A stretch of DNA of 64,000 nucleotides, taken from Holtermannia corniformis. Taxonomy: Eukaryota; Basidiomycota; Tremellomycetes; Holtermanniales. The notes beneath the pieces were generated by a model that saw only the letters and a list, made by a program, of their open reading frames with translations, searched no databases and had not been told where the DNA came from. The position numbers and the translations under genes are program-made. The stretch lies in contig BCIJ01000036.1 of assembly GCA_001599935.1 (NCBI GenBank), positions 1-64,000 of the forward strand, given 5' to 3'. Shown one piece after another: positions 1 to 64,000 of this stretch. Within the stretch, counting starts at the first letter, position 1; each line of letters begins with the position of its first letter.

Positions 1-100
1 GGAAAGCCCTTGAAATTTAGCACATTTTATGTTCCCTCCGCCTCCACTTTTTGCGTGTTTAAGCCAAGTTCAGCTGCCCGCACTGACCGCAGACTCCGCC

Positions 101-150
101 ACATTCCGTCACATTCTGCCACATTCCGTCAGGTTCTGTGCTATTCCGTC
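101..150. repeat. Short decamer repeat
   Basis: Four to five imperfect copies of a 10-bp unit, ACATTCCGTC, run head to tail here. They lie downstream of the small minus-strand gene at 293-832. The rest of bases 1-292 shows no convincing gene. Confidence 0.5.
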
Positions 151-292
151 ATTCTCCAACATGTTCCATGATGTTCCATGGCCGCCTTGGGGCTCCACGC
201 AGTTGTCAGTGGCATCTTGAACGCTCAGTGGCATCAACACGTCTTCATCCACAGTATTACATCGTTGCCACACTCCTACTGCCACTGCCACA

Positions 293-832
293 TCACGCCA
301 TCTCTCGGCACTGCTGGAGTGTCTCCTCCATCTCATCGAGGGCCGGGGCCACCTCCTCCACGGAGCCCCCACCCATGATGCTCCACACCGCATCCATGAG
401 GTTATCAGCGGCTTTTGCCACCTTAAAGAACCTCTCCTCGGCAGGCACCTGCACATGACCCTGTACCTTGGGCTGTCTTTTATTATGGCCAATCAAGGTA
501 CAAGGTTTGTTCTGCCAAGTACACTTGGCACATCTCCTATTAGGCATGGCAACACATGCCTGCCCTGTCTTCAGGCACTTATCACAAGGTTGTTCCTTAA
601 TGTTGCCCTGCCTAATTATATTGGCAGTGGCAACACACCTTTGGACCTGATGATCATTAGTAATTAAGTCTAAACTTAGGAGACTTTACATTACCTTGTG
701 CCTGGAGCAATAACTCCTACGGGGAATTTCCATGATCTCCTTGGCTATCTTCTCCAGCTGATCCCTTTGATTGTCCACAGGATCAGGTGAAGGAGATATT
801 AGAGACCATGAGTTGTCAATGATGTCAGACAT
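293..832 (-). CDS. Small protein with a Zn2Cys6-like cysteine cluster
   Basis: A two-exon gene (exons 832-695 and 646-293) with a 48-nt intron (GTAATG donor, TACTAATGA branch region, CAG end) encodes 163 residues. After an acidic N-terminal segment there are six cysteines spaced C-x2-C-x6-C-x7-C-x2-C-x6-C (roughly residues 66-95), which is the spacing of the fungal Zn(II)2Cys6 binuclear cluster. The usual basic residues between the cysteines are only partly present, so DNA binding is possible but not certain. The C-terminal third is a short acidic and Met-rich segment. The start has AATG in a good context and a TATAAATA box about 55 bp upstream. The gene diverges from the gene at 1434 and shares its promoter. 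Many agaricomycete genomes carry similar small cysteine-cluster proteins of unknown role. I do not recognise a named gene. Confidence 0.72.
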
Positions 833-928
833 TGGTGGTTGGCTGATATGAAAAGTGAAGTTGGTTACTTGGCCCCTGGGCTCTCTTATTTATACCTTTT
901 CGAGACCCAGGTTTGCCACCCAAACAGC

Positions 929-1227
929 TGAGTCAGCGTTCCCGCGGCTGAGTCAGCATTCCCGCAGCTGAGTCAGCATTCCCACGGCTTAGTCAGCATT
1001 TGCCACCCAGAGGCAAATCCTGTTCCCACGGCTGAGTCAGCATTCCCACAGCTGAGTCAGCATTCCCACGGCTGAGTCAGCATTCCCACGGCTGAGTCAG
1101 CATTCCCACAGCTTAGTCAGGATTTGCCACCCAGTGGCAAATCCTGTTCCCACAGCTGAGTCAGCCATTCTATTCTTAGCCTGAGGCTTTATTCCTATTG
1201 GCCAATGCTGTTCCCACTGCTGACTCA
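929..1227. repeat. 20-bp minisatellite carrying AP-1/Gcn4-type sites
   Basis: The unit is close to CATTCCCACGGCTGAGTCAG. TGAGTCA starts at 929, 949, 969, 1033, 1053, 1073, 1093 and 1157, TGACTCA at 1221, and a variant TTAGTCA at 989 and 1113. The array is broken twice by a TTTGCCACCCAG-GGCAAATCC insert. A second repeat, about 40 bp and holding the CCAAT palindrome, is duplicated at 1166-1206 and 1231-1270. Confidence 0.9.
1120..1144. repeat. Perfect 11-bp inverted repeat with 3-bp spacer
   Basis: GGATTTGCCAC and GTGGCAAATCC flank CCA. A related but imperfect copy lies at about 998-1020. Both interrupt the 20-bp minisatellite, so the inverted repeat is part of a larger repeat unit of about 124 bp. 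Confidence 0.9.
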
Positions 1228-1433
1228 GCCATTCTATTCTTAGCTTGAGGCTTTATTCCTATTGGCCAATACACCATGCTTACCAAGCCTCTGAACTTTG
1301 TTTGCCACCCGGTCCACAGGTATATATAGAGCCACTTTGAGCCCTCCAAGACCCACCCACTCACCAAACTTTACGTTCACACATCCATAACACATCACCC
1401 AACAACAACCCCACCACAGCTACACGTAACAGC

Positions 1434-3115
1434 ATGCCAGAATTCCCTGAAGCTCGAGACTTCTGGCGACGTGCCTGTGCTGTTCTTCCAGACACGCCTA
1501 TCTGGTCGCAGCTGCACCTACATCCTATCTGTGCGGGCAACCAGCTCCTCAGATTCTACGGTGGTTACCACGATTTCCGCGAAGCCTGGGGTCTGGATGC
1601 AGACCCTGATTACGAAATGCCCACGAATATCGTGATGAGCTCCGACAGGGTTAGCTTCCATGGCAAAACAGTTCTTATTGCCTTGGACCATCCAGAAAAA
1701 CCCCCATGGCACATGCAACTGGAGTTTTCGTTACATGGCCAGTTTGTCGTGATGCCGCTTCAAGAACTCCAAAACGCCGAACAATACTGGATGTGGGACG
1801 GCCCACTCCGTCAGCCACTAACTCAATTTGACATCCGTCAATTTGATACGAGGACTGGTCCGAAGGTTCTTGCCTTTGTTGATTCGAACGGAGGAACATC
1901 AAAAATAAAATTCCTGCCTGGTGAACGTGCTGTCCCTGCTAAGAATGGGCCATGCATCGTCAACCATCAACCACAATTCCTGGCCAATGTTGGACAATGG
2001 ACTTGCCAAGAAACAAATCAATCTGCTGTGTTGCGAGTGATCAGAGACAAGTAAGCCTTCCTATATCACAGAGTTGTTTGCTGATGTTTGTAGCCAGCAG
2101 GTCTTTGCTGGCCTTGGTGCTTGCACAGCAACCGAGCTGTTGCACCTTGCCAGCATCCACCCTCTCACGCCAGGTGGCCTCGTCTTTGGTAAAAAGCCAC
2201 TTCATCCAGCCTTCCGTCCTGCTGGCTACGTGCCTGGCTACCGTGACCAGCTCTTGGCAGCCATCCCCCCTTTCGTCAACACGTATACCAACAGCACATA
2301 CGACAGAAATGTGCCAAAGACACCAAACTCCTTGTCAGCGTTTACACACTCCCCATCAGTGAACGCTTTCAGGGAGAAGATCACCAAAGTGTTCCGCAAG
2401 ACTGGAGGGGATAGTATGGTCAAAATCCCCAATGATCAGTACAACTTCCTACTCGGAAACAACTGGATTACACCAACTCCAGTACCCCAGAGCCGCATGG
2501 GTAGGGCACTCAGGCCAAGCGAAAGCAAGCAAACCCGAGTTTACTACCTCAAATGGAGGACTGGAGGACAACAGTTGACAACATTGTCAATATTCACTGT
2601 CTTTGCCGTGTTCCCGTGGATACCTGCACACCTACAGTGTATGGAGTGGACACTGCCAACAATGGAAGCAGCCCAGCTGGCAAGTGACGACATGATCTGG
2701 TATGCTCTCCCTGGTCTCAACGGTAAGCTGATTGTGACTGGTACGTGTTGGTTATCTAATGACGTCTACAGGCCATGTTGGTGTTGTGCCATACGGCGAC
2801 CCAGCCTTTGCAGCCAAAGCATTAAACGCTGTCAACAACATTCCCCAGATTGGTGTTGCTTCGTTCCAAGGAACTCAGAATATTGAGGCCATTGAACGCA
2901 ATGCTGCCACTCGACGGAGACAAATTTACACTGGTAACCCTGGAAGGCCACTGCAAATGCGAGGCTACCAGGCAGAGCTAGCTGGTGTCCCAGCTTCCAT
3001 GCGTTCCTACCAAGAGACACAAGACGCTTCAGGCAGGCACTTTACCCACAATCTCTTCTGGGACGCAGAGGAGGAAGAGGAGGAGAGGGAATATGAATCT
3101 GAGGAAGACATGTAA
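1434..3115 (+). CDS. Unknown 529-residue protein with acidic C-terminal tail
   Basis: Three exons (1434-2050, 2094-2722, 2772-3115) join in phase across introns of 43 and 49 nt; the second has a clear CTAATGAC branch site. The product is about 529 residues, rich in Trp, Tyr, Pro and Gln, with no signal peptide or membrane segment. It ends in a strongly acidic stretch (six consecutive Glu, then Arg/Tyr/Ser and more acid). I recognise no domain. The 5' leader after the TATA box at 1321 is A/C-rich, as in highly expressed fungal genes. The position next to retroelement, satellite and recombinase sequences suggests an accessory or mobile-element gene, but this is inference. Intron placement could be off by a few codons; the overall reading frame is well supported. 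Confidence 0.7.
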
Positions 3116-3670
3116 ATGGCTGTGATGTGTGTACGATTCTATGACTGTATGATCTGCAATGTAATATACATGTTGTTGTATCAAAACTGCAAGTGCCGCA
3201 ACCAGCGCAGTCTCAACAGCGTGGAGGCAGGGCCCACTGCAGCACAGACTGCACCAGTTGTTGTGGATGTTGGCTGTGACGGTCTGAGGTGATGCCACGG
3301 GTTCGGCGTCTGCGGAATTTCACAAACCCCAAGTACCAGTTGTGACTGCGCAATCCAGGGCTTCCGTACGTACGGATCCGTATATAAACTCGAAGAGCCT
3401 ACGGAATACGGATCTTTATACGCATGTACGGATATACGAATCTGTACTCTGGGTCAATCACGCAACTTCAAGTGGCAGCTGCGCACAAGCATAATCATCT
3501 AACAAGTGCTTTGTCACGCCTACAGCAGTGTCACGTGGTGAGTAGCCGCTTCGCAGCGCTCAGAGTGCCAGAGGTGCTATCGCACCACTGTCTGTGCGTT
3601 GCGGCTGTGCCGCCGCGCTGCGCGCGCCCCTTGTCTTCCGTGTCTTCTGCGTCTTCTGCGTCGTCTCCTG
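3116..3670. other. Intergenic, no gene seen
   Basis: This is the 3' flank of the gene at 1434. Short TACGGAT/TACGTACGG words recur at 3365-3440. A TCTTCTGCGT-rich patch at 3630-3670 resembles the low-complexity tract at 20175-20440. I see no conserved coding frame. Confidence 0.6.
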
Positions 3671-3745
3671 TTGTATCTACATCGCTCGAATATTATAGTG
3701 TTCTCACTCTATCCTCGCTTGTCAAAGCTTAAGGTTCCTCGTTGT
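3671..3745. repeat. Left copy of a 75-bp direct repeat flanking a retroelement remnant
   Basis: Runs from TTGTATCTACATC to AAGGTTCCTCGTTG. It has the same orientation and length as the copy at 5272-5346, with about a dozen mismatches. The decayed reverse transcriptase lies between them. Confidence 0.8.
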
Positions 3746-4270
3746 GAGGATGCGGTTGCTGAGAGACGACGGGCGTTGGATGGGCGACGCGTGACGACTC
3801 TTAGGTCGCTAGGCGGAGCAAAGCTAGCTAGTACTCGAGAACTACTTAGAGTACTCGAGGGTTTGACTTTAGTCGGTGGGTTGCGATAGCAATAGGTAAC
3901 TGTTGGGATGTACAAGTGTGATGCATCTCTCGAGGCGCAGGACGCCGTATGGCTGCGGCAGTCGGAGCGCGCCGAGCTCCGCAATTTTCGAGCGAGGCGA
4001 GCGGCGAGCGGTGTTTGGTTTGTAAGATACGCGGCTAATGCCGTCCGCCGAAGAACGACCATCAGTAGCCGTTGCGGCGTGCTGATGACCTCTTGAGCGA
4101 CGCCTGCTCTCATGCCAACTACCCTCCGTGAGACTCGTAGTGCGGAATCCCGCTTTCCGCTGCGCAACCAAGAGTTTCCCTTCCGGAGGTAGATCTTTGC
4201 CAATCCCGCCTCGACCTCCCAGTCCTCGTCTTCCTTAGGCGAGGGCATCACACCGCATTGCCAGTGTTAT

Positions 4271-5220
4271 TCATCTTGGCTGCGGAAGAAGGGTAGCAGG
4301 GCATGTGCCAGGGGTTCCTCGGGAGAGGGAGAGGTTGTCGGCAAGGTTTTCCTCGGACGTGACGTAAACGAAGGACAACATGATGTCAGCGTCCTGGCAG
4401 TTGTCTAGTGTGCGTCGAATGGCCAAGTTTATGGATACGTTTCGCGATCGTTGCCGCTTGAACGATTGCAACGAACCCAGGTTGTCTGAATGGATCGCCA
4501 TTTCTATCGCGACGGCTTCTGCCCAGCCGATGTCGTAGCCTTTTGGTTGTGCTCCTCTCCATCGCCACCAGCTCCCGTTGTTGTTGATTCACACGCTGAC
4601 ACCGAACGAGGTGGAAGTGTCAACATGGATTCTCATGGACAAGTGAGGACGCCGGATTGCCAGAGCAGCGGCGTGGAGGTGATGGTCTTGGACAACCACT
4701 GCGCTTCCTCAAGGAGTGATTTTGGCGGGAAACGCGTTGCGAAGTTGTCCTTGAAACTCGTGATGTAATGCGTAAAAGGCGGCAGCCGAGTGCGGGATGT
4801 GGGAATGACGAGTGAATAATGATTCAGGGTGCCGATAAGAGCTTCGGTTTCCTTGCGGCCGTGGTGAGATTGCTGTAAGAACGGAGCAATGCGCGACAGG
4901 ATTTTGACCTTCTTGTCCGCCGGTATGTATGCAGACCGTGCAGGTTACGAGGCACCATTGCAGACTGAGATAGCATTGTCAAGCGAAGTTGAAGATCTTA
5001 TCCATGGAGAACGGAACGCCAAGGTCAGCCCAGAGGTTGAGCACCGATTGCAACAATGCTTTGTCACAAGGGCCTCGGATGATCACGAAGTCGTCTACCC
5101 ATTTTGTGATGGAGGCTCAGGGAAGTGCGACTCCATGATGGCAACGAGGGCATCCGCAATTCGCCGACAGCCAGACGGGTGTCTATCGTGAACGAGTGGG
5201 CGTCTCATCGGTTGTCTGGC
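4271..5220 (-). mobile_element. Decayed retroelement: reverse transcriptase and RNase H remnants
   Basis: On the minus strand, near 5105, a KWVDDFVIIRG segment matches the catalytic YVDD box of reverse transcriptases. It is followed after a stop and a frameshift by a thumb/connection region (LLWQSG near 4680) and then by RNase H residues: SDNLGSLQSF, SRNVSINLAIRR and VTSEENLADNLS-SRG (4501-4290). Tyrosine-recombinase retroelements (DIRS/Ngaro) of basidiomycetes carry an RNase H end of this kind, but the family call is tentative because no recombinase or integrase is left. At least two frameshifts or stops make it non-functional. With the flanking direct repeats at 3671 and 5272 the remnant unit is about 1.7 kb, much shorter than a complete element. 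Confidence 0.78.
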
Positions 5221-5271
5221 CTTGGGGATTTGGCCCTTACGTGTTGCCGCTGTCGAGATCGCTTCTCTTTG

Positions 5272-5346
5272 TTGTATCTACATCACTCGAATATTATAGT
5301 GTTCTCATCCTATTCTCGCTCGTTGATCCTCAAGGTTCCTCGTTGC
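5272..5346. repeat. Right copy of the 75-bp direct repeat
   Basis: Partner of 3671-3745. The central part TCGAATATTATAGTGTTCTC is identical in the two copies. The pair could be the ends of LTR or split-repeat termini, internally deleted. Confidence 0.8.
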
Positions 5347-6428
5347 GGAACCTTGCTTTCCGCATTGCTGCGTTCATCGGTGTTCACCAAGATGTGCCCG
5401 GCAGCCATGAAACGACCCTCGCACACTTTCCATAATGCTGACACACCCTTTTCATGCAGCCATAGTTCATTTTCAGCAGCTGACGCGACGACATTCAACT
5501 CAAAACTTGTTCAAAGTGAGAAATTGCCCTCTTGTGCCATGCGTCTTTTCTCCCTCGGTGAGTGCGCTAGCCACGCAATTCTTTTCAATTCGTGAACCTC
5601 ATGGACTGTTCTTAGTAGTATGAAGTGCTTGAAGCGTGTACAGCACATGGTGTTCACCAATCACGCTTGATGTCCAGCCATCGTGAGAAAAAAAAGGGCT
5701 TGGCTTTGACAGCCTATATCTGACCAACGAATTGTGCTATCCACATTCTGTCTTCACAGGCTTGTAGTGCGCGGTTTGGTCTATCTTTATTTGCAAAAAG
5801 ATCTGGGTCCCGATCAAAATTGGATTTTACACAGCTACATGCGCAAGTGCTGTCTCTGACGAAGGGTACAACTTCAACAGCTGATATCTTGCCGAGCACT
5901 GATGATATCCACGTTCTGTCTTCACAGGTTTGTAGTTTTTGGCTTTCGCAAGCCTACCATGCATGGGACTGACGTCATTGCGCAGAACTAGATTTTACAT
6001 CATGAGCAGCACAAGCCCAATATCTAAGACGTTATCGCGTTGCTCCACCAGTATGCCATGTTAATACTGCCTAGTACAGGTCATCTTATGCATTAAGACC
6101 CACTAGAACCACAGTCTAGCAGCTACCATCACGCGCTGCGAGATGTCTGGAAGTGCAGACATGCGTCAAGTGGGACAAAGGTGCACGTCTGTATCAGACT
6201 TCAATTCTCCTGCAGAGTTGCTTAGCAGAATAGGACGATGTTAATCATACATCAGGTGCTACATATGCAGTCTGAGCATACTGCATGATCTCTGGCCAAC
6301 CGCAGACACGCGCAGTGCTGGTGAGGATGCATGTCTAGATCTGACTGCCATTGGCTGGGCTGCGTGTTTGGCCCGCATGAAACTCCGCGACGAGTCTAGA
6401 TCTTGGTCAGATGGAGTGGACATTACGG
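5347..6428. other. Gene-free flank with degenerate satellite copies
   Basis: No coding region is supported. The words TTCTGTCTTCACAGG-TTGTAGT recur at about 5748 and 5916. From about 6140 the sequence increasingly resembles the 147-bp satellite unit, for example the GATGTCTGG...GTCTAGATC words, and looks like eroded edge copies of that array. Confidence 0.55.
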
Positions 6429-8155
6429 CCCACCCGCACATGACACATACAAGCATCCTCGAGATGCTATGTACGAAGTTTTATTGCGCTACGTGGACTA
6501 GAACACACTGCAGACATGTACGTAGTTGGCCAGAGGGCGCACCTGTACCTGGTTCCAGTCAATCTTGCTTTGTGGCTCTGTGGCCCACCCGTATAGGACG
6601 TCTGTTCACATGCTTGAGATGCTACTTACAGAGTTTCAGCGCACTGCGTGGTCACTTGCCACCTGCATAGCTGCACGAGGCTAGCAGAAGAGTACGTCTA
6701 GATCTGGCTCTGAAGAGTTACACTCCGTGGCTCACCTGCTAGGACGTTTGTGTGGAGCCGCGGGATGCTACTTACAAAGTTTCAGCTTCGAACAACGTCT
6801 CTGGAACCACGCAGACACTGACAGAGTTGGGCAAGGAGCGCATCTGGATCTGGCTCCCAGACGTTTCACTTTGTGGCCCACCCATAGAATACATCATTAT
6901 AGACACCCGAGATGCTGCCTGTAAATTTTCAGCATCCTGCGTGGTCCATGACTTGCTGCAGACGTGCAAGAAGTGGGTCTGGGTGCGCAGCCAGATCTCA
7001 CACTGACGGGTTGCACTCTGCGACCCACCCGGATAGGATGTCTGTATATATCCTCGAGATACTGTGTGCAAAGTTTCAGCACGCTGCGTGGTCTCTGACG
7101 AGCTGCAGACATGTACGAAGTTGGCCTATGAGCGCGTCTGGACCTAGCTTCGGAGAATTTCTCTATATGGCCCACCCGCACGATACGTTAGTATAGGTGC
7201 TTGAGGTGCTGTGTGCAAAGTTTCAGCACACTGCGTAGTCTCTGACGAGCTGCAGACATGTACGAAGTTGGCCTCGGAGCGCGTCTAGATCTCGCTCCAG
7301 CAAATTTCACTTTGTGGCCCACCCGCATGAGACGTCTGTATAGATGGTCGAGATGCTCTGTACAAAGTTTGAACACGCTGCGTGGTCTGTAGCACCCTGC
7401 AGACGTGCACGAAGCTAGTCTGGGTGCGCAACTAGATCTGGAGCTGACGAATTTCACTTTGTGGCCCACCCGTATAGGACGTCTCTAGACATCCTCGAGA
7501 TGCTCTGTACAAAGTTTCAGCACGCTGCGTGGTCACTGGCCACCTGCATAGCTGCACGAAGCTAGCAGAAGGGTGCGTCTAGATCTCGCTCCAGCGAATT
7601 TCACTTTACGGCCCACCCGCATGAGACGTCAGTAGACATCCTCGGCATGCTATGTGCAAGGTTTCAGACCGCTGCGTGGTCTCTGGCATGCAGCATACAT
7701 GTACGAAGTCAGCTGGAGGGCACGTCTGGATCTCGCTCTGACGGATTTCACTTTATGGCCCACCCGTCTCAGACGTCTGCAAACATCCTCGAGATGCTAT
7801 GTACAAAGTTTCAGACCGCTGCGTGGTCTGTGGCTGGCTGCACACACGCACGAAGTTGGCAAAGCTGTACGTCTGGATCTCGCTCTAACGAATTTCACTT
7901 TATGGCCCACCCGTATGAGACGTTAGCAAAGACCTCTGAGATGCTATGTGCAAAGTCTCGACGCGCTGCATGGTCTGTAGCACGCTGCAGACTTGCACGA
8001 AGCTGGTCTGGGTGCGCAGCTAGATCTGGAGCTGACGAGTTTCACTTTGTGGCCCACCCGTACAGGACGTCTCTAGACATCCTCAAGACGCTCTGTACAA
8101 AGTTTCAGCACGCTGCATGGTCTGTAGCACCCTGCAGACGTGCACCAAGTTGGCT
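6429..8155. repeat. Tandem satellite, 147-bp period, about 12 copies
   Basis: The anchor CCCACCC (or its variant) starts at 6429, 6584, 6731, 6877, 7024, 7171, 7318, 7465, 7612, 7759, 7906 and 8053. All eight intervals from 6877 to 8053 are exactly 147 bp. The earlier ones are 155 (an 8-bp duplication), 147 and 146. Each unit carries GAGATGCT-TGTACAAAGTTTCAGC, GCTGCGTGGTC, TGCAGACxTGCACGAAG, a TCTAGATCT box and TTTCACTTTGTGG. Copies are clearly diverged from one another. The last copy is cut at about 8155. Because 147 is divisible by three, open frames run through several copies on both strands; I do not regard these as genes. Confidence 0.93.
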
Positions 8156-8211
8156 GGTACACCGGTGCATCTCTAAGTGGGAACAGGTTCACCGATGCAT
8201 CTCTCTAAGTT

Positions 8212-10059
8212 CTAAATGGGTACAGGCGGTATGATATGAATGAACTGTGATGCTATACTAATAGGGATGCTGACGGTAGCCTCTGATACCGGAGCAGCAA
8301 GGCTATTGCCATGGGCAAAGGCCACTAGAGATGACCGGTGGCCTGTCACCGGTGCAATCCCATGCTCAACCCCGATGGCAAAGAAGACTACATCACCGGG
8401 GCAGTATGATAGCTTCAGAGGCTTGCCATCACCGGTGCTGAGTGTTGGCAAGATGAGCTCACCACCGGTGAAGTCCCCAAGGGGAGTCATGGCTGCCGGT
8501 GTGGTCAGAACTGGTATGGATGTGTACGGTCACTCACCTGAGTAGCCACCGGCAGCATCAGCTGGGTCCTTGTGTGTCCGGCACCTGATGTTGTGCAGGA
8601 CAGCAGTACCTAGCCAGGCAGACCGACCGGAGGGGGCTATGGTGTTCTGGCCCGGCCGAGCAGCCTGCATCTGAACATTGGCCCGGTAGCTGCTCAGAGT
8701 CAGCATGCCACCGACAGCTTGGCCACTTACACATAGTACAGCTCCGGGAAGAGATGCTGCAGCATGTGGCCCATGGTCTGCAGCATCGGGGCAATGGTAT
8801 GGAAGAAGGTGCCGACAGCTCTGGCCCGACCGAGTGAGAAGGGCTTGCTGCCGACCCCAAAGGCCTCCGATGACATGTTGACACCCTTCTCTGGGTGACC
8901 GAGCTCTTGCCTAGTGACAGTGAGTGACCGACACAGAGGCAGGGACCGACACACCAGTAGGCAAAGTGATGAACACCACACCCGGGCCCCATCTCCTCAT
9001 GGCCTCTCGACCGAGCACCTAGGGTCTTGGCCGGTACCTCTCTGGCCAGTGCAGTGATAGCAGCCGATGTGATACCTGTGTAGTGTGTCAGTGATGTGAC
9101 TGACAGAGTAGATGACCGGCAGGGTACATGACCGACCGAGCCAGAGTGACCGAGCCAGAGTGACCGACCGAGAGGGTGACCGACAGGATGAATGGATGGA
9201 TGGAGTCACCGGCAGGATGAGAGTGACCGACAGGGTAGGACAGAGAGGACAGAGGGACAGAGGGACAGAGGGACAGAGGGACAGAGGGACAGAGGGACAG
9301 AGGGGAGGGACCGACCGACAGCATAGCAGCATGAGACCGACCGACCGAGACCAAACTCACCGGTCAATTTCTTCTGCCCACCCGGGCCAACTATGCTCTC
9401 CAGTCTGATCTTAATCAGCACCGGTGCTCCCTCAGCATCATAGACAATGGTGTCTCCATGAAGCACCGGCAGCTCTGAGTCACCGGCATCATATCTGTTG
9501 GCCCGGTCAGTCCAGGCCTTCTGACTGGCCTTCTTGCCGGTGGGATAGGGAGGCAGCCGGTTGGGGATAGCCTCAATCTGTGCCAGTGTCACCGGTACAC
9601 TGATTCTATCTGTCCAGAGTCAGCATCTCTACCGGTGAAGTAGCATCACCACCGGTGCTGACCAGATCAGCACCGGACTTACTGGCATGACCGAGGGCTG
9701 CCCTCAGTCTGTTTCTGTACCACCGGGGCTCATGCTTCTCCTCCCAGTCCTGGGGAGTCAGAGGGACTTGATACTGCCGGTGATGTCAGCATCCACCCGA
9801 CCGGTCAGAAAATTAAAAGTTGAAGGATCTTCCCGGGAGTTGACACATAGCCGGTCACCCCAGTAGGATCAGTACAGCCCACATAGCCGGGACTGTACAG
9901 AAAGAAAGTTGAAGGATCTTCCCAAGAGTTGACACATAGCCGGTCACCTCGGTAGGATCAGTGCAGCCCACATGGCCGGGACTGCACAGAAGAGTGCCCG
10001 AGGGCAATGTAGTAAGGATAAAGCACACCACAGAGCTGACTTACCGGGTTGGCTGCCAT
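8212..10059 (-). CDS. TET/JBP-type 2-oxoglutarate/Fe(II) dioxygenase
   Basis: Seven exons (10059-10045, 9773-9683, 9609-9361, 9075-8982, 8910-8731, 8689-8538, 8492-8212) join in phase into a 353-residue protein. The C-terminal third is a double-stranded beta-helix dioxygenase core: Fe ligands H249 and D251 in RTHKDPAD, the block GDFTGGELILP, PGDVVFF, distal Fe ligand H304 in GVEHGI, and the 2-oxoglutarate-binding arginine R313 in GHRSSL. This arrangement matches the fungal TET/JBP family, whose characterised members oxidise 5-methylcytosine or thymine in DNA and which in basidiomycetes are often spread with KDZ transposons. The activity here is inferred. No KDZ transposase is visible in the window. 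The first exon has only five codons. Introns 1 and 3 are enlarged by a tandem duplication and a microsatellite. All catalytic residues are present, so the gene may be active. Confidence 0.85.
9238..9304. repeat. GGACAGAG microsatellite inside an intron
   Basis: About eight copies of an 8-bp unit lie in the 285-nt third intron of the dioxygenase gene, flanked by GACCGACCGA-rich DNA. Confidence 0.9.
9816..9993. repeat. 89-bp tandem duplication inside the first intron
   Basis: Two copies (9816-9904, 9905-9993), about 90% alike, both start AAAGTTGAAGGATCTTCCC and contain ACACATAGCCGGTCACC. The duplication lengthens the first intron of the dioxygenase gene and does not touch coding sequence. Confidence 0.88.
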
Positions 10060-10187
10060 GACTTGACTTGGGACTGACCGGTGAGATGCTGAGCAACCGG
10101 CACTCTGAGTCTGAGTCTGACCGACCGGCTGCTGACCAAGTGCCACTAATGTTGTAGGAGATAAGCGACGCCATAGGCTTTAAGCTA

Positions 10188-10213
10188 GTCATGTGATCAG
10201 CGTCATGTGATCA
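10188..10213. repeat. Tandem TCATGTGATCAGC motif
   Basis: Two adjacent 13-bp copies lie in the short interval between the dioxygenase start (10059) and the 3' end of the recombinase-helicase gene (10342). Related CACGTGATCAG words occur near 17553 and 19778. Role unknown. Confidence 0.6.
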
Positions 10214-10341
10214 GCTTTGCTGGCAACCGTCGGCGCAGCTGCTGAGGCGCGATCGCTGAAGCGCGTCGAAGCGCAATCATGGAACTGCGGCCGTCAATGC
10301 GCACACCGCTCCGAACGTCATTATACATGTATATATTACAC

Positions 10342-13300
10342 CTACTCGTCCCACAGCACCCGCATTTCGTCGGGATCCTCCGAAAAGCCCTCAAGCACCC
10401 AGATCACCAGCCGAATCATGTGCGGCAGTCCCGTACTGTCTTGAGCTGATAGCCACTTGCACAGATCCTCGTTCGTCGCGTGCATCTCTTGTAGAACGTA
10501 GCGTCCAGCATGATCCGCATTGTTGTACGCCGTGTAGATCAGCTCGGGCAGAAAGTCCTTGAACTGTCGGCAGCTGTCCCCTGACGACCAGCTTGACCCG
10601 TGAAGAACGTGGCGGCCAGTAGGCGTGCTGAGCGGCATCCAGCAGCGAAAGCAGATTCGGTTCGTGCCCCAGTTGATCTGTTTCTTCCAGGCGCCGAGCT
10701 GACGTAGGTTGATTTCGAACAGCGGGCAGCCACCGTAGACGTGCCCTTGGCCTCGGCCGCCGTTCGCCAAGTGTAGTGGGCACCACGGAGGAACCGCACT
10801 GCACGCCTGATCAACCAGACCGTTGAATCGCGCCAGGAGTTGGTCTGCGCGCATGTGGTTGCCTCGAACTCGCGCCGAGTCCTCTTCGTTCAGCACCGGT
10901 GTTGGCCTCCAGGACGGCGGGGTACTTGAGATGACACTGGCCTCACTGGCCTTGCTCGCCGAATGAAACGACTTGATGCTAGAGACGGCTTGTCGCTTGC
11001 TGGGAGTTTCGTGGTCCTCGCTCCACTTGCGCTTTGCTGATGCCAGATGTTTGAGGACGCTCGAGCCAGACTGGATCGTGCTGGGGACGTTTGCGCCTGA
11101 CAGGGACTGTCCAGCTGCAGCGCGTTGCTGTGTTGGCCGCAGCGTGGTCTGCGGTGGTGTTGGCGGCACCAGCCACGAGCTGTGCACTTGTTTCACCAGC
11201 TGAGCGGACGGCAGTACCACTGTTGACCTGGATGATTGATGCTGCAGCGGATTCACGCAGGTCGCTTGCAGTGGCTGATCGCTGGAGGCATGCTCTGGTG
11301 GCGCGCTTGAAGCACTTTCCGGAGGAGTGATGCCACCTGTCGGAGCTGGACGAGGAGCCCATGGTTCCAGGCTCTGGCCGCGCGAGTTCTTGAGCCCTGG
11401 TACAGGAGGTGCAAACGGGAATTGCGACGGGTGCTCGTGGCAGCAGTTGTCGCACATGTAGCCTTCGGGAATAAATGTGCAGTGATCGAGCGTCCCGTTG
11501 ATCATCTTGCTGACCATCTGCCGTCGGCAGGCAACCCGCTCGGCACAGTACTCCTGCATAGCGTGCTGCCCAGTGATGTCTGGCAGCTTGATCTGGCGTG
11601 GCGCTGACGGGAATACGTGGCACATCGTCAAATGCAGTGGTCGAGAGCGTCCGCCGCGGCCAATCTCCTGCACGTAGCTGAGCATGTCGTCTGGCGCTCC
11701 GACGTGAATGATGCCGTGGACGTCTGGCAGGTTGACGCCACAGCCGAGTCCAGAGGTTGTGCATAGCACTCGGTTCGCCGTGCCAGTCCCCAGTGCTGTG
11801 TATGCTGCCAGAGCTGCTGCACGTTCGTCTGCAGACAGGGAGCTGTGGTGTGCACCGCAGCCCAGGGATTGCGCGAGCGTTGTGACTTGCAGCTTGGTGG
11901 TGCAGAAAATGAGGATACGCCCGTTCGTACCAAGGTAGGGCCCGTCCATCCAGTATTTGACCAGCTCGCGGACTGCAGCAAACAGCGGAGGACCTTGCAA
12001 GACGTCCTGGTGGACTGCGTAGCAGTGTTTCTTGTTGACGAGCGGCAGTCCGACGTGCCAGGCGCGGCCAATCTGGAGCATCTGCAGCAGCGGGGATATC
12101 ATGGACGGCGGACAGGTTGCGGTGAGGAGGACCATTGGGCACGCGAGCTGGCGGAGTGCGTGCAGCTGTGCAAATACGTCCCGGTAGGTTGCACTGATAG
12201 CGAGGTGTGCTTCTTCAATAACAATGCGCTTCTGCGTAGTGTCAGCTAGATTCAGAGACAGGGATTGAACGCACCAGCTGCGAGCGGAGCGTCTTTGCCC
12301 AATTCAGGAAACGAGGGGTGGATGCCGTCTCCACTGATACAAAGACAATCCCGCGTACGTAGGACTGGCTTGCAACCTCATCGAAATGGTGCGCCAGCTT
12401 GAAGTCGTAGTGCTGGGTTGCCTGGCGGTAGCTGTCGAGGAATTCGTTGAGAAGTGCGCGCAGCGGGACGACAACCACTGTGCAGCGGTCGTCCTCCATG
12501 AGACCAGCTAGCTTCCAGACCAAGCTCTTGCCGAAGCCTGTTGGCAGCGTGACAAGCAGGTTGTCTGCTTCCGTCTCCTGTTGCAGCGCGAGCATGCACG
12601 CCTTGGCCTGCTCTGCGGAATAGAAGCGGCTGTCTTTCGGCGCAAACTGAGGACGCTGACTGCCGCTGAGGAACAGCCGCACACACTCGATGACCTCGTC
12701 GGACGGCTCCGAGACTTCGGGGCAGGGTACAATCGAGTACAGCGGAGTTGGTGCACTTGCGGGTTTGACGCAGGGCACGTCTGCAGCCATCTTTGCAAGG
12801 TGCGGCTTGAGCTCAGCTGCGACAAGCTTTGCCAAAGCACCCATGTCGATCGCAGGCATGATTGACTCTGTCTTCACGTCGGAACCGTCCAACAGCTCGG
12901 TGACGATTGGCCCGCAGCGGAGCAGGTGATGCCATTCGCGGCTGGCACGTTGGAACCTGAGGAGCGATGCAGCGTCCAAGCCCTCCAGGTCGCTCGAGTC
13001 CAGCCCGTAGTGGGTTCGTGCGGTGTGCGAGGTGTGGCCAGCCTGGAGATCCATCGTATCGTCGCCCAGCTGAAGCGGCATGTTCTTTAGCACCTTGTGC
13101 TTTTGCTGGATGAGGACAACAGCCTGCCGCCAGTCTTGAACACCAATGCGCGATCCGCAGTGAGCCTGCAGCGCGTCCGCCATGGCAAGGCTAATGTCGT
13201 TGCCGCTCCACTGCCGTCCGTTCGAGGCAAATAGATAGGTGCGCATGACAGCCGTGTGCATGGTGGCGTCGGCTTGGACGGTGGCCATGAACGGCGCAAA

Positions 13301-15685
13301 GTACACCTCGATGGGACGAATGTAGATGATGTAGCGCAGCAACAGGTCCGAGACTGCCTGCGGTGCTTCACGCGAAACCACTTTGTCCTTGCCGGTGAGG
13401 TTGGCGCTCTTGTGATATTGCAGGACAAAGTTGATGCGGCCAGCAATCGCAAAGACGTTACGGTGCGCGTTGGGCGTGTTGATCAGCTTGGTGGTACAAA
13501 GCTCTTCGCCTCGCGCAGGAGAGCCGTAGGTGACGTGAACGAGGACAGCGAGGATCTGGAGCAGCTCCTTGCACTGCTGCAGGTAGCGAGCCACTTGAGG
13601 GCGCCGCCAGTTGACGCAGTCGTCGAGCAAGCCAGCGTGCCAAGAATACGAGTGGGTCTTGGTACACGCTTTGAGGAGAGACTCCCACGCGTCTCCCAGA
13701 CGGTTCTCCGTGATGAACGAGTAGTTGTTGAGAGGGCTGGGTAGGACATCGCGGAGTGAGTCGGGAATGGGCATGGGGACGTCCAGCCCCAGGTACTCGA
13801 GTCGCTTGTTGGCGTCATCGCAGAGCGTCTGGATCATTGCGCGAACATGATCGAGGTGGAGGGGATTGCCGTTGACAGACATGGAGAGGCCTTCGGTATC
13901 GTTCCATGCACAGCGCGGCAGAGGACGGGATGCAGCAGCGCAGGCGTTGGCGAAATGGCGCATATCAAGGATCACACTGAATGTGCTGACCCTGTCGCCG
14001 CGCACGAGAGATGTCATGTCGTTGAGATACCTGCTGGTCAGCAATGTTCGGCAGCTTGCGCCAAACTCACTGCTCCTGATCCTGCACTGCCAGGTCACCA
14101 GCATCAAGTCTCCGCATGATCGAGCTGTACAGCACCGTTCGGATCACCCACTGCAGTTGCGACAGCGTCCGCGTCACCTCGTGTGCCCCCATGAACCCGC
14201 CGTCCTCTTTCAGGTGGAAAAGACACAGGAACCGCATGATGGGGAATGCGTACGGATCCCTGTGAGCAGCGGCCGGAGTGTCGACAAGCATGATGACAAC
14301 GAATGTCTCGAGAGCGGGAAGGAATCCTGCGGGCGTATTGTGCGAGCCGAGCAGGTGGTGGAATGCGTCCTCGACCGTTTTGGAGACAGGTCCCTTGTAC
14401 GTAGCGGCACCCTCAGAGTCGTGGTTGCGCTCAATGAAGCGGAACAGCATGCTGAGGAAGCGGACGAACGTGTCCATGCACGACTTGAGATAGTCGACAG
14501 TGCCAGCTTTCAGGACGGAATCAGCGCTGAGCTTGTCAGCACAGCCAGCGCAATCCTGCGTACTCACCTGGATCCGCGTCCTTCGCCAATATACATGAGG
14601 CGCCGCCGCACTGTTGCGTTGCCACCGTTCAGCTCGCTGTGCAGCTGCGTGAGGGCAGTGCGGGTGTGTTGGATGAGTTCGGGGAGTCCCGTTTCGCCAT
14701 GCGTAGGTGTGCGGAAGGTCAGGCCCATGAGCGGCCGCGTTGGGAAGCCCTTGACATGGCTGATCCAGTCGTACTTGCGCAGAAACGGGGTGAGGTCACG
14801 CACGTTCTCCTCGATTGAACAGCGCTTTGGAATCGCAGCCAACGCTGCCTTGTAGACATCGCTGTGCAGGGACGGCGGAGCAGGGGGTGCGGTGTTGACT
14901 CGGAACGAGACTCCGCCCGACTTGAAGATGCATTGGAATGCAACATTGAGCTCGTAGTCGTTGCGGTTGCACTTCTTGTGGCAGCTGCTAATGTGCGTCT
15001 GCATGGAGCTGATCTGGCTGCAGACGTAGCTGGACGCAATTAGCCTTGTTCGCACAGCGGTTAATCAACTCACCGGCACAGCTTGCAGCCGTAGCCATGC
15101 TCGATCTTGATATTCTTCAGTGCAGGGACGTAAACTCCTGGTTCGTTCGAGACAGGGATTGCGGGATGCGATGATGTCCCATGCGCATCGGGAAAGCGCT
15201 TGATGATGCTGTTGATTTCATTGCGCTTGAGCTCGATGTGATTGTGTGTGCGGACGTGATCCTGAATGACGCGGCTTGCCGCGCGCACCCCGTATTCGCA
15301 CTCCTTGCAGATAAAGACGCAAGCGGCGGGATTATAAATGAGGTTGAGTGCGTTCAGCTCAGCGTCTGAGACGGACGGAACGTCCCATGCGTTGATATTG
15401 TCTATTGCTGTCAGCCACGCCACCGCAGATCAAGTACGCACCATAGACCACCCCCGCGTTGATCTTTCCATCCAGCAGGAACAACTCTGCGCCTTTGCCC
15501 TTGTCCTTGGTGTCGGCCTCAGCGTTGACCTCTGGCTCATTGTCCACTGCGTCCACCGCGATGCAGTCACCACCGAGATCCTCATCGTCGCCGTCTATGA
15601 CAATAGCTGTTTCCAGCGACAGCCCAAGTCCGCTCGGGATGTCCTCGAAGGTTTCGGTCTTGACAATGATCTGTTCGGCAGACAT
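10342..15685 (-). CDS. Zinc-finger / tyrosine-recombinase-like / RecQ-type helicase fusion (copy A)
   Basis: Six exons (15685-15442, 15401-15074, 15029-14568, 14526-14071, 14030-12275, 12231-10342) join in phase with introns of 40-44 nt to give 1711 residues. In order: an acidic N-terminus; two zinc-finger-like segments with CKECEYG and CKLCRYVC (about 95-210), resembling the DUF3505 region of fungal RecQ-like proteins; a recombinase-like core with Arg in SPARGEEL (about 667), Lys in QYHKSANL, Arg in QDWRQAVVLI and His plus Tyr in AGHTSHTARTHYG (about 830); a superfamily 2 helicase with TLPTGFGKS (about 992), EEAH, TATCP and QEIGRGGR (about 1271); a RecQ-type zinc site ending CDNC (about 1342); a Ser/Pro-rich linker; and a C-terminal Cys/His module. 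It probably binds, cuts and rejoins DNA, and could be the mobility protein of a fungal element. No disabling mutation was seen. Confidence 0.85.
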
Positions 15686-16145
15686 GTTTGAGATTCGGCA
15701 ATGTAGTTTGCGTAGTTTGCGTAGAGTAATTCGAGTAGCGTTAATCGAGATCAGTGACAGCTCTTTTAACCAGTCTACGTACCTCTTATACAGCTATCCA
15801 GCTGTTAAAACAACAACAGACCCCTGCAGCAGCGTCAGTGATTTTGTCGCTGCAGTGATTGCCTGTGCGCACTGATGACTCGCTGCTGTGCTTCCACGTC
15901 AAGACTTGCGGGCCTGCAGTCCTGATTCAGCATTGCCAGTGATTGCCTGTGCGCTGTCCGTGCAGGTCTGGACAGCGGGCTGGACGTGCAGAGTGGTCGT
16001 ACGAGGTGGATGGTCGTACGAGGTAGACGAGGACAGCGCAGTCTTCGGCGGGTTCAAACCTGCAGTCACGTGTCAGGNGGAGGNTTAACGTGGCACAGCT
16101 GACGTCTGTAATGATTGAGTCTATATGATTGCATGCATATTATAA
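15686..16145. other. Intergenic between copy A and its short relative
   Basis: Upstream region of copy A. It contains tandem GTTTGCGTA words (15708-15725), a duplicated CAGTGATTGCCTGTGCGC (about 15854 and 15940) and two N's near 16080. No gene is supported. Confidence 0.6.
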
Positions 16146-17258
16146 CTACAGCTCTGGAGACAGCGACTGCGGAGTGGACGGGATGATGGATGGCAGTACG
16201 GATGATTGCTGCAGTGACAGCTGAATTGACACTGGGTCAATGATCACTGGGGTGCGCGAGCGCGCTGAAAAATAGTCTCGTTCGGTGGACGAACAGACTT
16301 GCGACGGGACAACAGTGGGTGATTCGGGCGGGACGGCAGTGGGTGACGAAGGTAGGGAGGTGAGCGGCGAGGTTGGTGGCTGCGTTCCGCATTCGGCCTC
16401 TCTGGCTGCAGCTTCGGCAGCCTGCCTGGCTTCGTTCGCCTGGATGGCCAACCGCAGCTGACCAGCGGGCCTTGTTGGCCGCAGGTCTTCAACCTCAAAC
16501 GCAACCCTGCGGCCCGTCTCGAAGATGATCTGGTACGGGATGTCGTACTGGAACCCGTCCCGTGGCTGGCCAGGATGACGCTGCGTGATGTGCCAGACCA
16601 TGAGCGGTTTGTCCTCGGGTCGGCAGACAAAGCTGCGGCTGTTAGCAACGTAGCCGCAATTTCTAGTACGCACCGGCAGCAGTCACACAGTAGCCCGTAC
16701 TGGACCTTGAGCCCGTCAATTGGCTTGATCAGGTCGTTGCCCACAGGAATGGCAGGGTGGGACCGCTTGCGCGCATACAGCTTGAGGAGCGTAACAACGC
16801 GGTGGACCCTCTTGCAGTTCGGCATGTATTCGTTGCGGGGGTGGTGATCAACCAGGTGATCTTTGATCAAGCTGCGGATCGCGCGCAAGCCGATGCCACA
16901 CTCCACGCAGATGATGGTGCGGATGCCAGGGTGGTACGCGAGCCCCAGCTTGTCCAGCGCCTTGAACCGCACCAGCGGCAGCTCTGTACGCTTGGTATTG
17001 GCTGTTTGCGTCAGCTCGCACTGAGACCGCGCACTACTCACAGAATATCGCCAAGATGTTCGTCTCGGGATGGTACTGCTCTGCCAGTACGGGTTCGCGC
17101 GGCTCTGGGTCTGGCTCTGCGCGGACATAGTCTTCGCCGAAGGGGGTGTGTTCGCGCCCGAACAGACTGGACTGGTGGGTGGACGGACGGTCTGATGGAC
17201 CAGGTGACGCGAGCGTAGGCCCGTAGCCAGTAAAGTTGCTGTAGGAGTAGACAGACAT
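16146..17258 (-). CDS. Zinc-finger-only paralog of the recombinase-helicase family (copy C)
   Basis: Three exons (17258-17042, 17001-16674, 16632-16146) give 343 residues. The middle exon is exactly 328 nt, as is the second exon of copies A and B, and encodes the same zinc-finger region (CVECGIG, DHLVDHHP, CDCCR). The third exon starts with the conserved second finger (CRPEDK...HITQRH, FEVEDL) but then turns into an Ala/Glu-rich helix and a Ser/Pro-rich tail and stops; recombinase and helicase are absent. The first exon has a new N-terminus rich in Tyr, Pro and acidic residues. It may be a DNA-binding remnant, a regulator or a repressor derived from the family. An intact frame over three exons argues that it is not simply a dead fragment. 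Function unknown. Confidence 0.78.
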
Positions 17259-18668
17259 CTGCGGTGGTTGGTGAGAAGCAGTTGTGGGAAGGAACGAAAG
17301 GTGGTGGAGACAAAGGATCGCAGCGTCCAACTCCTGTTTCCACGTCAGCAACGTACGACTGTCTGTGCGTACCCATGGTTACTGCGTAGCATGTCAACAG
17401 AGTGCGTGCTGATGTTTACGCATCTGCGGGCAGGCATTCTGTGGGTCAGAGCTTGTGCACCAGCTTTTTCGTCTGGCATCTTTGTCTGCGAATGGTCTCC
17501 AGGTGCGCACCGCGCCCAGCCAGGTGCTACGTGACTGCAAGATTTATCTAAATCACGTGATCAGTCTTGGCATGACTACCGCCGCGCTGCACCGTGTATG
17601 GACAACCCGTGGTGCAGATTCCAGACTGCGTCCATTCTGGCGCCAGTCTGATGCACACTTGCCAGTGTGAGTGAGGGGTCCAAACCGTTTGAAATATGTT
17701 TGTATAGGTCACATCTAAGTTTTCCTAGGCAGATCTGATTTTTCGGCTTGCGGCATACAGCTGTATGAGCAAATATGTGCTTTTTCTTCGGAAATTTATT
17801 TCTCCGCACAGAATGCAGCTAGCGAAGAGATTGAACCAGTTTCCAGGAGCCTGAACATATATCTACACGAATATAAACAAGCGGAAGCACCACCCATTTT
17901 ACCAACGTCAACGCGCAGCATCATACCTGCACCACTGGTCCGCACACTGAACCTGACCGTCCCGTCTGCTTTTGAACACGGGACACCTAGTACATCTGTT
18001 AGTCATTGCTTGTAGCTATATTTTCCAGCATCAAACTCCTTGGTAGCTTCACTCAGTGAGGAGTGACGCGTGCTCGGCTGAACTGCACCCAGCTGCAGCT
18101 GGTGCCAGAGCTCGCACCGAACCGCAGCCTGGCCATGTGCAAACCATGTGGCTTCCACATGTGTGGCACTCCAGTGCGGCAACCACCGCAACCGCCGCAG
18201 CAGACCTGCAAGTGACAAGTCAGGCCGTAAATTCATATGGCTGGGTTCGTACAGACTGCAGCTATCCAACCAGCCAGGTTTCCGGAGCGACTTGTCCCTT
18301 GCTGAAGAAATAATTGCGACGTCACTGCGCACCTGCCACTTTCAAATTTCGGGAGCTTCATTTCCTTTCGACCGCAGAGATCTCCACAACCAGGACACTT
18401 ACAAACGAGATCTCTTNGCCAGCTTGTTCAGAATGGCTGATTTACTTAACAGGATTTCAAGCGCAGCGTACCAGATGCAGCTCCGCCGCGGCTAGTTTGT
18501 GACGGCGCGACTATGCCACCAANCGGCCAGCACATGGCATGACGCCGTGACTATTTTCCACTTCTGGCAACTTCTGCATGACCAGAATCCCGTCGCATGG
18601 CTGACGCCGCAACTATTACTACTTTTGGGTGCTAGTGACGGCGTCACTACGGACTTGAACAGGTAAGG
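17259..18668. other. Intergenic, no supported gene
   Basis: Upstream flank of copy C. It has a CACGTGATCAG motif near 17553 and an AT-richer patch at 17690-17900. Near 18500-18650 there are four variants of TGACGSCGYSACTA, including the palindrome GTGACGGCGTCAC. Open frames exist on both strands at 18000-18500, but none shows a family resemblance or splices clearly to the dioxygenase at 18669. Confidence 0.55.
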
Positions 18669-19732
18669 ATGAATGGAAGCACCGCGCTCTACACCTGATC
18701 ACAACACTCAAGAATCCCTTTCCCAAACATATCAAGGCATACTACGAAGAAACCCTACGACCCCTTGCACCCCTCCTCACCACCCTCCCTCTCACTGGTG
18801 CCATCAACATCCTCTGCAACGCCAAGCCAGGCTATCCCTGGAATCGTCAGGTTTGGAAGGGCGCACCAGTCCCCCCTCCCAAGTACTGGCTCAAACGGGT
18901 GGACAATGTCATCTGCCACGAAGAGATGGCCATCATTGAGCAACTCTACGCTGGCATGCTCGAAGCCAAGTGCCAATCCCATCTCAAAGAGGAACGGCAC
19001 GAAGGAAATGAGCACCCGTACCACCTGGGCTACTGGGCTAGATACGGCTCAGAAGCCAGAGGCCAATCATGGCTCTCAGCTGATACGGTCCAAGGTGGCG
19101 AGTTGCCCAAAGTCAAGGCAGCACTTCGAATGCTGTCCTTCTATGACAAGGTCCTGCTCAAGCGAGCTTACAGCAAGCTGGTCCAAGCGGATCCAGCCGC
19201 AGTGCTCAAAGCAAGACAAGTCATGCGAAATGCAGAGATCGATCTGTACGGTCTCCAAGACGTCATCAAGGAGATTGATAAGGAGGTGGGGGGTCAAGCA
19301 CTACGAGGTGGCAACCTGGTCACCATGCTAGCCATCAGCACGGGTTCAGCTGGCCTACCCCACATAGACATCAATGACGCCAGGGGCCTGTACACGGTCT
19401 GCACCCCAGTGTCTACGCTGGGATGGGACGAACCTGGCGAGGCTACAGGTCACATGGTCCTACCCCAGCTGGGCGTCATCGTCCCTCTACGGCCAGGACA
19501 GATGATGGCGTTCCACAGTGCACTACAAGTCCACTTCGCCACAGAGATCCCAAAGGACAAGAGGGAACGTAGGATGATGATGACGGGGTTCCAGGACCAG
19601 ATGGCCAAGCAACGGTTCATAGGGGATGGAGCACACGTCCAAGACATGGAGTTGGTGGAAGGAAAGAAAATGTGGCCCCCAGAGAGCAAGAAGAGGAAGC
19701 GTAAGGCAGATGATCAGATGGATGTAGATTAA
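18669..19732 (+). CDS. 2-oxoglutarate/Fe(II) dioxygenase-like protein, 5' end incomplete
   Basis: A single open stretch of about 354 codons ends at a TAA at 19730-19732. Upstream of 18669 the frame is closed by a TGA next to a possible acceptor (TTGAACAG), and no upstream exon could be joined, so the 5' end is missing or unrecognised; the first in-frame ATG is near 18926. The dioxygenase core shows PHIDINDARG (His-x-Asp Fe ligands), a GHMVLPQLG block, RPGQMMAFHS and the distal His in LQVHF, followed by basic KDKRERR. This order matches the TET/JBP-like fold and parallels the gene at 8212. A C-terminal KKRKRK run is a likely nuclear localisation signal. The substrate is unknown; nucleic acid is a reasonable guess. 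It could be a truncated pseudogene, although the remaining frame has no stop. Confidence 0.6.
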
Positions 19733-20010
19733 TTTTTTGGCTACTCATCTAGTTAAACCAGGCAGCCTGGAAACGACGTGATCAGGGTAAAAGTTGGACT
19801 TGGTGCAGCTGGTCATCATCAGCAGTCTGGAACACGCTCAAAGNGTACAGACGTTGGACTTGGTCAATCCTGCAGACATCAGCTTAGCACGTGATAGTTT
19901 GCCTGGGTCACGTGACCTTGGCCAGATCATGTGACTAGGCCAAAGCACATGAAGCTAACGCAGCCAAGCGTGTCATAGCCACTCACAACCAGTAGAATTA
20001 CTCTCGCCAT
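19733..20010. other. Intergenic with recurrent short motifs
   Basis: Contains a GGCAGCCTGGAAA copy at 19761, and several CACGTGA/CATGTGA words (about 19778, 19891, 19906, 19926). No gene seen. Confidence 0.5.
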
Positions 20011-20061
20011 CTTAGTCTAGTGGTTAAGGTGGTTCGATTCTTGCTGGTAACAGTTCGAATC
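20011..20061 (+). other. tRNA-like fragment with pol III A and B box sequences
   Basis: TAGTCTAGTGGTTAAGG (about 20013-20029) fits the A box of tRNA genes. GGTTCGATTC (20031-20040) and AGTTCGAATCT (20052-20062) both resemble B boxes. I could not fold a complete cloverleaf: the arms around the second B box do not pair and no matching 3' acceptor strand follows. It is best read as a tRNA-derived fragment, possibly a SINE head or pseudo-tRNA. Confidence 0.35.
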
Positions 20062-20174
20062 TAGACGTAGCATTCGCTTATCTTGCATTCTCCAGACGAT
20101 GGTAAGTCATTGGCCCTGTTAGCCGAGCTCTAACGAATACTAACTCTACGTCAGATTTGATCTAATTCCAGTGG

Positions 20175-20445
20175 TGTCGCGTGCGAGGGTGGCCTGTGAG
20201 TAGAACTTTGTGTTCGGCGCAGTGTCCTTTTTGCCTCTCTTTCACTCCTCTGCGTACACTGGGTAGTTTTTACCTCATCTGCGCCTTCTGTGTCCTCTGC
20301 GTATTTTTTATGTGTTCTGCGTCTCTGTGCTCTGCATCTCAATGCGTTGCGCCTATGTGGTCTGCGTCTCTGGTCTGCGTCTCTGTGTTCTACGTCTCTG
20401 TACAGCTGTGTCCTCTGCGTCCCTCTGTCCATTGTCCATTGTCCA
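20175..20445. repeat. CTCTGCGT-type low-complexity tract
   Basis: Irregular repetition of TCTGCGTCTCTGTG-like words on the plus strand. It is open in several frames because of its composition and is not a gene. A shorter similar tract lies at 3630-3670. Confidence 0.75.
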
Positions 20446-20700
20446 AGTTGTGCAAGTTACGTAGTCAGCATTCAAATCGCACAAGTGGCGCAGTCAACGT
20501 CTTCACGGGTTTAAATGTGACTTGCCTATCTGCGCAGTGCTGTCATTGGTCTATCTAGGCAGCCTGGAAATCGTCGAAATCATGCAAACAAGACACTTGT
20601 ACAAGACTCTGATGTCCAGAACACTCTGATACACGCCTAATTTGTCCAACTTGGTGGCGCAGCAAACTAAAGATCAGCCAACGTCCTCCTCTCTCTCATT

Positions 20701-20810
20701 CACGGCAGCCCGGAAAAGGGCAAATCAGAATAAAATGACCCTTTGCTCTCCTTGCGCTCGATCACGGCAGCCCGGAAAATAAGCAAGTTGGAATAAAATG
20801 ACCCTTTGGA
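20701..20810. repeat. Two copies of a 50-bp unit with CACGGCAGCCCGGAAAA
   Basis: Copies at 20701-20750 and 20763-20810 share CACGGCAGCCCGGAAAA and GAATAAAATGACCCTTTG. Single GGCAGCC words also occur at 19761, 20558 and 20889, the last just beside the stop of copy B (20907). Confidence 0.8.
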
Positions 20811-20906
20811 CTGGCAGCTGACCAAGTTTGCACCGTAGCTGACGTATCAGCGTCCACTGCAGACGAGACCGTCTCTCTCGCTCATCCAGGCAGCCGGTAT
20901 TATACA

Positions 20907-23900
20907 TCAAGCTAAGATACGGACATTACAATCATCAAAGCCTTCGAGAATCCATAGTGCCAGCCGTATCGCACCAGTCAAACCTCCCTCGTCCTTCGTT
21001 GGCAGCCAGTCGTGCAAGTCGTTGTCGCTTGGGAACATGTCGCGCAGGATCTGATTCCCCTCGTGGTCTGCCCGCTTGTACGCCACGTAGATGAGCTCGG
21101 GAATAAAGTCTGCGTAGACTGAGCAGTTGCGCCACTCGCGGCTGTGGAGGACGTTGACGCCCGTCGTAGACTGCAAAGGCAGCCAGCACTTGCGGCACTC
21201 GCCATAAGGCCACTTGATTTGGCGCTTCCATTCGGCGAGGTCGAGGATGCTGTCTTGCCAGTAAGGACAGTCGCGTACGCAGTGACGCTCAGTCATCCCG
21301 TTCGCCGCGCAGATGGGACAAGACCGGTCCTCGGGATTAGGATAGTCGCAGTGGTGCCGCATCAAGCCGTTGAGACGNAGCAGCAGCGAGCTCGAGTGAA
21401 GGCGCTCGTGCTGGACGGCTGTCGAGTCGGACAGAGTCGAGGACGAAGACTTCGGCCGGCTTGCTTGACTTGATTGACGTACGGCTTGACGGTCGAGCGC
21501 AGCTGCCGAAGACGTCACACGTTTGCTCGGACCGCCTTGGTTGTCCTCAGCCTTGCGCTTCAGAGGCTGCGACAGCGTCCACATTGGTGATTGAACAGAC
21601 TCTGCAAGTGACGAGTCGCTGATCGTGATGACACTCGGCAGCTGAGAAAGTGGCCAAAGTGGGCGCGAAGGCAACGCAGGAGGCGTCGGTGGCTGGATTG
21701 GCCTTGCAAGAGGTGATGTCGTGAGGGGCGGAGTCACTGGTGCAAGTACCGGAGCTGGCGGAGTGATGGGGAACGCTTGCGACACCGCGTCCCTGAGCTG
21801 CACGCCGTCGCCATTGGTCTTGACGCTGCCAGCAACGCGGAACGGGTTTTGAAGTCCTCGACGATCACCGCAGTTGTCGCAGAGTAGCGGCTTCGAGGTG
21901 AAAAAGCAGTTGTCTGCACGATCATTCAGCAGCGAGCTGATTTGATGACGACGACAAGTCTGACGGTTGTCGCAGTAGTCAATCATCGCTTGCTGACCCG
22001 TGACGTCTGGCAGCACCGGGGTTCGACGATGTGCCGAGGGAAAGACGTACGACAGCGCCTGCTTGCCTGTGCGTCCGCTACGGCCGACCTCTTGTGCAAA
22101 GCTCAGCAAGTCGTCAGGCTCGCCAACGTGGATCACGGCGTCAACGTTTGGCAGGTTGACGCCGCAGCCAAGTCCCGCCGTAGTGCAGAGGACGCGGTCT
22201 GTCTTGTTGTTTGACCCATTGGTGAACGCCCACAGCATCGCTGTGCGCATATTCTCGGTCATCCCGCTGTGGTGGAACCCGCAGCCGAGCTTGGCTGCCA
22301 ACGCCTCGACTTGCTTCTTGGCACCGCTGCAGAAGACGAGCACGCGTGACGTAGGCGTGAGGGTGCCGCGGTCAAACCAGTGCGTGATCAAAGCCTTGAC
22401 ACTGTTGAACAGGAGCGTGCCAGACAGTCGCTGAGGGTGGACGAGGTACGAGTGGTGCTGGTTGACGATAGGTAGGCCAACGTGGGCAGCGCGGCTGATT
22501 TGCAGAGAGTCGAGCAGCGGAGTGATCATTGGCTGCGGACATGTTGCCGTGACGAGGATCATAGGTCGAGCCAGCTTGCGCAGCGCCTTGAGCTTCGTCA
22601 TGTGCTCACGGTATCTCGCCGAGCAGACGACGAGGTGTGCCTCTTCAATGACAATACGCTTGAGAGGCGTCTCGAGTTGCGCCGCCCAGTCGAGGAAATG
22701 CTTGGTGACTGCCTGTTCAACNGAGACGAAGACAACNCCGCTGACNTGNCGNTGGTANCCGACCTTTTCAAACGGGTGCGCAATTTTGGCGTGGACGTCT
22801 CGATGGTTGCCAAGTTGCTCGAGCTCGGCCAAGAACTCGTTGAGCAGCGCGCGCAGTGGTACGACGACAATGGTACACTCGTTTCTCTCGCAGAGTGCAG
22901 CCAGTTTCCACACGTAGCTCTTGCCAGCACCAGTTGGGAGCGTCACGAGCAGGTTGTCGTCCTCCGTCTTGGCCTCGAGAGTGAGCATGCACGCGTACGC
23001 TTGCTCTGCAGACCGAAAGGCGCCGCTCTTGTGGAGGATAGACAGAGCCTTGAACACGCTGGTTGTGAGAGGCGGCAGAGGCGGGAGCGGGACGATGCGA
23101 GATGACGACGGCAAGGAAGGGACAGGCGCGGTGGGTGGTGGAGTGAGCTGCGGCTTGAGACGGGCAGCGACGAGGCTCGCAATCAGGTCGTAGTCTACGC
23201 CAGACTCGGACTTGACTGGCTCGTTCTTGATTTTATACGAGTCATCTACTCGAGGACCGCACTTGAGCAGGTGGTGCCATTCGCGGCTCGCAAGCTGGAA
23301 GCACTGGAGCGAGTTGCCATGTAGACCCGCGAGGTCTGCCGAGTTCAGACCATAGTACGCCCTTGCAGTAGACGATGTGTGGCCAGCCTGGAGGTCCTCG
23401 ATGTCGTCCTCGATCTCAATGGGTTGATTCGGCAACACCTTGTGCTTCTGCTGGATGAGCACGACGGCTTGACGCCAGTCTTGCAAGCCAATCTCCGCCT
23501 CGCAGTGCTCCATCAACGCAAGCTTGAGAGCCTCGCTGAGATTGACGCCGCTCCACTGGACGCCGTGCGAGGCCAAGAGGTAGCTCCGCGTGATGGCCAC
23601 CTTTTCCTCGGCGTCCGCAGCGTCCTTGGCAATGTTCCCGACCAAGTACGCCTCGACAGGTCTGATGAAGACGAGGTACTTGAGCAGCAGCTCAGAGACG
23701 CACAGCGGCAGCTCGCGAGGGATAGGCTTGTCCTTGCCAATGAGGTTCGCGCTCTTGTGGTACTGGAGGATGACGGTGAGACGCCCCGAGATGGCAAAGA
23801 CGTTGCGGAGGGTGGACCCGATGTTGACGAGCTTGGTCGAGCAGAGCTCCGAGCCTCGAGACGGAGAGCCGCAGGTGACGTGGATGAGCGGAGCCAGGAT

Positions 23901-25842
23901 GCCGAGTAATGCACGGCAGTCGTTGAGGTAGCGTACCACACGTGTGCGCTGCCAGACGATCTCGCCATTGTCGAGGCCGCGGTGGAACCCGTCCGAGTCC
24001 ATGATACGCTGCAGGACGGCTCGCCAATGATCTTGCAAGCCGTTCTGCGTCACGAAGCTGTAGCCAGCCTCCTCGTTTGGCACCTGGTCCTTGAGCTCGA
24101 GGGACACGTTGAGGTCCTCGCCAAGTGCCAGAGACGCCAGCATCTCGCCAGCCTTGGTGCACAGCGTCGGGATCATCGTGCGTACACGGTCGAGGTCGAG
24201 AGTAGTGCCGTTGACTGCGAGGATGACGCCAGCCGTGTCTTTCCAGCTGCAGCGAGGGAGGAGGGGAGTGGCCATGGCGCAGGCGTTGGCAAGCCGTTTC
24301 ATGTCGAGCAGGGCAGAAAAGCAGTTGAGACGGGATGGACTGATGAGCGCGATCGTGTCCGCAACGCTGAGACATCAGCTACGCTCGCGAGCTGAAGTCC
24401 AGACTCACGCAGTCTGCTCTGGCATCCCCGAGTCGAGGTCCGCCATGATCTTGCTATAGAGAACGGCACGAATGATCCATTGCAGCTGAGCGAGGGTGCG
24501 GGTGATGTCGTGCGGGCCATCAAAGCCACCCTTCTCCTTGAGATGACGCAAGCAGATGAAGCGGATGAGAGGGAACTCGTAGACGCTGCGGTGCGAGGAG
24601 GATGGGACGTCCTCGAGGAGGGCAACGACGAACTCTTGCAAGTTGGTGATGATCGTGTCGGGCTCCGACGCCATCTCGACCAAGTCCTCGAGGGCAGACG
24701 CGAGCTGCAGAGAGATAGACGCGGTGTACGAGGAGTCCATAGGGAGTTTGACAAGACGCGCGAGCATGTTGATGAAGCGTAGGAAGGTCCGCGTNCACTC
24801 CATGATGTACTTGTTGCTGTTGGCTCGCAGCATCCCCGTTGCCCTGCGTTGTCAGCCTCGCACCAGCCGCACCAAGCCGTACTCACTCTTCAGCATCACT
24901 GTTGACCAGCAGCGTGCGTACACGCGGGTTCCCACTGATCAACATGGCGTGCACCTTGGTGATGGCCGTCCTGACGCCCTTGGATAGCTCGCCCAGCTGA
25001 ACCTCGTGCTCTCTGACCGTTGCGAACGTCAGGGCCTGCAGCGGGCGCAGCTCGTGTCCCTTGACGTGGTCCACCCAGTTGTAGACACGGAGGAACGGCG
25101 TCAAGTCCCGCTCATTCTCCACGACTGTCGTGTACGCAGGGATGGCGTTGAGCGCGGCTTCCCAGATCGCAGCTTTCGGGTCCACAGGGAGGTCGGGGAT
25201 GCGGTAGTCATCCACCTCGAAGGCGACGGTCGTGCCGCGGCTGAAAATTTGCTGGTAGACAGCGTTGTAGCGGAAGGACGTGGACGGCGCCCAGGGATGG
25301 TGGTCGCGGAGGTGGTTGGACATCGTCTTCTCCGTAGGGCAGATGTACCTGTCTTGTCAGTCATGCCTCGCAATCAGACAACTCACCTGCAGAGACGACA
25401 CGCCAGCCCGCAGTTGACTTTGAGGCCATCAATACGCTGGATGAGCTTGCCCGCGACCATGGGCAGGACGGGATGACCATTCTTGAAGGCTTGCGGGACC
25501 TCCTCGAGTGCCGCGTTGACTGCCGCGGCCGTTGCGTCCTTGGCCCGGGCGTCGTGCACCTTGGAAACGTGCTCCTTGATGCTACGAGGGATGGCTCGCA
25601 CGCCTTCCTTGCACTCGACGCAGACGAGGAAGTGTAGACCAGGTTGGTAGACGAGGCCGAGGGTTGCCAAGGCAGGCAAGTGCTCGAGAGGTGCCGTGTA
25701 GACGTCGAGGGAACCTGCGAGGTCAGCAACGTCACGTCAGGTCGCCGTACGTACCAATCTCCATGTAAACTTTGGAGCCCGCGCAGTAGAATTCATCCTC
25801 GTCAATGACAATAGCAGTAGCTTGCGTGTTGCTGACGGACAT
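20907..25842 (-). CDS. Zinc-finger / tyrosine-recombinase-like / RecQ-type helicase fusion (copy B)
   Basis: Five exons (25842-25755, 25714-25387, 25348-24887, 24843-24409, 24366-20907) give about 1590 residues. Exons two and three have the same lengths (328 and 462 nt) as in copy A. Order: zinc-finger segments (CVECKEG, CRLCRYIC, HLRDHH; about 60-160); recombinase-like core with Arg in SPSRGSEL (about 602), Lys in QYHKSANL, Arg in QDWRQAVVLI, His and Tyr in AGHTSSTARAYYG (about 767); helicase with TLPTGAGKS (about 915), EEAH, TATCP, AGLGCGVNLP and QEVGRSGR (about 1197); RecQ-type zinc site CRRHQI...CDNC (about 1270); and a Cys/His C-terminal module. A few N's near 22722-22758, 21378 and 24796 leave some residues undefined but break no frame. 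Copies A and B are clearly diverged, so this is an old duplication and both frames have been kept open. Confidence 0.85.
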
Positions 25843-26489
25843 AATGATCAGTTACAAGTTGGTGGGCAAGCCGTACGTACCGTAGCTATACATACTGACA
25901 CGCTCGCGACCCGAGCGTAACAACACCCCTCAGAGATCAGAGCCGTGATTGCCCGTGCTTGCGTCTGCATCACCGCCGCGGTTGGCCGTGCTGAGCGGGT
26001 CCTGGCTGGTCCTGGCGGGCGTCCTGGATGAGCTCGACCCGCGCAGTCTGAGGTCGCGTCGCTGACTGCGGGATCAAATTCTTGCACATGAAACCCACCG
26101 TGCACTTTCCGAGGTGAATGACGGACCAACCAAGCGTCCCCCCGCTCGGAGACCAGTACCGTTGTGCTCAGAATAATCAGGGGAACACGCTCGTCTTAAT
26201 CTCCGAGGGGCGGACGAGTCGTAGCCAGAGACGCCAACTCACGGTCAGAGACGACCTGCTGAGATCATGTGACTCAAGCCTGGATTCAGCGCGTATCCGC
26301 TCTGCAGCCCGTAAAATGCAACTTTAGACAGAACTCTGATAGCATAGATTGTAGAGCTAAGTCGTAGCTTTCCGTGAATATAACCTAGAGCTCTGTACGT
26401 GTCTTAGTTGTTGAGTTCCGAGGGCCGGGGAGTGCTACGAGGGGAATGGAATCTGCGACGCGCCCACGTGGCCGTGAATTACTCAACTA

Positions 26490-26671
26490 GGCAAGTTACG
26501 AGGGTCGGGGACAGCACCACGTGTTTTCACCTGCCCGATTGGGGTGCTTTTACGACGTGAATGAGAATCCACAATGGTTAGGCAGGTTACGAGGGTCGGG
26601 GACGCGGCCACGTGTTTTCACCTTCCCAATCGGGGTGCTTTTACGACGTGAATGAGAATCCACAATGGTTA
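26490..26671. repeat. 91-bp tandem duplication containing CACGTG
   Basis: Two copies (26490-26580, 26581-26671) start GGCARGTTACGAGGGTCGGG and end GAATCCACAATGGTTA; each holds CCACGTGTTTTCACC. A partial, diverged third copy precedes them at about 26415-26489. Confidence 0.9.
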
Positions 26672-26999
26672 GGTAGCCTATGGAAAGCCTGCCTCTCTGC
26701 TATCGTTCACGGCCGCCATGTAATCCACGATTTCGAAGGGGTATGGTTGATTTGTAGGCAGGTGAATGGCTGACGTCAGACGGGCGATGAGGGTGTAAGA
26801 TGAACAGGATAGGCGACGGGTGGTTGTCAGCTGCAGTGAGAACTAGTGCCGCTATGGTACGACCGTCCAGGTTCATACGACTGACCGTGCATTCAAGACG
26901 TGGATCTAGACGGTGAAGTTCCTAGACACTCTCGAGGTAGATTTGCTGGACAGGGCGGAGTCGACGTCTGGAATGCTGCCGTGGTTGGATTCGAGCCAA

Positions 27000-27460
27000 T
27001 GACGGCGTCCGTGATGGAGAGAGAAGAGTGACTGTGCGTGGACCGTCTGTGCTGTTTCTAGACTTTGATCGGTCGTGTTGGGGCAGAATGACGGCGTCCG
27101 TGGTCGAGAGAAAGAGACTGATCGAGTGTGGACTGCTGTTCGCAATTCCCGTCCGGCTGCTGATCCTGACTGGCTATTGGCCGTGGCGGGTGGCCTGTGA
27201 TGATGGCTCATCGTCATGGCTGTGGCTGTCGTCGTCGTCGTCCTAGTTGAGGTCCTAATTGAGGTCGTAGTTGAGATCGAGGTTGGGATCGAGGTGGACG
27301 TCGTGGCTGGCCGTCCGTCGCCGATCTGAGCCAATTCCCAGGGTCCGTGATAGGGAGCGAGACGCCATATGACTGGCGAAAGGTGGACATTCCAGTCTAA
27401 TGACTGCTTTATCCATTGTGCTGATTTCCCAGCGTCCGTGATGGAGAGCGAGACGGGTTG
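27000..27460. repeat. Eroded dispersed repeat built on GCGTCCGTGATGGAGAG
   Basis: Four variants of this word occur at about 27004, 27092, 27343 and 27434, the first two followed by a similar 60-bp context. A minus-strand open frame of 187 codons over this stretch is a by-product of the repeat. Confidence 0.6.
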
Positions 27461-29031
27461 GTCAGTCACAACTTGTCCAAATCAACGCCGCGTGTGGTTT
27501 CCCCACGTGAAATCGTATTTTGAAACTATCATATGATTTTTCATTTTTCGCGAAAAAACGACTAAGTCCCTTATTTTGGTCAAAACCCGGCGCCCGGTTT
27601 TGGATGGCGAGAGAGCTCGGGTCAGCTCAAACTCGACTAATCCTAGACTATTATATACCGTTTGAAAGCTACGCTTGAGGAGATTACGATTCTAATGTCT
27701 GTTAGGTCGCTGCTTCGAATCCAAGTCTTGTAATTCGATATGCAAGCCTGGAAAACAGCCTTTTCGCCCGAATGCTGACTTAGTCCCCACTGCACACCGG
27801 CGATTTTTTGCGGCTTTTTTGCGGTGTTTTCTGGCTCAGCTGAGTTGATTACAACAAGTTATCCTAATGAGCGATTGATCTGGCTAATGGTTGAGTGATC
27901 CAATCCTAATGAGTGATTGATCCAGTACTGATGGCTGATTGATACGAGTGGTGCTGCTGGTGTACGGTGTTGTGCAGTGCTAGCACTGTGTTAGAGTGGT
28001 GCTAGCTGGTTGCATTGATACGGTGCAGTGGATTGATCCCAGTGTACTATGGCTGGATCAATGCATTGATCCCGCGTCGATAGTTATTAGAGCAATGGCA
28101 GGTGAGGAGAGAGTCGACGCGTGGCGCGAGAACTGGGTGAACCAGGTGGTCGACGTCGGGCGTTCCGCGAGGGACAAGGGCAAAGCTACAGTGTCGTTAG
28201 TATGCAATTCATGGCTCACTTGCGCAATAGACCATGGCGCTATAGGGACAGAGAAAAGAAACCGAGTCCGCGTCAAAGTGCGAGAAAAGGGAAGGGAAGA
28301 GACGTGGGGTGTTCCGGGCGTCCATGTCCAGACAGAGCCAAACCGGTCGATGAGGGCTCGAGCTGTTACTCACTGCTTGCTCCCAATTTAAATTTGACAT
28401 GCCAGGTGCTGTGGAACGGGCGCTACGACGCGACGCGAGAGACCGGTACCGGAGAAGAGCCAGGCGATGTGAGGGCGGTCGAGTGCGTCTCCTGCGGTTT
28501 CATCAGCATGGGATGATAGTGGAGATACCGTAGAGAGCTCACAGTGCAAGTTCATGATGCGAGACGCAGCGCCCAGCTGGTGGGAGACGGCGAGGTTCGG
28601 TGATGGCGGGGTGCGGTGCCTGCGATGCATCAGCCTATACACGGGCATCCGCTGCGTTCTCGCACCTCAGATCGATAGTGCAGTGCGTACCAAGGTCTCT
28701 CGAGCAACTGGAGTCCTCAGGAGGATCTCGAGAAGATCACCCCAGCCAAACGCCATGAGCACTGACAGTTGATCAGCTCGCGAAGAGGCATGAAAATACC
28801 GTAGGACTCACTCTACTGCAATTTGGTCGAAGGCAAGCAGGCGAGAGCACCGTCGGATCTGGCTAGGCAACAAAGTAGCATTGTCGCACAGAAAAGGGCA
28901 GGACGTGTGGTCGAAAAGATGTCGACGTCGAGCGGCGCCCGGATCGCAAGTGGCTGTCTACGCAATCACATCACTCAGACGAGCATCCCAACTTCGCTTA
29001 CAACTAAACACACGCCGCGATCGGATAGCGG

Positions 29032-31459
29032 CTACCCCACCTGCCTGCCTTTGACTTTGCAATCACGATGGGCAAAGTGGGCCAATATGACGAACGCGAG
29101 GACGGTTTGGCGACAGAGCCGCTTCTCGAGGTAGACGATGCAGTCAATCAAGATATACGTGCCGAGGCTGGTCGTCAGTGGTGCGTCACGGTGCGTCAAC
29201 CAGCACTCACAAAGTATGGCCACGGCGCGAGATGTTCGAGGTGACAGACATGATGCCGAGCTCGCCGTTGGCAGACCTGAACCGGCGCCCGCAGCCGGGA
29301 TGGGGACACACCTAGGTGTCAGCCGCGTATGTTGACGACAAGCGTACCGGGTAGATGGCCTCCCAAGACTCTTTCGGCTTGATGTTCTTCATGATCGGCA
29401 CGCCGTGGACGACATACGTGATGACGGCGACCGCGTGCGCAAGCTTGCTCAGGATAAAGTAGATAAGCGGTTCGAGAGCGCAACTTGCAATGTGAGGCAG
29501 GCGGCGGAACTGCAGCGTCAGCCAAGCCGAGCCACTCGGGACGTACGTCGACAATCAGTTCGATCCAGAGCGCACGTAGACCAAAGCCGATGGTCGCTGG
29601 TTCGTGGCTAAGGCATAGGAGTTCGACCGATAGACGCCAGCTATCACCGACGCCCTTCCCTCCTCGACTTTTGATAGTACCTCTCAACGATGGCATCCGT
29701 CCTCTGCCGCTCGCGCTGGACGGTGGCGCGAATGGCTTCGAGTATCCTTTGCTCTTGTTCAGTGAACGGGTTGTTGTCTTTGAGGCGGGCACGGCGCAGC
29801 TTGGTCGTCTCCTCCGACACCTTGGCGATCCAAAGCTTGAAGGTGAAGATGAGTGTGTGGTCGTCGTTGAGACTGGTTGCTTTGCCGTTGATGCCGCGGA
29901 AGGGGATGAAAGGGTTGTGAGGTTGGACGGCGGTGGTGGCTTCCCAGTGCTTGGCATCGCCGCGCTGCAACGTCAGTGGTGAAGGAGACGGAGAACGCAC
30001 CCTCAAGGCTTCGACAACCACTTTTGGAGGGAAGAAAAAGCCGTTGTGAACGTTGTCGTCGAGGTCCATTGGCACGTCGTCGACCGCGACCTTGTGCTCG
30101 GTCATTTCTGCCTTGACGTCGGCGATGAGATAAGTCGGCAGGATGATATCGGTCTGCGGGGTCAGCCTGTCCAGAGCGCAAGGCACTCACATCGCTGTCG
30201 ATCCACCCGTGCGCGATGGCGTACTCCCTGAGCGAAGTCGAGACCGGGACTGGTTGCGACTGGGTGTCGTTGGGGATCGGCTCGTCCTCGTCAGAGGGAG
30301 GATCAACCTGCAGCTGTCAGCGTAGCAAGGTCATATTGCGGCTCACGTTCAGGTGCTTTTGAAGCGCCGCTGCGTCGTCTGCAGCGACCTCGACGTTGGT
30401 CAAGCTGCCGTCGATCGGCCAATGGATCTCTGCGCCGTCAGCTCGATCAAGATTGTCATACTCGACTCACCACAGCCGTCTACTGTGAGGTCGCCCACGC
30501 CGACTGTGATGCTCTTGATATCTGCGTCGTTGGTCCAGAGACAAAAGGGCGAGCTCGCTGGCCGCGTTGATGGGTATGGATCGCGAGGGCGCGCTGGAGG
30601 CTCTGGGCAAACTGGGCTGGTCTGTATGCCCGCGCAGCTCGGTAGGAACGCATCGTCTGCAGTGTCGTTGGCTAGCCCAGCCAGGCTCGTCGTCTGGAGC
30701 GAAGCTTATGTGGCTGTAGACGAGGGTGCGGGCGGCGTCGAAGCGGTCGGACAGTGGAAGGCTATTGACGAAGGCATTGCAGAGGTTGACAATGGAGTAA
30801 ATCAGAGCGACGTCTGTACTGTCAGACTGATCCAGCAGGTGCAACTTACCTTGCTTGACCAAAGCGTCGGCAAAGGACCCCCTGACGGACGGTCCATCGT
30901 ACGATACCGCACCTCTTGATGAAACCGACCAAGTCCCGCACTGCTGCTCGCCCGGTGCTGCGTTCTGGATCACTGTGATGAAGAAGTGTGGGTGGAGTGG
31001 GGAAAGAGCGGTGAGGGCTAAGGTAGCGAGATGGTGTCGGCCAAGTCACTTGCAGGTTTAGCTCGAGTACACACGTGCATGGCAGACGTCACCCACCTGA
31101 GCCAAACCAGACGATAGGTGATGGAGCCCGAGCCCAGCCACTACGGCACAGGTGATATGGGCGAGGAAGAGCTGGGCGAGTTCGAGACAGTCGTGTGTCT
31201 TCCGCACTCGTTCATCTGCATGGTCAGCACGGTCCATGTACTTGGTAAGACATACCAATGCCTTGTCAACGACCGCAGTGTGATTGGGGAGATCGACAGC
31301 CTGTAGGGTCAGCTCCGAGTCGGATCACACGACGATGCTCACCTCCCCGGCATCCTTGAAGACGTCGCGGGTCTCCCAATTGCCGTTCTTGATGAGCTCC
31401 CGCTTGATGCGGTCCTTGACGTCTTGAGCATACGTTGCGAACAGGTCGTCGGCAAGCAT
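29032..31459 (-). CDS. Multi-exon gene of unknown function
   Basis: About a dozen short exons can be read from an ATG at 31459 to a TAG at 29034-29032, separated by introns near 40 nt with CTGAC/CTAAC branch sites. The N-terminal exon encodes a charged helix (MLADDLFATYAQDVKDRI). The middle is mixed and Pro/Ser-rich, followed by an acidic stretch (DVPMDLDD), a charged coiled-coil-like helix (TEQEQRILEAIRATVQRERQ) and then a more hydrophobic part (LEPLIYFILSKLAHAVAVIT) with a CPHPGCGRRF cysteine pair. The joins around 31215-31256 and at 30700 are uncertain, and I cannot exclude two adjacent genes. I recognise no family. Splice-site quality and continuous frame make a real gene likely. Confidence 0.5.
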
Positions 31460-33005
31460 GGTAGTTGCTGATGAAAAGATTCGCCACCCGCCGTTGACAG
31501 CTGCAGGGTTCGACAACCACCATCTGATCACTACCAGCACCCGATCATGTTCACTAGTATCAAGAAGGAGACGATCTCCGCGCCAAGCAAGACTCAAGAC
31601 GCCATGTCGAGGTGCAGAGCTGAAGAGAGCTCGTCGATGGCAAGCAGCAGCAGCAGCAGCAGCCGCGGCACGCCCAGGGTCCGTGCGCGGTCGGGATATG
31701 CCTGTTCTTTCACTGACTGGGATGCAGGCGCCGTACATCTTCATCCCACTCGAACCGCTCGCAGGCAAGAAGAGGAGCGGAGATGAAGCGGGCCTGTCGA
31801 CGAGCTCCAGCAGCACGCAGAGAGTTCGTGCACGGCCAAGCTATGCCTGTTTCTTCACTGACTGCGAGGCAGGAGCCATACGTCTTTGTGCCACTCGAGC
31901 CGCAAGCCAACCGCCGGCACGTATACCAAGATATCATCGACAACCGTCGACGCAGCGGCGAAAGCGGCTGCCAAGCTCGACGCCGAGGTTGCTGAACTCT
32001 GGCGGCAGCGTCAAGAGGCGTGAGACAAGTTCACAAGGGAGAACGAGGAGGCGGATAGACAGCTGGCAATGGCTCGTAGGTGTCTCTTGCATCTCACCAC
32101 CTCTCTAGCTGATGCTGTCCACTGTCGCATCGCTCGAATCGCCTACCAAGCTCGCCGCATCCGAATCGCCCATCGTCCAGCACAAGACGCTCAAGCCAAC
32201 TAGTCGCACATACACGCTCGGCGTCGATTCGAAAGAAGTGAAGAGGTGTGGCCGTGTGCTGACTGCGGCCCGCACGGTGCTCAAGGTGAGTCAACGCCGA
32301 TGGCAGAGGACCGTACCGACCTGCCCAGGGTGAACACGAACACCGCGATGATGCACGCCAAGACGAACGATGACCTTTCGAATGACTACGTTGTACATAT
32401 GCCGATGTACAGTTCACTGTCTATGACTACTTCTTTGCCCGACCCGTCACTGATGGCTGATCGACGACCACCACTACCGCCTCGACTCGCAATGACCACT
32501 CGCTCACCCGGAAAGACTGGCTCAGGGCTGAGATCGAGCCCAGCACCTCGAGATCTCATCGCCATCATCGCCTTCAAGTATTGCGATGCTCAGCCTGCCG
32601 AGCAATACCAGTCTCCACGCCGACGGGCAACCTGTCCAATCCGACGACCAGCAAGACGTCTCGAACCTGCATCCACCATCCCCGACCAGCATGCAAACTC
32701 GAGCCCGCACAGCACAATCGAGAGACAGCCAGCATCGTTACATCACGGCTCGAGCGTGTATCCTCTCCGACACCACGCCATCGCCGTATTGACGTCCATA
32801 CCGATCTCCAGGCCGACCACGCCCGACGCTCCCTTTGACCTATCCATCTCGCCATCCACCGCCGCTCTTGTCCAAGCTACGCCACTCGCTCTCTGCCCAG
32901 GTGCGACTCCCACGCTGCGGCTTGACCAGGCACTCGAGCGGACCGATCGTTGTCCACGGTACTATCGCTATCGATCGCGTTGCTACAGGCAAACGCAGCG
33001 ACCGC
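31460..33005. other. Interval with possible small plus-strand gene
   Basis: Contains a (CAG)n run (31641-31662), a duplicated segment (31653-31772 and 31804-31914) and coding-looking pieces such as the open frame from 32112. None could be joined into a convincing model or linked to a family. The most likely content is a fast-evolving Ser/Ala-rich gene between the divergently arranged neighbours. Confidence 0.35.
31653..31914. repeat. Duplicated 110-bp segment, offset 145 bp
   Basis: Copies at 31653-31772 and 31804-31914 both encode, in one plus frame each, ATGCCTGTT...TCACTGACT... and a P-Y-[IV]-F-[IV]-P-L-E-P peptide. Several differences are at third codon positions. The two frames differ by one base, so any shared gene would need an intron between them. 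Confidence 0.65.
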
Positions 33006-33974
33006 ATGTCCCTCTCCCTGTCCACCACCGTCACGCTCAGCTCTGGGACCAAGGTGAGCCCACGGCTGCAACCCAACTAATGTCAGATCCCGCAGCTCGG
33101 TTTCGGCGTGTACCAGTCTCCGCCCGAGATTGCCGACAAGACGGTCAAGGCGGCGCTCGCGGCGGGCTACAGGCATATCGACTCGGCCCAGTGGTACTTG
33201 TGAGTGCTCTTCGATACCGCTCACGTTAGCAATGAAAAGCAGGTCGGCGATGCGGTCGCTTCATCCCGCGACGACGTGTTTCTCACCACCAAGCTGGGGC
33301 ACGCCGACAAGATCCAAGAGCGGCTGGAGGAAAGCGTACGCCTGATGGGAGGCTGGGTCGACCTGTTTTTGATCCACGCACCGAGTGCTGGGCCGGAAAA
33401 GCGTCCCGAGCAGTGGCGGGCGCTCGAGGGGTTGGTCGATGCAGGCCAGGCCAAGGCGATCGGCGTGTCGAATTAGTGAGTCGACTGGCGTGATCGAGCT
33501 GACAGCAGCGGCGTCAAGCACCTGCAAGAGATGGAGGGGTACGCGAGGATCCCCCCGGCGGTCAACCAGATCGAGGTAGGTCTACCGACGCAACTCGGCT
33601 GACGGCAGCTCCACCCGTGGTGCCAGCAGCCGACGATTGTCTCCTACTGCCAGTCGCACAACATAGCCCTCGAGGCGTACTCGCCGCTGGTGCAAGGGAC
33701 GAAAGCAAACGACCCAACGTTGGCGTCGGTAGCGAGCGCAACGGGCAAGAGCTGGGCGCAGGTCCTGATCCGGTGGTCACTCCAGCGAGGGTGAGTCGAC
33801 TCGCCCAACCCAGCTGACGACAGATTCATCCCGCTACCGAAATCCGACACAACCTCGCGCATCGAGAGCAACCGCGACGTGTTCGACTTTGAGCTGTCGC
33901 CCGAGCACATGGCGGCTCTGAACGGGCTCGACCAAGACGCCCACGTCTGCTTGAACCCTACGCAGTGCCCGTGA
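33006..33974 (+). CDS. Aldo-keto reductase
   Basis: Six exons (33006-33053, 33087-33199, 33230-33475, 33509-33575, 33609-33790, 33824-33974) give 268 residues in phase. The protein shows the AKR barrel landmarks: IPQLGFGVYQ near the N-terminus, the GYRHIDSAQWY block with catalytic Asp and Tyr, the catalytic Lys in FLTTKLG, DLFLIHAP with the catalytic His region, KAIGVSNY, NQIELHPW, and the NADPH-binding FIPLPKS near the C-terminus. Length is close to that of prokaryote-like AKRs. The likely reaction is NADPH-dependent reduction of an aldehyde or ketone to an alcohol in the cytosol. Placed tail to tail with the ATP-grasp gene of a mycosporine cluster, it could reduce an amino-aldehyde released by the neighbouring carrier-reductase protein; this is inference. 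It could also be an unrelated housekeeping AKR. Confidence 0.9.
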
Positions 33975-35492
33975 TGCATTCGAATATGCGACCCGTGCTG
34001 ACGTTGAGCTGTCGTCAGCCAAGTCGAGACGAGAGACTCACCCTTGTCCATCGCTTGCTTTGCCACCAACGCGAGAGAAGTAGGTAGGGCCAGTAGACGT
34101 GCCAGAGGATGATGAACGGGAGCGGGTCGTCGGCCACGAGGGTGGGGTCGATGCAGACAAAAGGGCCGCGGCCGTCGCGACAGGCGGGCAGCGACGGGTG
34201 GAGCTTGGCCAACACGCGACGGCTCGCCAGCAGAGGAAGATGGCGCATCACCAGGTCGTTGTAGAACCACGAGCGCGGAAGTGTCCCTCGGAGCGGACGC
34301 AGGACCCCCCTCGGCGAGTAGCACGAGGCAATCTCGCTCAGCGGCAGCATGATCACAGCCGTGTGCACCCTCGCGTTGCACTCGATCGGGTAGAGCTCGT
34401 CGGAGAGGATAAAGTCGAACGAAAAGTGACCGGTAACGCGGCGTTGCTGGCCGCTCGGGGTCGGGTCCGCCTTGAGCCGCTCGAGCAGCGTTGCGGTCCA
34501 CTGCTCTGCCTTGCGCCCCACCTCGCTCGACGCGTTCTCGTACGTCATGAGCATGTCGTTCGAGGGGCAGGTGACAAACGACGTAATCTGGCCGTCGATG
34601 ACTGAAGCGTGGGTGCAGTATTCTGTCGTCAGCGCGGCCTACGAGCGAGGCTCACCTTGACCCGGGATAAACTCTTGGAACACGTATGGGCACTCTTTAC
34701 TGATTGGCAACGCCTCGAGCCGGGTGCGAGTGTCCTTTGTCGGGTAGAGCGTCATGTCGCCCCGGTTCTCGTCCAAGCCCATGCACTTGAGCACGAACCG
34801 CGGCTCACCGTCGAGAAACGCCATGGCCTCGTCGACGCTCTCGACCTTTTTGCCACGGGGGATCGCAAGCCCGAGCCGCTCGACCAAGCCCATGAACCGG
34901 TCCTTGTCGTGGAGGTCGAGCATCGTCTCGGGGTCTTGGATAAATGTGCGGCACCTCCCGGCGGTAGCTTTGCACATCTCATCCGCCGCGCGAGCATCCT
35001 CGACAGACGACCCCGCGCCGGACACTGGGATGAACAGGGTGGCCGAGTGGGTCTGGACGACGTCGAGGAGGGCAGTCGAGTAGCGGGCATAGCTGGCGGC
35101 GGCGGGTGGAAGAAGATGGAACGCGTCGACGGCGGATGAGAACCGCATCGGGCACAGCTCGCCCCATCTGGCGTTAGCTCGTCCAGGCGTAGAGACTCAC
35201 CCTCGCTCCTCGACGCCGATGACGGTCCATCCGGCTCGTTTGAACGCACGGGCCAAGCTGTCGTCAGCACGGTCTACGCTCGCAGCACTCACGTCAAGCC
35301 TTTGGACATGCGCCCTCCACTGATCACGACGCATCCCGGGTTGGATTGCGGCTGGTGACCGCCCCGCAGCTTGTCGCGAACCACACACGCAGCGACGGCG
35401 GCGAGAGAGACCGGGAGGAGCAGCACAGACAAGCAGGGGACGACGACGCTAGCGAGGGCATCTTGCGCAGCCGACGGCACCGCTCTCGACAT
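33958..35492 (-). CDS. ATP-grasp ligase of the mycosporine pathway (MysC-like)
   Basis: Exons run from an ATG at 35492 to a TAG at 33960-33958, with introns of 33-37 nt. The N-terminus carries one hydrophobic helix (SVVVPCLSVLLLPVSLAAVA), then ISGGRMSKGLTLARAF, GWGELCPMRFSSAVD and HLLPPAAASYARY, which are typical of the fungal ATP-grasp proteins related to carnosine synthase. Further on, FVLKCMGLDENRGD, VFQEFIPGQ, GHFSFDFI and ELYPIECNARVHT form the ATP/Mg-binding grasp core (E and N of IECNAR). The enzyme class ligates an amino acid to 4-deoxygadusol, giving a mycosporine. The membrane helix suggests anchoring to an internal membrane. If the last intron were retained the protein would stop about 50 bp earlier. 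The spliced 3' end overlaps the AKR coding region by 17 bp on the other strand. Confidence 0.82.
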
Positions 35493-35581
35493 GGTTGTTG
35501 CTTCCCATGCTGACGTCTATCGTTTGCGGTCATGGCGCGACGAGAAGCCGGCGCGATCGCCGATGCAAGTTTTCATATTTG

Positions 35582-37140
35582 CTAGCACGAGCACTCTTTG
35601 TACACCGGCCCGTTGCCGCTAGCAACCACTCCCGTCCCGTCAATGGGTACACCGCCAGCTGCAACCGCCGCCTCCTTGGTGTGGTTCCCGTTGATGCCGT
35701 TCCGCTTCAGACTGTCCGCCGTGGTGCTCTTGACGTATTGTTCTGGGTCGGCGCCAAGGTCGCCAGCGTCGACGTACGCCTCCTTGCCGGCGCCCGAGCC
35801 GTACCGCTCCTTGACAAACGCCTTGTGCGTCTTGAGCACGGCGTGCAGCTCCTCGATCGGGACGTCGTTGAGAAAGGTGCACTTGCCGAATTCACCGTTG
35901 GGCACGGCGAATCGCTGCTTGCCATCGCGGGTTTTCCTAATGTCAGCTCATCCCGGCACCATACACCCACTTGATAGCATCCGTCGCGACAGACAACAGC
36001 TCGTCGTCAAACAGCTCGTGGTCGATGGAGAGCCCAACAGTCGTTACAAGAGTAAACCACTCGTTGCGCTGGGCGTCGTTGAGCAGCCCGCGCGAGTGGG
36101 CGAGCGTGATCGAGTAGGCCATGTCGATCTGGCGTCAGCACAGTCAAACTGAGCAACTCACCATGATAGCATGGCCGTGACGCAAGGGAATCCTCGGGGT
36201 GAGCTCGAGCGTTGGCGACCAAGTGTGGCCAAACGCAATCACCCGGTCGAGACCGAGCTCGTGCAGGTTGGGCGATTCAAGCTGGGGTCAGCGACGTCAA
36301 ACAGCACAACTCACCTCGAGCATCGTCTCGATCCCGCGGTGACAAATCTCCTTGCCTGGAGCGCGCACGTTCTCACCGCCGTTGAAGCCAAAGCCAGTCT
36401 TGACGAGCTCATCGCCGTGCTTGACGAGCAGGTCGTAAACCGCCTTGTCGCCGACCGAGGCAATCTTGACCAGCTCGGCAAACCCGTTGCGCACCTGGCC
36501 AACCGGCAGCGTCTTGAGAAAGGAAAAGTCGAGAAACGTGTGCAACGGCGCGTGGTACGCTCCCAACCGGTTCTTGAGCTTGTGGTGGTTGATCCCCACC
36601 TTGATGCTGACAGAGGCGTCGATCAGACCGATGAGGGTCGTCGGCACACGGATAAAGTTGCTCGTGCGGCGGTACGAGGCGCAAGCGTAGCCGGCAACGT
36701 CGGTGACGAGCCCACCGCCAATGACCAAGGTAGGCTCGGTGCGGACAATGCCAAACGAGTCCATGGCGTCGACAACGTCGAGCATGGTCTGTCGTCAGCC
36801 GCAGCCTCACTACAACGAACCCACATCCATCGTCTTGTGCATCTCGCCGCCGTTGACAATCTTCCAGGTGACGGCAATCTTGTAGTGGTCAAAGTAGGCC
36901 TGGATCTGGTCCTTGTAGATGGGGTGCACGACTGACATCAGCCCGGTCAACCGGCTGCGACCCACTTGTATCCATGACAATCAGAACACGCTGCCAGCGC
37001 TCGTAGATATCGGCGAGCTTCGAGTGAGCGACATCAAACACTGGCGAGGTGTAGTGAAACTGATACTTGAGCGCCTCGTAGCCCTCGACGGTGATGGAGC
37101 CCTTGGCATTTTTGGAAACGTTGGCGGTGAGGTCGGACAT
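35582..37140 (-). CDS. 2-demethyl-4-deoxygadusol synthase (sugar phosphate cyclase)
   Basis: Several exons with introns of about 35-40 nt run from ATG 37140 to TAG 35584-35582. The protein belongs to the dehydroquinate-synthase-like sugar phosphate cyclases: [20 protein letters not shown] (NAD-binding), [42 protein letters not shown] and the metal-binding [19 protein letters not shown] region. This signature belongs to the 2-epi-5-epi-valiolone and demethyl-deoxygadusol synthases rather than to dehydroquinate synthase. The neighbouring O-methyltransferase and ATP-grasp genes favour demethyl-4-deoxygadusol synthase, which cyclises sedoheptulose 7-phosphate. The start at 37140 has a CCACCATG context; an in-frame ATG at 37164 lies only some 14 bp after a TATATGATC element and is less likely. 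The C-terminus is a Gly-rich tail ending ECSC. Confidence 0.88.
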
Positions 37141-37347
37141 GGTGGGGATGATTGCACCTGGCATCCGACGCGATCATATACCCGGGTGACACGCGATCGC
37201 GGGGAGAGGCATCGCATCGATGTTGCATTCAATCGATCGCGATGCTTTCGAAATCATGGCGGATGAGGTCACCTTCGGTGCATTCTTGATCGGCGCATTC
37301 TCGGGCGTCATCGGATCTAGCTTATCGATCGGACGTTCGAGTCAGAG
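37141..37347. promoter_or_regulatory. Divergent promoter of the synthase and O-methyltransferase genes
   Basis: Only 207 bp separate the two start codons. A CATATA element near 37175 faces the synthase gene. The arrangement suggests coordinate expression of the first two pathway steps. I see no recognisable stress or light element. Confidence 0.55.
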
Positions 37348-38489
37348 ATGTCTACCATGTCTGCACCGCAAAAGTATCACGGTGGGTCGCCGTTGCGAGG
37401 ATGCAGCTGACGAGCAGAGCCCGTCCAAGGCACCGTCTTCCACGTGAGTTGCTTGCTTCCGATGGTGAGCTGATTCCCAGGGCGACGGACGCGAGCAAGA
37501 GCTGCTCGAGCATCTCGACTCGCTTCCCGAGCTGCGGAACGCTCTGCCCCTGCGCGAGCGCAGCCAGCGTGTGCTCGATGCGATCCACGAGTTTGGCAAG
37601 CGAGAGAACCGCTACTTGATGAGCGTCGGGGATACAAAAGGGCGCCAGGTGGAAGCGTTGATCAAGGAGCGCAAGCCAAAGCTCATCCTCGAGCTCGGGT
37701 CGTATGTCGGTTACTCGGGGATTTCCTTTGCAAGGGTGAGTCGCTCAGCCAGACTGGGCTGACGTTTAGCATCTGCCCGAGCTGCACCCGTCGGCCGTCT
37801 ACCCCTCGCATTGGTCCGACCCGAGCGAAGAGCGTGCGGGCTACGTGTCGCTCGAGTACAGCGAGGTGTACGCAGAGACAGCTCGCGGGGCGTGCAAGTT
37901 GGCCGGGCTGGACGACGTGGTCAAGGTGAGCGCGACCCCATGACCGCGCTGACGCCAGATTGTCGTCGGGAGCTCGTCGACCTCGCTTCGCAAGCTGCGC
38001 CAGACGCTCAACCTGCCGCGGCCGCTGCAGTTCGACATGGTCTTTCTTGACCACCTCAAGCCGCTGTACACGATCGACCTCAAGGTGATGGAGGAGGAAG
38101 GCTTGGTCGGCCCGGTGAGTGCCCTGGTGAAGAGGCGAGCTGACCAACAGGGCACCGTCCTCGTCGCCGACAATGTCGTCAAACCCGGCAACCCCGCCTA
38201 CCTCTCGTGGGTGCGCGCAACGCCAGCGCAAAAGCGTGCTTCACTTGCCAAGCCTAGGCTCGACAAGCAGCCGGCAGTCACGCCAAACCCCGCGACCGAC
38301 GCCGAGTGGGATACGGCGTTCCACGACGGGCCACTCGATGAGACGCGTTGGGCGCCAGCCGAAGCCGCTGGAGTCACCGCCGACGGCGATCCGACCCTCA
38401 TCTACTCGAGCGAGATGCTCACCGGGTGGGATCCCTATACGGGTGAAAAGGACGCTTGCGAGGTGTCGGTCTGCACGGGCAGAGAGTAG
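37348..38489 (+). CDS. SAM-dependent O-methyltransferase (4-deoxygadusol forming)
   Basis: Six exons (37348-37381, 37418-37443, 37481-37735, 37770-37925, 37959-38114, 38151-38489) give 321 residues in phase. The protein is a class I, catechol-O-methyltransferase-like enzyme: ILELGSYVGYSGISFAR is the SAM-binding motif I, SLEYSEVYAETAR contains the acidic residue that contacts SAM, FDMVFLDHLKPLY carries the metal-binding Asp and catalytic region, and GTVLVADNV follows with the second Asp/Asn. In mycosporine pathways this enzyme class methylates demethyl-4-deoxygadusol to 4-deoxygadusol. The C-terminal 110 residues extend beyond the core fold and are of unknown use. The start was chosen because only this frame joins the two tiny first exons to the body. 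The gene diverges from the cyclase gene and ends 29 bp from the end of the adenylation-reductase gene. Confidence 0.88.
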
Positions 38490-38518
38490 ATGCATGCTAT
38501 TGCAAAAGGCCAGTGCGG

Positions 38519-41500
38519 CTATTGCAGAAAGCCAGTGCGGCGCCAGGCTTGAACCATGCGGGAGATGTCGGCGGGTGATACGGCAGGAGCGTGTCGTAGC
38601 GTCGGCGAGGCATCTTGTGCTCGTGCAGTGTCGACGCGGTTTTGGGGAAGCTGGTCGGTACCGAACTGCACAATGAGCACACGCCGATCAACAGGTACTC
38701 ACAGCCTGCCAAATCCCCAGCATGCCTCGGCTGGGGTCCGTCTCCTCTAGCGCGTCCACCCGGCGTAGCCACTCTTGCAGGTGTACACGCTCAAAGTCGA
38801 GGCCGGCCGCTCGCAGTCCGTCGAGGATCAAAGTCCACTCGGTCGCAAGAGGGTGCGCGACATGAAGAACCGGAGAGGACTCGTGCGATGTGACAATCTC
38901 GGAGCTGCTAGTCAGCAACGCCGTGTGCGCGCAACTCACATGGCGCGGGCTGCAACATCGACAGCAAGCCATGACGGTGCCTACTGTCAGCGAGAGCAAT
39001 CGCAGCGAGAACGCACCTCTGCGAGTGTAGGCAAGCACCCCGTCGTCTGCGCCGTGCGGATGAGCAGCGGCCAGCCCTCCTTTTCATTCCAATGGCCCGT
39101 CAACGTGTCGCCGCAGAGCTGCCCCACGCGAAGGACGTGCGCCGAGATGCCCGCCCGACGGCAAATCTGCTCGGTGACCCATTTTGACTGCGAGTAGCCG
39201 ATCGGTGAGGCGGTTGCTGGATCGTCAGAGTGTTCTTCCAGAACGGTATCCGCTTGCGCAAGGACGGCCGCGAGCGAGGAGCAAAAGTAGAATGCAGCAT
39301 GGTGGCTGCGTGCAAGATCCAGCAGATGGCGAGTACCTGTCGATCAGCAAGACCCAGCACTGCTCACTCACCCTTGATGTTCTCCTCGAAAGAAACGAGC
39401 GAGCTCGCAAAGTGCACCGGCCACGCCGCCTGCCTGTTAGCTATTGCAGCGTAGCGGCCACTCACATGTATGACCGCGTCGACCAAAGGCGTGGCGGGAG
39501 CAAGCCCCAGCTCGGCGTCTGCGAGATCTGACGCAAACACCTGATAGCGCGCCGAGTCGACAGCGACGTTGCGTTGTCTAAGACTGCAATGGACACGAGC
39601 AAGAGCTGCTGCATCGTCATCCGCCCTGACGAGGCAGATAATGTCAACGCCGAGATTCGCCAGCTCGGCGAGGAGGAAAGCACCGAGCGATCCAGTCGCG
39701 CCTGTCAAGAGCTGTGCCGTTAGCGAGGCCCAGACGATCGTGATGACATACAACAGTCTTGACCTCGCGTCGCGGTGCACTCTCGAGCGCAAACTGGCCA
39801 TACTTGTCAACCAGCGCGAGCATGAGCTGGCGAGGGTCTTCCGCAACATCATCGACACCCTCTTGCAGGTTGTAGACGTAGCGCGAGAGCCTGACATTAG
39901 CTGGTTACGACCCAGCTGACCCACCTCGCGATCGACGGCTTTTCAAAGACAATGTTGGTAGGCAAGGATTTGCCGCCGACGTTCAAGTCCTACACAAGTC
40001 AGCAACGCCAGTGGTCGTCTACCCACCCTCAGCACGGCCGCTCTGACCCTCGCCGCCTTGAGCGAGTCGACGCCCCAGCTAAAGAGGTCCTGCGTATCCT
40101 CAAGAGGCCGGTGACCGCCAATGTCGAGGACCATCGTCCTGAGTCGTTCAACAATCTGCGGCATGGTGCGCCGCTCTGCAGTCCCGCGCTCGCAGTTGTA
40201 GAGCGCCGCGATCTCTGTCGCAAACGTCTCGTACGCCAGTCCCCGCTGGATCGTACCCTTGCTGCTCTTCGGCAGCGACTTGGCGGGCGTTTCTTGCAAC
40301 ACGCTACACATTTCGCGCGAGAGCTGCGCATACGTCGGCGATTCCGCATTGGCTTCGAGCAGCAGGGGTGTGATAATGTCGAGCAGGTTGACTGGCACGC
40401 CGGGCCGTTGAAAGACGAGCACACCAAGCTGCGGTCGGTCGGCGCCGACGACGAGAACATCGACGACGTGAGGTGAGGAACGAAGGATCGTCTCGATCGG
40501 TCCTGGTGATGCCTTTTCCCCGTTGCTCTGTTGCTCAGCAGGGTCATGGTCGATTCACACTCACGAGGACAATCACGTCGTCACCACGGCCGACATATCT
40601 CCACACGCCCGGTTTAGTCGAGTGCGGCTCGTACAGATCACCGGTCGCATACGATCCGTCGTCGCGATTCGCCTTTGTCTGAACGTCAGTCTGCCCTAGA
40701 CGGCCACGACCCACCTTGCTTTTCCACCGTGTAGTGACGACCATCTGGTGCTTGTTGCCTTTGAACGGCTCGAATATCAGCGCATCGGCATAGGCCGAGT
40801 CGTTGCGAAGCCACTCCCAGTCGGTCTCGGTAGCATAGTCGCGGTGTGAGCTGAGCAAGACTAGAGGTGAGCTAGAGTCTTGGCATGCCCACTTACATCC
40901 GCACTCGCTGCTGCCGAGCCTGCTGACCAGCTTGACACCCTGCTGCACCAGTCCATCCCCAACCCGCGTGTCGAGCGGCGCTCCACCCGTGCTGACCAGC
41001 TCCATGTTCTTGAGCATCTCAATTGCCTTGGCATCCTCCGACAACACGGTAAGGATATAGGGGACCGAGAGAAAGGCAGTCGGGGTAAATCGCTCAATGG
41101 TCCTGCACGCGTCGACCGCCGCGACGACGTTCTCTGCCGTGATGGGTGTGTCGGATGTAGGATAAAAGTAGACGACGCTCCGTGCCATCCATCCACGCAG
41201 CAGGTCCGAGACGCCGCCATGGAACAGAGGGGTCGTGGTGAACGCGGCGGCCTCACTCGGCGGAAGCTCGCTCTTGCCTCGATGCGACGGTAGAGCTCGG
41301 CGTGGGAGGGTGGCAACACTCTGTCGGTGAGTTGCAGGGATCGGTTTGGGCGTCCCACTTGTGCCGGATGTATGGAAGACGTGCGAGACTTTGTCAGGGT
41401 GTGGGCGGTGTGCAGCGATAGGGACCGCGCATGCTCTTGAACCAAGCTCGACGAGAGGGGTGCCAGTGTCGATGGCATGGGCGAGCTCGGTATACTTGAC

Positions 41501-41977
41501 GTGGTAGACGAGATGGGTAGACTGGGTCGACAGCAACAGGTGCTGAATGGCGGCAGGGGAGCATTGAGGGCTGAGAGGTCAGCACGTCCCACCAGGAAAC
41601 CCACTCACGCAACAAAGACGACGCTGTAGCCCAACCGCATCAACGCGATCCAAGCGAGGAGAAAGTCGAGCCCGGTGGGGCAGAGCAGTGATACGGTCGC
41701 GTCGGCGGGAGGGAGCTGCAGGCCGGCGGCAACAGCGTCGGAAAGGGTCAACAGCTCGACAAACGCTGAGCCGTCAGTTGAGCCTTTCGTACTCCCACTC
41801 ACAGTAGCGATCACATCTCCACACTTGTCCGCTCACACTCGTAAAGCCAATCACCTTTTCGTCGCCAAACTCGACCACGCCCTGGTCGATCAGCTGCAGG
41901 ATCGTCTCGACATTGTGCGGCTGTTGCTCATTCTGACTCGCGGCGTGGCCAGCTGTCGAGACGAGGTAGGACAGCAT
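38519..41977 (-). CDS. Adenylation-carrier-reductase protein (NRPS-like A-T-R)
   Basis: About a dozen exons run from ATG 41977 to TAG 38521-38519, for roughly 1000 residues. The adenylation domain shows HTSGTSGTPKPIP (about residue 178), STGGAPLD (about 303), GSYATGDLY and GRGDDVIVL. It is followed by a carrier domain with the phosphopantetheine Ser in SWGVDSLKAARVR (about 545). The C-terminal thioester-reductase domain has the Rossmann motif LLTGATGSLGAFLLAEL (about 633), the catalytic pair in GYSQSKW (about 786) and a LAVDVAARAI segment. There is no condensation or thioesterase domain. Such proteins activate a carboxylic acid, hold it as a thioester and release it by NADPH reduction as an aldehyde or alcohol. 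In this cluster the substrate could be glutamine or glutamate, or the finished mycosporine, to make the glutaminol form. That is inference; a stand-alone acid reductase is the alternative. Confidence 0.85.
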
Positions 41978-43082
41978 TAGCTTGGGATGTCCACACTGGC
42001 ATGATCAAGCACGACTCGTAGAGCATGCCCCGCATCGTGCTTCGCTATCGATCCTTGGGTGACGCAACGAGGCTGACATCGGACGGTGATCACGATCGAG
42101 CGCCTTTGGCGTGGGAAAGCGTGGATGCCGAGCTGTCATAGACAACGACGACTTGCTATAGTTGCAGTTGGGGGGAATGCAGGCCTGACACTGATGGCTC
42201 CACCGCACTGACCCCAACGACTCGGATGAAACGTCTACTAACCATGCTGTCACGCTGACAGCAGGCGGCCTGAGCGTCAAACCAGAGTCCCAAAGCTAGC
42301 CAGGATTGAGCGAGGGACGCCTGCACCTCTGGCATCGATATGACCACAAGCTGCTCCCACGGCACGGCGCAGTTCTCTCCAGTGATGACAGCAAGAGCAG
42401 GAATCCCACAGCGGCCGAAGGCAAGCCGTACCCAAGTACTTTTCATGGAAGACGCCGGCGTTATCCTGCGGTACAGTCGGCCTGAGTCCAGCTCACCTAC
42501 CCAGCGATGCAGTCGTTTGCAAGCCGCAGTCGAGCTCTGTGTTCTGGCTCAAGGCGCGCTACAAATAGCCAACCGGCCGTGTTCTCTGTCGCGCAGATCA
42601 ACGAGCTCCCGACGCTCGGCAATGGTCTACGGCCGCGGCGATGAACACGGTCAGTACACGATGGTGCGCCAGGTGCGACTTGAAGTGGCTGACCCGCGCA
42701 GTGGTTCCAGTAGGTACACCAGCCCGTGATGGCAACATCGCCGCCGCCGTCTCTGCCTTTGTGGGTAGGTGGTTTGGCGACGCCGCAGTGATCCATGCAT
42801 GGAAGGTGCAGCACTTGGCAAGCAGAAGATGGACTGGGCTTCGGACGCAAGGGATTGACATAGATCTGGGAACGATGGGTGCAACAAAGTGTCCGAGCGG
42901 TACAGCTAGACGCGCTCGCCGCTATCAGTCGAGTCTGCACCGCGCCTATCGCTGTGAAATTTCCAACGCGCTGGCGGGCGTTCGATCCCCGTCGGGGAAC
43001 TGGTGCATAACTCGGTGGAACGGTGGATCGCCAAAACCTTGCTGCCGCCTGCCTGCCTTGTGCTGTGCTGCTCTGCCGCTCA
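41978..43082. other. Intergenic, no supported gene
   Basis: The interval holds the upstream regions of the adenylation-reductase gene (leftward) and the C1-THF synthase gene (rightward). Open frames occur on both strands (for example 42340-42729 and 42641-43129) but show no domain and no good intron structure. Confidence 0.55.
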
Positions 43083-46000
43083 ATGCCCCTGGCCGCACTC
43101 TGCCGCGCTTCAGCACGAGCCGTCGTTAGATCTTCGATCCGTCGTAGCGTCCCCGCCTCTTGCTGCTTGCTTCACGTCCCAGCCTTCAACGCTCGCGCAC
43201 CTGTCCGCACAATGGCGTCCGACTCCAAGTATGCTCCGTCGCAGAACCCCACGGTCGAGGACGAGGTACCCGGGGAGGCCAAGCAGCAGGGCGCCAGGGT
43301 CATCGATGGGAACGCGATTGCAAAGTGAGTCTCGCGCCAGCTGCTGCCGTGCTGACCCGGCAGGTCCATCCGCACCGACCTCTCGGCGCAGATTGCTCAA
43401 CTGCAAAAGACTTCGCCCACGTTCAAGCCGCCTCACCTCCTCATCCTCCAGCTCGGCTCGGCCCCTTCTTCCAGCACGTATGTCCGGATGAAGCTCAAGG
43501 CGGCTCAAGAGTCGGGCATGACGGTCGATCACGTCCAGGTCGCATCCGACGACGAGAGCGGTGCGGCGCCCGGCACCGGTGTCAGGAAGATCACCGAGCT
43601 CGTGAAAAAGGCCAACGGTGACTCTGGTGTGAGCGGCATGCTCGTCCAGCTCCCTCTCGAGGGTGCGAGCCAGGACGAGGAGCGCAAGGTCGTCGAGGCC
43701 GTCAGCGTGGAAAAGGATGTCGATGGGTGAGTACGCCTCCTCGTTCGAATCTCACCCTGCAGCTTCCACCCCGAAAACATCGGTCACCTCTCGTCTCGCA
43801 TCTCCGAGCCCATGTTCACCCCCTGCACCCCGGCAGGTGTCATCAAGCTCATCGACAGCACCGGCACCAACCTCTCTGGCGCCTCGGTCGTCGTCCTTGG
43901 CCGTTCAGACATTGTCGGCACCCCTGTCTGCGCCCTCCTCCGCAAGCGTGATGCGACCGTCACTCAATGCCATTCGCGCACCAAAAACCTCCAGGATATC
44001 GTAGGTGCATCGCGGACACGGGCCAGGCTGACGTGCTGCAGCTCAAAGGTGCCGACATTGTCGTCGCGGCCATCGGCAAGGCCGAGTATGTCAAGGGCGA
44101 GTGGCTCAAGCCGGGCTGTGTGGTCATCGACGTCGGCACAAACTACATTGCCGGTAGGTCATCTGCACCAGATGGCACCTGCTCACCCACAGACGCATCG
44201 AAAAAGTCTGGCCAGCGCCTCGTCGGCGACGTTCACTACGAGTCGGCGGCCTCGGTCGCTTCCTACATCACTCCGGTGCCCGGAGGGGTCGGTCCCATGA
44301 CCGTGGCCATGCTCATGTACAACACTTTCGAGGCCGCCAAGCGTCAGTTTGCCATCTCTCGTGCGCGCAAGGTCACCCCGCTTGCTCTCGAGATGAAGGA
44401 CAAGGTGCCAAGGTGAGTTCCACTAGCGAGGACACGACTGATCCCGCAGCGACATTGAGATTGCCGTCGCCCAAACGCCCAAGCCAGTCGTCGACATTGC
44501 CGCCGAGATGGGTCTCCAGGCCGACGAAGTCGAGAGCTATGGACGCAACAAGGCCAAGGTCGAGCTCTCGGTCCTCAAGCGTCTTGCGTCGCGCCAGGAC
44601 GGCAAGTACATTGTCGTTGCCGGGTGAGTGCGTCTGCTGTTTGTACCCACTGACATTCTAGCATCACCCCCACCCCTCTCGGCGAAGGCAAATCGACCAC
44701 CACGATCGGTCTCGCCCAAGCTCTCGGCGCCCATCTCGACAAGACGGCCATTGCCTGTGTGCGTCAACCGAGCCAGGGCCCAACGTTCGGCGTCAAGGGC
44801 GGTGCGGCCGGTGGTGGCTACAGCCAGGTCATCCCTATGACCGAGTTCAACCTGGTCAGTCGTTTGTCCCAACACGACACGAACTCACATTGCAGCACTT
44901 GACCGGCGACATTCACGCCGTCACGGCCGCCAACAACCTGCTCGCCGCGGCTCTCGACGCCCGCATGTTCCACGAGGCCACGACTCCCGACAAGTCGCTG
45001 TTTGCCCGCCTGTGCCCGCCGAAAAAGGGTGTGCGCAAGTTTGCGCCGCCCATGCTCAAGCGGCTTGACAAACTCGGTATCACCAAGACCAACCCCGACG
45101 ACTTGACCGACGAGGAGGTTACCCGCTTTGCCCGTCTCGACCTCGACCCTTCGACCATCACTTGGAACCGAGTGATCGACACCAACGACCGCTACCTGCG
45201 CAAGATTACCGTCGGCCAGGCTCCGACTGAAAAGGGCCACACCCGCGAGACCCAGTTCGACATTGCCGTCGGCTCTGAAGTCATGGCCGTGCTCGCTCTC
45301 GCCAACGATCTTCAGGATCTCCGCGCTAGACTCGGTCGGATGGTCGTGGGATCGAGCAAGTCGGGCGACCCGGTTACTGCAGAAGACGTTGGCTGTGCCG
45401 GCGCCATGGCCGTGCTCATGAAGGACGCCATCAAGCCGACGCTCATGCAGACGCTCGAGGGGACTCCCGTCTTTGTTCACGCCGGGCCGTTTGCCAACAT
45501 TGCCCACGGCAACTCGTCCATCATTGCCGACCGCATCGCTCTCAAGCTCGCCGGTGTCGAAAAGGGCGACGACGAGAGCCGCAACGGCTATGTGATCACC
45601 GAGGCTGGCTTTGGCGCCGATATCGGCATGGAAAGTGAGTCACCTGCCAGTGAACAATCTAACAGTCAGAATTCTGCAACATCAAGTGCCGCGTCTCGGG
45701 CCTCAAGCCCAACGCCGTCGTCCTCGTCGCTACCATCCGTGCGCTCAAGATGCACGGTGGCGGCCCTGCTGTCACCCCCGGCAAGCCGCTCGATGCCGTC
45801 TACACCGAGGAGAACCTCGAGCTCCTCGAAAAGGGCTGCGCCAACCTCGGCAAGCACATTGAGAACGCTAAAAAGTACGGCATCAAGGTCGTCGTCGCCG
45901 TCAACCAGTTCTCCAACGACACCCCGGCCGAACTCAAGCTTGTCCAAGACTATGCGCTCAAGGTAGGAGCCGACGCCGCCGTCCCCGCCAACCACTGGGC

Positions 46001-46560
46001 TCGCGGTGGTGAGGGTGCGGTTCAGCTCGCGCACGCTGTCATCGAGGCATGCAAGGACGAGTCCAAGTTTGACTTCCTCTACGATGTCAACCTCGGCCTC
46101 GAGGAGAAGATGAGCATCATTGCCAAGGAAATGTACGGCGCAGACGGCGTCGAGCTCAGTGAGGACGCCAAGCGCCAAGTTGAGACCTACACTCGCCAGG
46201 GTGAGTCGACTCGCTCGTACTGAACAAAGTAACATTGCAGGCTACTCGAACCTCCCCATCTGCATGGCCAAGACAGCATTGTCGCTCTCGGACGACCCCT
46301 CGCGCAAGGGTGTACCAACGGGTGAGTTTGTCACTACGCATGAGCTCGCTGACTCGACAGGCTTCACACTGCCCATCCGCAACGTCCGCCTGTCGGCCGG
46401 CGCCTCGTTTGTCTACCCATTGGTCGGAGAGTAAGTCGCCTAGGCGTTTGCTTCTCGCTGACAAGACAGTATGTCTACCATGCCCGGCCTCACGACTCGC
46501 CCCGGCTTCTACGACATCGACCTGGACCCCGAGACTGGCGACATTACCGGTCTCTTCTAA
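43083..46560 (+). CDS. C1-tetrahydrofolate synthase (trifunctional), optional mitochondrial presequence
   Basis: Twelve exons (43083-43324, 43364-43726, 43763-44000, 44042-44153, 44193-44412, 44450-44623, 44662-44854, 44896-45634, 45670-46200, 46241-46320, 46360-46430, 46470-46560) give 1017 residues from the upstream ATG. The N-terminal dehydrogenase/cyclohydrolase domain shows the catalytic YVRMKLKAA with its Lys, [20 protein letters not shown] and [12 protein letters not shown]. The formate-THF ligase domain shows the ATP-binding [36 protein letters not shown] and [13 protein letters not shown]. It interconverts 10-formyl-, methenyl- and methylene-THF using NADP and ATP. Starting at 43083 adds about 43 Arg/Ala/Ser-rich residues that look like a mitochondrial presequence. 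Starting at MASDSK (43212) gives a cytosolic form of 974 residues. Both ATGs are in frame in exon one, so one gene may serve both compartments. Confidence 0.96.
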
Positions 46561-46974
46561 TCGTTCTATCCTCACGTTTCGGGCATTCGCATTCAACATT
46601 CATCAGGGCTCCAGGAGCAAACACAGGCCTCAACGGCACTGTACCACTGTAGACGAGTCCGCTATGTATATCTCGGCAAGCTGTCGGTCGATCGGCGGGT
46701 GTGTCCAGTGAGGGTAGGCCCCTCGTTCCCAAGCTGGCCGTGGCTTGGGCCGTGGCTTGACAAGAGGCTCGTATCAGACCTAGCGCTGGCTTGCTACACG
46801 CCAGCCCGACAAGGCGAGCTTCTCCAAACCTGTCCAGCGCTCAGACGCGTCGCAAAAGTCGGTGCCGTCGGTCAGCATGTTGATCGCAGTGACCGAGTGC
46901 CCGAGCTCTGACAACGGCGGAAGGTCAATAACCACAAAGGAGCGGACAAGGGAGAGGTCGATTGCATACGCTCT
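46561..46974. other. Tail-to-tail intergenic interval
   Basis: The 3' flanks of the C1-THF synthase and the membrane-protein gene meet here. No gene, repeat or clear terminator is visible. Confidence 0.6.
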
Positions 46975-49468
46975 TCAGTCCTCTTCGTCCACGGCCTGCT
47001 CCACCCTGGGCAGTGTCAACGCCTGATACAGTGTCACGGCTAGCACGGCCGACTGAAGCGCCGAGATGGCGGGCCAGCCCTCGCTTGTGTGATAGTTGCC
47101 AACGATCCACGATGACAAGTAGACAAGGTCAAAGACTGTCGCGATCGCAAACAGGATGGTGGCGAGGCGGAACGACCCGGCAAACGTCCCCAGCCGGCGG
47201 TTGAGATCGATCTGAAGGATTTCACTCGTGGCGACGAGGGCGCTGCCGAGCGAGGCAACAACGTTGCGCGCGACGGGGTGTATGCCACGCTGGTCGAGGG
47301 GAACATCTGGAAGAGTCGGGTTGATCACAAAGACGTTCCAGTGATTAGCGCTGAATGTGATTGTCCAGAGGACAGCCAAAAGCTTTGGAATCAGCTCGGC
47401 TCTGCGCACAGCGAATACTCACCGCTAGTCGCCGACCCCACGACAACCCCGCCTCGGCCCGCCGAGTGACCCTCTCGCGATGCGACGGAAGCGATCGCTG
47501 CAGGCTCACCGAGCGCCATGACTCCCATTGCAGCGTCACGGGCGAGACAACTTGGAACATGAGGTAGGCGGGAAAGAGCATGATGACAGCTTGGATCGTG
47601 TTGCCGATCAGGTTGGCCCATATGCTCTCCCCGACGAGAAGCATCCAGACGTAGTCGATCGAGCAGTCGAGCACCGCCGCGGCAATCTGGAGCATGGTCC
47701 CAGCGGCATGGATGCCGGTTGATGTCGTCCGAGTCCACCAGTAGGCGATGGAGAGGAAAAAGGTCACGAACATGGTGGCGACGTGGCTGAGGAGTCAGTC
47801 GAGACTTGCCGCTGGTGAGCACTCACCCGACGGAGAAGAAGAGCCGGCGTTTCGGGCGGTGGTCGTCGACAATCTTTTGCCCAAACAACGCGACTGGCTC
47901 ATGAGCTGGGCCTCGGACGAGCAACGCACCATTCTGCTCCCATTGCCGCTGCAGCACAGCCTGTTCGTAGGTCGTCGCGTTGAAAGGGAAGCGCGATTGA
48001 CCAGCCATAGCGTTGAGCAGGTGCTGGCGTGCAGGACTGAGACCGGAAAAGTGGACGTGCCAAGTGACGTCCATCATATCTGCCGAGTCAGCGCAGAACT
48101 GACATGACGGCCGGCTGACCTGGCAGAGCCGGCTCGCCGTCCTTCCATTCGGTGCAGTTCTCGCGGTTGACCGGGAGGGGGATCACGTCCTGTGCGGTCA
48201 GTACAGTCCTCACGAAACCCAACATACCCTTGGCCCAGCCCCGTTCTGCAGTATATCAATATACGGCCCGTACACGACCTCTTTTCGTTGCGATCCCTTT
48301 TTCGGGTCCAGCACCAGTCGAAGCTCGCGGTGGCCACCGAGGGCGTACCCGCGATGACACATTTGCCGGGACGTGGGGAGGAACGAGTGTCCTTGACCAC
48401 ACTGTACACGGTCAGCAGTGTTGGCTTGGCTCGCCCACCCACCGAAGTCTTCTTGAGCTGTTTGTGATCCTTGTCGTACTTTGTCCGGTTGTAGACCTTG
48501 TTCTCGTTGACAATGTACGCGTGTGTGCTGTCTTGTCAGCCTGCTCGCCCAGACCCATACTCACCGAGTGACCAAGTGCGGGTGCTGCTTATGCAGGGGA
48601 TCACCTTTGAGAGTCTTGGGTACCACCTCGTCCTCGTCCTCTTTGAGCGACCACGAGTCCTCTTCGTCCTCTTCGGCATCGTCGACGATCTTGCACAGAG
48701 TATCGACTTCACGCAGCTCGAGCATTGCAAACGACATGCCATAGTAGCGTATCACCTGGTCCTGGATGCTCGGCTCGGCGGGTACGGGATTGGAGTGCAG
48801 AGGAAAGCTGGGCCATTAGGACACGTCGCCGGCCAGAGCACTCACGGACGAGATAGCCTAGCCAACGGCTGAGCCTCCTTGGGCCGCCAGTCGGAATAGT
48901 CGACAACGCGGTCGAGGTTGGACCCAGCGTGGGGGATCAGGGTGATGGTACCGCGTAGATCCAGTCCAGTCAGGTTGGCCCGTCGGCTGGGATGGTCAGC
49001 TCGAGTATCGCAAACGTCTACCCACAAGTGCTCCAACGGCAGCTTGAACTCGACCGCCGCCCTCGCATTCAGCGTCTGCATCGTCACATCCCGCATGATG
49101 ATCTCCGATACGAGGGCCGTCTCCTTGAAGTCGTCTGTGATCTCTAACCCATCAGGCTCGCCGTGCTCGAGCAGCTCTTCGTCCGAGTGCCGAATCCACA
49201 CCGATGCAGCGACATCAAACACGATGTCGAGTCCGAACAGAGGGTGGACTGCATCTCGCCCTGCCGGCGACACCTTGTGATCATGGTGGTGTTCTCGGTG
49301 TGGATTGACGAGTTGATGGTAGAAGCCTGATAGTGCCGTGTAGATTCCGAGCCCGAGGAAGCCAGTGACAACGACGGCGATCAAGATGCCAGTGACAGCA
49401 CAGCATCGGTACAGCGACGGCACTCGACGCTTCTCTCGCACCGGCGGAGCTTGCAAGTCTAGCGTCAT
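46975..49468 (-). CDS. Unknown multi-spanning membrane protein
   Basis: A series of exons with introns near 40 nt runs from ATG 49468 to a stop at 46975. One N-terminal membrane segment (CCAVTGILIAVVVTGFLGLG) follows a short basic cytosolic tail. A hydrophilic domain of several hundred residues comes next, with an acidic patch (DDAEEDEEDSW) and N-glycosylation sites such as NRT and NAT. At the C-terminus about six membrane segments follow, including MFVTFFLSIAYWW, LIGNTIQAVIMLFPAYLMF, KLLAVLWTITFSANHW and LATILFAIATVFDLVYLSSW. This one-plus-six arrangement with a large non-cytosolic loop suggests an endomembrane or plasma-membrane protein. I recognise no family; fungus-specific proteins of this layout are common. 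The exact exon borders around 47770 and 48070 are less certain. Confidence 0.7.
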
Positions 49469-49671
49469 GGTCGCTCGTCGGGATGCAACGGCCTCGTCGC
49501 CGACTGCTCAGCCCTCATGAGGGTACGTGTTGGTTCGGCCGCCCTGGATGGCGTGGACGCCTGAGCAAGCCGCCTCGAGGCGCTGCCACGTAACGACAAG
49601 GTATTCATAGCCGCACAGCATGATTTACACAAGCATGATATGGACAAGCGGGGAGTACGCGCTCACTGAGC

Positions 49672-52600
49672 TCACGGCCAGGGCGAACGGAGGGCGCCGG
49701 TATCGCGCAGAAGACCCTCCATCTCCTCGTCGCGCGAGTTGCCACTTGCGAGGCTGTGGTCTGCACCGCCGATGGGTGCGGAACACTCTGGACAGCGAGA
49801 TCTGATGCAATGTTAGTAGGATTCGTCTCGGACTGTGATGGCGCACAGCTGCATAGCGCCGCCGCACTGGGATCATCAGCATTGTACATTTCACACGCCT
49901 CCGACTCACCTCGCCAATCGCAAACGGGTGGCCGTTCATGCAGCGATACCAGTGGCCGTCTGGTCCGTCAGTCGCTGTCTGGCGGCCTAGGCGCTCACCA
50001 TAGCCGAAACCCATGGCAGCCACAACTTGCGCCTTTTCCTCCCTAGACACGGGTAGGAAGATGACGTTCTGGCCGATAGCAACCGAGAGGGCAGCTGCGC
50101 CTGTCAGTTGATACCAATGTCATCAGGACACGTACCCCACTCCGAGTCGAGGTCGTCGACAGTGGCCATCACGTTGGCTAGCACCCACTCCTCGCGCAGC
50201 TTCTTGTGCGCGAGCTGATCAGCAATCGGCTCCAACTCTAGCCTCTGTGCGTCGACCATCTCAATCTTGCGGATCGCAGCAATCACCTCGGCGCGAGCGT
50301 TGCTACGAGTGGTTTCGGACCTAGCGACGAGCGCATGACGGTCGGACGGGAGCGTGATCTGGCGCTTGAGGAGGTCGGCCTCGTGTTGCCACAACAGGTA
50401 GCGAGCGCGGTAAAGCAGAGGCAGCGTTGACAGTTGCAGGTGCGACATTGTTGCCGTGTGCGCAATGCTGCCTGCCAAGAGCGTGTCCTGTACAGCCGAG
50501 TCCAACAAGCCTGCACGTAGGCGATATAGCGCCTTGTACTCCGGTGTGGACGACCCGCAGTTGAGCGCGCCGATCAGCGCATCCACAAACCCTGCGAGCT
50601 TGAACCGGATCTTGACAGTCTCTATGATAGCCTCGGCGCCGTAGCGATGCGTGGCTACGGGGGGAGGACCACAGGAGCGCCGCGCTTGGAGCATAGCGTT
50701 GTGATGATTGCTCCGACCGGTTGCCATCTCGGCACGATAGACCTGGTGCCGTCAGCCGAAAGCCGCGCGTGGTTTACCACATACAGAGGTAAAGACTGCC
50801 TGGTATGCGGTCGTGTGCGGCGCATTGCGGCTCCAGATTTCGATCAAGCTACCGTAGGCCTTGGTCCATGCCGACGCGTATTTGTTCCAAGTTGCAGCTG
50901 ACGATTTGGTGAGGCCAAAGACGGACATGACACCCTTGCCAAAAGGATCTGCGCCTATTGGATGCCAGTCGTGCCAGGCGTACTCGATGATAGCCTCGAA
51001 GCTGTGCTTGCCCCGAGCGGGTGCCTTGGTCGCCCAATTGGTTTGCGGCGTGATCTCCTTGGCGATCCGAGCCTTGACGTCTTCGTAGTCGAGCCCGTTC
51101 AGCGTCTCTTGCATCCTGCAGAGTGCGTTTGACGCGGACGCAATGAGGTGCTGCTCGGATACGTCGAGCTGCGCCATCTTGGAGGAGCGACCGTAGCGGT
51201 TCAAGAAGAAGGACGAGCGGCAGGTCGGGCATTTTGGCATCTGTGCTCGGTCGCCAGAAGCAGGAAGTGATGGCGCAATCCACTCGCCGGTCGATGCGTC
51301 CTGCGTGTAATACTTGGCCAGCTCGGCGATGCCGTCCAGTGTCTCGAGAGTGAAGATGTGACCGCAGGGTAGCGGCAGAAGAAGGTCTTCACCGGCCGAG
51401 AGGACATCGTTGATCGTCTTGCCCTCGAGCATATCGACCACGACCTCGCGAAGCGGTTCGGAAAGGCACTCTGGGCACTTGGACGGGACGCAGGCCTCAC
51501 CGCAGACTACAGAATCAGCGACGTGTGTCAACCTTCGAGTGAACCCACCCGACCAGCAGCGATGGCCGCAGTTGAACACCACATCGCAGCGCTCGTCGCA
51601 AGGCAGCCGAGAACAACCCTGGCAGGGTGAGATCACGACACGTATGCGCCAGATGACTTACACTTCCACACGGCATGGCGCACTGTCCGCGGTGCCTGCA
51701 AGCCCAAGCACAAGTTCCCTTGCCTGCGAAGCGTTAACGATGTATTCGATGAGCGTCGCATACGTACACGGTGCGGCCATGCTGGAACACTTGGGCAGGC
51801 CAGCGCCGTGTGCGCAGGTGCGAAGGCGAACACTTTGGCACGGCCCACAGACGTGGTCCGCCGCGCAGGTGCCTTGACATTCGTGGCCGCAAAAGAGAGG
51901 TCGTTCTGCGGCAGCGTTAGTCGAACAGCGCCGCAAATGGCCGACGTACCGCAACGGTGCGGTTCATGTGTGTGGCGGTCAATGACGCCATGTTCGGCGA
52001 CACCAGCAGCAGCAGACAAGTGAGAGCAGGACCTGCAGGGCGCCTGGCAGGTCTTGGAACAGCAGGCAAGTGGTCGGCGGCACAGCGCGTTGCAGTCGAC
52101 CTTGGCCACGTCCTGTCCGCACGGGGTTTTGATCATGTGCTCGCACGATTCAAGCTGCTTGTCGACAAGAACCTCGCAGAAAATGTCCAACACGCGCTTG
52201 GTCTCGTGGCTGTAGCACTTGTCAGTATATGACGTTGCTTTCCAACGCAGCTCACCAGTTGATACTGGCCACGACGTGTCCACAAGGCAGTTCAAAGTCG
52301 CGCACAGGGATGCGGCAGGGCCCACACTTTTCCCAGCATTTGCCCAAGCATGGGTGGCCGCAGCTGTGCTCCGTCAGCTCGACACTCCCGCGTGCAGTCG
52401 AACTGACCCATCGAGCAGCTTTGCGCACGGCTGTAGGCAGTGCACTGATGCATGCGTTGGATCATCGACGTGACACTGCGAGGTCAGCTGGGAAGTGATG
52501 GCAGCTGCCGTACAGACCTTGTATGAACACTGGTGCCCGCATTGCAAGCGCTCATCACAGGGCAACAAGCAGCCGCCTGGTCATTAGCATGCTTATCACC

Positions 52601-55600
52601 AGCGCTTTCATACTCACCATCCGGCGCAACCAACTGAATCTTTTCAGGCTCGTCAATCCACTCGACGTTGTCAGGGTGCTTGAAGCAGCAGATTGGAAGC
52701 GCAGGCCCGAGCTGCTCGCGCTCGGTGAGCTGATCTACCACGCTGCGCCACATGGGCGACTGCGAAGCAAGCAGCTGCGTTTGTCAGCGTTGGGCGTGGT
52801 CAACGGACAGCAACTCACATCCGCGTTGCCCAGGATGAGCATGCCGTCGCGTGCGCGCGACAAAGCCACATTGGCGCGATTCGTGCTCTGCCATTTTCGT
52901 CAGACTGTTCACGTGAGCGAGTTGCGTACCTTGAGAAAGCCCGCGGTCGGGTTCCTGCCCCGGATGTCGGACAGCTCGCCGCCGTTGCGAACAGTGCTGA
53001 TGATGACGAGCTTTCCCTCTTCGCCTTGGAAGCTAATAACGGTCAGCCTCGGCGGTCGGATTGCGACGACCCACTTGTCAATCGTGCGGAGCAGCACCTG
53101 CGTAGTCAGCTTCGATCGTTGCTGCTCATTGACGCACCTGCTGAGAGACTGACACACGCTGGACTGTCGGTTTGTCCTCGTCGAAAGGCCCATCCTCGAC
53201 TTGAACGAGCTTCTCGGCGTCCCGGTCGTCGACAACGACAGTAACCAGCTGCGATAGTGCGTGTTTGACCATTGACAATTGGCCGAGATAAGCGCAAAGG
53301 ACGACAATGTCCCCCGGCTGTTGATAAATTCCTTGGCTGTGGCATGTCAGCAGAAGGAATAGCGTGACACGTACACTCACCGCAAAAAGTGCTGGACCAG
53401 CGCTACGACCATTGTGACCTGGTGCCTCGTAAGCATTCACCTCGGCGCTACAACCTCGACATACCTCGTACTCATTGTGCTTGGACACGTCACCGTGCGA
53501 GCCAGACCCTTCGGGGTTGCGGTGGTCCAAGAAGAAGACGTTCGTAGCTATGCCACGCACGTCAGGCCGGCCTTGCGTTGACTCGTGGTCTTGGAGATTG
53601 GGGTACAGCGGCGGGCTAGATGTGGTCAGCATGTATTCGATGCTTGCCACTACTCCCTTACCGGATCAGGCTCGAGATCTCGGGACGCATGCGACGCTGC
53701 ACCTCGAGACGGGACATCTAATGGTGAGCCCAATCACCGTTCATGACCAACATACCGGGAACTTTGCGGACGACAAGCGCTCCATGAGGGAAATATCGAA
53801 CCGATACAAGGTCGAGCCGAGGCCTCTGGTATTTTCCGCCGAAAGCTCTGCCATCGTGAGCAAAGTTCAAAGATCTTCGACTCACGGTAATTGTTCAGCG
53901 AGGGGCGAAGCTGCAAGGGGTCGCCGATGAAGATTGCGTGCTGAATGCTGGGGAACCCAAGGCAAACGAGCGTCTGCGCTTCGAGGATTTGTCCCGCCTC
54001 TTCAAAGATGGCGACCTTTGGCGCCACGCCTTTGATCAATGTCGCCAGCTTGGCAGCACCAGTCGTTGTACAGCCGATGACCTTGCACGTTTTCAAGAGA
54101 TTCAAGCGGTTCTGCGGTTGTCCGTGAGCAACGTACAGCTTGGATTTGGACAACAGACCTGAATCCGGTACTCTTGGTTGCGCTGCTTCGCTTCTGCATG
54201 CTCGGCGCTCACCACACGGAGACGGTCGAACGATTCAGCGGTAAAGTGCTCCCATGCGTCCTCGTACCAGTGGTCAAAGAGCCGCTGGCGTTCGGACCGA
54301 GACATCGTCCAGACAGTGTCACTTGCGGCGAGCAGCTCTTCGAGGCGCCTGTCGGTCTTCGGGACGGTACACTCTGGGCCGTACGTCGCTTCGATCGCAG
54401 GCTTGAACTTTGTAACGTCGGATTCTACAAGCGAGCTTTCGTCGTCGGAATCCAAGTCGATTTCTACAGCAGAGAACTCGTCCTCGTCTGATGAGGAACC
54501 TTCCGAAAGGTCCCAACTGAGTCTGGAAGGAGGAGCATTCCAATCAAAGGTGGGCTTGTCGTCTTGTGCATCATCGTCCTCGTCCAAGCTTTGAAGAAGC
54601 TCGTATGGATTTGCTGCGCGCTTGCCTGCCAAGGGGCGGAACGGGGCCTGGGATGCGTCGGGCGCGGGCGATGACTGCCGCTTGGCTTTAGGCGTCGATC
54701 TTGGGGGCGGCGTTGGCTGCCGGGGCGCGAGGATCGATTCGGCCAATGCGAGGTCCTCGCCTTGGGCCCAAACAGACAAAAGAGTGCGCGGCTCGACTAT
54801 GGTGCGTTTCTTGGCGTGTTCAACAGTCGTCCACCCTTCCTCGTCGAGATCTGCCTTGAGCTGATGAATCCATTCGTCCGCTTGCATGAGCTCTTGGTGA
54901 TACTCTGGGTGTTCATTCGCAAGCCAAGAGGTCATGTAGGCAAAAGGAACACTTTGCGCGGTGATGATGTGGCGAAGCTCGGCCATCTCTTCCGAGAGCT
55001 TCTTCATTTTGTTGAAGGCTGCGGCGCTGGCCCGGAAGACGCTGTAGTCGTCAGTTGGAAATACGTCGCGAGAGGAATCGACGAGCCTAGGCGGGGCGCG
55101 GTGTATCTGTTCCAATTGTTCGATGCTGAAGGTCGAAATCACCTCGTCCTTACTGCGCGATCCGAGACGGACAATGTCTTTGGTCACTCCAGCGTCGATG
55201 ACGGCGTGGCTGCTTCAGTCAGTCCTGATCGAATATGACTGCGTACTCACAGTATGTGGTCAAGTGCGTGATTTGTGTAAGCCATCAGAACAAGTGGACC
55301 GATGTTGTTGGCAACAAGAACTGCAAAACTTAGAAGCCGACTCGTCAGCCCAAGTTATACTCACCTCGGATTATCTCGATGCCGACAACCGTCTTGCCGG
55401 TACCCGGTGGACCCTAAATACATCAGCGTTGTTCTAAAGTAGATTGCTTTACCCACCTGGAGGAGGCAGACGTCCCTCGTCAGCGAGTCGATCATTGCGT
55501 CGGCTTGCGACCCGTCTAGCTTGCTGTGAACGCGCAACAGCTCGCGAGCGGCCATGACACTCTCGCGATCTTTTACGTTCAGGCGCAGTCGGTTGAGCGT

Positions 55601-58090
55601 CGCGCCCTCGCCTTTGAACAGGAGACTGCTGAGGTCCCACTCAAAACCAGGAGTCAACGCATACAGTGGAGCAGCAGCGGGTACGTCGGACAGATCCGCT
55701 GGGCCCGCGAGAATGTGTGCAAAGGGCGCCGAGAGTGGGTCCATTTCTTGGATCGTCCGCAGGTATGGCTCAATAGCCTCGTACTGGAGAGATCAGATTG
55801 GTCGATATCCAAAGCATTGAGCTCACCAAGACGTCGCTCTTGCACAGGATCATCTGCTCTTCGCCCGCGTGCTCCGACCTGAGCCATTGAGCGACCTTGA
55901 TGCCGAGCCTCTCTGCATCGAAGAATTTGATTTCGAGGATGGCGTACTCAGGATTGGACGACGTCACTGTCTTAGTCAGGACTGAACCATGGCGTGTGGG
56001 AGCTCACCATCGGCAACGGTACCGAGCCAGATGTGCCGCTCGCGCGCGTCTATGAGAGCAACCAGAGCCCCGCGACCGAGACCCCGCTTGCTCTCCCAAA
56101 AGTCGCGGTGGCGCGAGCCTTTACCAGACGGTGGGTTCTCGACCTTGACCGCGATGACAAAGCCGGCAATCGTCAGCGAGAAACTCACGTACTTGCATTC
56201 GGTGAAGATGGGCATGAACCTGCTGGACGTCAATTGATTGATGGGAGGAGCAAGATGACGCACACGCCCTCGCGGCGGTACGTGCCGCCACCGTCTTGCC
56301 AGATTCTGCCAGTGGCCGTCGCTTTCCAGTCTGGATCAGACAAATCATTAAGAATCAGCTGTGTAGCTGCGGCAGGTCAGCCTTCCCGACGTTCATCGGC
56401 CGCAACCGACCGGTGCGCAGGGGCCCGCTGTGCGACTTGTTAGCGACAACGGTAGGACGATGCGCAAGTGCACGCACAGCAGTTCTTCTCGAAGTAGGCG
56501 AAACTGCACGTCAAGCAGTCGCTCCATGCCTTGCAAGTGATGCGGTGCGCCAACAACATTGGCAGGAAGATAGGCCTGTGGTTGACTCAGTATCGAAACG
56601 TCAAACAGGCATGAACATACGTCTTGTGTCATCAGCTCACCGTGCGTGGGAGCGATTTGGATCTCTTGAATCGCAGCGTGGTCATTCTGCAATGGGATCA
56701 GCATAGTCTAGCACGATCGTCCGGCTCGCGCACATCATGCCGACCACCAGGCGGCTCGTAGAGCTGCTGCAGGCGGTGCAGCTGACCTTCGCCGAGAACC
56801 TGCAACGCAGACGACACGCTTGCATTGGCCGGACCGACGATGACGCGGCCCATGTCACGGTCGACCATCGACGCGACGCATGCAATCTTTTTGCGGAGCT
56901 CCCGAAGGAGGAAGACGCGCTCCTCGACCGTGTTGTTGATGATTGCGTCAACGTAGGTCGGCGCAGCGATCGCAACCTTGGCCGTCCACGCATCAAATGT
57001 CTTGAGGAGCAAATCGACGAAGGGAGCGACGCTGGGGTTGTCGATCACCGCCTTCTTGAACCGGCTTAGGTACCTGCGTACCATGTGAGAGGGCAATTGA
57101 CGAGTGTATGCGACTTACTCGAATGTCAGTACCGCAAACACCTTGAACACTGGATAAACCGAGTTGATGTGCAGCTTGCTGTCTCCTTTGAACGCCTTGC
57201 CGTCGGCGATGTGCTGAAGAACGTTGATGAGGGTCTTGAAGATGATTTCAGCGTTGTACTCGATGATCGAGTAGAGCGCCATGACCTCGTTGTACACGGG
57301 AGAACGGATGACCTGCTTCAAGGTCATGTACTGTCCACGTCAGCGACGATGCAATGGCATGCCTCTACCTCACCGCCAGGACAGGGAAAAGGGTCTTCTG
57401 GAAGGAGAGAGTAGTTGGCGGAACGTTGATCGCCACCTGGATGCGTGGAAAGCGGAAGATTTCACCAATGCGCAGCAAAATGTCCTTCTAAACCTTTATT
57501 AGTCACCCGTAGGTCAGCGCACTAGTTGTCTCGCACCTCCGAGCTGGTTATCGTGCGCAACAGGAGCTGCGTTGCGAGCGTCAGTCGATACGGCAGTCGA
57601 TTCGGCAAAGACGCACCAATCTATCGGCGTCGAGCTGCCGTGGAGTCAGCGCTCCTGACACGGTCGCGGCGCCTACGTACCCAAAGCGCATTCTTCTGGC
57701 TTGACGCCAGCAAGCCCATCGCGAGCTCCGAACACTTGGTCGGCGTGTCCATTCGGTAGCCAGGTAATGACACCGCCGCGAGGACGCGCTGTACAGCGGG
57801 CGGACCCAGTGGAGTGGTTGGAATCAAGAGACCGTCGCACTCCTCAGTGTGAGCCTCGGTCATCGAGAACTTGTGAGCCTTGTCTGCCGGCGAAGCTGAT
57901 ACTACGGCCGCTGTCGGCTGCGGAGTGTGACGCGGGTTGCTGACATGGGCAAAGTGGCAATTGAAGCCATACCTGTCACATCGTTAGGAAGTATCCACAC
58001 CATGGGCAGTACTTACGGGCAATCGCCTTTATCCCAGTACACGGTGCACCGCTTGGGCGCACCGAAAGGTTGCTTGCTTGGCTTGAGCAT
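49672..58090 (-). CDS. ZNFX1-like SF1 helicase with CCCH, NF-X1 and RZ zinc fingers
   Basis: A long multi-exon gene runs from ATG 58090 to TGA 49674-49672. It begins with a CCCH zinc finger (KRCTVYWDKGDC...). It continues with the ZNFX1-type N-terminal region (LYEPPGG...RHD near 56760, then IAPTHGEL, AYLPANVVGAPHHL, DVQFRLLREEL). The UPF1-like superfamily 1 helicase follows: GPPGTGKT (near 55395), IFEEAGQ, GDPLQLRP, VISFQGEEGKLVIISTVRN and ANVALSRARDG. Then come Cys-rich NF-X1-type fingers and, at the C-terminus, an RZ-type finger (WYRCMNGHPFAIGECGGAMQ, RCPECSAPIGGADH). Relatives are animal ZNFX1, Schizosaccharomyces Hrr1 and Neurospora SAD-3, which act in RNA silencing with Argonaute and RNA-dependent RNA polymerase. 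Some exon borders are approximate. A perfect TACTAAC branch site lies in the last intron. Confidence 0.88.
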
Positions 58091-58678
58091 CCTCTCCTGC
58101 GATTTGAGTGAGCCCAGGTTGCTGATATCAGCTCACAAACTCGCTACAGTCTCGATCTTTAGTGAGTGAAGCGCGATGGACGGTGAGATGGGTGCTTGCG
58201 AAAAGTCCCTCTAGCGACTGGCCGGTCAAGGAGCATCTGACCTCGGCTTGCAGGCACTCAACGGGAGGAAACCGTGACATGATCAGGCGTTGAGGCCGGG
58301 TGATCGCCGCATGGCCGAGAGTCGCCGGTGATGCTGTACGGTAATGTTCAGCATGTCAGTTGCTGTCCGTGACGACGGTGAGAATCGCCCAGTTCAGGTC
58401 AAGCACTGAATAAGAGGTCAGCTAGAACGCTATGGATCTCAGAAGCTTACATGCCAGCTGCGATCTGGCCGATTAATTGCGTATCCGTCGATTTCCGTCA
58501 GTCACGGCCATCCGGGATCGCAAAAGCTTCAGCGACCGGTCAGGGACGCCGACGCACGGTGATAGAGTGGCAAAGGGGGCGAACAGATCGGCCATGACCC
58601 CTGATCTTGACAAATTTCATCGCGCATACGAGTGTTGAAGACATCTCGAGGACCGGTCTTGTGCGCCGTGAGAGCTGA
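58091..58678. other. Intergenic, promoter side of the helicase gene
   Basis: Separates the start of the ZNFX1-like gene from the stop of the transcription-factor gene on the same strand. No gene or repeat seen. Confidence 0.55.
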
Positions 58679-60804
58679 TCACACCACGAAAGGGTGGCTT
58701 CGTCGTCCCATCTCCTCGCGCCATGTTGCGTGGCCGCCGGCATCTCGGTCGGCCCATACGGCGGTCACGACCTGTTCGGCGATGCGAGGCGAGGCTGAAC
58801 CCTTCCACTGGCAACGCTTGATAAAGGCTATGGCAGCGAGGCGCTGGTCGTCTACAGCTTCGCACGAGATGATCTGGTACGGTCAGCAGTGTTTTTGTAG
58901 AAACGCAGACTTACGAGCCACGGCCAACTCATGCCAATCTCTTGCCCAATGCCTGCTACGGTCAGCATTCTACCAGGCATCGGCGCTTCTCGACTGACCA
59001 ACAGATGGGCAGAGGTGGAGCAGCTCGTTGACGCACTCGACGACCCTTGGATGTGTTGAGCGGATCCCAAAGACCTCGATGAGCATGGTGACGCGGATGG
59101 CGAGGCGGAAGAGCTGCGGGTTAGGTTGATTCGGCAGGAGGATGCTACCACCTACTTCATGACCAAGTTGGGTTCGAGCTGTGGGATATCAGCACAGCTC
59201 TGGCTGAACGAAAGACTCACGCTCAAAGCCGTCCAGCCAGCGTGTTTGCCAGCCAAGCGGATCATCAATCTGTCGCTCGAGTGCCTTGCAATTCGCCTTG
59301 ACCTCGAGGTCCATGAAGCGCAATTCTTCATCGTTGGGATCACGGGCGAGAGCAGACGAGATGGTGTGCTTCTCGAGTGCATATGACTGCGCACGGAGAA
59401 AGAGGACGAGCATTGCAGATGACTGCCCATCAGCTTTGTCGAACACCGAGACGCTCACAATTCCTGCTATGGTCTCGGTCACCGTGTTGAACTGCCGCGT
59501 CCAGCCTTCGTCACGGACAGCGAGGGGCGGGAACAGCGCGGCAGCTTCAACTTGACGGCTTCTTGAGACCGAATGGAAGATGGCGTACATGGAGAAGATG
59601 CTGGCGACGCAGACGTAAAGGGCGATATCATCGGGAGCTTCTGCGCGACGAAGCATCTCGGCGCAGCGCTCAATGTAGATTGGTACCATGTCAGCGTCGC
59701 CTTCAAGGATCTGCAACGTTAGCAAATCTTGCAGTCCTTTCCTGAACGCACCGCCGACAGGATCAGCATGACCATCACGGCCGGCATCGTCGAGTCATTC
59801 TTCGAGTCCTCTTCGGTTGCCTGGATTCGGATCATGCGGATTGCAGCGGAGCGGTTGCGCTGAGCCTCGTTTTCGAATGCAAGAGCCCGTTGGACGTCAT
59901 TGTAGGACCGTGCGAGGTTGGCGACGTGAAGGGCGCTGACACACAGCAGGCAGCGGATGAGTGACTCTCGACCCTCTTTCGCTCGGTTCACGATGGGCTG
60001 GTACAAGCTGTTGCCCGCTCCATCTATCCCAGTCAGCCAAGTCGAGGAAACGCACGGCACGCACCGACATCCGGCCTGGCTACGACCGTGATCGACACAA
60101 ACGAGACAAAGTACTCGAACAGCCCGGCGTCTTCCCCCGATGTGACCTCGCGGCTGTCCCACAGCGACGAGCTGACAAACGTCCGCCAAAGCTCGGTGTC
60201 GCAGTCGATAGGTACAGATAGGACGACCGACGAGCCTGGGTTGGGATGCGTGGGATTGCTAGGTATGATGCCTATGAGCGGGTCGAGGAAGGAGCCGGGC
60301 GGGCATATGGGCGCTGTCGATGGTTGTGCGAGATACGGAAGGGATAGAGTGGATGCCAGAGGTAGAGCTGATGGTGCAGGGATCGTGTTTGCAGGCGGAA
60401 AGGGGGACAAGGACGGACTACGCAGTGTCAGTGCGGTCGAGCTCGGTGCGACCCACTCGAACACCAGCTCGTCTGTCGATCGACCCAGCTCGCTCTCGTG
60501 CTCGCTCTCATCATCGTCCTCATGCTCGCCGCTCCCTCGAACGGGATACTCGCACACTCGGTCGACTTGAAGGCATCTAGTGCAGCTCGGCCGTCGCTCG
60601 TCGCACTATGAACATTCAGATCAGCGTTGACAACCTTTACCATAGCGTTCTCGCGACCGCACCTTCTTCTTCTGCTTTTTGCAGATCAGACAACCGCCTG
60701 GGCAGTGTCAACGAATCCATCAGTTGCGGAGGACATCACCCACGTCGTGAACGGGAGAACCGCATCCGCCGTCTCTTGATAGGGCGCCCGTCGCTGTCTT
60801 GCAT
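58679..60804 (-). CDS. Zn2Cys6 fungal transcription factor
   Basis: The first exons (60804-60744, 60697-60663, then from 60605) join in phase to place the cluster SRRGCLICKKQKKKCDE and CTRCLQVDRVCEYP, that is C-x2-C-x6-C-x6-C-x2-C-x6-C, about 20 residues after the start. A basic KRRRMRFSRSRR segment precedes it. An acidic linker (EHEDDDESEHESE) and a Ser/Pro-rich stretch follow. The C-terminal 400 residues are mostly helical, with LFEYFVSFVS, LIRCLLCVSALHVANLARS and SIFSMYAIFHSVSRS, matching the regulatory region of the fungal-specific factor family (Fungal_trans_2 type). The protein ends near REEMGRRSHPFVV. Targets are unknown; the adjacent N-carbamoyl hydrolase gene, read in the same direction, is a candidate. 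The intron after KKK splits the cysteine cluster, as is common in this family. Confidence 0.87.
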
Positions 60805-61026
60805 ACCCACATCGCTCTCGTTGCTCGCAAGATGAGGACTGGAGGGGATGTGACTGGATGAAGCGAGAGCATTCGGTCGGTCTGTTGACGGGCGATCCGA
60901 CATGTCGTGGTGATGGTCGTGATGGATGTCACGTCCCCATCTTCTCTGCTTCTGCTTACACCTGATTCGGCACGGATCATGGCATTGACAATGATGGGAT
61001 ACATAGATCTACAAACACGATACAAA

Positions 61027-62517
61027 TCAAGCAGCAAACTTGAGCCGGTCATAGGCCAGCACGGCGTCAAGCAAGACCTCGGCACCGATCGTAATGTCCT
61101 CTGGCGTCGAGTACTCTGCCGGATTGTGCGAGATGCCTTCTCGGCACTTGATAAAGATCATGGCCGTCGGGACTCTCTTGGAGGTGTGGACGCTATCAAG
61201 TGTAAGCACGGGCTGCCGAGCTGCAAACTCACGAATCGTGTCCGGCGCCGCTGATGAGCTCATGGCCAGACAGCTCGGCATTGGCAGTCGCCTGGCGAAC
61301 GCACTCGATGGCCTCCTTGTCGAACGTAACGGGTGCTTGGGCAGCCAGCGCGTCAAAGCGGTCGACATAGACGCCGTGGCGAGACGCAATGATGGCCTCG
61401 AGCTTGGTTCGCGCGGCGCGCTCAAGCCCGTCGAGCTTGTCTGCCTCATGGTGTCTGATGTCGAGGTGGAACTCGACGTCGTCCATGATGCAGTTGGTCG
61501 ACTGCACGGCGTGGCTCCTGATCCTGCCCACGGTCGCAAGACCTCCGTGCTCGTTGGCGAGGCGCTCGACAGCGAGTACAAACTCGCTCACAGCACCGAG
61601 CGGATCCCGCCTGCACCTCATCGGCGTCGTCCCAGCGTGCTGCCCACGGCCCTTGACATGGATCTCGAACCAGCGGAAGCCTTGGACTCCAACAACGGTC
61701 GCCACGGGGTGGTTGGCGTCGTCGAGAATCGGGCCTTGCTCAATGTGGACCTCGAAGTGGGCAGACAACGGCGTCGCTTTGTACGAGCATGCAGTCTTGC
61801 CAAGCATACCATGCCGCTCGAGTTCATGGCCGACCGAAACCCCGTCAGTGTCGGCGCAGGCGTGGCTATTAGTGGGTGAGCTTGGCCCCGCACCTAATCG
61901 AGACTCACCCAAACACCAGGGTGTTCTCCTCACACCATACCGAGCTACCCAGCATGGAAGGGATGAAGCGTGCCCCCTCCTCGTTGGTCCACACCACGGT
62001 CGCGAGAGGCGCATTGGTAAGGTAGCCTGCGTCATGGCAAGCCCGCATGACTTCAAGTCCGCTCTGGACGCCAAGGATGCCGTCGTAGCGTCCACCGGTG
62101 GGCTGGGTGTCTAAGCTAGGTGAGTCCTACTAGCCTGCAGCGTAAAGTACGCACCGAGGTGGCTGCCCATGCCGATCGGAGCCAGGCTGTTGTCCCGGCC
62201 GGGTCGTACGGCAAAGATGTTGCCCATGGCATCGACCTGGTCGGGTCAGCTCAGTGACGGCTTCCTCTGATCAGCGACGTACAGTCACGGTACAGTCGAG
62301 CTTCTTGGCTTCAGCGATGAACCACCTGCGCACCGTCGCATCGTCGTCGTTGAGCGCCAAGCGGTCTGCGCGGCCTCAGCATGATCCAGTGGAATCCAGT
62401 GTACATACCCATGCCGCCATCAGGGGTGCAGCCCCACTGGCACGAGAACTGCAAAGTCTCGTTGAGCCTCTGGCCATCAACCTTGGGCTGGGCGGTGGAG
62501 GAAGTAGCGACGGGCAT
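61027..62517 (-). CDS. M20-family N-carbamoyl-amino-acid hydrolase / ureidopropionase-like
   Basis: Several exons run from ATG 62517 to a stop at 61029-61027, for roughly 420-430 residues. Metal and catalytic motifs of the HyuC/allantoate amidohydrolase branch of M20 peptidases are all visible: GSHLDTQPTGGRYDGILGV (His-x-Asp), TNEEGARF (Glu-Glu), HIEQGPILDD (His), GQHAGTTPM in the dimerisation domain, DIRHHEADKLD, and ISGAGHDS with the terminal metal-binding His supplied by GISHNPAE. The class removes carbamoyl or ureido groups, for example beta-ureidopropionate to beta-alanine, ammonia and CO2, or N-carbamoyl-L-amino acids. In fungi the pyrimidine-degradation enzyme Pyd3 belongs to this fold family. 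The exact substrate cannot be told from the sequence. It lies between a Zn2Cys6 regulator and a class II aldolase, all on the same strand. Confidence 0.88.
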
Positions 62518-62897
62518 ATCGATTGTGTTGCTACATGGCTGCACGGCGCCTGACCTTATACCTGCTTGCGAGCTCACGCAGGGCCCTCGTGAGCTCGAGG
62601 CGGATCAGCATCGTGCCGCTTGACAAGTTCAAGTGTAAGCGACGGTCAGCTGGCAAAGTCGCTTACGGCGGGTGTGATGCGCTCGAGCGGATAACCAAGC
62701 GATCGGCGCTTCCGCTCGGTGGCCCACCTGCTGTCCACTTTCTGCAAGCGAGGGCTGGAATTGCCTTTGCGCTGCAAACTCAAGCGAGAGTACCAACACG
62801 CCAGCCAGCCCAGTGAACAGTTGCGGAATTCAGACGAACAGAATATGCCATACATCATGTACAAAACCTGACTACAGGACCCAGCCGATTCGCGCCC
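62518..62897. other. Intergenic, no gene seen
   Basis: A 380-bp interval between the hydrolase start and the aldolase stop, likely holding the hydrolase promoter. No clear TATA box or repeat. Confidence 0.55.
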
Positions 62898-63956
62898 TCA
62901 CAGTTTGTAGTCGCCGCCCGTAGTGCGGTCGATGTCCTGGCGGTAGGGCATAAAGTGAAATTTGCCGCTCGCCTCAGTGCCAGTCTCTGCAGCACTGTTT
63001 GGTATGAGCACATGCAGGTGTGGACAGATTGACGTACGTGAACTTTGCCTCGTCCTCTCCGATGGGCACTGGCTTTTCTCCTCGACCGGCGGCAGCGGCA
63101 TCTGTGAGCAGCTGCATCCTGCAGACCTTTTCGAGGTTGAGGAACCAGAAGGCAGCACTCTCGACGCTGCGAAATGGTAAGCAGAGCCAACAGAACAGTC
63201 CGAGCTACGCACGACTTGCCGACCGTCAGCAGCCCATGGTTCTGCAAGATGATTGCCTTTTTCTCGCCGAGAGCCTTGGCAATGTTGCGCGACTCCTCCT
63301 CGGCGAGTACAACACCGCCGAATGATGGGTACACGGCGAGGTCGTCGTAGAAGACGAGCGAGTCTTGTGTGATGTAGTCTGGCAGCTTTCCACTGAACAA
63401 GTGTGAGTAACAGCTCAGAGCAGCGTTGCAGCTTACAACGACGCAAACGCAGATCCATAAGGCGAGTGCGAATGGCATACGGCGACAACGTCGGGTCGGG
63501 CGTTGTGGATGACGGCGTGGATGGCAAACGCAGCCTGGTTGTAGACCTTTGAGCGCCCGTCGCCGCCTGCAATCACGTTGCCGCCGTGATCAATCTGGCA
63601 CGTCAGCATGATAGCAGATGGAAGAAGGGCACGCACCAGAAGCAGGTCGGACACGGTGATGCAGGAAAAGGCGACATGGAAAGGGTTGACCCAGAAGCAG
63701 TCGGTATGCTCTGGGTCACGCACAGTGAGATGCCCAACAACGCCCATTCCAAGCTCATGCTTTGCAAAGACGCTGAGGCCTATCAGCGATATCGAGGTGA
63801 ACCTGAGCAATGTACGCACCGGAACGCAGCTGCAAGAGCCTCGAGTCGGTGCTTGCGTTGCTCCTCGAGCGAGACGGGTATTGCATGCTCGGCACCGCTA
63901 AAGTCGAACGACTTGGCATTCTCCTGGACGGTGGTGGGTGCGACTGGGATGGTCAT
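62898..63956 (-). CDS. Class II aldolase/adducin-family protein
   Basis: Exons run from ATG 63956 to a stop at 62898, for about 280 residues. The family core is clear: RVFAKHELGMGVVGHLTVRD near the N-terminus, FHVAFSCITVSDLLL, VYNQAAFAIHAVIHNARPDV with CHSHSPYG carrying the metal-binding His-x-His, LAVYPSFGGVVLA, KAIILQNHGLLTVG with the third His, and SAAFWFLNLEKVCRMQL. Members bind zinc and cleave or epimerise sugar phosphates in bacteria. Fungal relatives of this length are mostly uncharacterised, with suggested roles in carbohydrate metabolism or the cytoskeleton. The intron after the first exon is best placed with the acceptor CCTCAG at about 63776, which restores the family pattern. Confidence 0.88.
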
Positions 63957-64000
63957 GACTGTACAATGCGCTGGGCTGGGACGAGCTGACCTTGTCGCCT

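Follow-up and report, generated by a model that had tools for sequence, protein, structure and literature searches.

Subtelomeric RecQ genes of Holtermannia corniformis carry a probable tyrosine recombinase domain and lie in elements with exact 5' ends at CCT

RecQ helicase genes close to chromosome ends have been on record in fungi since 1998 (a title cited in PMC7473861), and in the parts of that source that treat them they are mostly taken as telomere-maintenance helicases whose role is still debated. The sequence analysed here is a stretch of 64,000 nucleotides (the window) of contig BCIJ01000036.1 of Holtermannia corniformis. Two genes in it, copy A (about 15429-10342) and copy B (about 25736-20907), both on the minus strand, encode zinc fingers of the OrsD type and a RecQ helicase, and between the two a middle domain that has the residues R-K-R-H-Y in order. 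A preliminary description had given this order for both copies, and we indeed recovered every motif it quoted in frame and in that order. It had also pictured the domains as a single-polypeptide fusion; the domains are there in both genes, but the one-ORF layout is not, as each gene appears to comprise several exons (predicted from the sequence) and the whole domain set is therefore found in no single ORF.

The main exon of copy B (20907..24374, minus strand, 1155 amino acids; delimited by ORF, Pfam, PDB sequence matches and alignment) holds the recombinase-like core at residues ~140-375, the helicase at residues ~450-850 and a Cys-rich C-terminus. Its helicase part matched the Pfam families Helicase_C (E 3.7e-14), DEAD (1.1e-13) and RecQ_Zn_bind (2.6e-5), all above the cut-off, so that the DEAD/Helicase_C core and the zinc-binding domain characteristic of RecQ helicases are both present, and in the PDB sequence search this exon matched BLM and RECQ1. 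Likely exons on the same strand lie upstream: an ORF at 24408..24851, which by eye resembles the N-terminal part of P0004 and has PF22292 as its sole Pfam match (E 0.16, under the cut-off), an ORF without Pfam match at 24886..25356, downstream of the OrsD exon, and the OrsD-like zinc-finger ORF itself at 25386..25736 (PF12013, E 2.8e-4, under the curated cut-off). In copy A, the recombinase-like core and the start of the helicase are encoded by an exon at 12242..14143 (ORF, Pfam, alignment) and the C-terminal half of the helicase plus the C-terminus by one at 10342..12303 (both minus strand); a short predicted intron near 12255-12297 likely splits the helicase, the RecQ domains are divided between the two ORFs and RecQ_Zn_bind is under the Pfam cut-off. 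Further likely exons of copy A, again on the minus strand, are the ORFs 14567-15064 and 14070-14795 (jointly 14070..15064, without Pfam match) and the OrsD zinc-finger ORF at 15073..15429 (PF12013, E 5.4e-8, above the curated cut-off). A second OrsD-like ORF (16244..17344, minus strand; PF12013, E 3.4e-5, just under the cut-off) is found upstream of copy A in the same element.

The domain between zinc fingers and helicase very probably represents a tyrosine recombinase (YR). The YR-like catalytic region of copy B (23250..23957, minus strand) contains R173 in GSPSRGSEL (23858-23856 in the window), K207 in QYHKSANL, R301 in QDWRQAVVLI, and H332 and Y341 within AGHTSSTARAYYG (Y codon 23354-23352). 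The motif order is the same in copy A (ORF 14143-12242), with K at 13411-13409, R at 13129-13127, H at 13036-13034 and Y at 13009-13007. The H-to-Y spacing is 9 residues in copy B and XerD alike, and the HxxR box has Asp instead of the usual His (QDWR). In an alignment with identities down to 22-25%, all five sequences have R, K, R and Y and four have H, P0005 carrying R in place of the second H; loss of these residues among relatives, which the preliminary description had named as one outcome that would speak against a recombinase, was thus not what we found. Among the B copies, dN/dS in the YR region (0.017-0.032, four pairs) indicates strong purifying selection, and such values together with the retention of R, K, R and Y at 22-25% identity represent more than chance. 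The domain may be catalytically active.

Four lines of evidence favour the YR reading, namely the conservation of the residues, their spacing, the profile register and the fold comparison, each of which is weak as a single test. Pfam gave no YR family for the region at E up to 10, a PDB sequence/profile search with the YR alignment returned no YR and one unrelated match (E 0.25), and a protein search with region 60-385 of copy B had no match. In the profile alignment with bacterial YRs, both R, the H and the Y fall into register; this long alignment required a greedy setting, and the default one spans 22-23 columns around the first R. The hhalign probability is only 1-3%. The comparison with YRs reached E 0.016 at a probability of 2.9%, a score equalled by 2 of 200 shuffles, and the full catalytic register was absent when single sequences were aligned to YRs. 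Alignment searches yielded 22 and 38 proteins, in which the YR part was confirmed for P0004 and P0005 and the remainder classed as helicases by their domains and low coverage; an alignment to which the upstream exons had been added as separate rows was misaligned and left out. Both AlphaFold models of the middle domain are of low confidence (pLDDT 46 and 43); YRs or type IB topoisomerases make up 19 of the best 20 structural matches of model 2, and model 1 (built from 3 sequences) has no YR among the 50 matches listed, which include bestrophins and others. With caution, we prefer model 2 for the fold. On viral contigs, none of the 22 and 2 pattern matches was confirmed.

Both genes are part of larger elements of which the upstream ends are exact. 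Element A (10342..18668, minus strand) has its 5' end at 18668 (CCTTACCTGTTC), and its 3' end was not found, its position being at or beyond 10342. Element B (18669..26582, minus strand) has its 5' end at 26582 (CCTAACCATTGTGG) and lost its 3' part at 18668 by element A; position 18668 was considered as the 3' end of B and rejected, because the 5' end of A lies there and truncates B. Element B itself interrupts a 91-base stub of a B-type 5' end (26583..26673, minus strand), and a fragment of an element C follows at 26674..28091 (minus strand; 5' end at 28091, 3' part removed). The 5' end of C reads TCTAATAAC in the window and CCTAATAAC on contigs C10 and C45. Five sequence types of 5' end were found in total. 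Three of these share a palindrome located 20-37 bases in from the end, for instance with an 8-bp stem at bases 20-36 in A (18633..18649, minus strand) and a 9-bp stem at bases 20-37 in C (28055..28072, minus strand). The palindrome is absent in type B, shorter and closer to the end in type E, and of 7 bp in C' and 6 bp in C''; for types A, C and D the ends have unremarkable folding energies.

These ends are confined largely to chromosome termini. A search of the 20.2 Mb for a 12-base terminus gave 23 occurrences, directed outward in 23/23 cases (the near-identical contigs C48 and C53 contribute 3 places each), and element 5' ends lie near 15 contig ends, again outward, 7 of which carry telomere repeats. 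The actual repeat is TTAGGGGG; (TTAGGG)n was searched for and not found. All eight strongly matching gene copies, some of which are incomplete by truncation, face outward at no more than about 25 kb from a contig end, and as subtelomeric multicopy RecQ genes they agree with telomere-linked helicases (TLH). A decayed relative is internal to contig C5 (411973-412335), and the telomere-bearing ends of C15 and C23 have no element within 1.5 kb.

The trinucleotide CCT was found where the elements meet their targets. In the pattern search it was present at 36/37 junctions, a count that is partly circular, since CCT or CT is itself written into the patterns, which tolerate up to 3 mismatches. One of these 37 junctions lies on C21, where the C-like end matches C over 13 bases only and may be chance. 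An independent test is provided by uninterrupted copies of the targets, located by the 22 bases that precede CCT: these read CCT in 116/117, covering 21/42 junctions (17/37 without C53), the sole exception being a copy in the window (TTA). The five end types were found at 11 target sites. CCT stands at the 5' end of the elements, and no 3' terminus was found at the ends examined: no downstream junction was recognised at the 15 ends with junctions, where pieces are often short, and the displaced half of the target was recovered in 0/17 cases tested, over up to 300 bases of the expected remainder (C53 omitted as a duplicate; two matches were the body of the interrupting element itself).

We therefore favour, with a probability of roughly 0.6, telomere-terminal mobile elements of which the YR-RecQ gene product joins a fixed 5' end to CCT, one-endedly. 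This is based on the domains, motif conservation, exact 5' ends, CCT junctions and targets, orientation and the lack of displaced halves in the tested cases. Each full copy would have one large gene for OrsD zinc fingers, tyrosine recombinase and RecQ helicase; the recombinase would join the 5' terminus (CCT) to a CCT near a chromosome end, with, in several end types, a palindrome about 28 bases inside the joined terminus, while the helicase would supply or unwind the incoming strand. The incoming element, through to its own telomere, would replace everything distal in the target, and a head-to-tail outward pile-up would therefore result, in which the 5' ends are intact and the 3' parts missing. 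We infer mobility, the making of the joints by this recombinase and the one-ended addition with help of the helicase from these patterns. The proposal of a new element type is strengthened by the exact 5' ends, the CCT target, the subterminal palindromes and the confinement to chromosome ends, but two changes to it are called for: with no 3' junction recognised, the elements do not resemble ordinary two-ended (Crypton- or Starship-like) insertions, and their place is at chromosome termini.

The best surviving alternative, possible though clearly less probable, is a conventional YR element that integrates as a circle at CCT by both ends and nests, after which erosion removes the distal half and the 3' junction. 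Movement in circular form, with short direct repeats, has been proposed for Cryptons (PMC3212892), several contigs terminate in a truncated element with a telomere cap, in line with erosion, and most junctions are so near a contig end that a 3' half may have been lost. On C2, however, the sequence runs 10.8 kb from the last 5' junction to the telomere with no recognisable 3' junction or displaced A/B remainder, and the score of 0/15 for 3' termini, at ends where the pieces are often short, also argues against it.

It is improbable that the elements are not mobile at all and represent subtelomeric TLH blocks spread by break-induced replication or end exchange, with CCT breakpoints as microhomology. 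Subtelomeric RecQ families are on record in several fungi, and the final 1.14 kb of C2 and C4 are 96% alike despite proteins (B versus C4) that are about 61% alike, so that end exchange seems to occur; reciprocal end exchange was considered as well and may take place. Nevertheless, microhomology would not pick an identical CCT and element base for five end types at 11 sites, and it leaves the fixed-distance palindromes unexplained. Least probable is a YR fold retained without catalysis, as in DUF3504 genes, in a maintenance helicase of the host that would use it to bind telomeres or DNA: host proteins derived from YRs are known (PMC3212892) and the Asp in the HxxR box and the R in P0005 would fit, but DUF3504 proteins are described there as lacking the tyrosine and second arginine, whereas R, K, R and Y are here kept in 5/5 under strong purifying selection.

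A further step, that this is eukaryotic one-ended transposition doubling as telomere repair and that fungal subtelomeric RecQ genes are its transposases, is doubtful. RecQ would load at a donor telomere, on its 3' G-tail, and strip away the strand running outward, the palindrome close to the exposed 5' end would fold or be bound by the zinc-finger/recombinase part, and the recombinase would then join the freed 5' end to CCT at another, eroded chromosome end, bringing a ready-made telomere. If the favoured reading is true, selfish elements have a DNA-based route to extend or rebuild chromosome ends, beside telomere retrotransposons, and the known kinds of YR element gain one that joins by a single end only. 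If subtelomeric RecQ genes are recombinase-helicase fusions with exact ends and a CCT target, their role becomes directly testable, because the fusion comes with one protein, one end sequence and one trinucleotide.

The elements share features with several known systems. The TLH genes of Ustilago maydis (UTASa/UTASb) and the subtelomeric RecQ genes of Agaricus bisporus (PMC7473861, PMC10532341) likewise have a RecQ core and are multicopy and subtelomeric, and UTASb is described with an OrsD domain (PMC10532341); the passages on them mention neither a YR domain nor a fixed 5' end nor a rule on CCT. Cryptons (CryptonF/S), too, are DNA elements of fungi that encode a tyrosine recombinase and have a short stretch of sequence in common with their target, but the passage on fungal Cryptons gives direct repeats of 4 or 6 bp at the two ends (PMC3212892), compared to 3 bp, a single visible end, a chromosome-terminal position and a fused RecQ here. 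The CryptonF C-terminal domain GCR1_C had no Pfam match in P0001 and P0003 at E up to 1, a scan that is insensitive because Pfam misses the YR region too. The kinetoplastid TATE is likewise a YR element in tandem telomere clusters, described in the relevant part of PMC6681497 as a retrotransposon with RT/RH inserted in telomeric hexamer repeats, whereas the target here is CCT in non-telomeric DNA. Pfam scans of the submitted ORFs gave no reverse transcriptase or RNase H, which separates the elements from DIRS and TATE. HeT-A and TART of Drosophila, retrotransposons attached by their 3' end, likewise form head-to-tail terminal arrays with one intact end and distal truncation; here the 5' end of the gene is chromosome-proximal and the machinery resembles a recombinase plus a helicase. 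Starships carry a DUF3435 captain at their 5' end, likewise a fungal YR; the captain family had no Pfam match in our YR region at E up to 10, where Pfam detects no YR family at all. Helitrons, which combine an HUH Rep domain with a Pif1-type helicase, also have one fixed end, but no Rep/HUH domain was found by Pfam among the scanned ORFs and the helicase matches RecQ. The proposed action of a YR at a trinucleotide beside a possible hairpin recalls integron IntI/attC. Among the open-access papers listed in our searches, judged by title and the opening of the abstract and by the passages cited here, none describes a fusion of YR and RecQ or a telomeric element directed to CCT.

We also found a second ORF in element B (18659..19732, plus strand), opposite to the main gene and with its 5' end removed by element A. 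An open copy of 388 amino acids is present at C2:2663-3826, where it and an overlapping 152-residue frame are the only ORFs of at least 150 amino acids in the first 5.1 kb, from gene B to the telomere, and a 45% relative occurs in the C4 element. The window copy had no Pfam match and the C2 copy only Tet_JBP, under the cut-off (E 0.23). An HxD...H...R motif (HID, AFHSALQVHF and ERR) was spotted by eye, and from its sequence the ORF is a possible candidate for a TET/JBP-type dioxygenase.

The window covers the leftmost 64 kb of C36, a 160.7-kb contig in an assembly of 20.2 Mb and 55 contigs. It contains two genes, copies A (approximately 15429-10342) and B (approximately 25736-20907), which the preliminary description had presented as fusions of zinc fingers, a tyrosine recombinase (YR)-like region and a RecQ helicase. 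ORFs and Pfam matches bore out that both copies are real and lie on the minus strand; each is probably multi-exon. The 1155-residue main exon of copy B comprises the YR-like region and the helicase (Pfam: Helicase_C, 3.7e-14; DEAD, 1.1e-13; RecQ_Zn_bind, 2.6e-5), with BLM and RECQ1 as its best PDB relatives, and in copy A a short intron likely splits the helicase. Pfam is insensitive here for CryptonF and Starship membership. OrsD zinc fingers were found by Pfam in the upstream part of both copies (the copy B match is below the cut-off). A second OrsD-like ORF in element A (16244-17344, minus strand), located upstream of the OrsD exon that belongs to copy A, is perhaps a remnant of another element, or a duplication.

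A search of the same genome yielded eight strong gene-copy matches, some truncated, on seven contigs (two in the window), the remaining rows, apart from a decayed fragment on C5, being weak helicase matches. None of the eight is more than about 25 kb from a contig end, and each is transcribed toward that end. Far inside C5 there is a decayed RecQ relative (C5:411973-412335; 42%, two stop codons), either an old interstitial copy or a former chromosome end. The subtelomeric RecQ gene family is already known, since excerpts of earlier studies record such genes in Ustilago maydis, with an OrsD domain in a partner repeat (PMC10532341, PMC7593156), in Agaricus bisporus, for which no domain beyond the helicase core was found and a function other than telomere maintenance has been considered (PMC7473861), and in Mycosphaerella graminicola (PMC4522978).

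Comparison of the ends revealed an exact upstream boundary common to the copies, at which varying DNA passes into constant sequence. These 5' ends define element types A (CCTTACCTGTTC), B (CCTAACCATTGTGG), C (CCTAATAACTATCG, with variants C' and C''), D (CCTAACCATTGTATTC, and CCTAACTATTGTATG at the gene copy on C4) and E (CCTAGTAGGGG); the two D bodies are 75-76% alike starting at base 1, and a recount confirmed this type. In the window the elements are nested head to tail, C (28091) being cut by a B stub (26673), the stub by B (26582), which in turn is cut by A (18668). The 12-mer CCTAACCATTGT occurs 23 times on 14 contigs, including the redundant C48 and C53, and in 23 of 23 cases points toward the contig end closest to it, at a median distance of 2.7 kb and at most 26.7 kb; its reversed control has no occurrence in the genome. 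Junctions of any type were present at 15 contig ends. C3L and C13L have a 33-base stretch in common just inside the first junction. This stretch is followed by a D element in one case and by a B element in the other, and the DNA further in differs.

Seven of these 15 ends terminate in telomere repeats. The repeats cap elements that are truncated: on C3, A(1-180); on C13, B(1-94) followed by A(1-547); on C18, B143, B143 and A204; on C10, B2909 followed by C; and on C32, a D element. On C2 the inner DNA is followed by A(1-393), B(1-382), a second B and the telomere; this last B matches the window B over all its 7.9 kb and continues for 2.8 kb to the telomere. The repeat at several contig ends, TTAGGGGG, served as telomere seed in Cryptococcus (PMC3990503), which makes it likely that the DNA comes from a tremellomycete-like basidiomycete. 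On C15 and C23 telomere repeats were found without a recognised element in the 1.5 kb searched. The stretches of 1.1 kb that adjoin the telomere on C2 (C2:30-1142) and C4 (C4:1026048-1027160) are 96% identical although the B and C4 proteins are about 61% alike, which suggests that the two ends may have undergone end-to-end exchange. The outer contig end of the window has tandem repeats of 20 bp and 64 bp (924-1270), and distal to copy A lies a tandem array (6576-8208) in which a 147-bp unit is repeated nine to ten times, with about 60-82% identity to the reference copies.

CCT was found in 36 of 37 distinct junctions in the motif listing (the C end of the window has TCT), a count that is partly circular because the search patterns contain CCT or CT, and that includes a C-like end on C21 flagged as doubtful on recount. 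Independently, the 22 bases preceding each CCT were used to locate uninterrupted copies elsewhere. These exist for 21 of 42 junctions (n=117), and CCT stands at the junction position in 116 of the 117, the exception being a single copy of a site that has three. Grouped, these targets fall into 11 distinct sites, located in the bodies of elements of all five types, and no bases were lost or added in the target before CCT.

In the mechanism that we propose, the YR would join the 5' terminus of the element to a CCT close to the end of a chromosome; the old end would be replaced by incoming DNA that carries a distal part and a telomere of its own. A YR rather than a host process is favoured as the joiner because both trinucleotide and terminus are fixed; the RecQ helicase may supply or unwind the incoming strand. 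The chief alternative is ordinary insertion of a circular copy followed by erosion of the chromosome end. The target sequence expected after CCT was found distally in none of 17 cases (two matches were the own body of the interrupting B), and no 3' terminus was identified at the ends compared. Most distal stretches are short, and therefore a two-ended insertion with a lost outer part is compatible with this result; the informative case is C2, where the telomere lies 10.8 kb beyond the last 5' junction and no target remainder was found. Fungal Cryptons are described as having repeats of 4 or 6 bp at each terminus (PMC3212892), and TATE as a telomeric YR retrotransposon (PMC6681497). In the open-access literature searched we found no description of the probable hidden YR, of exact 5' ends, of a CCT rule or of the one-ended terminal layout.

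A, C and both D ends have a perfect stem of 8-9 bp that occupies bases 20-36 or 20-37, counted from the end; the probability of such a stem by chance is 0.004 to 0.001 for a stretch of 50 bases. Within the stem, two paired changes distinguish the D versions. Among the 1898 CCTs on both strands of the window, an 8-bp stem at that place occurs only at the terminus of A. Since B has no palindrome, the stems are shorter in C' (7 bp), C'' (6 bp) and E (6 bp, nearer the end), and the A, C and D ends have unremarkable folding energies, the palindrome is as likely a duplex binding site as a hairpin.

Element B has a second, opposite-strand ORF (18659-19732, plus strand), the start of which was removed by A; its C2 copy (C2:2663-3826) is open over 388 residues. 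The sole Pfam match of this copy is Tet_JBP (E 0.23), so that a family of TET/JBP-type dioxygenases would be a lead only. Relatives were found in the C4 element (C4:1021562-1022698, 45%) and internally on C18 (C18:105068-106090, 39%). The ORF faces the recombinase gene in B and runs in the same direction as that gene in C4.
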